A DNA stretch of 45,888 nt, from NCBI GenBank assembly GCA_026388095.1, contig JAPLKL010000066.1, positions 1-45,888 of the forward strand. Direction: 5' to 3'. Below the pieces are notes generated by a model. It saw only the letters and a list, made by a program, of their open reading frames with translations, was not told where the DNA came from and did not search any database. Position numbers and translations under genes: made by a program. Positions 1 through 45,888 of this stretch are shown here, piece after piece (within the stretch, counting starts at the first letter, position 1; the number at the start of each line of letters is the position of its first letter). The stretch is from Elusimicrobiota bacterium. GTDB lineage: Bacteria; Elusimicrobiota; Elusimicrobia; UBA1565; UBA9628.

Positions 1-1110
1 ATTGGCCAGGTAGCTGTACCGGTCGGCCACCATGTGATGCCCGAGCTGGACGAGGCCGAGGACCGGGAGCAAAGCGAGGACATAGATCGTCCCCGCGGCC
101 CAGCCGGCGGGCCAGCGGCGCCGCGCCAGGAAGAAGCCGAGTCCGAGGCCGGCGATGACGGCCGCGCTGAGCCAGAACCGCAGGCCCAGGCCGCCCAACG
201 TGGCCGGCATGGAATAGAGGGGCAGCAGATGGACGGGCAGTAGCGTCTTCCAGAGATAGAACGTCAAGCCGTAGACCGCGACCGCCAGGTGCAGCCCCAG
301 GGACCCCGCGGCGTTGGGCACGATGGCGCCGCTGGACAGCTCCGCGAAGAGGTCGATCATCGCGATGCCGACCGCCGGGGCCGCGAAGAGGAGCTTTTCC
401 AGGATGACCCGTCTTTCCGGGGCGCGCAGCCAGCGCGCGGGCGAGGCGGACAGGCGCCGCAGCGGATAACGATCGAGGACCAAGAGTATCGCGGGAAGAG
501 TGACTCCGATCCCCTTCGCCAGCAAAGAGAGGACATAGGCCGCCCAAGCGGCCGCCGTCCAGCGTCGCTCCGCGCCCGCCGCGGGGGCTGTCTTCGCCTT
601 GAGGTAGCAGAGCAAGGTCCCCAAGTAGAACAGGCCGGACAGCAGGCCGCGCCGCTCCGTGGCCCAGGCTACGGACTCCACGCGCAGGGGATGCAGGCCG
701 AAGAGCAGCGCGGAGAAGGCGGCGGCCGTCCGCGTGTCCAGATCCGCGCCGCTCTCCCCGGACGCGCAGGCGAAGAGTCTCAAGCTCAGGAAATAGAAGA
801 GCACGGCGTTGACGGCGTGCAAGAGGAGGTTGGTCAGGTGATAGCCGAACGGCGCGGTCCCCCAGAGGGCATAGTCGAGCGCGTAGGAGAGCCAGGTCAG
901 CGGGTGATACTGGCCGGCATTGCCTTGCGGCAGGGCGAACATCCAGCGCAGATGGGCCCAGGACAGACCGCGGATGTGCTCATTGAGGCTGATGGTGAGT
1001 TCGTCGTCCCAGTTGACGAATCCATTCTGGAGAGCCGGCAGGAAGACCGCGAGGGACGCCAAGAAGACCGCGGCGGGGATCAGCCCGGCCCGCAGACGAT
1101 CGCGTTGCAC
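1..1110 (-). CDS. TMTC/O-GlcNAc-transferase-like polytopic membrane glycosyltransferase (partial)
   Basis: Partial gene: 370 codons are visible from a GTG at 1110 and the reading frame runs off the window. The N-terminal part has the layout of GT-C-like membrane proteins that usually carry TPR repeats at the C-terminus: a first membrane segment, then FVNWDDE with acidic residues in the first extracytoplasmic loop, NLLLHAVNAVLFYF, the strongly conserved FGLHPLRVESVAWATERR stretch, further membrane segments, and HHMVADRYSYL at the visible end. Proteins of this type are thought to move sugars from polyprenyl-phosphate carriers to protein or glycan; the donor and acceptor cannot be read from sequence. 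GTG is the only sensible start, since an in-frame TGA lies 12 nt upstream. It begins 7 nt after the symporter stop, so the two are probably co-transcribed. The expected TPR part lies outside the window. Confidence 0.75.
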   Translation of the reverse strand, partial: MQRDRLRAGLIPAAVFLASLAVFLPALQNGFVNWDDELTISLNEHIRGLSWAHLRWMFALPQGNAGQYHPLTWLSYALDYALWGTAPFGYHLTNLLLHAVNAVLFYFLSLRLFACASGESGADLDTRTAAAFSALLFGLHPLRVESVAWATERRGLLSGLFYLGTLLCYLKAKTAPAAGAERRWTAAAWAAYVLSLLAKGIGVTLPAILLVLDRYPLRRLSASPARWLRAPERRVILEKLLFAAPAVGIAMIDLFAELSSGAIVPNAAGSLGLHLAVAVYGLTFYLWKTLLPVHLLPLYSMPATLGGLGLRFWLSAAVIAGLGLGFFLARRRWPAGWAAGTIYVLALLPVLGLVQLGHHMVADRYSYLAN

Positions 1111-1117
1111 GGTGACG

Positions 1118-2662
1118 CTAACTCAAGGCGGGGGTCGTTTCCTGCGCCGGCTCCTTGAGCAGCCAGGCCCCCGCCGGGACGAACAAGGTCCCGAAGATGG
1201 TGTAGAGCCGCCAGTAGGTGCCGTGCAGCTGGGTCCAGAAGTGTCCGCCGCCGTGCGCCTTCATGTACCAGGCCAGCATGGCCATGGAGAAGGTCAGCAC
1301 CGTGGGGATGAGCATCAGGCCCAGCACCTTGCGCGCGGAGAGCTTCCAGTCCGTCATGATGGTCACGACGAAGATGCCCAGCAGCGGCCCGTAGGTGAAG
1401 GCGATGAGGCGGAAGGCGAGCCAGAGCAGGTTGTCCATGCTCTTGAGGCACAAGGCCACGACCATGAAGAAGAGCCCGAAGCCCACGAAGGAGAGCTTGG
1501 AGACCTTGACCACCTGGGCCTCGGTCTTGCCCTGGCCCCAGAACGGCTTGTAGAAGTCCATCGTAAAAGCCGTGGACAAAGAAGCCAGGGCGGAGTCGGC
1601 GCTGCCCATGGCGGCCGAGGCCACCGCGGCCAAAAGCAGCCCGCGCAGGCCGTGGGGCATGACGCCCAGGATGAAGCGCGGGAAGATGTGGTCGTTGTCC
1701 GTCATGCCCGCGATGAGCTCGGGGTGCACGCGCGCGTAGGCGTAGAGCCCCACGCCGATGCTCAGGAAGAGGAAGGTGATGGGGATGCCGGCCAAGCCCC
1801 AGGCCATCAGGCTCCAGCGCGCCTTGCGGTTGTCGTTGCAGGCCAGCAGGCGCTGCACCATGTCCTGGTCCGTGCCGTAGGCGGCCGAGGAGTTGAAGAA
1901 GCCCCAGATGGTCATCAGGGCCATGAGCCAGAGGTTGTCGGGCTTGTACATCTCGGTAAAGTTGAACTTGTTGTAGGGAGTCCCGTCGGCGGTCATGGCG
2001 TGGCGGCCCGCCTCGATGATGGCGGGCACGCCGCCCGGCACCTGAGTGACGATGTAGATCAAGGCCGAGACCGCGCCGGTCACCAGCAGACCGAACTGCA
2101 TCAGGTCGGTCCAGGCGATGGCCCGGCCGCCGCCCAGGGTCGTGTAGGCCAGGATGCCGCCCACCACGATGACCACGCAGTGCGGGTAGGAGAGGCCGCC
2201 GCCCGAGACCACTTCCAGCACCTTGGCGATGGCCACGATGCGCACGGTCGAGGCCAAGGAGCGCGTGAGCAGGAAGTAGGCGGAGCAGGTGGTGCGCGCC
2301 GGAGGGCCGAAGCGCTCGGCCACGGCCTGATAGATGGAGGTCACGCGCAGCTTCTGGAAGTGCGGCAGGAAGACCATCGCGATGAAGATGGTGGCCGCGA
2401 TGTCGCCCGGATTGCTCAGCAGGTAGCGATAGTCGGAGGAGAAGCCCTCGGCCGGGGTGCCGATGAAGGTCAGGGCGCTGATGCAGGTGGCCACGAAGCT
2501 CGCGGTGGTGACCAGCCAGGGGATGGAGCGGTTGGCCAGGAAATAGTCTTCCGTGGTCTTGGAGGTGCGGTGCGCGGCCCACCAGCCGATGCAGGCCAGG
2601 ACCGCGACGTAGCCGGCGAGGATGGCTCCGTCGAGCCAGCCCAGGTTGAGTTCAGCGGGCAT
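1118..2662 (-). CDS. Sodium:solute symporter family (SSS) protein
   Basis: A 514-residue polytopic inner membrane protein of the SSS family (Na+-coupled uptake of sugars, amino acids, carboxylates and similar solutes). Visible family features are an N-terminal helix followed by TEDYFLANRSIPW, then SALTFIGTPAEGF (the conserved helix-1/2 region), GGGRAIAWTDLMQF, and the signature AAVASAAMGSADSALASLSTAFTMDF near residues 320-350. The length is normal for the family. The substrate is not predictable; the WxxYRYLLSNPGD-type region is not diagnostic. The ATG at 2662 is preceded by an extended -10-like TGTTACAAT (hexamer 2669-2674) ending 6 nt before the start and by no Shine-Dalgarno site, so a leaderless transcript is likely in addition to read-through from the SDR gene. 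The start lies inside the 3' part of the upstream SDR frame. Confidence 0.9.
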   Translation of the reverse strand: MPAELNLGWLDGAILAGYVAVLACIGWWAAHRTSKTTEDYFLANRSIPWLVTTASFVATCISALTFIGTPAEGFSSDYRYLLSNPGDIAATIFIAMVFLPHFQKLRVTSIYQAVAERFGPPARTTCSAYFLLTRSLASTVRIVAIAKVLEVVSGGGLSYPHCVVIVVGGILAYTTLGGGRAIAWTDLMQFGLLVTGAVSALIYIVTQVPGGVPAIIEAGRHAMTADGTPYNKFNFTEMYKPDNLWLMALMTIWGFFNSSAAYGTDQDMVQRLLACNDNRKARWSLMAWGLAGIPITFLFLSIGVGLYAYARVHPELIAGMTDNDHIFPRFILGVMPHGLRGLLLAAVASAAMGSADSALASLSTAFTMDFYKPFWGQGKTEAQVVKVSKLSFVGFGLFFMVVALCLKSMDNLLWLAFRLIAFTYGPLLGIFVVTIMTDWKLSARKVLGLMLIPTVLTFSMAMLAWYMKAHGGGHFWTQLHGTYWRLYTIFGTLFVPAGAWLLKEPAQETTPALS

Positions 2663-3402
2663 CGGGCAATTGTAACACAATGCGGGCCCAAAAAGCGCGC
2701 CAAAGCCGCGACCTCCGTGGTCTCGGTGAGCTTCTTGAGGGGCACGGCGCGGCGCAGCCGCTCCAGGACCTCGGCCTCGCAGAGCCCGGTCTTGGCCGCG
2801 CTCATCTTCAGCACCGCGTCGCGGCCCATGTCCGTGAGCATGAAGCCGGGCATGATGGCGTTGACCGTGACCCCGTGCCGGGCGACCTCGGCCGAAAGGC
2901 TGCGGGTCAAGGAGTTGAGGCCCGCCTTGGCGGAGGCGTAGGCGGCCAAAGACTCGGCGGGCTGCGCGGCCGTGATCGAGGAGATGTTGACGATGCGGCC
3001 CCACTTCCGGCCCACCATGCCGCCCGCCACCGCCCGGCACAGCAGGGCCGGAGCCACCAGGTCGGTGAAGTAGGTCCGGACCACGTCGTCCGGATCCGCC
3101 TCGGCCAGCGGCCCGGGCTTGCCCCAGCCCGCGTTGTTGATCAGGATATCCACCTTCCCCAGCAGCTCCGGGCCGATGCCGGCCAGGAGCTCTTCCACGC
3201 CGGCGCGGGTGGAAAGGTCCCCGCCCGCGGCGCGGATCCCGCAGCCCGGAGCGGCGCGTCGCACCTCGTCCGTCGCGGCCGCGAGGTGCTCAACGCTGCG
3301 GGCGGCGAGTATGAGCTGGGCGGCGTCCGGGGCGAAGGCGCGGGCCAAAGCCAGGCCCAAGCCGCGGCTGGCTCCGGTGATCATGACGGTCCTTTTGGTC
3401 AT
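2470..3402 (-). CDS. Short-chain dehydrogenase/reductase with an abnormal C-terminus
   Basis: Classical SDR oxidoreductase. The Rossmann motif TGASRGLG is at residues 9-16, NNAG follows the central strand, the catalytic Ser lies in NISSIT, and the Tyr/Lys pair in YASAKAG; PGFMLTDM follows. It uses NAD(P)(H); the substrate is unknown. The family fold is normal up to EVAALARFLG (about residue 245). At that point the usual C-terminal strand (YVTG...VDGG) is missing and the frame runs on for about 65 residues of Pro/Ser/Arg-rich sequence read in a second frame of the downstream symporter gene. The gene has therefore either lost its last 20-25 normal residues or carries a late lesion. ATG overlaps the MFS stop in an ATGA junction, so it is translationally coupled to the exporter. 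In mycofactocin-like pathways SDRs are typical clients of the cofactor, which makes its place in this operon notable. Confidence 0.8.
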   Translation of the reverse strand: MTKRTVMITGASRGLGLALARAFAPDAAQLILAARSVEHLAAATDEVRRAAPGCGIRAAGGDLSTRAGVEELLAGIGPELLGKVDILINNAGWGKPGPLAEADPDDVVRTYFTDLVAPALLCRAVAGGMVGRKWGRIVNISSITAAQPAESLAAYASAKAGLNSLTRSLSAEVARHGVTVNAIMPGFMLTDMGRDAVLKMSAAKTGLCEAEVLERLRRAVPLKKLTETTEVAALARFLGPHCVTIARCPLNSTWAGSTEPSSPATSRSWPASAGGPRTAPPRPRKTISWPTAPSPGWSPPRASWPPASAP

Positions 3403-4625
3403 ACGGTCCTCTCCTGGGCCGGTCTCAAGATGAACACGACGGCTATGGCGGCCAGCACCAAGCCGTGGAACAAGGCCGCGACGGCCGCGACCGACAGCCG
3501 CTGCAAAGCCAAAGGCACGGCCAAGAAGCCCAGCGCGAAGCCGGTGCGCACGGCCAAGCCGCTCAAGGCGAAGATCTTGCCGCGCACCGCGTCGGGCACC
3601 TGCTGCATGTAGGTGGTGAAGTAGGTCTGGTAGGTCCCGTCGCCCACGCCGGCCGTGAAAGAGGCCAGCGCGATGAACCAGGGCAGGCGGGTCTGGAAGA
3701 TGAGGATCATGCCCGCGGACATCAAGGCCGTGAAGGCCAGGTACAAGGTCTCCGGCCGCAGGCGCTGGAGCCAGGCCATGCGGTTGAGCTGGTAGATGCC
3801 GGCCACGTTGCCCCAAGCGTAGAAGAAAAGGATGAAGCCGTAATAGTACATGGGCTTCTCCGGCCGCAGGAGCTTGGAGAACACCGGCCAGCCGATATTG
3901 TGCGAGCCGCTGGCGAAGGTGTCGAGCAGCAGGATGAGCAGGAACAGCGCCACGATCCGAGAGTTGGGCAGCCTGTCGATCTCCCGGAACCCGGAGCGCA
4001 GCTTCTCCATGAGCCCGCCGTCCTCCGGCGCCGGCGCGCGGCCCTCGCTGGTGCGCATGGAGAGCCGCCAGAGCACGCCGGCCGAGACCAGGTAGGTGGC
4101 CGCGTCGATGATGAAGAGCGCATCGTAGCCCTTGAAGAGGAGGCCCGCCCCGGCCGCGCAGAGGCCCGCGGCCGCCACCACCAGGTTGCGGCCGCCGATA
4201 AGCCAGGAGTTGGCGCGCAAGGTGTCCTGGCTGCCCAGGATGACGGGCGTGGCGGCGTTGAGGGCCGTGTCGAAGAGCGTGGAGAAGGCGCCCAAGAGCG
4301 CCATGAGCAGCACGATGTAGACCTTCATCCAGGACTGCGGCAGGACCACCAGAAGGAGCATGGCCGCGGCGAGCGCGAGGTCCGAGACTATCATGAGCCG
4401 CTTGCGGTCCATGCGGTCCACCGCGTGGCCGATGAAGGGCGTGGCCGCGATGCCGGAGAGCACCTTCACCGCCAAGGTCAGCCCCATCCAGGTGGGCGAG
4501 TCGGTCAGCTCCAGCATGTAGACGTTGAGCGCTATCATGCTCAGATAGGTCCCGAAATTGGAGGTCAGCCGCGCGGTGACCACCGCGACGAAGGGGAAGC
4601 TCAGGCGGCCTTGCGGTTCAGCCAT
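3399..4625 (-). CDS. MFS transporter, MFS_3/EntS-like exporter
   Basis: A 408-residue, 12-helix major facilitator of the type that includes EntS-like exporters. The N-terminal half shows FVAVVTARLTSNFGTYLSMIALNVYML, the A-motif-like region GHAVDRMDRKRLMIVSDL between helices 2 and 3, and NAATPVILGSQDTLRANSWL, which is characteristic of this branch. The C-terminal half has GVGDGTYQTYFTTYMQQVPDAVRGKIFALSGLA. Family members mostly export small hydrophilic or siderophore-like products. It overlaps the upstream peptidase gene by 25 nt and the downstream SDR by 4 nt, so it is part of one operon with the radical SAM enzyme. Export of the operon's product is a reasonable inference but the substrate is not shown by sequence. 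Confidence 0.88.
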   Translation of the reverse strand: MAEPQGRLSFPFVAVVTARLTSNFGTYLSMIALNVYMLELTDSPTWMGLTLAVKVLSGIAATPFIGHAVDRMDRKRLMIVSDLALAAAMLLLVVLPQSWMKVYIVLLMALLGAFSTLFDTALNAATPVILGSQDTLRANSWLIGGRNLVVAAAGLCAAGAGLLFKGYDALFIIDAATYLVSAGVLWRLSMRTSEGRAPAPEDGGLMEKLRSGFREIDRLPNSRIVALFLLILLLDTFASGSHNIGWPVFSKLLRPEKPMYYYGFILFFYAWGNVAGIYQLNRMAWLQRLRPETLYLAFTALMSAGMILIFQTRLPWFIALASFTAGVGDGTYQTYFTTYMQQVPDAVRGKIFALSGLAVRTGFALGFLAVPLALQRLSVAAVAALFHGLVLAAIAVVFILRPAQERTV

Positions 4626-5755
4626 TTCTCAAGGGTAGAGACGGACTGCTGGGCGTAGAGCTGCGGCAGCTCCCGGCGGGAGAGGCGACGCGCGGCTTGC
4701 TCCACGGCGCGGATGCCGATGGGATAGACCGGAGAGTAGTAGCGCGCCTGCCGGACGTGGTAGCGCAGGCGGCCGCGGATGACGGCCTCGGAGTAGCCCA
4801 GCTCCCGGCGCAGGATGTCCAGGGCCAGGGCCTCGGGCGGACGCCGCGCGATGTTGACCCGGTGCCAGCAGTTGTAGAAGACGCGGTGCAGGAACTTCTC
4901 GACCTGGGCCGAGAGCTGGGAGGAGTCGTCGAGGACCGGGCCGTAGAGGCGGTCCGAGTTGACCGCGAGCCCCTCGTTGACCGCGTTCTCCGGGGAGTAA
5001 TAGGTGTCGACCAGGTCCAAGGCGTCGGTGCGGCCCCGGTCCACGCGCCGCTGCTTGAGCAGGTAGTAGAGGTGGTGGCCGGGCACGGCCTCGTGCGAGA
5101 CGAAATTATGCAGGAAGTTCTCCGTGAACTCGGTCTCCAGGGCGATGCCCAAGGTCCCGCGGCCGCCGCCCTCGTAGCGGTAGAAGCAGGGCGGGTCGCC
5201 CCGGCCCGGCACCGCGACGCGCAGCTCGCCCTCACAGACCAGCCTGCGCAGGCGTCCTCCCAGCTTGGCCGCGGTCCGGTCCACGAAGCCCAGGACGTAG
5301 TCCGAGAGCCGGCGGCGGCTGGAGAAGCGCACCTTGCGCTTGGAGCGGCTGAACTCCGCCGCAGAAGAGAAGCCCTGCCCGCGCAGCAGCGCCCGGAAGC
5401 GAGCCAGCTCCCGCTCCAGGTCGAACGGCGCGATGAGCTCGGCCGCCAGGAGGCGGCGCACGGTCTCCGGGAACGGCCGCCTCTTCTTGAAGACGAAGAC
5501 CTCGGCCTGGGCGATCACGCAGGCCAGGAGATCCCGCGCGTAAGTGCGGCGGAAGCGCGGCGCCTCGTCGCTCAGGCCCGAGGAGTCCAGGAGGGCCTGC
5601 AGCTCGCGCAGGCGCGCCAGGGCCCGGGCCGGCGGGATGCGGGCGGCGCGTCGGCGCAGGCGCTCGGGCGCCAGGCAGACATGGAGGAACTCGAAGTCCT
5701 TGAAAGCCCGGTCCAGGGCCAAGATGTTGACCAGGACCTCTTCGGCGAAGGTCAT
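4601..5755 (-). CDS. DUF885-type HExxPGHH metallopeptidase-like protein
   Basis: A 384-residue soluble protein with no signal peptide. Residues 218-232 carry SHEAVPGHHLYY, the HExxPGHH signature of DUF885 proteins, which are regarded as zinc metallopeptidases related to M32-like enzymes. About 45 residues downstream is ENAVNEGLAVNSDRLYG, corresponding to the second conserved Glu region of that family. The N-terminal half is helical and Arg-rich and I do not recognise it. It is much shorter than typical DUF885 proteins (often 550-600 residues) and cytoplasmic, which fits processing of a small intracellular peptide better than secreted digestion. Its ATG overlaps the stop of the radical SAM gene (ATGA), so the two are co-translated. 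By analogy with the peptidases PqqF/G and MftE, it may trim the modified peptide encoded at 6890-6937; this is inference. Confidence 0.7.
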   Translation of the reverse strand: MTFAEEVLVNILALDRAFKDFEFLHVCLAPERLRRRAARIPPARALARLRELQALLDSSGLSDEAPRFRRTYARDLLACVIAQAEVFVFKKRRPFPETVRRLLAAELIAPFDLERELARFRALLRGQGFSSAAEFSRSKRKVRFSSRRRLSDYVLGFVDRTAAKLGGRLRRLVCEGELRVAVPGRGDPPCFYRYEGGGRGTLGIALETEFTENFLHNFVSHEAVPGHHLYYLLKQRRVDRGRTDALDLVDTYYSPENAVNEGLAVNSDRLYGPVLDDSSQLSAQVEKFLHRVFYNCWHRVNIARRPPEALALDILRRELGYSEAVIRGRLRYHVRQARYYSPVYPIGIRAVEQAARRLSRRELPQLYAQQSVSTLEKWLNRKAA

Positions 5756-6810
5756 GGCCGGCCGGCTGCTGTGCGCGCCTCCACGATGGCCTTGTAGCAG
5801 TAGGGGTTGCGGCCGATGGTGCCCGAAGTGGAGAAGGCCATGCCCAGGCAGCCGGCCTTGCACACCGCGGCTTGGCCGCAGGCCTTGCAGGCGCCCTCCA
5901 GCTTGGCGGGGTCGTGGCGCCGGGTGTAGGCGAAGGCCGCGTCGTCGGCCCAGATCTCGGAGAGGGGGCGCTGGCGCACGTTGCCCGCGCTGAAGGCCTT
6001 GTCCTGCAGGGACAGGCAGCCCAGCACCGTGCCGTCGGCCTGGATGCCCACCACGTACAAGCCGGCGTTGCAGCCCTGCCACTCGTAGTCGCCCAGCAGC
6101 GCGTCGGTCACCGGATGGCAGTAGCCCAAGGAGTCGGCGGGCAGGATGCGCAGGCGCCCGGCGGTCGCCTTCTGCCAGCGCAGGATGTCGTCGCAGAGCG
6201 TGGTGAACTGCTCGGGCTCGAGGATGAGCTTGCCGCGCAGCTTGCCGGCGCGGCCGAAGGAGTTGACGATCTGCACCTGCCAGGCCTTGATCCCGTGGTC
6301 CAGCACGATGCCCAGCATCTTCTCCCGCACGGGAAAGTTGATCTTGTTGATGGAGCTGGCGGGATAGACCGGGATGCCGTAGTCCTTGCCCATGCGGAAG
6401 AGCTTGACCACCTTGGCGAAGGAGCCGGGCTTGCGGCGGATGAGGTCGTGGACGGCCTGGTCGCCGTCCAGGCTGACCCCGATGTGCTCCACGCCCGCCG
6501 CCTTCATGAACTCCATGTCGGACTCGGTGATGTTGTAGCCGTTGCTGATGAAGTTGACGCCCAAGCCGCGCTTGCGGATGTAGGCGACCAGCTCGCGCCA
6601 GCGGGGATAAAGGAAGGGCTCGCCTCCGGAGAGGGTGCAGTGGGGGACCTTGAGCTTCTTAAGCTCGTCGACCACCCCGCACCACTCCTCGAAGCTGAGG
6701 GAGTCGGGCCGGTCGCGGCGGGAGGCGTTGGAGCCGCAGTGGATGCAGGACATGTCGCAGCGCAAGGTGACTTCCAGCGCTGCGGCCTGCGGGCGGTATT
6801 TCGTTTTCAT
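5752..6810 (-). CDS. Radical SAM/SPASM peptide-modifying enzyme
   Basis: A 352-residue radical SAM enzyme. The cluster motif CDMSCIHC places Cys18, Cys22 and Cys25 near the N-terminus, followed by SGGEPF (SAM contact) and HIGVSLDG. The C-terminus is a complete SPASM domain for two auxiliary Fe-S clusters: CNAG...GTVLGC, then CKACGQAAVCKAGC (C-x2-C-x5-C-x3-C) and a last Cys in NPYC. This seven-Cys plan is that of anSME, PqqE and MftC, which act on proteins or ribosomal peptides. There is no N-terminal RRE or PqqD-like domain. I chose ATG 6810, which gives the usual 17 residues before the first Cys; an in-frame GTG at 6852 would add 14 residues. It is followed by an ATGA-coupled peptidase and preceded by a 15-codon ORF, which suggests peptide maturation. 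Confidence 0.9.
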   Translation of the reverse strand: MKTKYRPQAAALEVTLRCDMSCIHCGSNASRRDRPDSLSFEEWCGVVDELKKLKVPHCTLSGGEPFLYPRWRELVAYIRKRGLGVNFISNGYNITESDMEFMKAAGVEHIGVSLDGDQAVHDLIRRKPGSFAKVVKLFRMGKDYGIPVYPASSINKINFPVREKMLGIVLDHGIKAWQVQIVNSFGRAGKLRGKLILEPEQFTTLCDDILRWQKATAGRLRILPADSLGYCHPVTDALLGDYEWQGCNAGLYVVGIQADGTVLGCLSLQDKAFSAGNVRQRPLSEIWADDAAFAYTRRHDPAKLEGACKACGQAAVCKAGCLGMAFSTSGTIGRNPYCYKAIVEARTAAGRP

Positions 6811-6889
6811 GCTAGAAACGCAACCAGGGTATCCCAGGCGCCTCGCGGGCACCGGAACCCCTGATTGGTCTTATCCTATGACGAAGGAT
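6811..6889 (-). promoter_or_regulatory. Structured intercistronic region before the radical SAM gene
   Basis: The 79 nt between the 15-codon ORF and the radical SAM start have no good Shine-Dalgarno site. A small ATCCT/AGGAT hairpin follows the peptide stop. A longer helix can form between AATCAGGGG and ACCCTGGTT, enclosing the GC-rich GGTGCC/GGCGCC area. No T-run follows, so it is not an ordinary terminator. It may set the ratio of peptide to enzyme or act in attenuation. Confidence 0.3.
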
Positions 6890-6937
6890 CTATGGCTCGA
6901 TGATGTAATACGGTCGGACGGCGCGCTTTTTCTTCAT
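6890..6937 (-). CDS. Candidate 15-residue precursor (or leader) peptide of the radical SAM operon
   Basis: A 15-codon ORF reading MKKKRAVRPYYIIEP, 79 nt upstream of the radical SAM gene and on the same strand. It is preceded by a -10-like CATAAT (6944-6949) ending 6 nt before ATG, with TTGTCG 17 nt further up. This is the same start geometry as ispH, the symporter and several other genes here, so the mRNA would begin at the ATG. The peptide has a basic head (KKKR) and a tail with Tyr10, Tyr11 and Glu14; Tyr10 and Glu14 are separated by three residues, the reverse order of the Glu-x3-Tyr joined in PqqA. Role as substrate is inference. The alternative is a regulatory leader peptide, since the following 80 nt can form hairpins. 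An ORF this short could also be chance, but strand, spacing and promoter argue against that. Confidence 0.5.
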   Translation of the reverse strand: MKKKRAVRPYYIIEP

Positions 6938-6943
6938 GATGAG

Positions 6944-6972
6944 ATTATGCCAAAAACCCTGGGCCCCGACAA
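6944..6972 (-). promoter_or_regulatory. Predicted promoter of the radical SAM operon
   Basis: On the minus strand, TTGTCG (6967-6972) and CATAAT (6944-6949) are 17 nt apart, matching sigma-70 type -35 and -10 boxes. The expected transcription start is at or within one or two bases of the ATG at 6937, giving a leaderless mRNA. Confidence 0.55.
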
Positions 6973-6994
6973 GGACCGAAAGCCCCAGTCGGGA
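6953..6994 (-). terminator. Possible hypF terminator
   Basis: Just after the hypF stop the minus strand has a CTGGG/CCCAG stem with an interleaved CCCGAC/GTCGGG alternative, followed by GGTTTTT. It overlaps the -35 box of the next operon. The stem is modest. Confidence 0.4.
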
Positions 6995-9232
6995 CTAGGC
7001 TTTCCAGCCCAGGCCGGCGATGTAGGCCTGTCCCGCGGAGACGCCCCCGTCGTTAGGCGGCAGCCTCTGGTGGGTATAGACCTGGAAGCCCGCGGCTTCG
7101 AGAAGCTCGGCCGCCTTCTCGTTCAGGCGCGCGTTCTGGAACACCCCGCCGGTCAGGGCCACGCGCTCCAGACCAGCGGCCTGGGCGACCTCCACGATCA
7201 TCCGCGCCAGTCCGTTGTGGAAGCGCGCCGATATCCGTCCGGCCGGGACCCCGGCGCCGATATCATCGAGGGCCGCGCGCAGCATGGGCTCCCAGTCCGC
7301 GGCGCCGCCGGGATAGGCCCCGGTCTCGGACGCGTCGATGCAGTGCTCCAAAGACATGGCCGCCTGGCCCTCGAACGAGTTCTTCTGGCGCAGGCCCAGC
7401 AAGGAGGCCATCCCGTCGAAGAGCCGGCCCGCGCTGGAGGTGCGCGGGGAGAGCGCGGCGGAAGACGGGAGCTTTCGGGCCGCCTCCCAGCCTTCCGGGA
7501 AGAGCGGGGCGAGCCGGTCGAGGTCCAGGCCGAGCTCGGACAAGAGCCCCAAAGCGCAGCGCCGCGGCTCGCGCACGGCGGCCTCCCCTCCGGGCAAGGG
7601 GAAGGTGCGCAGATGCGCGAAGCGTCGGGCTCCCTTCTCGTCCACGATGAGGAACTCCCCGCCCCAGATGGTCCCGTCCGTGCCCAGCCCCAAGCCGTCC
7701 CAGGCCACGCCCAGCACCGGCGGGGCGATGTCCTGCTCGGCCATGAGCGCGGCCACGTGCGCGTGGTGGTGCTGGACGCGGACCACGGGCAGGCCCAAGG
7801 ACTCGGCGTGTCGGCTCGAGGCGTAGTCCGGATGCAGGTCGCAGGCCGCGGACTCCGGCTTGAAGCCGTAGAGGCGGGACAGGTCCGCTATGGCGGCTCG
7901 GAACGCCTCCAGGCTGGCCGCGGTCTCCAGGTCGCCCAGGTGCTGGCTCACCACGATCTGGCGTCCCCAGCCCAAAGCGATGGTGTTCTTGAGGTGCGCG
8001 CCCAGCGCCAGGACCGGCCGCAGAGGCCGGCCCGTGCGCAGGGGCAGGGGCGCCAGGCCCCGGGCCCGGCGCAGGACCAGCTGGCGGCCGCGCGCCAGGC
8101 GCACGATGGAGTCGTCCGCGTGCCGGGCGATGGGGCGGTCGTTCATGAGAAAAGCGTCAGCCAAGCCCTTGAGCCGGGACTTGGCCTCCTCGTTGTCCTT
8201 GGCGATGGGCTCCTCGCTGAGGTTGCCGCTGGTGGCCACCACGGGGAAGCCCAGCTCCTTCATGAGCAGGTGGTGCAGAGGCGCATAGGGCAGCATCGCT
8301 CCCAGCCACGGATTGCCGGGCGCTGCCTCCTCCGTGATGAGAGGCCGCTCCGGCCGGCGGCGCAGGAGGACGATGGGCGCGGCCGCGGACTCGAGCCAGC
8401 CCGCCTCCAGGTCCGAGACCAGGCAGGCCTGCCGGACGCAGGCCAGGTCCGGGAACATCACCGCGAAAGGCTTCTCGTTGCGCCGCTTGCGCTCCCGCAA
8501 AAGCCTCACGGCGTCGGGCGAGCGGGCGTCGCAAAGGAGCAGGAACCCGCCGATGCCCTTCATGGCCAAGACCGCGCCTTGGCGGATGAAGCCCGCGGCC
8601 TGGCGCAGCGCCGAGCCGCCCTCGCACATGGCCGAGCCCTCCTGCTCCAGCCAGAGCCTGGGCCCGCAGTCCGGGCAGGCTATGGGCTGGGCATGGAAGC
8701 GGCGGTCCGTGGGGTCCTCGTACTCGGCCCGGCAGGCCGGGCAGAGGGTGAAGCCGGCCATGGTGGTGTTGGGCCTGTCATAAGGAATGCCGGCCTGGAT
8801 GGTGAAGCGTGGACCGCAGAGCGTGCAGTTGGTGAAGGGGTAGCCTCGGCGGCGCGCTTGGGGCGCGTTGATCTCGGCCAGGCAGTCCGGGCAGGTGGCC
8901 AGGTCCGGCAGGACCCAGGCCGAAGGAGCGGAGGCCCCTTCGCTCTTCCTGATCTCAAAATCCTTGAAGCCGGCGGCGTCGAGCCAGACCGTCTCCACGG
9001 CGGCGATCACCGCGGCCCGGGGCTTCTCGGCCGCGATCCGCGCCGCGAAGCGCTCCAACAGGTCTTGGCCGCCGTCCACCTCTATGACCACGCCGTACGG
9101 CCCGTTGAGCACCCAGCCCTTGAGCCCCGTTTCCGCGGCCAGGCGGAAGACGAAGGGGCGGAAGCCCACGCCCTGGACCGCGCCGAATATGGAGAGGCGC
9201 AGGCGGCGCGCCGAGCCCGATGCGGGAGCCAA
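6995..9232 (-). CDS. hypF: Carbamoyltransferase HypF ([NiFe]-hydrogenase maturation)
   Basis: A 745-residue full-length HypF. It converts carbamoyl phosphate and ATP to carbamoyl-adenylate and passes the carbamoyl group to HypE, the source of the CN ligands of [NiFe]-hydrogenase. Domain order is complete: N-terminal acylphosphatase (GAVQGVGFRPFVFR, residues about 8-95), two zinc fingers (CPDC/CTLC and CPAC/CPDC), a YrdC/Sua5-like domain (KGIGGFLLLCDA...), and a Kae1-like domain with VQHHHAHVAALMAE and VAWDGLGLGTDGTIWGGEFL. The first possible codon is TTG at 9232, one base after the ispH stop; no upstream ATG is available. No hypC, D, E or hydrogenase structural gene lies in the window, so its partners must be elsewhere. 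Co-transcribed with ispH. Confidence 0.96.
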   Translation of the reverse strand: MAPASGSARRLRLSIFGAVQGVGFRPFVFRLAAETGLKGWVLNGPYGVVIEVDGGQDLLERFAARIAAEKPRAAVIAAVETVWLDAAGFKDFEIRKSEGASAPSAWVLPDLATCPDCLAEINAPQARRRGYPFTNCTLCGPRFTIQAGIPYDRPNTTMAGFTLCPACRAEYEDPTDRRFHAQPIACPDCGPRLWLEQEGSAMCEGGSALRQAAGFIRQGAVLAMKGIGGFLLLCDARSPDAVRLLRERKRRNEKPFAVMFPDLACVRQACLVSDLEAGWLESAAAPIVLLRRRPERPLITEEAAPGNPWLGAMLPYAPLHHLLMKELGFPVVATSGNLSEEPIAKDNEEAKSRLKGLADAFLMNDRPIARHADDSIVRLARGRQLVLRRARGLAPLPLRTGRPLRPVLALGAHLKNTIALGWGRQIVVSQHLGDLETAASLEAFRAAIADLSRLYGFKPESAACDLHPDYASSRHAESLGLPVVRVQHHHAHVAALMAEQDIAPPVLGVAWDGLGLGTDGTIWGGEFLIVDEKGARRFAHLRTFPLPGGEAAVREPRRCALGLLSELGLDLDRLAPLFPEGWEAARKLPSSAALSPRTSSAGRLFDGMASLLGLRQKNSFEGQAAMSLEHCIDASETGAYPGGAADWEPMLRAALDDIGAGVPAGRISARFHNGLARMIVEVAQAAGLERVALTGGVFQNARLNEKAAELLEAAGFQVYTHQRLPPNDGGVSAGQAYIAGLGWKA

Positions 9233-9233
9233 G

Positions 9234-10097
9234 CTAGCGGACTGCGCGGGAGCCTGCCACCTTGCGCAGGACCCGCTCCACCAGCCAGTCGGGCGTGGAG
9301 GCGCCGGCCGTGACGCCGATGCGCCGCGCCGCCCGGACCACGGCCGCGTCCAACTCGGAGCTGGACTGCACCGCCACCGTCCGGGGGCAGTGCCTGCGGC
9401 AGAGCGCGGCCAGGCGCGCGGTGTTGGCCGAGTGCTTGTCGCCCACCACGATCATCAGGTCCACCATCCCGGCCAGCTCCGCAGTCTCGCGCTGGCGGTC
9501 GCGGCTGGGCTTGCAGATGGTGTCGGAGACGACCATGGCCTTGGCCCGCCGCTTGACGACCGCCACGGTCTTGAGGAAAACCTCCTCTTCCTGCGTGGTC
9601 TGGGCCACGACGTTGACCTTGTCGAGGCGGGGGAGCTTCGCCGCCTCCTTGGGCCCGGCCACCACGAAAGCGTCGCGGCCCGCGTAGCCGAGCAGCCCCT
9701 TGACCTCGGCGTGCCCGCGGTCTCCCACGATGACCGTGGCGAAGCCCTGCCGGGCGTGCCTGCTGACGGCATATTGAGCTTTCTTGACCAATGGGCAGGT
9801 GGCATCGACCACTTCGAGGCCCTGCCAGCGCGCCTCGGCCTCCAGCTCGGGGGGGACGCCGTGCGCGCGGATGACCAGGACCCCGTCCTGGCCCTTGACC
9901 TCGGCCAGGGATTCCACGTCATGGATGCCTTCCGCCGCGAGCCGCGCGATGACCGCGGAGTTGTGCACGAGGGGCCCCAAGGTGTAGACGGGGCCTTTGC
10001 CGGCCCGGCTGAGCTCGCGCACGCGCGCGATGGCTTTCTGCACGCCCGGGCAGAACCCGGCGCTCTTGGCCAGCCGGACCTTGGAGTCTTTCTCCAT
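9234..10097 (-). CDS. ispH: 4-hydroxy-3-methylbut-2-enyl diphosphate reductase
   Basis: The last enzyme of the MEP isoprenoid pathway, reducing HMBPP to IPP and DMAPP with a [4Fe-4S] cluster. All three cluster cysteines are visible: Cys16 in AGFCPGV, Cys101 in DATCPLV and Cys195 in SDTICKP. The catalytic/diphosphate-binding residues His45 (LVHN), His79 (RAHG), His129 and Glu131 (GHAEVKG) and the TTQ motif at 167-169 are also present. The length (287) is normal. The usual G-x-NSSNT motif reads GDKHSANTARL here, a mild deviation. The start ATG at 10097 sits 6 nt downstream of TATAAT with no Shine-Dalgarno site, indicating a leaderless transcript. It leads an ispH-hypF unit. Confidence 0.96.
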   Translation of the reverse strand: MEKDSKVRLAKSAGFCPGVQKAIARVRELSRAGKGPVYTLGPLVHNSAVIARLAAEGIHDVESLAEVKGQDGVLVIRAHGVPPELEAEARWQGLEVVDATCPLVKKAQYAVSRHARQGFATVIVGDRGHAEVKGLLGYAGRDAFVVAGPKEAAKLPRLDKVNVVAQTTQEEEVFLKTVAVVKRRAKAMVVSDTICKPSRDRQRETAELAGMVDLMIVVGDKHSANTARLAALCRRHCPRTVAVQSSSELDAAVVRAARRIGVTAGASTPDWLVERVLRKVAGSRAVR

Positions 10098-10103
10098 ATC
10101 CAG

Positions 10104-10109
10104 ATTATA
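10104..10109 (-). promoter_or_regulatory. -10 box of ispH
   Basis: Perfect TATAAT on the minus strand ends 6 nt before the ispH ATG. The -35 side is weak. It faces the promoter of the plus-strand gene at 10188. Confidence 0.65.
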
Positions 10110-10175
10110 TCAAAGCGGCGAGACGGGCCCATGCGCCTGGGCCAAAAGGCCCGCTCTTTTCGCGCCTCCTGCGAG

Positions 10176-10181
10176 TATAAT
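10176..10181 (+). promoter_or_regulatory. -10 box of the secreted protein gene at 10188
   Basis: Perfect TATAAT followed by 6 nt and then ATG; no Shine-Dalgarno site. Same geometry as the divergent ispH start. Confidence 0.65.
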
Positions 10182-10187
10182 ATCTCG

Positions 10188-10742
10188 ATGCGTTCTTTCG
10201 GCTTCTGCGCCGTCCTCCTGTTCTGCACACCGGCCCTGCGGGCCCAGCCCGCGCCGACCGCGGCCGTGGCGGACGACCGCCTGCGCGCCTGGCTCGCTAC
10301 AGAGCCCAAAGTCCGGGAGAAGATCGCCCGGACACAGGGCTCGGCGGTGGTCCTGGTGGAGCCGGACCTCAAGGACGCGGTGGCCGACCGGCCCGCGGGC
10401 CCGCCCAGCCCGCAGCAGCCGGCTTGTCAGGACCTGAGGAGCTGCGCTGTCCCTCCCCTGACCCTGGACATCCCCCCCGGCGAGAGCGTGGAGGCGGCGA
10501 TCCGGTCCATGCTGCGGCCTTGGATCTTGCTGGCTGACGCGCGGGGCACGCGGCTCGGCGTGGCCTCAGCCGGCTCCGAGGGCCAGGCGGTCCTGTCCAT
10601 GAACCTCCAGGGCCTGGGCCTCTCGGGCGTGGAGCTCAACATCGCGCCCAAGCCGGGGTCAGGCACGCACCTGTGGTTCAGCCGCGGCCTGGAGCTGGCC
10701 GAGATCTACGCGCGCGAGCGCGAAACCATCAAGCAGCCTTAA
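10188..10742 (+). CDS. Secreted protein of unknown function
   Basis: A 184-residue protein with a short signal peptide (MRSFGFCAVLLFCTPALRA, predicted cleavage near residue 19-20). The mature part is Pro/Ala-rich, has two cysteines close together (CQDLRSC, possible disulfide), and a C-terminal half with alternating strand-like sequence (TRLGVASAGSEGQAVLSMNL, GVELNIAPKPGSGTHLWFSRGLELAEIY). No family is recognised. The ATG directly follows TATAAT plus 6 nt, which fixes the start. It stands alone, between the divergent ispH-hypF unit and a strong terminator, so it is probably monocistronic. Confidence 0.7.
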   Translation: MRSFGFCAVLLFCTPALRAQPAPTAAVADDRLRAWLATEPKVREKIARTQGSAVVLVEPDLKDAVADRPAGPPSPQQPACQDLRSCAVPPLTLDIPPGESVEAAIRSMLRPWILLADARGTRLGVASAGSEGQAVLSMNLQGLGLSGVELNIAPKPGSGTHLWFSRGLELAEIYARERETIKQP

Positions 10743-10744
10743 AC

Positions 10745-10785
10745 AAGACAGCCCCCGACAGGCAAAGCCTGTCGGGGGCTGTCTT
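10745..10785. terminator. Strong bidirectional intrinsic terminator
   Basis: A perfect 19-bp inverted repeat (AAGACAGCCCCCGACAGGC and its complement) with a 3-nt AAA loop, with T-rich sequence on the right and A-rich sequence on the left. It lies between two convergent genes, ending at 10742 (+) and 10802 (-), and should serve both. Confidence 0.92.
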
Positions 10786-10801
10786 TTACAACAGAAACGG
10801 A

Positions 10802-12034
10802 TCAGCCCTGCATCTTGAGCGCGGTCAAGGCGCAGACCTTGGCGTCGCCGATGAGGTTGTCCAGGATGCAGTACTCGTTGGGCTGATGCGCGGTCTCGTC
10901 GAGCTTGGCCGAGACCACGGCGGGCAGGCCGAGCTTGCGGAACACCGCGGCCACGGTGCCGCCGCCGATGCCCATGGTCTTGGCCTTGACCCCGTGGACC
11001 TCCTTGATGGCCTCGCTGATCAGCTTGACCACCTCGGCGTCCGGCGAGGTCGGCGGCGCGGCCTCGGCGCGCTGCATGTCGTCGAATGAGATCTTGACGC
11101 CGTACTGCTTCTCCACGCCCTTGGCCAGCTTCTTGATCTCGGCTTCCACGGTCTTGAGCGGGTACTGGGGCAGGACCCGGCAGTCGTAGTAGAACACGTC
11201 CTCGCCCGGCAGGGTGTTGATGTTGGGGACGTTGGCGTCCTTCTTGGTCGGCTCGAAGGTGCTCATGGGCGGGCAGTAGAGCTTGTCCTTCTTGCCGAAC
11301 TTCTTGTAGAGGCTCTGCATGCGGATGGCCAGGTCGCAGGCGGCCTTGAAGGCGTTGCGGCCCTGCTCGGGCATGGAGGCGTGGCACTGCTTGCCCCGGG
11401 TCGTGATCTTGAGCCACCAGAGGGACTTCTCCGCGACCTCCACCATGGAGCCGTCGGACTCGCCGCCGTCCGGGACCAGGAACATGTCGTCCTTGCCGAA
11501 GATCTCCGGATGGTTCTTGGCCAGCCAGATGGCGCCGAAGTCCGAGCCGGTCTCCTCGTCGGCCGCGAAGAGCAGGGCCAGGTCCACGGGGGGCCGGTAG
11601 CCGCAGTCCATCATGGCCTTGGCCACCAGGATGCTCGCGACCAGCGCCTGCTGGTTGTCCTCCACGCCGCGGCCGTAGAGCTTGCCGTTTTCCACGTGCA
11701 AGGTGTAAGGGTCGCTCTTCCAGAGCTTGCGCTCGCCCGGGGGGACCACGTCGGTGTGGGACATGATCCAGAGGGTCTTCTTCGAACTCTGGCCCTTCCA
11801 GCGCGCCACGATGTTGGGCCGGATGCTCATCTTGGCCTGGGGGTCGGGGCAGTTGTACCACTGGATCTCGTCGAACTTGAGCTTGCGCAGCTCGGCGTCG
11901 AGCCACTGGGACTTGTCGTGCTCGCCTTCGCCGCCGCTGGAGGGCGCGATGGCCGGGATGGCGGTCAGGCCCCGCTGCAGCTCCACGGCGTAGTCGCGGT
12001 AGCTGTCGATCTTCTGCAGAATCTGTTCTTTCAT
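10802..12034 (-). CDS. M20-family metallopeptidase (DapE/ArgE-like)
   Basis: A 410-residue cytoplasmic di-zinc hydrolase of the M20 family (amino-acylases, dipeptidases, DapE/ArgE). Ligand and catalytic motifs are visible: MSHTDVVPPGE (first His and catalytic Asp), GRGVEDNQQ (bridging Asp), AADEETGSDFG (catalytic Glu and ligand Glu), VPDGGESDG (Asp ligand) and a C-terminal His in DETAHQPNE. Between them lies the dimerisation or lid domain with GKQCHASMPEQGRNAF. The exact substrate is not predictable; the closest annotations would be diaminopropionate/diaminopimelate-type or dipeptide deacylases. A good Shine-Dalgarno site (AAGGGGGA) precedes ATG by 5 nt, unlike the leaderless genes nearby. 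Monocistronic. Confidence 0.9.
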   Translation of the reverse strand: MKEQILQKIDSYRDYAVELQRGLTAIPAIAPSSGGEGEHDKSQWLDAELRKLKFDEIQWYNCPDPQAKMSIRPNIVARWKGQSSKKTLWIMSHTDVVPPGERKLWKSDPYTLHVENGKLYGRGVEDNQQALVASILVAKAMMDCGYRPPVDLALLFAADEETGSDFGAIWLAKNHPEIFGKDDMFLVPDGGESDGSMVEVAEKSLWWLKITTRGKQCHASMPEQGRNAFKAACDLAIRMQSLYKKFGKKDKLYCPPMSTFEPTKKDANVPNINTLPGEDVFYYDCRVLPQYPLKTVEAEIKKLAKGVEKQYGVKISFDDMQRAEAAPPTSPDAEVVKLISEAIKEVHGVKAKTMGIGGGTVAAVFRKLGLPAVVSAKLDETAHQPNEYCILDNLIGDAKVCALTALKMQG

Positions 12035-12117
12035 GGGAATCCCCCTTGAGCGGCTAGTCTAGCAGATTCGGGGTGGGCAGAAAATAAGCGATAATACGTC
12101 TCGCCCGCGAGGGCTCC

Positions 12118-13095
12118 ATGAGATTCCTCATCCTGGCGCTCGACAATCTGGGCGACGCGGTCATGGCTTCCGCCGCGGCGGGCCCCATCAAGTCCCTGAG
12201 CCCGGGCGCGCGGGTGGGGCTCTGGACCAAGGCCTATTCCGCCCGCGTCCTGCACGGCCACCCGGACCTGGACTTCCTCCACGCCAGCGACCCCTTCTGG
12301 GACGCGGCACCCGGAGCGGGGAGAGGAGGTCTAAAAAAATTCCTTGAAACACTCCTGGAAGTCCGCCGGCAAAGATATGACGCCGCCTTCGTCCTGGGCA
12401 CGGAATGGCGGCGGGCCTTGTGCGCTTTCCTCTGCGGGGTCCCGGAGCGCGTCGGCTACGCGGTGCGCAAGAGCGGACCGCTGCTCACTTTGCGGGTCCC
12501 GTGGGAGGCTCACGGGCCTCACACCATAGACGACCACTTGGCCTTGGTGGAACACTATTTCAAGGCGAGACTCGATCACCCAGGCTCCTGGCCCAGGCTG
12601 GGGCTCTCTCAAGACGAGACGGAGCTGCGGGACAAGGCGCGCGCGCGCCTAGGTGGAGGGCCGGTGGTCGTCCTGCATCCCTTCTCCGGCGAGCCCCTGC
12701 GCCAATGGCCCATGCCGGGATTCTGCGCGTTCATCGAAGAGTTCTCCTCCCGCTTGCCCGAAAGCCGCTTCGTGCTCTTCATCGGAGCCAAGGACGAGGC
12801 CTTAGTGGACCGGCAAGCCGCGGCATTGCAGCGGGACAATGTCTGGCTGCCGGAGGACCAGTCCATCGCCAACATGAAGGCGGTCATGAGCCTGGCTCGG
12901 CTCTTCATCGGCACCGATTCCGGGCCCGGGCACATCGCGGCCGCCCTGGGCATCCCCGTCCTGAGCCTGGCCGGGCCGCATTCCCAGGTCGAGCGGCATC
13001 GGCCCTGGGGCAAGACCGTCCGGCTGCTCAGGACCGGCTCTTTAGAGCGCCTCTCCGCCTCCGATGTCGCCGACGCGGCGCAGGGATTGCTCTGA
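12118..13095 (+). CDS. Glycosyltransferase family 9 (heptosyltransferase-like)
   Basis: A 325-residue GT-B enzyme of family GT9, the family of ADP-heptose:LPS heptosyltransferases. Visible features: the N-terminal ILALDNLGDAVMASAA nucleotide-loop motif (residues 4-19), HPFSGEPLRQWPMPGFCAFIEEF at the start of the C-terminal Rossmann domain, and the donor-binding FIGTDSGPGHIAAALGIPVLSLAGP. It probably adds a heptose or related sugar to an outer-membrane or surface glycan. The next gene starts one base before its stop ends (TGATG), so it is coupled to the metallophosphoesterase. A -10-like GATAAT lies 22 nt upstream of ATG and GAGGG close to it, so this mRNA has a short leader. Confidence 0.9.
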   Translation: MRFLILALDNLGDAVMASAAAGPIKSLSPGARVGLWTKAYSARVLHGHPDLDFLHASDPFWDAAPGAGRGGLKKFLETLLEVRRQRYDAAFVLGTEWRRALCAFLCGVPERVGYAVRKSGPLLTLRVPWEAHGPHTIDDHLALVEHYFKARLDHPGSWPRLGLSQDETELRDKARARLGGGPVVVLHPFSGEPLRQWPMPGFCAFIEEFSSRLPESRFVLFIGAKDEALVDRQAAALQRDNVWLPEDQSIANMKAVMSLARLFIGTDSGPGHIAAALGIPVLSLAGPHSQVERHRPWGKTVRLLRTGSLERLSASDVADAAQGLL

Positions 13096-14210
13096 TGCTG
13101 GCCATGTTCGGCTTCATCGCCACGGTCATCCTCGTCTACCTGGGGATGCAGTACTACGTGGCCTTCTGGCTGCTGCGCAATTTCCCGGCCCTGCCGCTCT
13201 CCCCCCAGGCCGCCCGCGTCACGGTCCTGCTCCTGGCCTTGAGCTTCCCCTTCTCCATGGTCTGCCTGCGGCATTTCCGCGGGTCCTGGACCGCGGCCTT
13301 CGCTTATCTCTCCTTCATCTGGCTCGGCTTGGTCCTCATCTGGCTGGCCAGCGCGGCAGCCGGCGACCTGGTCCTGCTCGCGGCCCGGCTGCGGGGCGGG
13401 GCCGAGGCCCTGCGCCCCTGGGTCCGGCTGGCCGTGCTGGCCGCGGCCGCGGCCGGAGGCCTCTGGTCGCTCTACAACGCGGCGCGCATGCCCGCGCTGC
13501 GGGAGGTCGAGATCGCCCTGCCCAATCTGCCCCGCGAGCTCGACGGCTTCACCGTGGTGCAGCTCTCCGACCTGCACCTGGGCGTGACCGTGCCCCTGGG
13601 CAAGTTCTCCCGCATCGTGGCGCAGGTCTCGGCACTCAAGCCCGACTTGGTGGTCCTGACCGGAGACATCCTCGACGCCGGGCTCAACGACGAGGAGGGC
13701 TTCGCGGCCATCGGCTCGGGCCTGCGGGCCCGGCTCGGGGTGCTCGCGGTGCTGGGCAACCACGAGTTCTATCATGGGGCGGCGGCCTCCGCCAAAGCCT
13801 TCCAGAGCATGGGCGCGCGCCTGTTGCGCGACGAGGTCCTGGTCCTGCCCGGCGGGCTGCAGGTCGCGGCCGTCGACGACGTGCGCACTGCGGGCCTCTC
13901 CGCGGCTGACGTCGCCGCGGTGCTCTCCAAGCTCGACGCCTCCAAGCCTTCGCTCTTCCTGTCCCATCAGCCCATGTATTTCGAGACCGCGGCGCGGGCC
14001 GGCGTGGGCCTGATGCTCTCCGGCCACACCCACAAAGGCCAGATCTTCCCCTTCAACCTCATCGTGCGCCTGGTCTATCCCCATTTCAACGGCCTCTACC
14101 GCGACGGGGGCAGCCTCCTCTACGTCACCTCCGGGACCGGGCAGTGGGGCCCGCCCATGCGCCTGTTCACCCGGGCCGAGGCCGTGCGCTTCACCTTGCG
14201 CCGCGGCTAA
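13095..14210 (+). CDS. Membrane-anchored metallophosphoesterase (YkuE/YaeI-like)
   Basis: A 371-residue protein with four predicted N-terminal membrane helices (residues 1-130) followed by a calcineurin-like phosphoesterase domain. All metal-binding blocks are present in order: LSDLHLG, LTGDILDAG, LGNHEFYHG, FLSHQP and SGHTHKGQ. YkuE-type relatives hydrolyse phosphoester or pyrophosphate bonds of lipid-linked substrates such as UDP-diacylglucosamine (a role known for LpxG/LpxH relatives). Given the upstream heptosyltransferase-like gene, a lipid-A or envelope-glycan substrate is plausible but not proven. ATG overlaps the GT9 stop by one base. Confidence 0.88.
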   Translation: MLAMFGFIATVILVYLGMQYYVAFWLLRNFPALPLSPQAARVTVLLLALSFPFSMVCLRHFRGSWTAAFAYLSFIWLGLVLIWLASAAAGDLVLLAARLRGGAEALRPWVRLAVLAAAAAGGLWSLYNAARMPALREVEIALPNLPRELDGFTVVQLSDLHLGVTVPLGKFSRIVAQVSALKPDLVVLTGDILDAGLNDEEGFAAIGSGLRARLGVLAVLGNHEFYHGAAASAKAFQSMGARLLRDEVLVLPGGLQVAAVDDVRTAGLSAADVAAVLSKLDASKPSLFLSHQPMYFETAARAGVGLMLSGHTHKGQIFPFNLIVRLVYPHFNGLYRDGGSLLYVTSGTGQWGPPMRLFTRAEAVRFTLRRG

Positions 14211-14214
14211 TTGG

Positions 14215-14242
14215 TATAATAATGACTAACCAGTCAGTCATT
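14215..14242 (+). promoter_or_regulatory. tetR-tolC-RND promoter with overlapping TetR operator
   Basis: TATAAT at 14215-14220 is followed at once by a 22-bp inverted repeat (14221-14242, AATGACT...AGTCATT arms, 9 of 11 pairs) resembling the GACTGACTGGT type operators of TetR regulators. The operator covers the expected transcription start, which fits autorepression of the operon. Confidence 0.75.
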
Positions 14243-14245
14243 ACC

Positions 14246-14839
14246 ATGAGACCCGCGGCCGCTTCCGCCAAGAAGGACGCCATCCTAGCCGCCACCCGCC
14301 GGCTGTTGGTCGAGCGCGGCTTCCAGGACCTCACCTTGGACGAGGTCGCGCGCGCGGCCGGGGTGGCCAAGGGCACGCTCTTCCTTTATTACAAGAGCAA
14401 GGATGCCCTGTTCTCGGCCGCTTTCGGCGACCTGGTCGACCAGCTCGGCGGCCGCCTCGACGAACTCCTGGCCTCGGATCGGCGCGGCCGCGCTCTCCTG
14501 GCCGAGACCGCGCGCGCCATCCTCTCCCACCACGACCGCAACCGCGACTTCATGGCCCATTTCGGGGCCGGTCGGTTCCCGGCCTGCGGCGCGCGCTCCG
14601 CGGAGCGCCTCATGGACAAGTTCCGCGAGAACGGCCGCCGCGTCACCCGGATCCTCCAGCGCTGCGCGGAAGACGGGCTCCTCCCTGCCGGCGACTTCGT
14701 CTACGAGTCCGCGGCGCTCTTCGGCCTCTGCCGCAGCGCCATGCTGGAGAAGCTCATCCGCGGCTCCGCAGGCCGGGTGGAGGACCAGACCGACAAGGTG
14801 CTGGGGTTCTTCCTGCACGGCGCCCGGGGGAAGGCATGA
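14246..14839 (+). CDS. TetR/AcrR-family transcriptional repressor
   Basis: A 197-residue TetR regulator. The N-terminal HTH is clear: KDAILAATRRLLVERGFQDLTLDEVARAAGVAKGTLFLYYKSKDALFSAAF (residues 9-60). The C-terminal ligand-binding half is variable, as expected. An in-frame ATG at 14222 exists, but it lies one base after TATAAT and so upstream of the expected transcription start; I therefore prefer ATG 14246, just behind the operator. It overlaps the downstream tolC-like gene by 4 nt (ATGA). It most likely represses its own operon and responds to a pump substrate. Confidence 0.88.
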   Translation: MRPAAASAKKDAILAATRRLLVERGFQDLTLDEVARAAGVAKGTLFLYYKSKDALFSAAFGDLVDQLGGRLDELLASDRRGRALLAETARAILSHHDRNRDFMAHFGAGRFPACGARSAERLMDKFRENGRRVTRILQRCAEDGLLPAGDFVYESAALFGLCRSAMLEKLIRGSAGRVEDQTDKVLGFFLHGARGKA

Positions 14840-16113
14840 AGCGGGTCTTGTGCGCCGTCCTGGCCGCGGCTTTGGCCGCGGGCTCCGTGTGCGCGCCGGT
14901 CCGGGCGCAGGCGGACTCCTGGGGCGCGCCGCCTCCGGCGGAAGCGGACCTGGCGCAGTGTTACGCCTGGGCCAAAGAGCAGAGCGAGACTTTGCGCATG
15001 CAGACGGAGCAGATCTACCAGATCGAGCAGCAGTTCAAAGCCGCCATGGCCGGCGTCCTGCCCAACCTCAGCTTCAACGCCTCGGACAAATGGCTGGACC
15101 CCGGCTCCAATCTCGCCAATCCGCAGCCCCAGGTCAATTTTGCCCTTTCCCAGACGCTTTTCTCCGGTCTGCGCGAGTTCGCGGCCATGGCCGCGTCCAA
15201 GCACCAGGGCCAGGCGGCCGAGCTCCAGCTCAGGCACGCCTACACATCCCTCTACCAGGACGTGGCCAACTCCTTCTATCTGATCGTGAACCTGCAAGGC
15301 CAGCTCGCCAACATCCTGGCCGCGGAGAACCTCAGCGAAAGCCGCATCAAGGAACTGCGCCGTTGGGTGGACCTGGGCAAGTCCCGCCACAGCGAGGTCG
15401 TCCTGGTGGAGTCGCAGGAGGCCGCCTACGAGGCCCAGGCCGCGGCCCTGCGCGGCCAGATCGACGTGGCGCGCGACCTGCTCTCCTTCCTGACCGGCCA
15501 GGACATGAGCGGGGCGAAGCTCGTAGACCGCCTGGAGCGCGTCCGCGGATTGGACCCCGAGGAGACGCTGCTGGCTCGGGCGCAGGCCCGCTACGACGTG
15601 CAGGCTCTGCATAAGCAAGTGCAGGCGCAGGAAGACCAGGTGCGCATCGCCAAGGGGGCCTGGGCCCCGACCGTGAGCTTCCTCGGAGACTACTACCTCA
15701 AGCGCACGCCCGCCCTGGATCCCAGCAAGTGGGACGCCGGGGTCACGGCCAGCCTCCCCCTGTTCTCCGGCGGCGGCCAGCTGGCTGCGGTCCGGCTGGC
15801 CAAGTCTCAACAGAGCCAGGCCCAGTACAATTTCGAGCTGGGCCTGCGCCAGGCGCGCTCCCAGATCCACAGCACCTACAACACCTTGCGCGCCTCCGTG
15901 TCCCAGGCCGTCGCGTCGGAGAAAGCCTTCGCCAAGGCCAATGAGAGCTACACCCTGCAGCAGAAGGAGTACCGTCTGGGCCTGGTGAGCAACCTGGACG
16001 TGCTCGCGGCACTCAACTCCCTCCTGAGCGCCAAGCTGACCTTCGACCAGATCGTGGTGCAGAGCGAGCTCAACCTCCTGCTGCTCAAGGTCTCCACCGA
16101 GGAGCTGCCATGA
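14836..16113 (+). CDS. TolC-family outer membrane efflux protein
   Basis: A 425-residue protein with a signal peptide (MKRVLCAVLAAALAAGSVCAPVRA). Two related halves follow, with the long alpha-helical and short beta segments of the outer membrane efflux protein family: LPNLSFNASDKW...NFALSQTLFSGL in the first half and APTVSFLGDYYLKR...VTASLPLFSGGGQLAAVRLAKSQ in the second; each half ends in coiled-coil helices. It would form the trimeric outer membrane duct for the RND pump encoded next. It is coupled at both ends by 4-nt overlaps. It lacks an N-terminal lipobox, so it is not a NodT/OprM-type lipoprotein. Confidence 0.93.
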   Translation: MKRVLCAVLAAALAAGSVCAPVRAQADSWGAPPPAEADLAQCYAWAKEQSETLRMQTEQIYQIEQQFKAAMAGVLPNLSFNASDKWLDPGSNLANPQPQVNFALSQTLFSGLREFAAMAASKHQGQAAELQLRHAYTSLYQDVANSFYLIVNLQGQLANILAAENLSESRIKELRRWVDLGKSRHSEVVLVESQEAAYEAQAAALRGQIDVARDLLSFLTGQDMSGAKLVDRLERVRGLDPEETLLARAQARYDVQALHKQVQAQEDQVRIAKGAWAPTVSFLGDYYLKRTPALDPSKWDAGVTASLPLFSGGGQLAAVRLAKSQQSQAQYNFELGLRQARSQIHSTYNTLRASVSQAVASEKAFAKANESYTLQQKEYRLGLVSNLDVLAALNSLLSAKLTFDQIVVQSELNLLLLKVSTEELP

Positions 16114-19100
16114 CCCTCTCCGACGTCTCCATCAAGAACCCGGTCTTCGCCTGGATGCTCATGATCGGCCTCATGGCCTTCGGCTGGATCGGCTTCCACC
16201 GCATGGGCATCAGCCAGCTGCCGGACGTGGACTTCCCGGTGGTCACCATCACCGTGACCTGGGAGGCGGCCGCCCCCGAGATCATGGAGACCCAGGTCGC
16301 GGACATCATCGAGGACGCGGTCATGGGCGTGGAGGGCATCCAGGACGTGTACTCCACCTCCAGCATGGGCCAGACCCGCATCACCGTCGAGTTCAACATC
16401 AACCGCAACATCGACGTCGCGATGCAGGACGTGCAGAGCTGCATAGCCCAGGCCCAGCGCAACCTGCCCGCGCAGATCGACCCCCCCATCATCCAGAAGG
16501 TCAACCCCGAGGACCAGCCCATCATCTGGCTGGTGCTCAAAGCCAAGCCGGGCGCCGAGGTCTCCTTGATCGAGCTCTCCCGCTACGTCAGCGAGCAGCT
16601 CAAAGACGACCTGGCCATGGTCCCCGGGGTGGGCAACATCAACCTGGGCGGCTACATCGACCCCAACCTGCGGGTCTGGCTCAACGCCGACGAGATGGCC
16701 AAGCGCGAGATCACGGTCGAGGACGTCCTCGACGGCATCAGGACCGAGCACGCCGACGTCCCGGCGGGCTACATCGACAACGGGCCCAAGGAGTTCAACG
16801 TCCGGGTCTACGGCGAGGCCTACACTCCCGAGGAGTTCTCCCACCTGGTCATCCCCAACCGCGTGCGCGGCGGCTCGCGCTACCGGATGTTCCATTTCAA
16901 GGACATCGCCGTCATCGAAGACGGGCTCAACGACATCCGGCGCCTCTCCCGCGCCAAGGGCCAACTGGCCGTGGGCATGGGCGTCATCAAGCAGCGCGGC
17001 ACCAACGCCGTGGCCGTGGCCGACGCGGTCAAGAAGCGGATCAAGGAGCTGCAGGCCACCTTGCCCAAGGGCATGACCATCGAGACGGTCTTCGACGCCA
17101 GCCAGTTCATCAAGGACTCCGTCAACGAGCTGGAATCCGAGCTCATCCGCTCGGTGATCCTGACCTCCTTGGTCTGCCTGCTCTTCCTGGGCTCCTGGAG
17201 CGCGACGCTCAACGTCCTGCTCGCCATACCGACCGCGATCCTCGGGACGTTCATCGTCCTCTACTTCTGCGGCTTCACCATCAACAGCTTCACCATGCTG
17301 GGCCTCTCGCTGGTCATCGGCATCATCGTAGACGACGCCATCATGGTGCTGGAGAACATCGCCCGCTACCGGGAGCAGGGCCTGACCAAGGTGCGCGCGG
17401 CTCTGGTCGGAGCCCGGGAGATCACGGGCGCGGCCCTGGCCGCCTCCGTCGCCATCCTGGCCATCTTCATCCCGGTCATCTTCATGCAGGGAATCGTGGG
17501 CAAGTTCTTCTTCCAGTTCGGGGTCACCATCTCCGCGGCGGTCATGATCTCCTTGATCGAGGCCTTGACCATCGCGCCCATGCGCTGCTCGCAGTTCCTG
17601 CAGATCGAGCGCACCAACCCCGTGTCGCGGGGCGTGGACGCCTTCATGAACCGCCTGCGGGACGGCTACCGCGCCAGCCTGGCGCGCTGCCTCGACCGGC
17701 CCAAGACGGTCCTGGCCGGCGCCTTGCTCCTCTTCGCGCTCTCGCTGAGCTTCCTCTGGTCCCTCAAGAAGGAGTTCATCCCCTCCCAGGACATGAGCCG
17801 GGTCATGGTCAACGTCACTCTGCCCCTGGGCGTCTCCATGGAGCAGACCGACGGCCTCTTCAAGAGGGACATCGAGCCCTGGCTCAACGCCCGGCCCGAG
17901 GTGGACCTGGCCTACGCCATCATCGGAGGAATGGGCGGCGGCGGGGTCAACACGGGCGCCTTGATGGTGACCATGCTGCCCAAGGAGAAGCGGCCGCGCA
18001 TCGGCGCCGACCATCATCTGGAGACCCAGCAGGACTTCATGGGCATCCTGCGCAAGCAGCTCAGCGGGGTCGCGGGCGTCGAGCGGGTCTCGATCCTGGA
18101 CATGTCCCAGAGCGGGTTCTCGGCCAAGCGGGGCTATCCCGTCCAGTTCATGGTGCAGGGCCCGGACTGGGACAAGCTGGCGGAGCTCTCCGGCGTCTTC
18201 AGGCGGAAGATGAAGGACTCCGGCCTCATGACCGACATCGACACGGACTACAACCCGGGCATGCCCGAGATCCAGATCCGGCCGGACCGGGCCAAGACCG
18301 CGGAGAGCGGCATCACCTCCCGGGCCATCGGCGACACCATCAACGCCATGTTCGGCGGGATCAAGGCGGGCAAGTTCACGGGCCGGGGCAAGCGCTACGA
18401 CGTGCGCGTGCGCCTGGCGGACAAGGACCGCCACACCCCCAAGGACCTCTCCCGCATCTGGGTGCGCAACAACTACGCGCAGGTCATCCCCCTCTCCGAC
18501 GTGGTCAAAAGCGAGATCAAGCCCGCCCTCTTCGCGGTCACCCGCTACAACCGCCAGCGCTCCATCACCGTCTACGCCAACCCGGCCAAGGGCAAGTCCC
18601 AAGGCGAGGCCCTGGCCGCGGTCGATAAGATCGCCCGGGAGATCCTGCCCGAGGGCTACCACATCATCCTGGCGGGCAACGCCCAGCTCTTCGCGGACTC
18701 CTTCAAGAGCCTGGGCTTCGTGCTCCTGCTGGGGGTCTTCGTGGCCTACATGGTTCTGGGGACCCAGTTCAACAGCTTCATCCACCCGGTCACGGTGCTC
18801 ATGGCTCTGCCCTTCAGCGTGACCGGGGCGCTCATGGCCCTGGCCCTGACCCACCAGAGCCTCAACATCTACAGCATGATCGGCCTCATCCTGCTCATGG
18901 GCATCGTGAAGAAGAACTCCATCCTGCTCGTGGACTTCACCATCGAGCGCCGCAAGCACGGCTTGCCCCTGCGCGAGGCCCTGCTCGACGCCTGCCCCAT
19001 CCGCCTGCGCCCCATCCTCATGACCTCGGCCGCGACCATCGCGGGCGCTTTGCCGGTGGCTTTGGCCCGCGGCACGGGCTCGGAGCTCATGGTGCCCATG

Positions 19101-19274
19101 GCCGTGACCATCGTAGGCGGGGTCGCGGTCTCGACCTTCCTGACCTTGTTCGTGGTGCCCTGCTTCTACAAGGTGATGTCGCGCTTCGAGAGCCACCGGC
19201 ACGACCAGGAGCTCAAGGAAGCCCTCACCGAGCTCGGCGAACTGCCCGCCGCGGCGGCCTCGGCCCGGGACTAG
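16110..19274 (+). CDS. RND-family efflux pump, HAE1-type inner membrane permease
   Basis: A 1054-residue resistance-nodulation-division permease, AcrB/MexB-like in length and plan: N-terminal helix with IKNPVFAWMLMIGLMAFGW, the porter loops, the helix-4 proton-relay pair in VIGIIVDDAIMVLENI (two Asp), two large periplasmic loops, and the helix-10 Lys in GIVKKNSILLVDF. It exports drugs, solvents or metabolites using the proton gradient. The upstream genes supply a TetR regulator and the outer membrane channel. The periplasmic adaptor (HlyD/MFP) that such pumps need is missing from the operon and from the whole window. The next gene starts 6 nt later and encodes a likely barrel protein, not an adaptor. 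Confidence 0.95.
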   Translation: MTLSDVSIKNPVFAWMLMIGLMAFGWIGFHRMGISQLPDVDFPVVTITVTWEAAAPEIMETQVADIIEDAVMGVEGIQDVYSTSSMGQTRITVEFNINRNIDVAMQDVQSCIAQAQRNLPAQIDPPIIQKVNPEDQPIIWLVLKAKPGAEVSLIELSRYVSEQLKDDLAMVPGVGNINLGGYIDPNLRVWLNADEMAKREITVEDVLDGIRTEHADVPAGYIDNGPKEFNVRVYGEAYTPEEFSHLVIPNRVRGGSRYRMFHFKDIAVIEDGLNDIRRLSRAKGQLAVGMGVIKQRGTNAVAVADAVKKRIKELQATLPKGMTIETVFDASQFIKDSVNELESELIRSVILTSLVCLLFLGSWSATLNVLLAIPTAILGTFIVLYFCGFTINSFTMLGLSLVIGIIVDDAIMVLENIARYREQGLTKVRAALVGAREITGAALAASVAILAIFIPVIFMQGIVGKFFFQFGVTISAAVMISLIEALTIAPMRCSQFLQIERTNPVSRGVDAFMNRLRDGYRASLARCLDRPKTVLAGALLLFALSLSFLWSLKKEFIPSQDMSRVMVNVTLPLGVSMEQTDGLFKRDIEPWLNARPEVDLAYAIIGGMGGGGVNTGALMVTMLPKEKRPRIGADHHLETQQDFMGILRKQLSGVAGVERVSILDMSQSGFSAKRGYPVQFMVQGPDWDKLAELSGVFRRKMKDSGLMTDIDTDYNPGMPEIQIRPDRAKTAESGITSRAIGDTINAMFGGIKAGKFTGRGKRYDVRVRLADKDRHTPKDLSRIWVRNNYAQVIPLSDVVKSEIKPALFAVTRYNRQRSITVYANPAKGKSQGEALAAVDKIAREILPEGYHIILAGNAQLFADSFKSLGFVLLLGVFVAYMVLGTQFNSFIHPVTVLMALPFSVTGALMALALTHQSLNIYSMIGLILLMGIVKKNSILLVDFTIERRKHGLPLREALLDACPIRLRPILMTSAATIAGALPVALARGTGSELMVPMAVTIVGGVAVSTFLTLFVVPCFYKVMSRFESHRHDQELKEALTELGELPAAAASARD

Positions 19275-19280
19275 CCTCCT

Positions 19281-20258
19281 GTGAAAATGCGATCAGCCTG
19301 CGCGTTCTGGATCCTGGCGCTGACCGGACTGTCCGCGCGCGCCCAGGCGGCCGCCCCTTCGGGCTTCTTCACCAGCCAGCTGGCGCCGGAAAGGAACTCC
19401 GTCGAGTATCAGGTCCGGGAGACCCCGGCCTCGCGCCGGCAAGACCCCGCCATCCTGGACAACCGCCTCCGGGGGCTCTTCGTCCTGGCCGAGTCCTCCG
19501 CGACCACATGGTCCTTGCAGCAGAGCCTGGGCTCCTTCCACCTCAGCAATTCCCCGGTGATCCCGGGGACCGGGCTGGCTGTCCCCCGAGACCTGCGGGA
19601 GGTCGAGACGGGCGTGAACTTCCGGCGCCGCCTGGGCGACCGGCACGACTGGGGCCTCTCCGCGGGCGTGGGCTCGGCCAGCGACCAGCTCTTCGACAGC
19701 ATCCATGAGACCTCCCTGCGCGCCACCGCCGCCTATCGCATCCCCTCCCGGGAGATGAACTCCTGGCTCTTCCTGCTCGCCTACTCGAACAACAGGCAGT
19801 TCGCCAACAACGTCCCGCTGCCGGGCGTGGCCTACATGGTCCGCTCCCCGGAGCACGGCCTCGAGGCGATCCTGGGCCTGCCTTTCCTGGCGGTCAGCTA
19901 CAAGCCCACGCCGGACTGGAGCGGCCGGCTCGCCATCTTCGGCCCCAACAACCTCTCCGTGGAATGGGCCTGCCTGAGGTGGAAGCCCGCCCAGGCCTAC
20001 GCCGGCTTCGACTGGAGCCAGCGGGAGTGGCTGCGCGCCCATAGGCCGGACAACTCCCAGCGCTTGTTCTTCGACGAAAAAAAGTGGACGCTGGGGACGC
20101 GCTTCCCCCTCGCCGGGAAAGTCCGCCTGGACCTGGCCGGGGCCTACGAGTTCAACCGCCGGTTCTACGAGAGCGACCGGGCGCGCAGCTCCGGCGTGCC
20201 CGCCGCGGAGTTCAAGCCGGCCTGGTCTTTTCAGGCCAAGGCCGGCATCGACTGGTAG
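19281..20258 (+). CDS. Probable outer membrane beta-barrel protein (DUF6268-like)
   Basis: A 325-residue protein with a signal peptide (through LSARAQA) and a body of repeated amphipathic strands. Examples are WSLQQSLGSFHLSNSP, DWGLSAGVGSASDQLFDS, LGLPFLAVSYKPTPDWSGRLAIFGPNNLSVEWACLRW and YAGFDWSQREWL, with a terminal aromatic residue (IDW), as in outer membrane barrels. The LPF-L-VSYKP-PDW stretch is reminiscent of DUF6268 barrels, but the match is from memory and moderate. It lies 6 nt after the RND permease and is probably the last gene of the efflux operon. GTG at 19281 or ATG at 19287 could start it. The stop lies 8 nt before the inverted-repeat element. Confidence 0.65.
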   Translation: MKMRSACAFWILALTGLSARAQAAAPSGFFTSQLAPERNSVEYQVRETPASRRQDPAILDNRLRGLFVLAESSATTWSLQQSLGSFHLSNSPVIPGTGLAVPRDLREVETGVNFRRRLGDRHDWGLSAGVGSASDQLFDSIHETSLRATAAYRIPSREMNSWLFLLAYSNNRQFANNVPLPGVAYMVRSPEHGLEAILGLPFLAVSYKPTPDWSGRLAIFGPNNLSVEWACLRWKPAQAYAGFDWSQREWLRAHRPDNSQRLFFDEKKWTLGTRFPLAGKVRLDLAGAYEFNRRFYESDRARSSGVPAAEFKPAWSFQAKAGIDW

Positions 20259-20266
20259 GGCCGCGC

Positions 20267-20561
20267 TAGCAGGCTGCTGATAAAGTCCGTTCTGCGAGCG
20301 CCCGGCGGCCGTCTGCCGGGAGCAACCGACCCGCGCACCTGCCCGTAAGGAGGGCGGGCAGGTACCGTGCGTCGATAACGCACGGAAGCGGGGCGGCAGA
20401 ACCCATCCGATAGGTTGCACGAAGGATGGCTCCTTCGGCGCGACTGGCCCAGACAGGCTGCGCCTGTCTGGGCCAGTTCGGGGATGGACTGTTGCCCGCT
20501 ACCGAAAGGACTGTGTCCGGACATAGTCCTTTCCGCAGGAGGGTTTATCAGCAGCCTGCTA
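20267..20561. mobile_element. 295-bp MITE-like element with terminal inverted repeats and a chain of hairpins
   Basis: The ends are perfect inverted copies of TAGCAGGCTGCTGATAAA (20267-20284 and 20544-20561), 19 bp if the flanking C/G pair is counted; CTAG at both edges may be a target duplication. Inside are successive hairpins: CCCGGC/GCCGGG, ACCTGCCCG/CGGGCAGGT, CCGTGCGT/ACGCACGG, CCATCC/GGATGG, ACTGGCCCAGACAGGC and its complement, and the near-palindrome AAAGGACT...AGTCCTTT. There is no ORF. The form is that of a non-autonomous transposable element, possibly also a structured RNA or bidirectional terminator between two convergent genes. The right repeat supplies the TAG stop of the minus-strand lipoprotein gene. 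Confidence 0.85.
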
Positions 20562-21245
20562 GGGCTTGGGCTTGGCGGCCTTCTTGAGGGACTCCATCAG
20601 GCGCTTGGCCGCGTCGTCGGCGGCCGCGGCCGCGGTGTCGCCCGCTCCGGAGGTCGAGCCGGTCCAGAGGAGCACCCCCGTGGCCGCGTCTACCAGCTTG
20701 GCCGAGAAGGCCACCGTCGCGGGGGTCTGGTAGGTCGCGGGGATCTGCTCTTCGGTCGTGGTCACGTCGTAGTGGCCGAGCACCCGCTGGGTGCGCACCT
20801 CGCCTTTGCGTCCGGTGACCTGCACCGTATCATAGACCGGATTGTAGGCCACGTTGCTCACGTTCTGCATGTAGACCTGGGTCTGCTCCGCCGTGAAGCC
20901 GGTCACGCTGCCCAAGACCAAAGCCTGGACCGAGAGCAGACGCCCCAGCTTCTGGATCGCGTCCGGGGCTACCGCGGCCGACTGGTCGAAGGCCTGCTCC
21001 TGGAGGATGCGGTGCACCTGGCCCCGCTCGACGAGGCTGTAGCCCGCCGCCAGCAGGTAGGGCTCCATGGCTTGGCTGGCGATCTGTCCCGTGCCGGCGC
21101 CGCCCGGCCCGTCCGCGAAGTCCAGCAGGGCCACCCGGCCCACCTTGCCCAGGTCGAAGCCCGGCTTGACCGCCACCACCGGAACTCTGGCGCAGCCGCA
21201 GGAGAGTGCGACGGCGAGCATGAACACGGCCGGAATCTTCTTCAT
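20559..21245 (-). CDS. CsgG/LpoB-like lipoprotein
   Basis: A 228-residue protein with a lipoprotein-type signal (MKKIPAVFMLAVALSCGCARV). The mature part begins with VGRVALLDFADGPGGAG and continues GYSLVERGQVHRILQEQAFDQS...LGRLLSVQALVLGSVTGF, the pattern of the CsgG / GNA1162 / LpoB group: a conserved strand with LLDF, the ERGQ-LxxILxEQ helix and the ALVLGSV strand. These are periplasmic outer-membrane-anchored proteins involved in export or cell-envelope assembly; a specific function is not visible. It starts 5 nt after the Cys-rich protein gene. The C-terminal ...KPKP is followed directly by the TAG of the inverted-repeat element, so the original C-terminus may have been changed by that insertion. 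Confidence 0.75.
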   Translation of the reverse strand: MKKIPAVFMLAVALSCGCARVPVVAVKPGFDLGKVGRVALLDFADGPGGAGTGQIASQAMEPYLLAAGYSLVERGQVHRILQEQAFDQSAAVAPDAIQKLGRLLSVQALVLGSVTGFTAEQTQVYMQNVSNVAYNPVYDTVQVTGRKGEVRTQRVLGHYDVTTTEEQIPATYQTPATVAFSAKLVDAATGVLLWTGSTSGAGDTAAAAADDAAKRLMESLKKAAKPKP

Positions 21246-21250
21246 CGGCG

Positions 21251-21763
21251 TCACTTGGCGGGCTCCGGCTGGGCCAGGGCCTTGCGGCAGCCCTCGCCGA
21301 GCTTGGCGGGGTCGGCCTTGATGCAGGCCAGCACGCCGTCCGCCGCGGCGCTGGCCTGCGCGCAGAGCTTCTCCGCGTCTTCCCGGCAGGCGGCGGGGAT
21401 GCGCTCCTTGGTCACCCGGCGGCCGGCTTGGAGCTTGCGCACGCGCTCCGCGCAGACCGTAGAGAGGCGAGGCACCGAGTCCTCCAAGCATTCCATGAGC
21501 TCATGACCTTCCTTGCCGGAGCAGAGCTTGGCGGAGTCCTCCCGGCAGTCCTTCTTGAACTCCTCGCCCTCGGCGCGCATGCGCGCGAGGTTCTCCTGGC
21601 AGGCCGGGGAGAGATCCTTCTTGTGGGCCTCCAGGCAATGCAGGCGCCGCGGTCCGGAATCCTTGGGGCAGAGCTTGCGCGCATCCTCGCGGCAAGCCCG
21701 GCCGTGGTCGGCCCAGGCGGGGGCCGTCAGGACAAGAGCAGACAAGATCAAACTCAGCGTCAT
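21251..21763 (-). CDS. Secreted cysteine-rich GLG1-like repeat protein
   Basis: A 170-residue protein with a signal peptide (to about AWA, residue 18) and three to four copies of a Cys-rich unit of about 45 residues: CREDARKLCP...RLHCLEAHKKDLSPACQENL, CREDSAKLCSG...LMECLEDSVPRLSTVCAERV, and CREDAEKLCA...VLACIKADPAKLGEGCRKAL. Each has the C-x(6)-C...C-x(10)-C spacing of the cysteine-rich GLG1 repeat seen in some bacterial secreted proteins. Function in bacteria is not established; disulfide-stabilised helices in the periplasm are likely. A strong AAGGAGG precedes ATG 21763. It lies 11 nt behind glnS and 5 nt before the lipoprotein gene, so it is co-transcribed with both. Confidence 0.8.
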   Translation of the reverse strand: MTLSLILSALVLTAPAWADHGRACREDARKLCPKDSGPRRLHCLEAHKKDLSPACQENLARMRAEGEEFKKDCREDSAKLCSGKEGHELMECLEDSVPRLSTVCAERVRKLQAGRRVTKERIPAACREDAEKLCAQASAAADGVLACIKADPAKLGEGCRKALAQPEPAK

Positions 21764-21774
21764 AGTCGCCTCCT

Positions 21775-23490
<1,716 letters not shown>

Positions 23491-23554
23491 GGGCTGGGCT
23501 CCGGGGCGGGACTCAGGATATGCGATCCTGAGTAGATTTTATCAAGAAAGGGGC

Positions 23555-23628
23555 TGCGCCCGGTAGGACTTGAACCTACGACCCTCCCGTTATGAGCGGG
23601 GTGCTCTGACCAACTGAGCTACGGGCGC
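23555..23628 (-). tRNA. tRNA with CAT anticodon (probably elongator tRNA-Met)
   Basis: A 74-nt cloverleaf on the minus strand: acceptor GCGCCCG/CGGGCGC with discriminator A, a D-arm of AGCTCAGTTGGTCAGAGCA type, anticodon loop CTCATAA (CAT), T-arm GTAGGTTCAAGTCCTAC. CCA is not encoded. It resembles elongator Met; tRNA-Ile2 (lysidine-modified CAT) cannot be fully excluded. A TAAAAT -10 box lies a few bases upstream. Confidence 0.93.
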
Positions 23629-23635
23629 ATGTGTT

Positions 23636-23669
23636 GATTTTACAACACTTTCCCAAGGCGCTGGGTCGC
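23636..23669. repeat. 34-bp direct repeat, copy 1 (tRNA promoter region)
   Basis: Matches the segment at 24461-24494 in 32 of 34 positions (begins GATTTTACAACACTTTCCCA). Read on the minus strand it contains the TAAAAT -10 box just upstream of the tRNA. Confidence 0.9.
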
Positions 23670-23699
23670 TGAGTCGCGCCGACGGCGCGCGGTGGCAGA

Positions 23700-24431
23700 C
23701 TACGGGGAGTTTTGGGACGGGGACAGTTCAAGATGCCCGTCCTTCACTCGCCCCCCCAAAGGCTCCGTCGCTGTTGTCGTGCTTGCCGCAGGGACTGGCT
23801 CTGGTCTCTGGGCGGGCTGGGTGGCCAGGGACTCTACTGATCGGATCTCTTCGAGGGGATATTTCGTGCTGAAAAAGCCGCCATCTACCGGTCTTACCGA
23901 GATCGAATCTCTGCCATAGGAGTTATAGCGTCTAAAGACACCTTCGACGGGCTGGGCCTGGGCTTTCAAGAAGGTGATCCGTATGGGAGTGCCGGCATTC
24001 ATGCCTGAGAACAATCGCCGCAGAGACTTGATATCCCGACTTGCCGCCGTGTCTGGAGCCTCCGCATGATCGCGGGGGCGCGCGAGATATCCGTATCGAA
24101 TGGCCGTGCCTGTCAACCGAACGTCGCAAAAGCAGTATAGGCACAGTCCCCTGAAGGGGAAATACTCGCACTCGCTATCCCCGACGACGTCGATCAGCGT
24201 GTCGGCGTCAGGCCTCTTCTGCAAAGCATCCAAGATCGCCGCTCGGGATGCGTAATCGATGATGCTGGCCTGCGGGAAGCCGAAGAAATAGTTCTCACGC
24301 GCCGCGCCGGACGCCGTCCCGACGACCTCTTCTGGCCCAGGCCCCATCGCAGCCGAAGGGATCGACAACGGCCTTTTGATCGCGCAGCCAGCGACGCTCA
24401 GCGCAAGACAGACCGGCAAGAGCTTTTTCAT
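23700..24431 (-). CDS. Lipoprotein of unknown function, possibly TRL-like
   Basis: A 243-residue protein with a lipoprotein signal (MKKLLPVCLALSVAGCAIK; lipobox VAGC, Cys16). The region PEEVVGTASGAARENYFFGFPQASIIDYASRAAILDAL...ADTLIDVVGD, then CLYCFCDVRLTGTAIRYG, resembles the small TRL (tRNA-associated locus) lipoprotein family in its GxASGxA start and final GxAxxYG strand; this is a weak match from memory. The C-terminal 100 residues (IRITFLKAQAQPVEGVFRRYNSYGRDSISVRPVDGG...) look like a separate small beta domain. The gene is clearly less GC-rich than its neighbours and is bracketed by the 34-bp direct repeats, so it may be an acquired cassette. Promoter TAAAAT comes from repeat copy 2. Confidence 0.6.
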   Translation of the reverse strand: MKKLLPVCLALSVAGCAIKRPLSIPSAAMGPGPEEVVGTASGAARENYFFGFPQASIIDYASRAAILDALQKRPDADTLIDVVGDSECEYFPFRGLCLYCFCDVRLTGTAIRYGYLARPRDHAEAPDTAASRDIKSLRRLFSGMNAGTPIRITFLKAQAQPVEGVFRRYNSYGRDSISVRPVDGGFFSTKYPLEEIRSVESLATQPAQRPEPVPAASTTTATEPLGGRVKDGHLELSPSQNSP

Positions 24432-24460
24432 GAGAAGCTGATTCTCTCGCTCAATGGCAG

Positions 24461-24494
24461 GATTTTACAACACTTTCCCAAGGTGCCGGGTCGC
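24461..24494. repeat. 34-bp direct repeat, copy 2 (lipoprotein promoter region)
   Basis: Second copy of the repeat at 23636-23669, 825 bp away, with two mismatches. It places an identical TAAAAT box upstream of the lipoprotein gene starting at 24431. Confidence 0.9.
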
Positions 24495-24506
24495 GCTCAT
24501 AAACAG

Positions 24507-24543
24507 CGGACCTCCCGCCGGGGACGACCTGGCGGGAGGTCCG
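24507..24543 (-). terminator. Intrinsic terminator after the SWIB gene
   Basis: Perfect 13-bp stem (CGGACCTCCCGCC and complement) with an 11-nt loop, then CTGTTTAT on the minus strand. It lies just past the stop of the SWIB gene. Confidence 0.85.
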
Positions 24544-24567
24544 TTGGGCTTTATGGTTCTGGACGGT

Positions 24568-24816
24568 CTAGTTGAGGTGCTTGCTGACGAGCTTGGTCAT
24601 CTCGAACATGTTGACCGTGTTCTTGTGGAAGATGACCTTCAGGTTCGCGTCGGCGTTGATGTTCCGCTTGTTCTTGGTGTCCTGCAGCTTGTTCTTCTTG
24701 ATGTACGCCCAGAGCTTCTTGACCACTTCCGTGCGCGGAAGGGGCTTGTTGCCGACGACCTTGGCGAGCTCGGTGCTGGGGGTGAGGGGCTTCATGAATG
24801 CGTTCTTCTTGATCAT
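24568..24816 (-). CDS. SWIB/MDM2-domain protein
   Basis: An 82-residue protein that is almost entirely one SWIB domain: KPLTPSTELAKVVGNKPLPRTEVVKKLWAYIKKNKLQD, NKRNINADANLKVIF and VNMFEMTKLVSKHL. SWIB domains are found in eukaryotic chromatin remodelling complexes, and in bacteria as stand-alone proteins or fused to topoisomerase I in Chlamydiae; the bacterial role is thought to concern DNA topology or nucleoid structure but is not well established. A GGAG site lies about 8 nt before ATG 24816. The gene is clearly lower in GC than its surroundings and uses AAG/AAC/ATC codons heavily, as in highly expressed genes. It has its own terminator, so it is probably monocistronic and abundant. Confidence 0.93.
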   Translation of the reverse strand: MIKKNAFMKPLTPSTELAKVVGNKPLPRTEVVKKLWAYIKKNKLQDTKNKRNINADANLKVIFHKNTVNMFEMTKLVSKHLN

Positions 24817-24911
24817 TATGGTTCTCCTGTGGGGTCCGGAATGAGCATCAATTTTGCATGATTTCCCGTCTCAGGTCAATGACGGGGGACGGCGCCTGAA
24901 CGCCGACACGC

Positions 24912-25175
24912 TCAGGGGATGCACGCCATCACCTGCTTGAACTGCTCTTCGCTGCGGCCCACGATCTCCACCGTCTTCTCGCAGCCGTTCATCCCCCGCA
25001 GGATGTTGACCTTGAGCGGCGGGACCTCGAAGAACTCAGCCAGGTAATCCTTCAGCGTCGCGTTTGCCTTGTCGTCCATCGCCGGGGCCGTGACCCGGAC
25101 CCGAAGAACGCTTCCGATGCGGTTGACTATCTCGTTGTCTTCTGCGCCTGGCATGAGACGGACTTTGACTATCAT
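24912..25175 (-). CDS. DUF167/YggU-family protein
   Basis: An 87-residue protein of the DUF167 (YggU) family. It shows KVRLMPGAEDNEIV, then VRVTAPAMDDKANATLKDYLAEFFEVPPLKVNILRGMNGCEKTVEI, the core of the alpha/beta fold with the conserved G-AN-x-L-x-x-x-L pattern. Biochemical function is unknown across the family. A GGGAGG site is 6-7 nt upstream of ATG. The tail ends in ACIP. It stands alone, 95 nt upstream of the SWIB start. Confidence 0.9.
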   Translation of the reverse strand: MIVKVRLMPGAEDNEIVNRIGSVLRVRVTAPAMDDKANATLKDYLAEFFEVPPLKVNILRGMNGCEKTVEIVGRSEEQFKQVMACIP

Positions 25176-25377
25176 GCAGTACCCTCCCTACCATCTGCGA
25201 GCCTGCCTGAACGCCGACCGAGTCGTCGCTGTTGCCACCCTTGGAGAATCGCGCCTATCCCAATCGTCTTCTGGCGCTATGGGGATTTGGGGAGACCTAT
25301 ATGATACCTCAGAATCGCCCTAAAAAAACGGCCCATATCGACCGGGGGGCGACGCGCAGGCATGTGTCAACTACGCA
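25176..25377. other. Intergenic region, no gene seen
   Basis: Divergent spacer between DUF167 and the Sel1 protein. It contains an AT-richer patch (TATATGATACC) and an A-run (CTAAAAAAAC) near 25300-25330, but no convincing ORF, RNA or repeat. Confidence 0.5.
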
Positions 25378-25407
25378 TTGACGGGAGGGTAAAGCGGGGG
25401 GTACACT
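25378..25407 (+). promoter_or_regulatory. Promoter of the Sel1-repeat gene
   Basis: TTGACG (25378-25383) and TACACT (25402-25407) with an 18-nt spacer; the ATG follows 5 nt after the -10. This is the clearest -35/-10 pair among the leaderless starts in the window. Confidence 0.75.
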
Positions 25408-25412
25408 ATTAG

Positions 25413-26579
25413 ATGGCAATATCGGGAGAGAACAAGCTGTTTCTTCCTATATGCGCCCTGTCGTTTGCCCTCCACGCCTCCCTCCTTTCGCTGGCTCCGC
25501 GCATCGCTCAAATGCTGGGGATGATGTCGGCCGCGCCTCCGCCGCCGACGGAGATCGAGGTCGCGAGCCCGCCCCAGGTCGACGCGGCGGCGCAGACGCC
25601 GGCCGTCGCTCCGGCGACGCCGCCGCCGAAGGATCACGATCGAGCGCAATCCCATGGCGAGGCGACGTATTACTCGGGCCATGGGGTCGCCAAGGATCAT
25701 GGGCAGTCCGTGTCCTGGTATCGCAAAGCCGCGGCGCAGGGCGATGTCCACGCCCAATTCTCCCTCGGGGGGATGCTCTACATCGGCGAAGGGGTCGCCC
25801 AGGATTATGGGGCGGCCGCGTCCTGGTATCGCAAGGCCGCGGAGCAGGGCGATGCCCGGGCGCAATCCAACCTCGGGACGATGTATTACACCGGCCATGG
25901 GGTCGCCCAGAATTACAGGGAGGCGGTGTCCTGGTATCGCAAGGCCGCGGCGCAGGGCTATGCCGATGCGCAATACATCCTCGGGGCGATGCACTATCAA
26001 GGTCATGGGGTCGCCAAGAATTATGAAGCGGCCGCGTCCTGGTTCCGCAAGGCCGCGGAGCAGCGCCATGCCGATGCGCAATTCTATCTCGGAGGGATGT
26101 ATCGCGAAGGTGATGGGGTCGCGAAGGATTATGAGGAGGCCGTGTCCTGGTATCGCAAGGCCGCGGCGCAGCGCCAGGTCGCGGCGTATTACACTCTCGG
26201 GGTCATGTATTTTCAAGGTCATGGGGTCGCCAAGGATCATAGAATGGCGATGTCCTGGTTCCGCAAGGCCGCGGAGCGGGGCAATGTCGATGCGCAATAC
26301 TTTCTCGGGGCGATGTGTTACGCAGGTCTAGGGGCCGCCAAGAATGATGCGGAGGCCGTGTTCTGGTATCGCAAGGCCGCGGCGCAGGGCGATGGCGCCG
26401 CACAGGGCGCCCTTCGGGGATTGGAAACATCTCACGGCACGGCCCACGGATACCCCCCAGAGGCCCAGAGGCCCCGGCCGAGTTCTTCCCAGCCCACCGC
26501 GGTTTCCGAGGAGGAGGTCCGGGACATGATCCAGGCCGCCATGAAGGAGCCCGCGGGAGGTCAGGCCCGCGCGCTGTAG
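25413..26579 (+). CDS. Membrane-anchored Sel1-repeat protein
   Basis: A 388-residue protein. Residues 8-35 are a single N-terminal membrane segment (LFLPICALSFALHASLLSL), followed by a Pro-rich TonB-like stretch (APPPPTEIEVASPPQ) and then seven to eight Sel1-like repeats of 36 residues (about residues 80-335). The repeat consensus is A-x-YxLGxMYYxGHGVAKDYxxAxSWYRKAAAQGDA. The C-terminus is Pro/Ser-rich with a short helix (VSEEEVRDMIQAAMKEP). Sel1 arrays are protein-protein scaffolds, here exposed to the periplasm if the anchor is type II. The repeats are nearly identical also at DNA level (108-bp period), indicating recent duplication or gene conversion and making the copy number prone to change. 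Confidence 0.93.
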   Translation: MAISGENKLFLPICALSFALHASLLSLAPRIAQMLGMMSAAPPPPTEIEVASPPQVDAAAQTPAVAPATPPPKDHDRAQSHGEATYYSGHGVAKDHGQSVSWYRKAAAQGDVHAQFSLGGMLYIGEGVAQDYGAAASWYRKAAEQGDARAQSNLGTMYYTGHGVAQNYREAVSWYRKAAAQGYADAQYILGAMHYQGHGVAKNYEAAASWFRKAAEQRHADAQFYLGGMYREGDGVAKDYEEAVSWYRKAAAQRQVAAYYTLGVMYFQGHGVAKDHRMAMSWFRKAAERGNVDAQYFLGAMCYAGLGAAKNDAEAVFWYRKAAAQGDGAAQGALRGLETSHGTAHGYPPEAQRPRPSSSQPTAVSEEEVRDMIQAAMKEPAGGQARAL

Positions 26580-26610
26580 CTGATGCCGGAAATGTGCTAG
26601 GCTTCAACGC

Positions 26611-26892
26611 ATGAGCAAGCTCATCAAGGTTTCCGTCGTCAACGCGGAAGGCGACGGCCGGGAGTGGTCTATCTCCGTGCCGGTTTTCGGGCTTCTGGCG
26701 CCGCTGGCCGCGGTCATCGCGCTCGTGGCCCTGGCGGCCGTGCCTTGGCTGCCCGGCCCCCGGGTTGAGACCGTGAGCGCCGAGGACCTCATCGTTCCTC
26801 TCAACGTCCGGGACCCCTCCGCATTGGTGATGGCTCCCCTTGACTTCAGGTCGCTCCCGAGCTGCGCTTGCCCGGCGGGCAAGAAGCGCTAG
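26611..26892 (+). CDS. Small single-pass membrane protein
   Basis: A 93-residue protein of unknown family. It has a polar N-terminus (MSKLIKVSVVNAEGDGREWSI), one long hydrophobic helix (residues 24-48, FGLLAPLAAVIALVALAAVPWL) and a short extracytoplasmic tail with a CAC motif. An extended -10-like TGCTAGGCT ends 7 nt before ATG and there is no Shine-Dalgarno site. The stop overlaps the AGGAGG site that serves the following RcpC-like gene, so the two genes form one unit; the small protein may be a partner of that protein. Confidence 0.65.
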   Translation: MSKLIKVSVVNAEGDGREWSISVPVFGLLAPLAAVIALVALAAVPWLPGPRVETVSAEDLIVPLNVRDPSALVMAPLDFRSLPSCACPAGKKR

Positions 26893-26903
26893 GAGGTCAT
26901 GAC

Positions 26904-27437
26904 ATGACCGGCAAACGGATCTCATCCGCGACGCTACTGGCGGCTTTGGTCGTTTTCGGCCTGACTTGGCTTCGGGCGCAGGACAAGAAGGAGCCGGCGC
27001 CGGCCGAGAAGCCCGCGGCGCGGGCGCAGGGCCGGCTGCGCCAGTCTTTGCTGGCGCGGCTCTTCGACCGGGGCTTCGACCGCCGGCTCATGGCGGACCG
27101 CTACCGGGCCGTGGCCGTCCCGGTCAACGAGTACGGCCTGACCGATCTCCGGCCCGGAGACCGCGTGGATGTCCTGACGGTCTTCGACGCGCTGGCCCCG
27201 GACAACCGCAAGGAGAAGCTCGCCGCGACCTTGCTCCAGAACGTGAAGGTCCTAGGGGTTGACCTTTCCGCGGACCGCAAGGGGCCCGGCACGCTCCATC
27301 TCCTGCTCAACCCGCTGGAGGCCCAATACGCGGCGCTCGCCGCCTGCCAGGGCGAGCTCTTCGTCGCCCTGCGCAAGGAAGGCGACGTGGAGATCTACCC
27401 CATGGAGATGGCGAGCTTCCGCAAGCTCTTCAGATAG
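26904..27437 (+). CDS. RcpC/CpaB-like (Flp pilus assembly) domain protein
   Basis: A 177-residue protein with an N-terminal signal or anchor (ISSATLLAALVVFGLTWLRAQ) and one domain similar to the RcpC/CpaB beta-domain of Flp pilus machines: YRAVAVPVNEYGLTDLRPGDRVDVLTVFDA, KLAATLLQNVKVLGVDLS, then GTLHLLLNPLEAQYAALAACQGELFVALRKEGD. CpaB sits in the periplasm and is thought to act in pilus assembly. No other tad/flp gene is nearby and the SAF domain of full CpaB (about 250-300 residues) is reduced, so this may be an orphan relative. AGGAGG at 26891 sets the start at ATG 26904; an ATG at 26899 is out of frame. Confidence 0.78.
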   Translation: MTGKRISSATLLAALVVFGLTWLRAQDKKEPAPAEKPAARAQGRLRQSLLARLFDRGFDRRLMADRYRAVAVPVNEYGLTDLRPGDRVDVLTVFDALAPDNRKEKLAATLLQNVKVLGVDLSADRKGPGTLHLLLNPLEAQYAALAACQGELFVALRKEGDVEIYPMEMASFRKLFR

Positions 27438-27486
27438 CGCGGGGCGGGGCCCGCGCCTACTTCTTGGGGTAGCCGCCTGAATCTCC

Positions 27487-27492
27487 TATAAT
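27487..27492 (+). promoter_or_regulatory. -10 box of the 27501 gene
   Basis: Perfect TATAAT, 8 nt before the ATG, no Shine-Dalgarno site between them. The transcript should start at or just before the start codon. Confidence 0.6.
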
Positions 27493-27500
27493 AACGCCTC

Positions 27501-28133
27501 ATGACCGAGCCTCCCGCGGACCCCGCTTTCCACTGGTTCGTCGCCCTGCGCCGCCAGGAGTACGAAGGCGAGAGCCGCGCCAACCTCCTGCGCATCTGCG
27601 CCATCGCCGCCTTCTACGCGGTCGAGCTCGTCAACTACCGCGGCCTGGACCTGCCCGGGCTCCACATGCCCCGCGTGGCCGGCGTGGATTGGAGCTTCCA
27701 CCTCGCCATGACCGTCCTGGCCGGCGCCTGGGCCCTGACCGGCTGGGCCGTGCTCGTGCTCCTGCGCGCCCGGGTCTTCCCGGGCCTGCTCAAGTTCGCC
27801 TCCACCGCCTGCGACCTCGCCTACCTCACCGCCATACTGCTCATCGCCGACGGCCCCAGAAGCCCCCTGGCCGTGGCCTACTTCCCCCTCCTCGCCTTGG
27901 CCGGCCTGCGCTTCGACCTGGCTTTGGTGCGCTTCGCCACGATCGGCGCCGGGCTCGGCTACGCCGTCCTGCTCATGCACAGCGCGTGGCTGCGGCCCGC
28001 GACCCTCGTGCCCCGCTACTTCGCGGTCACCTTCATCCTGGCCTTGGGCTTCACCGGGATCTGGCTCGGACAGATCATCCGCCGCACCCGGGCTTTGGCG
28101 CACGACTTCGCCTCGCGCCTGGACCGGCCATGA
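27501..28133 (+). CDS. Five- to six-helix integral membrane protein, unknown
   Basis: A 210-residue protein with a short cytoplasmic N-terminus and five or six membrane helices (beginning LLRICAIAAFYAVELVNY), arranged like the membrane sensor modules found at the N-terminus of cyclases or kinases, but with no catalytic domain attached. The C-terminus is a short basic tail (RRTRALAHDFASRLDRP). No family is recognised. It overlaps the next gene by 4 nt (ATGA), so the two membrane proteins probably act together. A leaderless start behind TATAAT is likely. Confidence 0.7.
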   Translation: MTEPPADPAFHWFVALRRQEYEGESRANLLRICAIAAFYAVELVNYRGLDLPGLHMPRVAGVDWSFHLAMTVLAGAWALTGWAVLVLLRARVFPGLLKFASTACDLAYLTAILLIADGPRSPLAVAYFPLLALAGLRFDLALVRFATIGAGLGYAVLLMHSAWLRPATLVPRYFAVTFILALGFTGIWLGQIIRRTRALAHDFASRLDRP

Positions 28134-28594
28134 GCGCCGAAGCCCTGCGGCCGCTGTGCCCCTACTGCAGCAGCGACATCCTGCGGCCCGACGCCTCCTG
28201 CTGGCTCTGCGGCCGGCTCCTGCCCCAGGAAGTCGTGGAACGGCTCGTGGTGGAGGACGTCCTGAGCCATCCCGTCACGCTGGCCGGCGTCGAGGACCTG
28301 GAGTCCTCCCATTTCGGCCTGATATTCCTCATGTCCTGTCTAGCCATAGGAGGCTTCACGGTCTCCTCCCGGTTCGGCTGGCTCTTCCTGGTCATGCTCT
28401 TTCCCGCGGGCTTGTGGCTCGTAGTCGAGAGCATGCCCGGCCTCGTGCGCAGGCTGACGGGCGGCGCGTCGACCAGCGCCGTGGCCTGGACCGTGGCCGC
28501 GCTCCTCGTGATGCCGCTCAGCCTCATCCTGGCCCTGGCCTCGGCCGGCTTGGCGGGCCCCCCGGGCGGCGCGCTCCTGCGGTTCCTGCGTTAA
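28130..28594 (+). CDS. Zinc-ribbon membrane protein, unknown
   Basis: A 154-residue protein. Residues 10-28 form a double-Cys zinc ribbon (LCPYCSSDIL...CWLCGRLLP), followed by a short linker and three predicted membrane helices (HFGLIFLMSCLAIGGFTV, FGWLFLVMLFPAGLWLVV, AVAWTVAALLVMPLSLILALA). Proteins with a cytoplasmic zinc ribbon plus membrane helices are common in this genome segment (see the thioredoxin at 30615 and the protein at 33911). No function can be assigned. Translationally coupled to the preceding membrane protein. Confidence 0.7.
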   Translation: MSAEALRPLCPYCSSDILRPDASCWLCGRLLPQEVVERLVVEDVLSHPVTLAGVEDLESSHFGLIFLMSCLAIGGFTVSSRFGWLFLVMLFPAGLWLVVESMPGLVRRLTGGASTSAVAWTVAALLVMPLSLILALASAGLAGPPGGALLRFLR

Positions 28595-28609
28595 GGCCTT
28601 GGGCCGCGC

Positions 28610-29707
28610 TCAGCGGCCTGCCTTGCCGTCCTTGCCGTCCCAGACGGAGAGGTCGAAGGAGAACTGCGTGCCCTGGCCCGGCGCGCTCTTGATGTCCAGC
28701 CGGGCCCCGTGCAGCTCGAGGAGGTCGTTGATGAGCGCCAATCCCAAACCGGAGCTCTTCGCCCGCTCGCGGCCCTCCTCCGTGCGGTCGGGCACGGAGC
28801 ACACCCTGGCGATGTCTTCAGCCGACATCCCGATGCCCGTATCCTGGATCGAGAACCTGGCCCAGGAGGCTCCCAATGCGGTTATGCGCACCACGATCAC
28901 GCCGCCGACAGGCGTGTACTTGATGGCGTTGGTCAGGAGGTTGCTGATGACGATGGAAAGCCCCGGCGCGTCGGCCCACACGAAGACCGGCTGCTCGGGG
29001 AACTCGGTGAGGATCTCCAGACGGTTATGCTCGATGATGGGCTGCAGCAAAGCGATGGCATCGAGCGCCACTTCGCGCATCGCGGTCCGGGACATTTCGA
29101 GCTTCAGGCGCCCCTGCTCGATCCGGTCCATGGTCAGGAAGGTGACGGTGGAGACGCGCAGGCGGGTTATGGCGCTGTCGAGGATCTGGTAGGCGTCCTC
29201 CCGCGAACACAAGACCTGCGCGCTGTCGGGCTCGTGGAGCACGGCCAGAGCCAGCTTCATGTTCGTCAGGTAGTTCGCGTATTCGTGGCTGACCAAAGAC
29301 ATCAGGTTGGTCTTCAGGCGCGAGACCTGCTCCGCCGCTTTCCGGGCGGCCCGTTCTTCCAGATAGCGCATGGTCATCTTGAGCAGTCCGACGAAGATCA
29401 TGAAGAAGCCGAGCCGGACCAAAGCGTTCCAGACCCCCATCTCCCAATGGGAGTAGACCTGCCCCGCCCAGAACTCCGCCAACAGCCAGCCGCCGGCCGA
29501 CACGACCGGCACGATCACGACCCACGCCCCGCCGAGGGACAGGACCGCCAAGGTGATGGGGATGACGGACAGGATCGAAACGCTGAGCTCCGGGCCGGTC
29601 CAGTACTCGATGAGCCAGATGGCCGCCACCAGAGCCCCGATCAGCGACCCGAGAGCCGCACGGCGCATGCGGCGCAGGGAATCCGGGAATCTTTCTAAGA
29701 GACTCAT
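28610..29707 (-). CDS. Membrane sensor histidine kinase with altered H-box
   Basis: A 365-residue kinase. The N-terminal part has four membrane helices (residues about 17-115) with little periplasmic sequence, then a coiled-coil linker (MRYLEERAARKAAEQVSRLKTNL), a HisKA-like helix and a HATPase_c domain. The ATPase boxes are intact: NLLTNAIKYTP (N), DTGIGMS (G1), SSGLGLALINDLLELHG (G2). The H-box reads SLVSHEYANYLTNMKLAL: the His and Glu are kept, but the usual RTPL is replaced by ANYL. No response regulator is adjacent. I use ATG 29707, 17 residues before the first helix; earlier in-frame starts at 29833 (ATG) and 29866 (TTG) would add a polar extension, and a TATAAC box lies one base upstream of the 29833 ATG. 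Confidence 0.85.
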   Translation of the reverse strand: MSLLERFPDSLRRMRRAALGSLIGALVAAIWLIEYWTGPELSVSILSVIPITLAVLSLGGAWVVIVPVVSAGGWLLAEFWAGQVYSHWEMGVWNALVRLGFFMIFVGLLKMTMRYLEERAARKAAEQVSRLKTNLMSLVSHEYANYLTNMKLALAVLHEPDSAQVLCSREDAYQILDSAITRLRVSTVTFLTMDRIEQGRLKLEMSRTAMREVALDAIALLQPIIEHNRLEILTEFPEQPVFVWADAPGLSIVISNLLTNAIKYTPVGGVIVVRITALGASWARFSIQDTGIGMSAEDIARVCSVPDRTEEGRERAKSSGLGLALINDLLELHGARLDIKSAPGQGTQFSFDLSVWDGKDGKAGR

Positions 29708-29919
29708 CCAGCGCGGCGGGCCTTCCTTCGACCGGTCCGATGTCCCTTCGCGGGACGGGCGCCCGTTCTGGGCAGGCACTACCGTCCGCGCTTTTTCCTG
29801 GCGGGTCGCATTGCCCTGGGATAGGGGCCGCATTGTTATAGGTACCTCAATAGGCAGTTTAACCAAGGCTCGCCCAGGTTGCCACTCGGCGAAGTCAGGA
29901 ATTGTCAGGGATGGTCAGA

Positions 29920-30594
29920 CTAGCCGAGCTTGAGGACCTGGGTCCGAAACTCGGCGGCTCCGCCGAATTCCTTGAGCAGCGCCCCGAAGCGCTCGACCAG
30001 AGCGGCAAGCTCGCGGCCGGGAGCGCAGTCCAAGCTGGCGTAGATGACGCCGATGACCGCGGCCGTGTCGTCCTTGAGCTTGGCGGCCATGGAATCCTTG
30101 ACCGCGTTGCCCAGCGGGATGCCGTCGGGGCCATCCGCTCCACCGCACACGCAGAGCAGTCCTTCGAGGTCGATCTCCTGCCCGGCGTTGTTGAAGACGT
30201 AGCGCTCCCCGGGCCGGCCGTAGCGCAGCCAGGCTTGGCCCGCGAAAGCCCGCAGGTCCAGAAGGCTGATGGGCAGGCCGCTTTCCAAAGAGAGCAGGTT
30301 GTTGACGTCCACGAGGTTGTTGATGCGCGGGAAACGGCCCTCGCGCGCGGCCTGCGCCAGGTACTCGCTGGCCGGCTTGTTGCGGCCGGTGGGCTTGAAG
30401 CCCCCCCGCCGGAGCAGCCCGCGGATGGCGTCCTTGACGGGCGCGGGCGGGAAGTCCTCGCCCGCGCGGCGCGCCACGAGAGCGTCGATGAGACGCCCGA
30501 GCTCAGGGGCCGGCGCGGCGACGCGCACGCCCTCGGCGAGCACGATGCCGGCCGCGAAGGACCGGTCCGGGACGAGGTCCTCGATGGCGGTCAT
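29920..30594 (-). CDS. B3/B4 tRNA-binding domain protein
   Basis: A 224-residue stand-alone protein of the B3/4 domain family, the domain first known from the phenylalanyl-tRNA synthetase beta chain. The core is visible as FPRINNLVDVNNLLSLESGLPISLLDLRAFAGQAWLRYGRPGERYVFNNAGQEIDLEGLLCVCGG, followed by GIPLGNAVKDSMAAKLKDDTAAVIGVIYAS. Stand-alone members are often suspected to edit mischarged tRNAs or related aminoacyl compounds; this is not proven. ATG 30594 lies 20 nt after the thioredoxin gene's stop, so they are probably one operon. Confidence 0.85.
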   Translation of the reverse strand: MTAIEDLVPDRSFAAGIVLAEGVRVAAPAPELGRLIDALVARRAGEDFPPAPVKDAIRGLLRRGGFKPTGRNKPASEYLAQAAREGRFPRINNLVDVNNLLSLESGLPISLLDLRAFAGQAWLRYGRPGERYVFNNAGQEIDLEGLLCVCGGADGPDGIPLGNAVKDSMAAKLKDDTAAVIGVIYASLDCAPGRELAALVERFGALLKEFGGAAEFRTQVLKLG

Positions 30595-30614
30595 GGCGAG
30601 GAAATCCCTGAGCC

Positions 30615-31229
30615 TCAGGTCCCGCCCAGGCCCTCGTCGATGAAGCTCCGCAAGCCCTGGTAGATGCCCTCCTCGTCTTCGGCCGGAGCGCCGGTGATGG
30701 AGCCGGCCGGTTGGCCGCGCGAGAAGAACAGGAAGGTCGGCACCCCGCGCACGGAGAAGCGGTCGGCGAGGGCGGTCTGGGCTTCCACGTCGAGCTTGCC
30801 GATCCGGTAGCGGCCGCGGGATGCCAGGCTGAGGCGGTCCAGAGCCGGCATGGAGGACTGGCAATAAGGACAGGCCGTCCTGTAGAAGGCGACGAGCGCC
30901 GGGGACTTGTCCCTGGCCACGAAATCAGCGAACCCCGCGTCCGTGAGCTCAACGACGCCGCCGGCCTCGGAGGCGGGGCCCTCCACGCCGGCCGCGGGCG
31001 CGCCGCCCGCGCCATGGGAGGCGCGATACCCGTACCACCCGCCCGCGGCCAGCGCCGCGATGAGCAGCGCCGTGCCCCAGGGCAGCCCGCCCGCCGGGGC
31101 CTCGGCTTGGGCCGGCACCGGGCTCGATACATCATGGGGCTTCCATTTGGCGAAGATGATGCCGCAGTTGGGGCACTCGCCAGCGCCTGGGGCGCTCTCC
31201 CGGCCGCAGTTTGGGCAAGGCATGGTCAC
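30615..31229 (-). CDS. Membrane-anchored thioredoxin-like protein with N-terminal zinc ribbon
   Basis: A 204-residue fusion: a cytoplasmic zinc ribbon (CPNCG...CPNCGIIFAKWKP, residues 4-32), one membrane helix (LPWGTALLIAALAAGGWYGY), and a thioredoxin fold (GFADFVARDKSPALVAFYRTACPYCQSSMPALDRL...GVPTFLFFSRGQ). The active site is CPYC rather than CGPC, closer to glutaredoxin/DsbA sites. It probably acts on periplasmic disulfides or cytochrome-type cysteines. The GTG at 31229 is preceded by TTGTTT-N17-TATCCT and 5 nt, suggesting a leaderless GTG start; ATG 31223 is the alternative. B3/B4 follows in the same unit. Confidence 0.88.
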   Translation of the reverse strand: MTMPCPNCGRESAPGAGECPNCGIIFAKWKPHDVSSPVPAQAEAPAGGLPWGTALLIAALAAGGWYGYRASHGAGGAPAAGVEGPASEAGGVVELTDAGFADFVARDKSPALVAFYRTACPYCQSSMPALDRLSLASRGRYRIGKLDVEAQTALADRFSVRGVPTFLFFSRGQPAGSITGAPAEDEEGIYQGLRSFIDEGLGGT

Positions 31230-31278
31230 CAGGCAGGATAGCAGACGCCTTCCGACAAAACAAGCTCCCGCGTGAAGA

Positions 31279-32400
31279 TCAGCGGCCCAGCAGCGACTCG
31301 CTGAAGAACCTCTTGTAATCCGATTCGCCGGCGAGGACGCGGAGGAAGCGCTGCATCGAGCCCGTCCCGCCGCGGAAGCGCCGCATGGCCAGACTGCGGA
31401 AAGGCTCGCGCAAGAGCAGGTTGCGCGCCCAGCGAGCCTGCCCGAACACGGGGGTGATCTCGCGGCGGCAGGCCTCGTTGTAGCGCGCGGCGCAGTCGCC
31501 CCCGGCGAGCATGCTCTCGGCGGCCAGCGCGCCGCTGTGCAGGGCGAAAGCGATGCCCTCGCCGGTCAGCGGCTCCGCGAAGCCGGCGGCGTCTCCGCAG
31601 AGCCAGACGCGGCCCGCCGCCGGCTCGCTGAGGAACGCCTCGTTCGGGAGTTTGGCCCCGCGGACCTTCAGGTTGCGCGCATCGGCAACGCCGCAGTCCT
31701 CGAGCAGGCGGCGGAAAGTCTCCGCCACGTCCTCCTTCGTCCCCGGGATGCCTCCCAGGCCGATGGACAACCAGTCCCCTTTCGGGAACGCCCAGCCCCA
31801 GCCGAGGCGCAGGTAGCCGAAGAAGATGCGCGCCGCATGCAATCCTCCCAAGACCGGATTCCCCGCGCGCGGAACATCGACCTGCAGGCCCACGGCCAGA
31901 CTCCTGGGCGGCAGGGCCTTGCCCACGGCCCGGCCTACCGCGCTGAAGACCCCGTCGGACCCGACGATGCGCTCGCAGCGCAGCTCGCGGCCGCCCACCA
32001 GCGCCGCGGCGCCGCGCAAACCCTGGAACTCCGCGGCCTCCACCCGGCAGCCGGCTTGCCGGGCCGCCTCGATGAGGAAGGCGTCGAACCGGTCCCGGAA
32101 GACGAAGCTCAGCTGGTAGCGGCTCTGCGCGGCATTCAGGAACTCGCGGCCGTCGAATATCTCGAATCCCTGGGAGGATTCGCCGATGACGCGGGCCGGG
32201 AGTTCGAGCTTGAGCCGCTGCCGCAGCAAGCGCATGGCCTTCTCGGTCAAAAGCCCGCCGCAGAGCTTGTCGCGCGGCAAGGCCTTGTCCACGATGAGCA
32301 CGTCCCGGCCGGCGCGCGCCAGCAGGATGCCCGCGGCGCAGCCCGCGGGCCCGGCCCCTACGATGAGGGTCTCGCAGCCCGCGGCCGAGGTGGATGGCAT
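31279..32400 (-). CDS. Geranylgeranyl-reductase-family FAD oxidoreductase
   Basis: A 373-residue flavoprotein of the geranylgeranyl reductase / ChlP-like family, which reduces prenyl chains of chlorophyll, quinones or archaeal-type lipids, with related members acting as monooxygenases. Visible: FAD dinucleotide motif TLIVGAGPAGCAAGILLARAG (residues 11-31), the DKLCGGLLTEKAM substrate-side motif (characteristic K-CGG), GSDGVFSAVGRAVG, the family PxxxGWGWAFPKGDWLSIGLGG block, and the second FAD motif WLCGDAAGFAEPLTGEGIAFALHSG. With ispH in the window an isoprenoid substrate is tempting, but they are far apart. TACAAT ends 9 nt before ATG 32400; the promoter is back-to-back with that of the kinase. 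Confidence 0.9.
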   Translation of the reverse strand: MPSTSAAGCETLIVGAGPAGCAAGILLARAGRDVLIVDKALPRDKLCGGLLTEKAMRLLRQRLKLELPARVIGESSQGFEIFDGREFLNAAQSRYQLSFVFRDRFDAFLIEAARQAGCRVEAAEFQGLRGAAALVGGRELRCERIVGSDGVFSAVGRAVGKALPPRSLAVGLQVDVPRAGNPVLGGLHAARIFFGYLRLGWGWAFPKGDWLSIGLGGIPGTKEDVAETFRRLLEDCGVADARNLKVRGAKLPNEAFLSEPAAGRVWLCGDAAGFAEPLTGEGIAFALHSGALAAESMLAGGDCAARYNEACRREITPVFGQARWARNLLLREPFRSLAMRRFRGGTGSMQRFLRVLAGESDYKRFFSESLLGR

Positions 32401-32409
32401 GGGATATTG

Positions 32410-32434
32410 ATTGTAGATAAAATCAGGCTATACT
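32410..32434. promoter_or_regulatory. Divergent promoter pair (reductase / Ser-Thr kinase)
   Basis: TACAAT on the minus strand (32410-32415) and TATACT on the plus strand (32429-32434) lie 13 bp apart, each 9 nt before an ATG (32400 and 32444). The two promoters must overlap each other's -35 regions, so firing is probably mutually exclusive or jointly regulated. Confidence 0.6.
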
Positions 32435-32443
32435 AATGGACGG

Positions 32444-33889
32444 ATGAAGACCGCGGCCCTACTCCTGCTTCTGGCTCTGGCCGCTCAGGCCCAGCCCATG
32501 GGAGGCGGGCCGCCTCCAGGCCCCGATCCCCGCCGGTTCGTCGAAGAGGTGAGGAGGTTCCCGACCACGGTCGACAACGTGCACGCGCGCGTCCACCGAT
32601 TGATGGATATCATCCGGTTCTCAGGGCGTCCCCCGAGCGAAGCCCAGCGCAAGGATATCGAGAAGATCCGCCGGCTGCTGCGCGCGGAAAAGCTGAGCGC
32701 GGCCGCCCCGCTCGTCGATCAGGTGATCCTCGGATTATTCGAATCCGGCCCGCGGCCGGCTGGCGGGGCCTGGCCTTCCGGGCCGCCCATCGCCCGATCC
32801 GGACAGCCGCCTCCCGCCGCGCCGGCCGCGGCGCCCGCCGAGCTGGGTGCTCCGATCCTGCTCTCGGAGCCCACGAAGAGCCGGCCCATCGAGCATCCCG
32901 CCCCACCGGCTGAGTTCTCGCAGACGGCCCCCTCCGAGGCGCAGCAGCCGCAGGCGCCGGGGCGGCCTTGGTGGCCCATCGCCGCCGTCGCGAGCAGCCT
33001 GGTCCTGGCGGGCGCCGCGGTCCTGTTGGTAGTCTCCCGGAGAGCGCCGGAGAGGGCCGCCGCACCGCCCCGATCGCTGACCGAGAAGTACTCCTTGGGG
33101 CGGGTCATCGCCAGCGGGGGCATGGGCGAGGTCTACGAGGGCCGCGACCTGAAGCTGGGCCGCCGCGTCGCCATCAAGCGGATGCTCGCGGAGGTCAAGC
33201 TCGATGCGGCCCTGCGCGCCCAATTCCTCAAGGAGGCGCGCACCGTCGCCAAGCTCTCCCATCCCTACATCATCCCCATCCACGACTGCCTGGAAAGCGG
33301 GGGCGACCTCTACCTCGTCTTCGAGTACGTCGCAGGCGAGACCTTGGCCCGGGTCCTGCAGCGCGAGGGCCGACTGCCCCTGAAGGACTGCCGCCGGATC
33401 TTCCAATACGTCTGCCCGGCCGTGGACCACGCGCACCAGCACCACATCCTGCACCGCGACCTCAAGCCCGCCAATATCATGATCGACGCCAACGGCATCG
33501 CGCGCGTGATGGACTTCGGCATCGCCTTGGACTCCACCCGCACGACGTCGAGCCCGGCCCCGGCCCTCCTGGACGCCTCGGGGACCCTGCGCTATATGCC
33601 CCCGGAGCAGCACTACGGCCGGAGCGTCCGCGCCTCCGACGTCTACGCCCTGGGCGTCTGCCTCTACGAGATGGCCGCCGGCCATCCGCCGTTCTCGGCC
33701 GGCAGCGTCGATGAGCTCATCGCGATGAAGCAGGCGCGGCGCTTCCCCCCGCCCAGCACGCTGCTGCCCGAGCTGCCCAAGGAGCTCGACCTCTTCATCG
33801 CGGCGGTGCTGGAGCCGGATCCGGGCCGGCGCGTGCCCAGCGCGGCGGAGTTCCTCGAACTGCTCAGCGGGCTGCCGGGCGCGACCTAG
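32444..33889 (+). CDS. Membrane Ser/Thr protein kinase with N-terminal extracytoplasmic domain
   Basis: A 481-residue Hanks-type kinase. It starts with a signal sequence (MKTAALLLLLALAAQAQ), then an extracytoplasmic helical segment (DNVHARVHRLMDIIRFSGRPPSEAQ...RRLLRAEKLSAAAPLVDQVI), a Pro-rich linker, a membrane helix (residues about 176-197) and the kinase at about 216-478. Catalytic elements are intact: glycine loop IASGGMGEVYEG, VAIK (Lys near 245), HRDLKPANIMI (near 337), DFGIA (near 357), and an APE-equivalent YMPPEQHYG. The kinase is C-terminal, the opposite of PASTA-type kinases. After signal cleavage the helix near 176 would put the kinase in the cytoplasm. No phosphatase or forkhead-associated protein is adjacent. 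Confidence 0.92.
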   Translation: MKTAALLLLLALAAQAQPMGGGPPPGPDPRRFVEEVRRFPTTVDNVHARVHRLMDIIRFSGRPPSEAQRKDIEKIRRLLRAEKLSAAAPLVDQVILGLFESGPRPAGGAWPSGPPIARSGQPPPAAPAAAPAELGAPILLSEPTKSRPIEHPAPPAEFSQTAPSEAQQPQAPGRPWWPIAAVASSLVLAGAAVLLVVSRRAPERAAAPPRSLTEKYSLGRVIASGGMGEVYEGRDLKLGRRVAIKRMLAEVKLDAALRAQFLKEARTVAKLSHPYIIPIHDCLESGGDLYLVFEYVAGETLARVLQREGRLPLKDCRRIFQYVCPAVDHAHQHHILHRDLKPANIMIDANGIARVMDFGIALDSTRTTSSPAPALLDASGTLRYMPPEQHYGRSVRASDVYALGVCLYEMAAGHPPFSAGSVDELIAMKQARRFPPPSTLLPELPKELDLFIAAVLEPDPGRRVPSAAEFLELLSGLPGAT

Positions 33890-33910
33890 ACGGTCATGTG
33901 CTGACGCGGC

Positions 33911-34798
33911 TCAGAAAGGCAGCAGGATACGGGCCAAGACCGTGCCGATGACCTCGTCGACGACCTTGATCTGGGAGTGCAGCAGCAGGCGCGCGACGAT
34001 GTAGAGCCCGATGGCGACGGCCGCCGCGGGGGCGAACCGCTTGGCCCGCGCGAAGCGTCCGCTGGGGAGGGAGTCGTCCAGCTCGGTCTCCTCCTCCGGC
34101 GGCCCCGGCACGGGCGCGGTCTGCACGTGCTGCCAGAAGGCCAGGTCCCCGTCGCTGGGGCAGGCGGTGGTGCCGGGGCGCAGGCGGGCCTTGGTGCCCA
34201 GCTGGCGCAGGCAGTCCATGAGCCCCGGGGTCACGCCGTGCTCTTGGAGATAGGCGAAAAGCTGGCGCATCTGGGGCGAGAGCGCCGGGTCGTCCGAGGT
34301 GTAGGTCTTGCCGTCGATGCGGATGACGCTGACACGCTGGCCCTTGAATATCTTGACCTCGGGAGGGGGCGGAGCCTCCCCCGGCCTCCGGTTGCGGCCC
34401 AGGCGCCAGGCGCGCCAGTCGACCAGGAGCTCGGGGCTGTAGCCATCCTTGCGGATTCGGTCCATGAGGACCCGGACGTCCTCCGGCAGGCCTGGATCGT
34501 CGGCGCGGTAGCTGACGCCGTCGATGACCAAGGCGCCTTCGGCGGCCACGGCCACCTCGCCCGCGGCGGGGATGCTCCGCGCGATGGGCTCATGGCAGGC
34601 CCAGCAGGCGGGCTGGTCCTCGTCGTTGGACCGGCCGCAGTGATGGCAGAAGACGCGGCGCCCGGGCAGGGCCGCGGCCGCCGGCTCGCGCGAGGAGAGC
34701 TCTCCGATCTCGAGGTTCTCGAAGCGGTCGAGCTTGGAGAGGGCCTCCCGCACGTCCTGGGGCAGGCTGCGCCCGTCTTCGTGAGCCCCGTCGGCCAT
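33911..34798 (-). CDS. Zinc-ribbon protein with duplicated 40-residue motif and C-terminal membrane anchor
   Basis: A 295-residue protein of no recognised family. Residues about 50-70 form a zinc ribbon (FCHHCGRSNDEDQPACWACHE). Two copies of one motif follow: VIDGVSYRADDPGLPEDVRVLMDRIRKDGYSPELLVDWR and RIDGKTYTSDDPALSPQMRQLFAYLQEHGVTPGLMDCLR, with consensus IDGxxYxxDDPxLxxxxRxLxxxxxxxGxxPxLxxxxR; a related LPQDVREALSKL piece lies near the N-terminus. A single hydrophobic helix (FAPAAAVAIGLYIVARLLL) comes close to the C-terminus. This would be a cytoplasmic protein held to the inner membrane by its tail. It follows the MltC-like gene by 6 nt and is probably co-transcribed with it. Confidence 0.7.
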   Translation of the reverse strand: MADGAHEDGRSLPQDVREALSKLDRFENLEIGELSSREPAAAALPGRRVFCHHCGRSNDEDQPACWACHEPIARSIPAAGEVAVAAEGALVIDGVSYRADDPGLPEDVRVLMDRIRKDGYSPELLVDWRAWRLGRNRRPGEAPPPPEVKIFKGQRVSVIRIDGKTYTSDDPALSPQMRQLFAYLQEHGVTPGLMDCLRQLGTKARLRPGTTACPSDGDLAFWQHVQTAPVPGPPEEETELDDSLPSGRFARAKRFAPAAAVAIGLYIVARLLLHSQIKVVDEVIGTVLARILLPF

Positions 34799-34804
34799 CG
34801 GCCC

Positions 34805-36052
34805 CTACAGGCTCCGGTACAGCTCCATGCGCTGGCGGACCCGCGGCACGTAGGCCTGGGTCTCCTTGGGGGCCTTGCTCTTGATCTGGCCCAGGAGCTC
34901 CGTGGGGCTCATGCTGTCCGCGCTGCGTCCGGCCAGCACGGTGCGGTTGACCGCGCCCGAGCCGCAGTTGTAGGCGGCGATGCTGAGGTTGAGGCGGTTC
35001 TCCGGGTCCTTGACCTTGCCGTAGTGCCGGCTCATGATCAGGTGCATGTACGCGGTCCCGAGCTTGATGTTGTTGTCCGGGTCGAAGAGGTACTCGGGAG
35101 TGAGCACCTTGTCCTGCTTGTAGACGTACTTGTAGGCTTCCTTGGCCCCGTAGGGGATCATGAGCTGCATGAGGCCGAAGGCCGGGGCCTGGGACTTGGC
35201 CATGGGGTTGAACTCGGACTCGGTGTGGACGATGGCGTAGACCAAGGCCGGATCGAGGTCGTTGAGCTTGGCCGCGGCCGCGATCTGGGACTCGTAGCGC
35301 TTGGCCCGGATCTTGAGGTGGTCCGGCACCATGGGCACCGTGACCGTGACCTTCAGGCGCGGCTTGCCGTCCTGGGCCACCACCGGCTTCTCCTCCACCT
35401 TCATCTGGGGCGCCAGGACCTCCTTGACGAAGCGATCGGCGTTCTTCTCCGTCACGGGCTTGCCGTCGGCTCCCTGCAACTGGTCCTTGAGCACCTCCGG
35501 CTCCTTGGCCTCGGGCTTCTGGGCCAAGGTCTTCTTGGTCTGGGCCTGGAGCTTCTCCTCGGCCAGGGCCTTGAGCTTGCCCTGCTCCTTGGCGTCGAGC
35601 TGGCTGAAGGTCACCGCCTTCTTGCCCGGCGCCACCTGCTCCATGGGCACGAGCACCTCGACTTCGACCTTGCCCTTCTCGAAATCCACCTGGCTGCGCG
35701 TGTCGGACTTGGCGCTGTAGTCCACCCAGTGCTTGGTATCGGACTCGCGGAAATCGGTCCACTGCTGGACCACGCGCTTGCGCAGGGCCTCGCGCTCGGC
35801 GGCCATCTGCTTGAGCATTCCGTCGTAGATCCTGGCCTGCTCGGCCGTCATCTTCTGGTATTCCTCGGCCTGCTCACGCGCGCCGTTCGTATAGGTCTTG
35901 GTCATGTCCTCCTGGCCCTGCTGGAACTGCTCCTGCATCTTGCGGCGGGAGGCTTCCCAGTCATCCTGCTGGGAGTCGTCCTGCGCGGCCAGCGGCCGCG
36001 CCAGGCCGAGGGCCAGCGCCCCTGCGATAAGACAGAAGAGTGTGTTTTTCAT
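34805..36052 (-). CDS. MltC-like lytic murein transglycosylase
   Basis: A 415-residue periplasmic protein with a signal peptide (LFCLIAGALALGLARPLAAQ). A helical region rich in Gln/Glu/Lys follows, then an MltC-type N-domain (HWVDYSAKSDTRSQVDFEKGKVEVEVLV) and an SLT lysozyme-like domain: ALVYAIVHTESEFNPMAKSQAPAFGLMQLMI (catalytic Glu in HTESEFNP), LFDPDNNIKLGTAYM and LSIAAYNCGSGAVNR. It cleaves peptidoglycan glycan strands. It has no lipobox, unlike enterobacterial MltC, so it is probably soluble. A perfect TATAAT ends 9 nt before ATG 36052, giving a near-leaderless transcript independent of the upstream regulator gene. Confidence 0.9.
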   Translation of the reverse strand: MKNTLFCLIAGALALGLARPLAAQDDSQQDDWEASRRKMQEQFQQGQEDMTKTYTNGAREQAEEYQKMTAEQARIYDGMLKQMAAEREALRKRVVQQWTDFRESDTKHWVDYSAKSDTRSQVDFEKGKVEVEVLVPMEQVAPGKKAVTFSQLDAKEQGKLKALAEEKLQAQTKKTLAQKPEAKEPEVLKDQLQGADGKPVTEKNADRFVKEVLAPQMKVEEKPVVAQDGKPRLKVTVTVPMVPDHLKIRAKRYESQIAAAAKLNDLDPALVYAIVHTESEFNPMAKSQAPAFGLMQLMIPYGAKEAYKYVYKQDKVLTPEYLFDPDNNIKLGTAYMHLIMSRHYGKVKDPENRLNLSIAAYNCGSGAVNRTVLAGRSADSMSPTELLGQIKSKAPKETQAYVPRVRQRMELYRSL

Positions 36053-36081
36053 GATATTGACATTATAGCGGAATCGGGGGC

Positions 36082-37239
<1,158 letters not shown>

Positions 37240-37269
37240 GCCGCGGTGCAGTGAATATACCACTTTCCC

Positions 37270-37321
37270 AGTTCGGGGACACCATACTTAATTCCCGAGA
37301 TGAGTATTGTGTCCCCGAACT
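37270..37321. repeat. REP-like palindrome, copy 1
   Basis: Imperfect 52-bp hairpin with 12- to 13-bp perfect arms (GTTCGGGGACAC and GTGTCCCCGAAC) around a partly paired centre (ATACT/AGTAT). A related copy is at 38333-38378. The GGGGACA...TGTCCCC form resembles dispersed palindromes linked to REP-associated tyrosine transposases; no transposase is in the window. Confidence 0.85.
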
Positions 37322-37399
37322 CCCTGTAGGGAACTTTTCCGGCTTGGCCTCGTATGTATAGTGGGCCGCCGCGCCCAGAATCAGACAACGGCCGGGCCC

Positions 37400-37428
37400 T
37401 TGACAATAGTTACCATACATGGTAACCT
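37400..37428 (+). promoter_or_regulatory. higBA promoter with overlapping palindromic operator
   Basis: Consensus TTGACA (37400-37405), 17-nt spacer, TAACCT (37423-37428). An 18-bp palindrome, GTTACCAT-AC-ATGGTAAC (37409-37426), fills the spacer and runs into the -10, as expected for autorepression by the antitoxin. AGGAGG follows at 37431. Confidence 0.85.
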
Positions 37429-37441
37429 TTAGGAGGCGGCG

Positions 37442-37867
37442 ATGCGGATCGTCTACCCCAAGCCCGAAGAGATCCTCTTCTACGAGGGACCCTGCTTTGC
37501 GGTCGAATGGTATTACACGGAAAACGGACGTTTGCCGACGCTCGAGTACTACAGGAGGCTGGCGGAGGCCGAGCAGCACAAGCTCAAATTGCTCGTGAAA
37601 TACCTGGCCGACAATCCACACGGCACTCAACTGCCCGTGACCATGTACCGGATCGAGGATCGTGAAAACAAGATATTCGCCTTCAAGCCGCGGGCCGAGC
37701 GGTTCTTCAATTTCATGACCGAAGGGTCCCTGGCCATCATCACGAATGCCTATCACAAGCATGCGCAGAAGATGACCAAGCAGGACATGGAGGGACTGCG
37801 GCTCGCCTGTCGTTATCGGCAGGATTATATCCGCCGAGTGAAGGAGGGCACCTATTATGAAGCGTAG
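37442..37867 (+). CDS. higB: HigB/RelE-superfamily toxin (Gp49-like)
   Basis: A 141-residue toxin of the Gp49-like HigB branch of the RelE superfamily, which are translation-dependent mRNA interferases. Family features: FAVEWYYTENGRLPTLEYYRRL, LPVTMYRIEDRENKIFAFKPRAERFFNFM (core strands) and AIITNAYHKHAQKMTKQDMEGLRLACRYRQDYIRR (the K-x-K helix region). AGGAGG lies 5 nt before ATG. The toxin gene comes first, the order typical of HigBA, and overlaps the antitoxin by 11 nt. The module has a lower GC content and a consensus promoter unlike most neighbours and is flanked by copies of one palindromic repeat, suggesting it was acquired. Confidence 0.88.
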   Translation: MRIVYPKPEEILFYEGPCFAVEWYYTENGRLPTLEYYRRLAEAEQHKLKLLVKYLADNPHGTQLPVTMYRIEDRENKIFAFKPRAERFFNFMTEGSLAIITNAYHKHAQKMTKQDMEGLRLACRYRQDYIRRVKEGTYYEA

Positions 37868-38198
37868 ATGGCACGTGAAGAGCCAGCTGGCCAGGGACCT
37901 CGAAGACCCGGAGTACCGCAAGCGCTTCGAGGCGGACTACGCGGCCTTCAAGCTCGAAGTCCAGCTCCTTCTGGCGCTGGAGCGCAAACACTGGTCTTAC
38001 TCGGATCTGGCCAAGGCGGTCGGAACCCAGAAGAGCCATATCTCCCGGGACCTGAAGGGCGGCGGCCTGGGCTCTGCATCGCTCTCCCGCATCGCCAAGA
38101 TGGCCGAGGCTCTCGGCTTGAAGTTCGTCCCGCTTTGCATCTCTGAGAAGAAGATCAAGCAGGCTCTCCCCCTCATCATGAAGCTCGTGGCCGCCTGA
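37857..38198 (+). CDS. higA: HigA-type XRE-family antitoxin
   Basis: A 113-residue antitoxin with an XRE helix-turn-helix: WSYSDLAKAVGTQKSHISRDLKGGGLGSASLSRIAKMAEALGLKFVPL (residues about 46-95). The N-terminal helical stretch (LEDPEYRKRFEADYAAFKLEVQLLLALER) is the probable toxin-wrapping and dimerisation part. It should neutralise the toxin and bind the GTTACCAT palindrome in the promoter. It starts 11 nt before the toxin stop. Confidence 0.88.
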   Translation: MKRRWHVKSQLARDLEDPEYRKRFEADYAAFKLEVQLLLALERKHWSYSDLAKAVGTQKSHISRDLKGGGLGSASLSRIAKMAEALGLKFVPLCISEKKIKQALPLIMKLVAA

Positions 38199-38203
38199 CG
38201 ATC

Positions 38204-38566
38204 TCAGAACCTTGCCGGCAGTACGCCCAAGGTTGTGGGGGTGATCTCGGCCAGCGGCCCGGTGGAGACTTCGATGGGCCCTCCCGGAGCCGCGACCGCG
38301 CTCGAGGCCTCCGGGACGGCGGCGGGAGATGAGGGGACATCATTTTTCATTTCTGAGTTAAGTATTGTGTCCCCGATCTCCGCGGGGGCGGGCGCGGGGA
38401 CCTGCTTGAGCGCCGCGTCGCAGGCCGGAGTCAAAGACCGCCTGAGCAATGCGCCTTCGCGCAGCGCCGGGGGCACCCCGGGGCGGCTCTGCCCGGCGAG
38501 GACGTTCAACAGGCAGGTCGCGGCGACGAGCGCCGCGCAGGACATGAGCGCCGCTTTATATCTCAT
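38204..38566 (-). CDS. Small Pro/Ala-rich exported protein interrupted by a repeat
   Basis: A 120-residue protein with a signal peptide (MRYKAALMSCAALVAATCLLNVLA). The remainder is Pro/Ala-rich and low in complexity, with one Cys (LTPACDAAL). The segment reading GDTILNSEMKNDVPS is encoded by the REP-like palindrome at 38333-38378, so a mobile repeat has been taken into the frame without breaking it. No family is recognised. It overlaps the DUF2339 stop by 11 nt and has an AGGAGG site, so it is translated from the same mRNA. It could be a periplasmic helper of DUF2339 or a decaying gene. Confidence 0.55.
   Translation of the reverse strand: MRYKAALMSCAALVAATCLLNVLAGQSRPGVPPALREGALLRRSLTPACDAALKQVPAPAPAEIGDTILNSEMKNDVPSSPAAVPEASSAVAAPGGPIEVSTGPLAEITPTTLGVLPARF
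38333..38378. repeat. REP-like palindrome, copy 2, inside a coding sequence
   Basis: About 46 bp, roughly three quarters identical to the segment at 37273-37318; the AGTATTGTGTCCCCGA end is exact. Together the copies bracket the higBA module (about 1.06 kb apart). Confidence 0.8.
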
Positions 38567-40823
38567 CTGAGTCCTCCTTGCCGGTCAGCCGCACGTAAAG
38601 ATACGAGGAAGCCACGAGCAGCACGCCCAGGACGGTGTAGCTGAGCACGCGATAGGGAAGCTGCATGCCGGTGAGGTCCACGAACAAGGCCTTGGCCACG
38701 CAGAGTCCGACCAGGCCCAGGCCGGGCAGGCGCAGGGCGCGGCGCCGAGTCACCAACCCGGCGACCAGGTACGCGCTGCCCAGCAAGGTCCAGTCCAAGG
38801 TCAGCCGCGTCCCGTCCGCCACCTTGGCGATGTAGAGGACGGGCAGGACCATGCTCAGAAGGGCGAAGAGCCGCTGGCCGCCGACCTCTTCCGACCGCTC
38901 CGCCGCGGTCTGCGCCCAAGGCTGCCAGACCAAGGGCAGGAGCCACGAGAGCGCGGTGTACCAGAAGACGAAGGCCGCGGCGCGGCTCTCCGGCGCGAAG
39001 CCCGCCGGCGGCAGGATCAGATAGGTCCAGACCCCGACGGCCGAGGCGGCGAGCAGGAGGATGTACGACTGGAACCGCAGTCCCGCGGCCACGGGCCGGG
39101 CCTGAGGCAGACGCGAGCGTCCCGCGCCGAGCAAGGCCAGGGCCGAGGCTCCCATCATGGGCAGGCGGAGCTTCGGATGGCTTTCCAGCGAGAAGCCGTA
39201 GGCCGCCACCGCGCTCATGAGCCAGCTCTGGCCGCTGCGCCACCAAGAGTACTCGCAGCCCAGGAACCGTCCCGCGGGGACCTCCCGGCCGAAGATCGCC
39301 GTGACATAGCAGAGCACGGCCGAGCCCGTGACCAGCCGGGGCGGGGTCAGCACGCCCAGCATGGGGTAGTTCGCCCCGTAGTCGATGAAGAAGCAGAAGA
39401 CCCCGGCCGCGGTCTCGATCAGGAGCGCCTGGTCGAGGAGCGTGGTCCGGCCGGTCTCCGCGGCGCCCCATTCCAGCAGCATGGCCAGGGTGAACAGGGC
39501 GGTCACGAAGGCGGCCGGGGACAGGTAGGTCCAGGCGCCGAGCGTCAACGCGGCCAGGCCCCCATAGGCCCACAGGCCGGTCAGCGAGGGATCCTCGCGG
39601 TCTGCCCGCAGGACGGCGAAGGCATAGGCCGAGAGCCCGAGATAGCCGAGGCTCAGCGCCAGCGGCGCGCAGAGCTCCCGGCTGATGGACTGATGCAGCA
39701 GGCCGTGCGCCAGAGCCAGGCCCAGCAGCGCCAGCCCGTATTTCTCGAACGCCTTGCGGTCCAGCCACAAGCCGATGGTGCCCAGCAGGCTGGGGGCCAA
39801 GGCCAAGCCCCAGGCGCGCTGCGGCAGGTCCGGCAGGTCGAAGATTCCCAGCGCGAGCACGGCCGCTCCCAGGAAGGCTTGGACCTGGGCCAGGGCCGTG
39901 CCCGCCTCGGAGCCGCCGCGCGCGACGGAGAGGCCGGTCAGCACCGCGGCCAAGGCCAAAAGCCCGGCCGCGGCAGGCGCGGGCGCCAAGCAGCGGACCT
40001 GGCTGTAGAAGACGGCGGCATAGAGCACGGCGCTGAAGGAAAGCGCCGCGTCGACCCAGCGCTCGGGCCGCTCCTCCCGGCGCGTGGGGGTGAGCAGCGC
40101 GTAGGCCGAGTGCACCACCGCGGCGGCGGCCAGGCTGTGCCAGAAGTCCAGGGTGGGGGCGACCTGGCCGCCCGCGGCCGCGATGACTCCCTTGAACACG
40201 GGGAAGTAGTTCAAGTAGAAGCCGGCCAGGTTGACGGCCGCGATCTCCGGGCTGTCCAGCGGCCGGACCAGGCAGGCTCCGGCCAGCGCCAGCACCGCGC
40301 ACACGGTCAGGGTCTGCACCCCGACGTGCGTGAGCGCGAAGACGAAGTAGGCCATGCCGAATGCGAAGACGGTCAGCAGGCGCGAGCGGGTCTTGAGGCT
40401 GTGGCCGATCATGCCGGCCGCGGTCACGCACAGCGCCGCCAGCTCCCAGCCGGTCGAGGCGATCAGGCGCGAGGAGCTGAGGTAGTGGGCCGCGAACACG
40501 GTGTAATAGACCAGGATCCAGCCGCCGCCGATGAGCGGGAGGCTGAAGGCGGCTCGGTCCGGACGGCGGTTGAAGAACTCGCCCAGAGCCACCAGGGCCA
40601 GCCCGGAGGCCAGGCCGATGGAGAGCTTTCCCGCGGGACCGGCGAGGCCGTGGGTGTATTTAAGGAAGAAGGCCCCGCCCAGCACGATCATGAGCATGCC
40701 CACATAGTTGAGGAGCTTCTCGCCGATGAGGCGCTCAGCCCCGCCCTTGCGTATGGCGTCCAGCCAGGAGCCGGAGATCCCGGCGAGGATGTCTCCCAGC
40801 GCGAGCTTCTTGGTCTCTTCCAT
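38556..40823 (-). CDS. DUF2339 polytopic membrane protein
   Basis: A 755-residue integral membrane protein with more than twenty predicted helices. It begins with a cytoplasmic helix and GGAERLIGEKLLNYVGMLMIVLGGAFFLKY, the strongly conserved opening of DUF2339 proteins (x-G-x-x-x-x-x-K-x-L-N-x-V-G), and the last part is typical too: LGLVGLCVAKALFVDLTGMQLPYRVLSYTVLGVLLVASSYLYVRL. The molecular function of the family is unknown; cell-envelope roles have been suggested. TAGGAGGATCCT gives a clear ribosome site. It follows the B12 radical SAM gene by 9 nt, so they form a unit together with the small exported protein. Confidence 0.92.
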   Translation of the reverse strand: MEETKKLALGDILAGISGSWLDAIRKGGAERLIGEKLLNYVGMLMIVLGGAFFLKYTHGLAGPAGKLSIGLASGLALVALGEFFNRRPDRAAFSLPLIGGGWILVYYTVFAAHYLSSSRLIASTGWELAALCVTAAGMIGHSLKTRSRLLTVFAFGMAYFVFALTHVGVQTLTVCAVLALAGACLVRPLDSPEIAAVNLAGFYLNYFPVFKGVIAAAGGQVAPTLDFWHSLAAAAVVHSAYALLTPTRREERPERWVDAALSFSAVLYAAVFYSQVRCLAPAPAAAGLLALAAVLTGLSVARGGSEAGTALAQVQAFLGAAVLALGIFDLPDLPQRAWGLALAPSLLGTIGLWLDRKAFEKYGLALLGLALAHGLLHQSISRELCAPLALSLGYLGLSAYAFAVLRADREDPSLTGLWAYGGLAALTLGAWTYLSPAAFVTALFTLAMLLEWGAAETGRTTLLDQALLIETAAGVFCFFIDYGANYPMLGVLTPPRLVTGSAVLCYVTAIFGREVPAGRFLGCEYSWWRSGQSWLMSAVAAYGFSLESHPKLRLPMMGASALALLGAGRSRLPQARPVAAGLRFQSYILLLAASAVGVWTYLILPPAGFAPESRAAAFVFWYTALSWLLPLVWQPWAQTAAERSEEVGGQRLFALLSMVLPVLYIAKVADGTRLTLDWTLLGSAYLVAGLVTRRRALRLPGLGLVGLCVAKALFVDLTGMQLPYRVLSYTVLGVLLVASSYLYVRLTGKEDSDEI

Positions 40824-40832
40824 AGGATCCTC

Positions 40833-42221
40833 CTACAGCCCCCACGCCATGCGAGCCTTCACCTCTGCGACCGCCGCCGCATCGGCCCGCCGACGGGCCG
40901 GGTTGCGTCCCTTGATGCCCTCGCGGATGTTGTCGTAGCGGTAGGTCATGCCCAGCCGCCAGCCCAGATAGGCCGGCACCAGCCCCACGCCGAAGGCGGT
41001 CTTGAGCGCCCGCCACAGGACGCGGTCCCAGCGGTAGAATTGAGCATAGAGCCAGTCCGCGCCCGCCTGCAGTTCGGCCGCGCTCATGCGCTTGGGCTCG
41101 ATGACGGCATGGCGATAATCGTAGTTCCCCCAATCCCGGTCCTGGATGCGGCCCGCGGCCTCGAACTCCTCGTAGAGCGGCGTGCCCGGCTGGGGCGTGA
41201 GGATGGCCAGCTGCAGGGCGTCGAAAGGCGTTTCCTGCAGGAACTTCAAGGTGCGCTCGAACACCGTGACGTCGTCGGTGTCGAGGCCCACGATGATGCC
41301 CGCCTCCACGCCGATGCCCGCGGCCCGGATGCGGCGCACGCGGCGGACATAGCCCGCCGGGTCGTTGAAATCCTTCTGCATCACGGCCAGAGCCGCGGGG
41401 TCCGTGCTCTCGATGCCCACGAAGAGCCCCTGGCAGCCCGCGGCCCGGGCCAAGGCCAGGAGCTCCGGGTCGTCGGCGATCTTGATGGAGCACTGCGTGA
41501 CCCAGCGCTTGGCCAGCGGGGCCATGGCCCGGAACAGACGCTTGGCGTAGTCCGGGTCCGCGATGATGTTGTCGTCCACGAACATGAAGTCCTTGGGCAC
41601 CGTGGCCAGCTCGGCGAGCACGGCCTCCAGCGGCCGGGAGCGGTGGCTGTGATCAAAGAATGCGGTGATTGAGCAGAAGCGGCAGGTATGATTGCAGCCC
41701 CGGCCCGTCTGCACGGCGTGGATGGTCGCGTAGCGCCGGGAGTTCTTTTCGATGAGGCCGCGGCGGGGCATGGGCACGCCGGCCAAGTCCGGCTTGGACT
41801 CCGCCTTATAGAGCTTGCGCCAGCTGCCGCGCTCGATGTCCTGGAGCACAACCGGCCAGGCGCCCTCGGCCTCGCCCGCCACCACGATATCGAAATGCTC
41901 CATCGCCTCCCGCGGCAGGAGGGTCGGGTGGAAGCCCCCGGCCACCGTGATCTTGCCGCGCCGGCGGAACTCCGCGGCCAACTCGTAGGCCCGCGGCGCC
42001 AGCCCGGTCATGAGGGTGATGCCGACCACGTCCGCGTCGCTGTCGAGGTCCAGCGTCTCCACGTTCTCGTCGCAGAGCCGGACTTCGTGCTCCGGAGGCG
42101 TCAGGGCCGCGACCGTGGTCAGGCCCAGCACGCTGAAGCGCAGCATCTTGCGCCGCGGCGGCTCCTGTCCGGGCAGGACCCGGTACTTCTCCGCGGCCGG
42201 CAGGATCAGCAGGATCTTCAT
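40833..42221 (-). CDS. B12-binding-domain radical SAM protein
   Basis: A 462-residue cytoplasmic enzyme. The N-terminal cobalamin-binding-like Rossmann domain (residues 1-150) shows LGLTTVAALTPPEHEVRLCDENVE, DVVGITLMTGLAPRAYELAAEFRRRGKITVAGGFHPTLLP and DIVVAGEAEGAW. The radical SAM domain has Cys176, Cys180 and Cys183 in GRGCNHTCRFC, FMFVDDNIIADPDYAKRLF and GLFVGIESTD. The C-terminal region (YRWDRVLWRALKTAFG...) resembles DUF4070-type extensions. Relatives include methyltransferases acting on lipids, hopanoids and porphyrins; the substrate here is unknown. A GGAG site precedes ATG. Confidence 0.92.
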   Translation of the reverse strand: MKILLILPAAEKYRVLPGQEPPRRKMLRFSVLGLTTVAALTPPEHEVRLCDENVETLDLDSDADVVGITLMTGLAPRAYELAAEFRRRGKITVAGGFHPTLLPREAMEHFDIVVAGEAEGAWPVVLQDIERGSWRKLYKAESKPDLAGVPMPRRGLIEKNSRRYATIHAVQTGRGCNHTCRFCSITAFFDHSHRSRPLEAVLAELATVPKDFMFVDDNIIADPDYAKRLFRAMAPLAKRWVTQCSIKIADDPELLALARAAGCQGLFVGIESTDPAALAVMQKDFNDPAGYVRRVRRIRAAGIGVEAGIIVGLDTDDVTVFERTLKFLQETPFDALQLAILTPQPGTPLYEEFEAAGRIQDRDWGNYDYRHAVIEPKRMSAAELQAGADWLYAQFYRWDRVLWRALKTAFGVGLVPAYLGWRLGMTYRYDNIREGIKGRNPARRRADAAAVAEVKARMAWGL

Positions 42222-42226
42222 ATCGT

Positions 42227-42271
42227 CTCCGTGAAGTTTGTGAACTTTGTGAGGGTCTGACCCTCACGGAG
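42227..42271. repeat. REP-like double hairpin
   Basis: CTCCGTGA (42227-42234) and TCACGGAG (42264-42271) enclose an AAGTTTGTGAACTT hairpin, and GTGAGGGTC/GACCCTCAC (42249-42267) forms a second stem. It lies between the kinase stop and the radical SAM start, so it may act as a terminator or attenuator as well as a dispersed palindrome. Confidence 0.7.
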
Positions 42272-42287
42272 CAATATTCGTGCCGTT

Positions 42288-44231
42288 TTAGGCGGCGGGG
42301 AGTTCGACGGTGAAGCGCGCGCCGGGCTGCAGGTTCTCGGCCCAGGCCCTGCCGCCGTAGAGCTCGGCGAGCCGCTTGACCGTGGCCAGGCCCAGCCCGG
42401 CCCCCCCGCTGCTCGACTTGGCGAAAGGCACGAAGAGCCTGGGCAAAAGCCCGGTCGGGATGCCGGGGCCATTGTCCTCGACCTCCAGCACGGCCCAGGA
42501 GCCGCGCCGGCGCAGGCTTACCAGGACCCGGCCCTGAGCCGCGGCGGGCCGGGCCGAGGACGCGGCGTGCGCCGCGTTGCGCAGGAGGTTGAGCAGGATC
42601 TGGTGCAGGTGGTTGGGGGTCACGGCCAGGGGTAGGTCCACGGCCCGGCATTCCAGGGTCACCGGCTGGGGCCAGTCGGCCTTGGCCAGGCGCTCCACTT
42701 TGCCCCAGACCTCGGTCCAGGACGCCCGCCGCTCCTGAGAGGGACCTGGAGAGGCGTAGTCCAAGAGCTCGGTCACGATGCCGTCGAGCCTGGCCACCTC
42801 CTCCTTGAGCACGCTCAGGTACTCCCCCCGCTCGGCCTCGGCCAAGGGACGGCCCAGCATCTCGGCCGCCCCGGCCATGGCGCTCAGGGGGTTGCGCACC
42901 TCGTGCGCCACGCCGGCCGCCAAAGTGCCCAGTTGGGCCAGCCGGTCCGCGTGGAGCAAGGCCGCCGCGGTCTCGGCCGATTCCACGGCCCGGCCCATGG
43001 CCGTGGCCAGCCTCTTGAGCCAGCGCACGGCGCCGAGGTCATAGAAGCCGTCGGCCGGCGCGCCCAGCAGGACCGCGCCCACCAGCTCGCCGCCGCGCGT
43101 GATGGGGGCCGCGGCCCGGGCCTGCCGGGCGCGCAGGGCCTCGGAGAGCGGCCGCATCCTGCGGTCGCGGTCCAGGCTGTCGAGGGTCGCGACCTCGTTC
43201 TTGGCGCTCAAGAGCGCCCATAAGGGCTCCGGCAGCTCCGGCCCCGCGTCCACACGGCGCAGCAGGCGCCGGGCCCATAGGAACTCGGCCTGGGCGCTCC
43301 ACACATCTTGGATGGTCCGCCGCGCGGCCGCGGCCGCGGCGTCGAGGTCCGCGGCGCGCTCCAGACCGCGCTCCAGGGCGTCCAAGGACTGGTCGCGGCT
43401 CATCTGCCGCGCGAAGAACCAGCGGCCGGAGAGCCGGCTGAAGCGCTCCCAGGCCGTGGGCAGAGCGGCCATGAAGATCACGCTCAGCAGGAAGAAGTTC
43501 AGGAACAGCGCGCCCTCCACCTGCCGGGTGAGCCAGGCGATGCCCGTGAGGATGAGGCTCAGGATCAAGGAAGCGCCGAGCATGGTGAGCCCGCGCTTGA
43601 CCGCCACGCCCAGGTCGAGGAGATGGTGCCGGTTGATGGCCGCCAGCACGATGAGGGAATACAGCGTGATGGAGAGGTTCCCCGGCTGGGGCACCTTGAG
43701 GCCCAGGAGCGGCAGGCCGTCCGCGAAGCCGCCGAACACCGCGAAACAGGAGGCCAGCAGCATGTAGCCGCGGCGGTTGCGCTCGGCCGGCTCCTCGGCC
43801 CGGCGCCAATGCTGGTAGAGGAGGAACAGGCAGCCCAGGAAGATGGGCAGGCCCCCGGCCAAAAAAGCGCCGCGGAACACCCGCCAGGACATGACGCCGG
43901 ACCAGAGCAGACCCAGCAGCGCGGCCCCGGCCAGGTAGAGCGGCACGGTGCGCCGGTGCCGCGGACCCTCGGGCAGTCCCGTGAAGCTCCAGACGAAGGA
44001 GAGCGCCGCGGCCGGGATGAGGGCCAAAGGCGAGAAGAGGAGCTTCATGTGCAGGGAACTGCTGAAATCCGGCCAGGCGCCGGCGTAAGCCAGGCTCCAG
44101 AAAGCGAAGCAGAAGTTGAGCAAGGAGAAGCTGCGGTAGAGCGGGGTCTGGCGGCCGCGCAGATAGGCAAGCACGCCGATGGACCCGTTGCACAGGGCGG
44201 AGATGAGGGCGATGGAGATGGGCCAGCTCAT
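42288..44231 (-). CDS. NtrB-like membrane sensor histidine kinase
   Basis: A 647-residue kinase. The first 270 residues hold seven to eight membrane helices of the 7TM-sensor kind (PISIALISALCNGSIGVLAYLRG..., AINRHHLLDLGVAVKRGL), then a GAF-like cytoplasmic domain, a HisKA domain with LAAGVAHEVRNPLSAMAGAAEML (phospho-acceptor His), and HATPase_c with LLNLLRNAAHAA, EVEDNGPGIP and GGAGLGLATVKRLAELYGG. The kinase core is that of NtrB/AtoS enzymes, which phosphorylate sigma-54 activators. Its ATG overlaps the stop of the sigma-54 gene by 4 nt. The activator at 36082-37239 is the obvious partner within the window, although it is not adjacent. Confidence 0.93.
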   Translation of the reverse strand: MSWPISIALISALCNGSIGVLAYLRGRQTPLYRSFSLLNFCFAFWSLAYAGAWPDFSSSLHMKLLFSPLALIPAAALSFVWSFTGLPEGPRHRRTVPLYLAGAALLGLLWSGVMSWRVFRGAFLAGGLPIFLGCLFLLYQHWRRAEEPAERNRRGYMLLASCFAVFGGFADGLPLLGLKVPQPGNLSITLYSLIVLAAINRHHLLDLGVAVKRGLTMLGASLILSLILTGIAWLTRQVEGALFLNFFLLSVIFMAALPTAWERFSRLSGRWFFARQMSRDQSLDALERGLERAADLDAAAAAARRTIQDVWSAQAEFLWARRLLRRVDAGPELPEPLWALLSAKNEVATLDSLDRDRRMRPLSEALRARQARAAAPITRGGELVGAVLLGAPADGFYDLGAVRWLKRLATAMGRAVESAETAAALLHADRLAQLGTLAAGVAHEVRNPLSAMAGAAEMLGRPLAEAERGEYLSVLKEEVARLDGIVTELLDYASPGPSQERRASWTEVWGKVERLAKADWPQPVTLECRAVDLPLAVTPNHLHQILLNLLRNAAHAASSARPAAAQGRVLVSLRRRGSWAVLEVEDNGPGIPTGLLPRLFVPFAKSSSGGAGLGLATVKRLAELYGGRAWAENLQPGARFTVELPAA

Positions 44232-45253
44232 GCGGGCCTCCTGCGGCCGCGCCGGGCGAGGGCGAGGTCATGGCGGTACTGGGTGATGGAGCGGCGGGAT
44301 AGGAATATGTGGTGCTTGCGCGCGAGCTCCCGGCGCAGGTCCTCGTCGGAGAGCTCGGGCCGGGCCCGGGCCAAGGCGTCGAGGCGGTCGAGGGCCACGG
44401 CCTTGGCGCTGGGCATCAGCGCCTTCATGGGAGCCTCCAGACCCCAAGGCAGCTGCACCGATTTGTTCGAGACCAGGCGGTTGATCGTGCTGGGCTCGAC
44501 CCCCAGGGCCACGGCCACGGCGCGCTGGGTCAAGGGCTGGCGGCGCTCCGGCTCGCCCGAGCGCAGGTACTCGGCCTGGCCCTCGACCAGGGCTTCCAGC
44601 AGGCGGTAGAGAGTGGTCTTGCGCTGGTCGATGAACTGCAGCCGTTTGAGGAAAGCCCGGCAGCGCTCCGCCTGCTCGGGCGGCAGGCCGGCGAGCCTGG
44701 ACTCATCGACCTGATAGCGGCCTTTCCAGATCTCGCGGTTGAAGAAGGAGATCACGGCCTGGCCCTCGGCCACGCCTATGCCGGCCACGGAGCTGAACAC
44801 CGTGGCCGGCGCGGCCGCAGGGCGCTCGAACTCCCCCTGCAGGAAGGCGCGGTCCAGGAAGCGGCGCAGCTTTTGCGCCTCGGCGACCGTCACCCGGCAG
44901 CGCCGCGCACGCTCCGGGTCGCTCAGCCCCCCCTCTTTAAGGAAGCAGTCCTCGAAGCGTTTCTGCCCGATCTTCCGCATCAGGGCGACGAAGTCGCAAT
45001 TGCCGTCCACGAGCTCGGGCAGGCCCGCGCTCTCCGTGCGCAGGCCCCAGCCGGCGAAGCGGCGGGCCGTGAAATAGGCCTTGGGGAAAGGCGTGAGGCG
45101 GACGGCTCCCGCGCTGCGCAGGCGCGCGAAGAGCGGGTGGGATTCGAGCTTGCGCGCCAGCTCCGCGAGCTCGGCCTCAGGCATCTCGAAGAGATGGGCC
45201 AGTTTGAGGCGGCCCTGGAGGCTCATGGAGGCGCGCAGGCTCATCTTGGGCAT
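44228..45253 (-). CDS. rpoN: Short, divergent RNA polymerase sigma-54 factor
   Basis: A 341-residue sigma-54-like protein, against 430-500 residues for standard RpoN. The N-terminus resembles the activator-responsive region I (MSLQGRLKLAHLFEMPEAELAELARKLESHPLF), but the acidic Gln-rich region II is absent. The core-binding region follows (around GRYQVDESRLAGLPPEQAERCRAFLKRLQFIDQRKTTLYRLLEALVEGQAEYL). The HTH is TQRAVAVALGVEPSTINRLVSNKSVQLPWG, and the RpoN box reads SRRSITQYRH in place of the canonical ARRTVAKYRE. Several box residues are therefore conservative changes, which may mean altered -24 recognition. ATG 45253 is the first of three nearby starts. It is co-transcribed with the NtrB-like kinase (ATGA overlap). 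Confidence 0.82.
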   Translation of the reverse strand: MPKMSLRASMSLQGRLKLAHLFEMPEAELAELARKLESHPLFARLRSAGAVRLTPFPKAYFTARRFAGWGLRTESAGLPELVDGNCDFVALMRKIGQKRFEDCFLKEGGLSDPERARRCRVTVAEAQKLRRFLDRAFLQGEFERPAAAPATVFSSVAGIGVAEGQAVISFFNREIWKGRYQVDESRLAGLPPEQAERCRAFLKRLQFIDQRKTTLYRLLEALVEGQAEYLRSGEPERRQPLTQRAVAVALGVEPSTINRLVSNKSVQLPWGLEAPMKALMPSAKAVALDRLDALARARPELSDEDLRRELARKHHIFLSRRSITQYRHDLALARRGRRRPA

Positions 45254-45305
45254 GGCTTTGCCAATGGTAGCACTTTGGCGGCATAAAAATTGCTCCGTCT
45301 AGGGC

Positions 45306-45470
45306 ATGGACCGAAAGGACCGGCGCGGGCTGGCGGCGGCTTTCCTGGCGGCCCTGCTGGTCGGGGCAACGGCCGCGGAGTCGGGCTGGATCGTGTACAA
45401 GTCTGTCAAGCGGCTGCCGCGCCTGGAGGCGGCCTGCGTCGCGAGCCTCTCGCCCTCCGGGCGCTGGTAG
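45306..45470 (+). CDS. Small membrane or secreted protein (54 aa)
   Basis: A 54-residue ORF from ATG 45306 to TAG 45468-45470: a basic N-terminus (MDRKDRRG), one hydrophobic segment (LAAAFLAALLVGATAAESGWIVY) and a short basic tail ending in SGRW. It resembles a single-pass membrane protein or an uncleaved signal. No family is recognised. It is divergent from the sigma-54 gene with 52 bp between the starts. No clear Shine-Dalgarno site is present. Confidence 0.45.
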   Translation: MDRKDRRGLAAAFLAALLVGATAAESGWIVYKSVKRLPRLEAACVASLSPSGRW

Positions 45471-45562
45471 GAGGGCTGTCCCGCCATGCGCAAGAAGGTT
45501 ATCATAGGAACTGCGCGCAAGCGCGCCGCGAAACGGCGCGGCCGCGCTGGAGGCCGGAGAAT

Positions 45563-45723
45563 ATGCCTGCCGGAAGAGTCCTGCTTTTCAGCGGCATGGG
45601 TGGCGATGGCCGCCTGTTCCGGGACATCCGCATCCCGGGTCTCGAGCGAGTCACGCCTTCACCTTGACCCACGCCGAGCCGACCAACTCGGCCATAAGGG
45701 ATTTCCTGGATCGGCCCGGCTGA
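45563..45723 (+). pseudogene. Internally deleted alpha/beta hydrolase remnant
   Basis: From ATG 45563 the frame reads MPAGRVLLFSGMGGDGRLFRDI...IPGLERVTP and stops at 45667. VLLFSGMGGDGRLF is the typical opening strand and oxyanion-loop region of an alpha/beta hydrolase. Another frame directly after it reads SHAFTLTHAEPTNSAIRDFLDRPG and stops at 45723, which looks like the C-terminal catalytic-His strand and last helix (GH-x-L-x-LTH...I-x-x-FL) of the same fold. The catalytic Ser and Asp regions (about 180 residues) are missing between them. The most economical reading is a gene reduced by an internal deletion with frame change. Confidence 0.55.
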
Positions 45724-45888
45724 CTTATCCACCGACTCGTCCCAGGGCAGAGCTGTCCGGGGAAAGTCAAAGAAACTTGCCCGGACGTTCTCTGAGTCTC
45801 TCGGAGCGGAACCGACCTGCGACGACCCTGGGCCCGACAGGGTTCTCTGTGCGATGCTGTCCGGGGCAGGTCTGGTCGAGGAATCTCA
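45724..45888. other. End of window, no gene seen
   Basis: No convincing coding, RNA or repeat signal. A frame open from 45486 crosses this stretch without a stop, but its Arg/Ser/Pro-rich composition is what GC-rich noncoding DNA gives. Confidence 0.4.

Follow-up and report, generated by a model that had tools for sequence, protein, structure and literature searches.

A candidate RiPP-type cassette with a very small precursor, a SPASM radical SAM enzyme and a DUF885-fold peptidase in the Elusimicrobiota

Introduction

Two peptide-derived systems, mycofactocin (MftA/MftC/MftE) and PQQ (PqqA-PqqF), are among those closest to the locus described here. The former joins a small precursor, with an invariant tyrosine near its C-terminus, to a SPASM radical SAM enzyme (rSAM) and a dedicated peptidase, and its loci have been noted as lacking transporters (PMC3023750); the latter combines a tiny precursor, a SPASM rSAM and a metallopeptidase. 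The RRR (ryptide) peptides provide a precedent for an Arg-Tyr crosslink made by an rSAM enzyme (PMC8326336).

The window, a stretch of 45,888 nucleotides from an Elusimicrobiota genome, contains a cassette that resembles these systems in outline and differs from each. Its rSAM scores 125.6 bits against the MftC model TIGR03962 (cut-off 265) and 112 bits against the PqqE model TIGR02109 (cut-off 381), in agreement with the sequence-only reading, which had seen no pqq or mft homologues and no RRE/PqqD protein at the locus. Unlike mycofactocin, the locus encodes neither an MftB RRE nor a creatininase or glycosyltransferase, the precursor tyrosine is not C-terminal, and an exporter is present. Unlike PQQ, the precursor lacks the conserved Glu-x3-Tyr, there is no PqqD at the locus, and the peptidase belongs to another family; the M16 type occurs only in a sister system described below. 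PqqD-type domains were found elsewhere in the genome in the four GC-rich cassette genomes and in none of the four AT-rich ones. The RRR precursors share an invariant Arg and Tyr and a radical SAM enzyme, making similar chemistry plausible, whereas the peptide of this cassette has no triple-Arg motif and comes from another phylum, with kinship evident only at the level of the radical SAM superfamily. The closest curated models for the rSAM are the peptide maturases TIGR03913 ("GDL motif") and TIGR04103 (nif11-class), at ~207 bits; the enzyme falls far below their cut-offs of 592 and 725, and the precursors differ.

Results

Organization of the cassette

The locus comprises the following elements, all on the minus strand:

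6944..6972, minus: peptide promoter TTGTCG-N17-CATAAT (-35/-10), 5' of the precursor gene
6890..6937, minus (ATG at 6937 to TAG at 6890): precursor peptide gene MKKKRAVRPYYIIEP, ending in KKRAxRPxY-x4-stop as in 8/8 orthologous loci
6816..6871, minus: stable RNA hairpin between the peptide and rSAM genes, from folding of all 8 loci
5752..6810, minus: SPASM radical SAM enzyme, 352 aa (PF04055, PF13186)
4601..5755, minus: short DUF885-fold metallopeptidase, 384 aa (predicted structure and Foldseek; Pfam score below threshold)
3399..4625, minus: putative MFS exporter, 408 aa (PF07690; TIGR00900 below cut-off)
2470..3402, minus: frame of an SDR oxidoreductase (PF00106), an accessory, genus-specific gene with a truncated C-terminus

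The rSAM and peptidase genes overlap by 4 nt, the peptidase and MFS genes by 25 nt, and the MFS and SDR genes by 4 nt. These positions and overlaps are as first read from the sequence, and the promoter proposed for the 15-codon ORF also held, its -35/-10 pair being kept in two sister genomes. The form common to the three genomes of the genus is TTGnCr-N17/18-CATAAT. In the window the ATG lies only 6 nt past the -10 box because ~28 nt, including the Shine-Dalgarno sequence of the peptide gene, have been deleted; this copy may therefore be weakly translated.

A conserved precursor beside a SPASM enzyme

An orthologue of the rSAM is encoded in 8 of 341 Elusimicrobiota genomes, all eight being drafts (64-98% completeness); seven orthologues score 654-685 bits and that of genome G125 is split across two contigs, while all other proteins reach at most 265 bits. 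The motif peptide lies upstream in every case, so that peptide and rSAM stand side by side in 8/8 loci, as is expected of a dedicated RiPP precursor. Across the phylum, no rSAM-DUF885 pair lacking the small conserved ORF came to light, the outcome named beforehand as grounds for abandoning the idea. Homologues of the rSAM at a greater distance number ~40, scoring 205-251 bits and belonging to family f10 and elsewhere; none of the twelve examined has such a peptide upstream.

The precursor varies from 14 to 33 residues across loci, and its C-terminal 13 residues read KKRAxRPxY-x4, with exactly four variable residues after the tyrosine in ten sequences. This signature, rather than the YYxxE tail originally suggested, is what is conserved. 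It was drawn from four loci and then encountered in four more that had been fetched via the peptidase. Codons change synonymously between loci while the motif residues do not; for all seven invariant residues of the core, at least two synonymous codons are in use. As a DNA pattern, the motif is found in 8/8 cassette genomes and in 1/333 others (Fisher p = 2e-15); that single match, in G091, reads KKRAISPIY, with a wrong residue and in an unrelated frame, and is attributable to chance. In G125 the pattern match falls on a second peptide copy, and KKRAARPIY can be read directly before the start of the orthologous rSAM; one copy in this genome lies beside a broken rSAM relic. Peptides of at least 20 aa had no match in an NCBIfam scan, nor did a search of a literature library for the peptide motifs yield any.

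Pfam assigns the rSAM to the radical SAM (PF04055, 83 bits) and SPASM (PF13186, 39 bits) families. CxxxCxxC, GGEP and seven SPASM cysteines are invariant in the alignment of seven sequences (C18/C22/C25 and C247, C265, C308, C311, C317, C321, C338), in the arrangement typical of SPASM peptide maturases, CxxxCxxC plus Cx9-15Gx4C...Cx2Cx5Cx3C...C. There is no RRE domain within the enzyme. Matches to PADLOC viperin models (55 bits) reflect generic radical SAM similarity.

A hairpin follows the peptide gene at the equivalent place in all eight loci, with unrelated sequences; that of the window has a folding energy of -38 kcal/mol (z -4.6). A leaky terminator and a stabilizer are candidate roles. 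A short, conserved, basic peptide with a fixed spacing between motif and stop codon, and with a terminator-like hairpin and an MFS-containing operon directly behind it, could also be a regulatory leader, a ribosome-stalling or attenuator peptide that governs the exporter operon through the hairpin while the rSAM acts elsewhere. We consider this very unlikely: in predicted whole-leader folds of all loci the hairpin forms independently of the peptide ORF, which supplies no alternative arm, and its sequence is unrelated between loci; it is the last four residues of the peptide that vary; no substrate would remain for the SPASM enzyme; and the sister system has the same enzyme grammar with a quite different peptide.

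A divergent DUF885-fold peptidase

The peptidase carries HEAVPGHH at residues 221-228, and H221, E222, P225, G226 and H227 are invariant in the alignment, together with N260, E261 and G262 (HExxPGH...NEG). The DUF885 assignment of the sequence-only reading stood by structure and fell short by profile, as the Pfam score is 17.4 bits against a gathering threshold of 32.4 (PF05960). An AlphaFold2 model (pLDDT 89) matched the DUF885 structures 3iuk and 3o0y in Foldseek (probability 1.00, E 3e-7 to 1e-6), and the HExxPGH motif with a downstream Glu is that of the fold. With 384 aa versus 550-585 aa in solved members, the protein is, on the evidence of this model, a short, divergent DUF885-fold protein. 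Among the papers listed as naming DUF885, none appeared from its title to concern RiPPs.

Distribution, exporter and SDR

The cassettes span three families and include AT-rich as well as GC-rich genomes; their flanking genes differ. The order peptide-rSAM-peptidase-MFS is conserved; that of rSAM, peptidase and MFS is constant between families whose rSAMs are 51-54% identical. The MFS gene is present in every cassette whose contig extends far enough, the AT-rich family counterpart being 41% identical to that of the window. Precursor, hairpin, rSAM, peptidase and exporter are inherited together. Alignment searches of viral contigs with the peptidase and rSAM found no relatives, and plasmids gave one weak, ordinary DUF885 match. 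A scan of named genome contigs recovered two close relatives, both Elusimicrobia, a single scan that is not proof of absence outside the phylum.

The SDR had been taken for part of the system, a view that its distribution does not support. In each of the three cassettes of the window's genus it comes after the MFS gene, and it is seen only there, with none adjoining the cassette in G030. In the window its homology covers only ~2679-3402, being lost after residue ~241, where, compared with the intact copy in G006, the frame runs into the next gene. This bears on the proposal, a subset of the peptide-maturation reading, that the product joins PQQ and mycofactocin as a third redox cofactor derived from a peptide, serving the SDR or other enzymes within the cell. 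The tiny precursor with its invariant Tyr, the SPASM enzyme, the dedicated metallopeptidase, the SDR of the three cassettes and the PqqF-like peptidase of the sister system are consistent with it. Such a cofactor nevertheless seems unlikely, given the missing and truncated SDRs, an exporter that is conserved here, whereas mycofactocin loci are reported to lack transporters, and the presence of the cassette in only 3/7 genomes of the genus, at unrelated sites.

Discussion

The locus probably encodes a RiPP-type cassette with a very small precursor, a SPASM rSAM, a DUF885-fold peptidase and MFS export, a reading drawn from sequence comparison. The earlier proposal of a peptide-modifying cassette holds up well, in that the genes form a single conserved unit set apart from the PQQ and mycofactocin systems; the cofactor role it included found no support.

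In the pathway that we propose, the peptide would be transcribed from its own promoter and most transcripts would end at the hairpin, so that the precursor would outnumber the enzyme. The rSAM would recognize the basic KKRAxRP directly, having no RRE domain. It would then oxidatively modify the invariant Tyr, perhaps crosslinking it to a nearby invariant Arg as in the RRR peptide; because both residues are invariant, our best guess is a modification centred on the Tyr, an Arg-Tyr crosslink for example. The peptidase might trim the modified peptide, possibly on the C-terminal side, where it would take off the four variable residues of the tail; export of the product would fall to the MFS protein. 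Which residue is modified, where cleavage occurs and what is exported are guesses. Since the exporter is conserved and the distribution patchy, a secreted signal, an antimicrobial or a metal/redox-active compound is a likelier product than an internal cofactor.

Also counted in favor of the RiPP reading is the sister system of the Elusimicrobiota, which repeats the enzyme grammar with another peptide, CEEIHGMY(V/I)(L/I)PPD, alongside a related rSAM, an M16 (PqqF-like) peptidase and an MFS protein. The two are alike in gene grammar, in their rSAMs (37-40% identical) and in the terminator-like hairpin after the peptide; they differ in the precursor, in the peptidase fold and in the MFS protein, which is 27% identical and encoded before the rSAM. 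Two parallel systems with unrelated peptidases suggest a reusable design: a tiny peptide, a leaky hairpin, an rSAM, a metallopeptidase and an exporter.

Precursors of 14-15 codons escape gene callers, and the cassette adds a precursor family to the Elusimicrobiota, for which a full-text library search on radical SAM enzymes and RiPPs returned one paper. It points to a role for one short branch of the uncharacterized DUF885 proteins and offers a compact test case of how a SPASM enzyme might recognize a 14-residue substrate without an RRE. More tentatively, the product could represent a new class of exported, tyrosine-derived small molecule, made from a 14-residue precursor, among the smallest for an rSAM, with KKRAxRP as the directly recognized handle, no RRE and a DUF885-fold release enzyme. 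If so, this cassette and the CEEIHGMY sister system would form a family of minimal peptide-to-small-molecule pathways.

Organization of the Locus

Features of the window
1118-2662, sodium:solute symporter, flanking the cassette
2470-3402, minus strand, SDR frame
3399-4625, minus strand, MFS protein
4601-5755, minus strand, HExxPGHH protein (peptidase)
5752-6810, minus strand, SPASM radical SAM (rSAM) enzyme
6816-6871, hairpin
6890-6937, minus strand, precursor peptide ORF, 15 codons
6972-6944, peptide promoter, TTGTCG-N17-CATAAT
6995-9232, hypF, flanking the cassette

The genes overlap by 4, 25, and 4 nt, as the sequence-only reading had given. The peptide has a promoter of its own, and this TTGTCG-N17-CATAAT element is conserved in two further genomes of the genus. 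Relative to two sister genomes, the window has lost about 28 nt within 6890-6949, including the Shine-Dalgarno sequence, which places the peptide ATG 6 nt past the -10 box as a leaderless start. The SDR gene follows the MFS gene in the three genomes of the genus (g1) and is absent there in G030, an Elusimicrobiota genome that also carries the cassette. The copy in the window has lost its C-terminus (2470-2679): the final ~17 residues that G006 retains are missing, and the frame instead runs on into the beginning of the Na+ symporter gene. The SDR is best regarded as accessory. The symporter, too, may have a leaderless start, as its ATG (2662) lies about 8 nt past a TACAAT box.

Conservation of the Precursor Peptide

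Peptidase homologues, searched for in 38 relatives and then in 341 Elusimicrobiota genomes, occur in 8 of the 341, and the rSAM orthologues are co-inherited, being found in the same eight genomes (654-685 bits in seven; 280 and 260 bits in G125, where the gene is divided between two contigs; everything else at most 265 bits). The earlier proposal that a small ORF should precede such rSAM-DUF885 pairs holds throughout, with a tiny ORF upstream of the rSAM gene in 8/8 genomes.

Precursor peptides and extra copies
Window: MKKKRAVRPYYIIEP
G001: MKKRAVRPYYIIEP
G006: MKKRAVRPYYIIEY
G030: MAKAKAKKKVKKVIKKKKGTKKRAVRPYYLENP
G127: MKTKKKRAIRPTYIASM
G128: MNKIQKTAKKRAVRPAYQKLG
G129: MKKRAIRPVYVVIA
G125: MKKTNKKRAARPIYIPIM
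G125, contig C42, by DNA pattern, adjoining a broken rSAM relic: MKKTNKKRAVRPKYHVIV
G129, contig C23, by DNA pattern, without a nearby ATG: ...SKKRAIRPMYIVMA

K-K-R-A-x-R-P-x-Y is invariant in all ten peptides, each of which, without exception, ends four variable residues after this motif; a Shine-Dalgarno sequence precedes every intact ORF except that of the window. Synonymous codons vary at each invariant position, indicating that selection acts on the peptide itself. The motif had been derived from four loci, and only afterwards were the four AT-rich ones inspected; these therefore confirm it independently. The corresponding DNA pattern matches 9/341 genomes, eight of them cassette genomes (Fisher p = 2e-15); the ninth was dismissed as a chance match, and a reversed control pattern gave one match. 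The second copies in G125 and G129, at L048:4031-4057 and L049:2802-2828, are degenerate and suggest duplication followed by decay.

A hairpin separates the peptide and rSAM genes at every locus (equivalents in stretches L015, L016, L017, L035, L036, L037, and L062), often with a T-run (z of -2.8 to -6.6 in seven loci, -1.1 in G030). The hairpin sequences are unrelated, and in the predicted folds none pairs with the peptide ORF; apparently, a partial terminator has been used repeatedly after the peptide gene. Such a leaky terminator would allow the precursor to exceed the enzyme.

Predicted Maturation

The catalytic motifs of the rSAM enzyme are intact: across seven sequences, CxxxCxxC, GGEP, and the full set of seven SPASM cysteines do not vary. 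Fewer than 20 residues lie ahead of the first cysteine cluster and the C-terminus comes soon past the last SPASM cysteine, which leaves no space for an RRE domain. Domains of the PqqD type occur elsewhere in all four GC-rich cassette genomes and in 0/4 of the AT-rich ones (64-88% complete). In the window's own genome, one lies directly ahead of several SPASM-like rSAM genes (G000:C23:44834-49000; L004, L007), a candidate separate RRE-dependent RiPP. The best curated neighbours of the cassette enzyme are peptide maturases, all far under cut-off. The enzyme would modify the peptide, probably at the invariant Tyr and Arg; an rSAM enzyme joins Arg C-delta to Tyr in the RRR peptide, and Tyr is acted on by both PqqE and MftC (PMC8326336).

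The peptidase matches nothing in Pfam and NCBIfam at usual thresholds (DUF885, 17.4 bits versus a cut-off of 32.4). Its AlphaFold2 model (pLDDT 89), however, has the fold of the solved DUF885 proteins 3iuk and 3o0y (E 3e-7 to 1e-6, probability 1.00), followed by weak matches to a carboxypeptidase (BsuCP) and then ACE2. HExxPGH and NEG, presumed zinc ligands, are invariant. By family, the peptidase would trim the peptide and the MFS protein, nearest to H+-antiporter-type exporters (TIGR00900, under cut-off), would export it; given the carboxypeptidase folds and the free four-residue tail after Tyr, we speculate that trimming proceeds from the C-terminal side.

A Sister System

G022, G028, G033, and G030 encode rSAM enzymes with 37-40% identity to that of the cassette. 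Where the contig shows it, these are accompanied by an MFS gene and by a peptidase of the M16 family, which has HxxEH and whose best curated neighbours are YfmF and PqqF.

Sister loci (peptide CEEIHGMY(V/I)(L/I)PPD)
L026:1-4100; L027:7700-10400; L028:7289-10200; L025
Upstream tiny ORFs, with Shine-Dalgarno sequence and terminator: MYLDQEEVLCEEIHGMYIIPPDDGGP, MYLDQEAVSCEEIHGMYVLPPDYSVSK, MFLDREEITCEEIHGMYVLPPDGGGPQ

The EEIHGMY DNA pattern is found in 4/341 genomes, exactly these four, and G030 carries both systems. The grammar of tiny peptide, hairpin, SPASM enzyme, metallopeptidase, and MFS protein thus recurs with two unrelated peptidases, an argument that the peptide is the substrate and not a chance leader. 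EEIHGMY is reminiscent of the tail of the mycofactocin precursor, and the likeness extends beyond the last four residues of that tail. Those four are CGVY (PMC3023750).

Spread and Likely Role

The rSAM-peptidase-MFS order is common to the GC-rich families f1/f2 and the AT-rich family f9, between which the proteins are conserved at 51-54%, 33-34%, and 41% identity, respectively. Only 3/7 genomes of the window's genus and 4/18 of the f9 genus carry the cassette, and its flanking genes vary from genome to genome; it is therefore an accessory unit and probably a mobile one. All genomes compared are drafts; beyond Elusimicrobiota, the analysis covered viral contigs, plasmids, and one scan for close relatives, which gave two Elusimicrobia MAGs.

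The sequence-only reading had favored a peptide-derived cofactor. Such a product is possible but of low probability: mycofactocin loci have been described as lacking transporters (PMC3023750), whereas here, wherever the contig extends far enough to show it, the exporter is conserved to the same degree as the enzyme. The cassette is also rare and occupies different places among genomes. A secreted compound fits these features better than an internal cofactor does.
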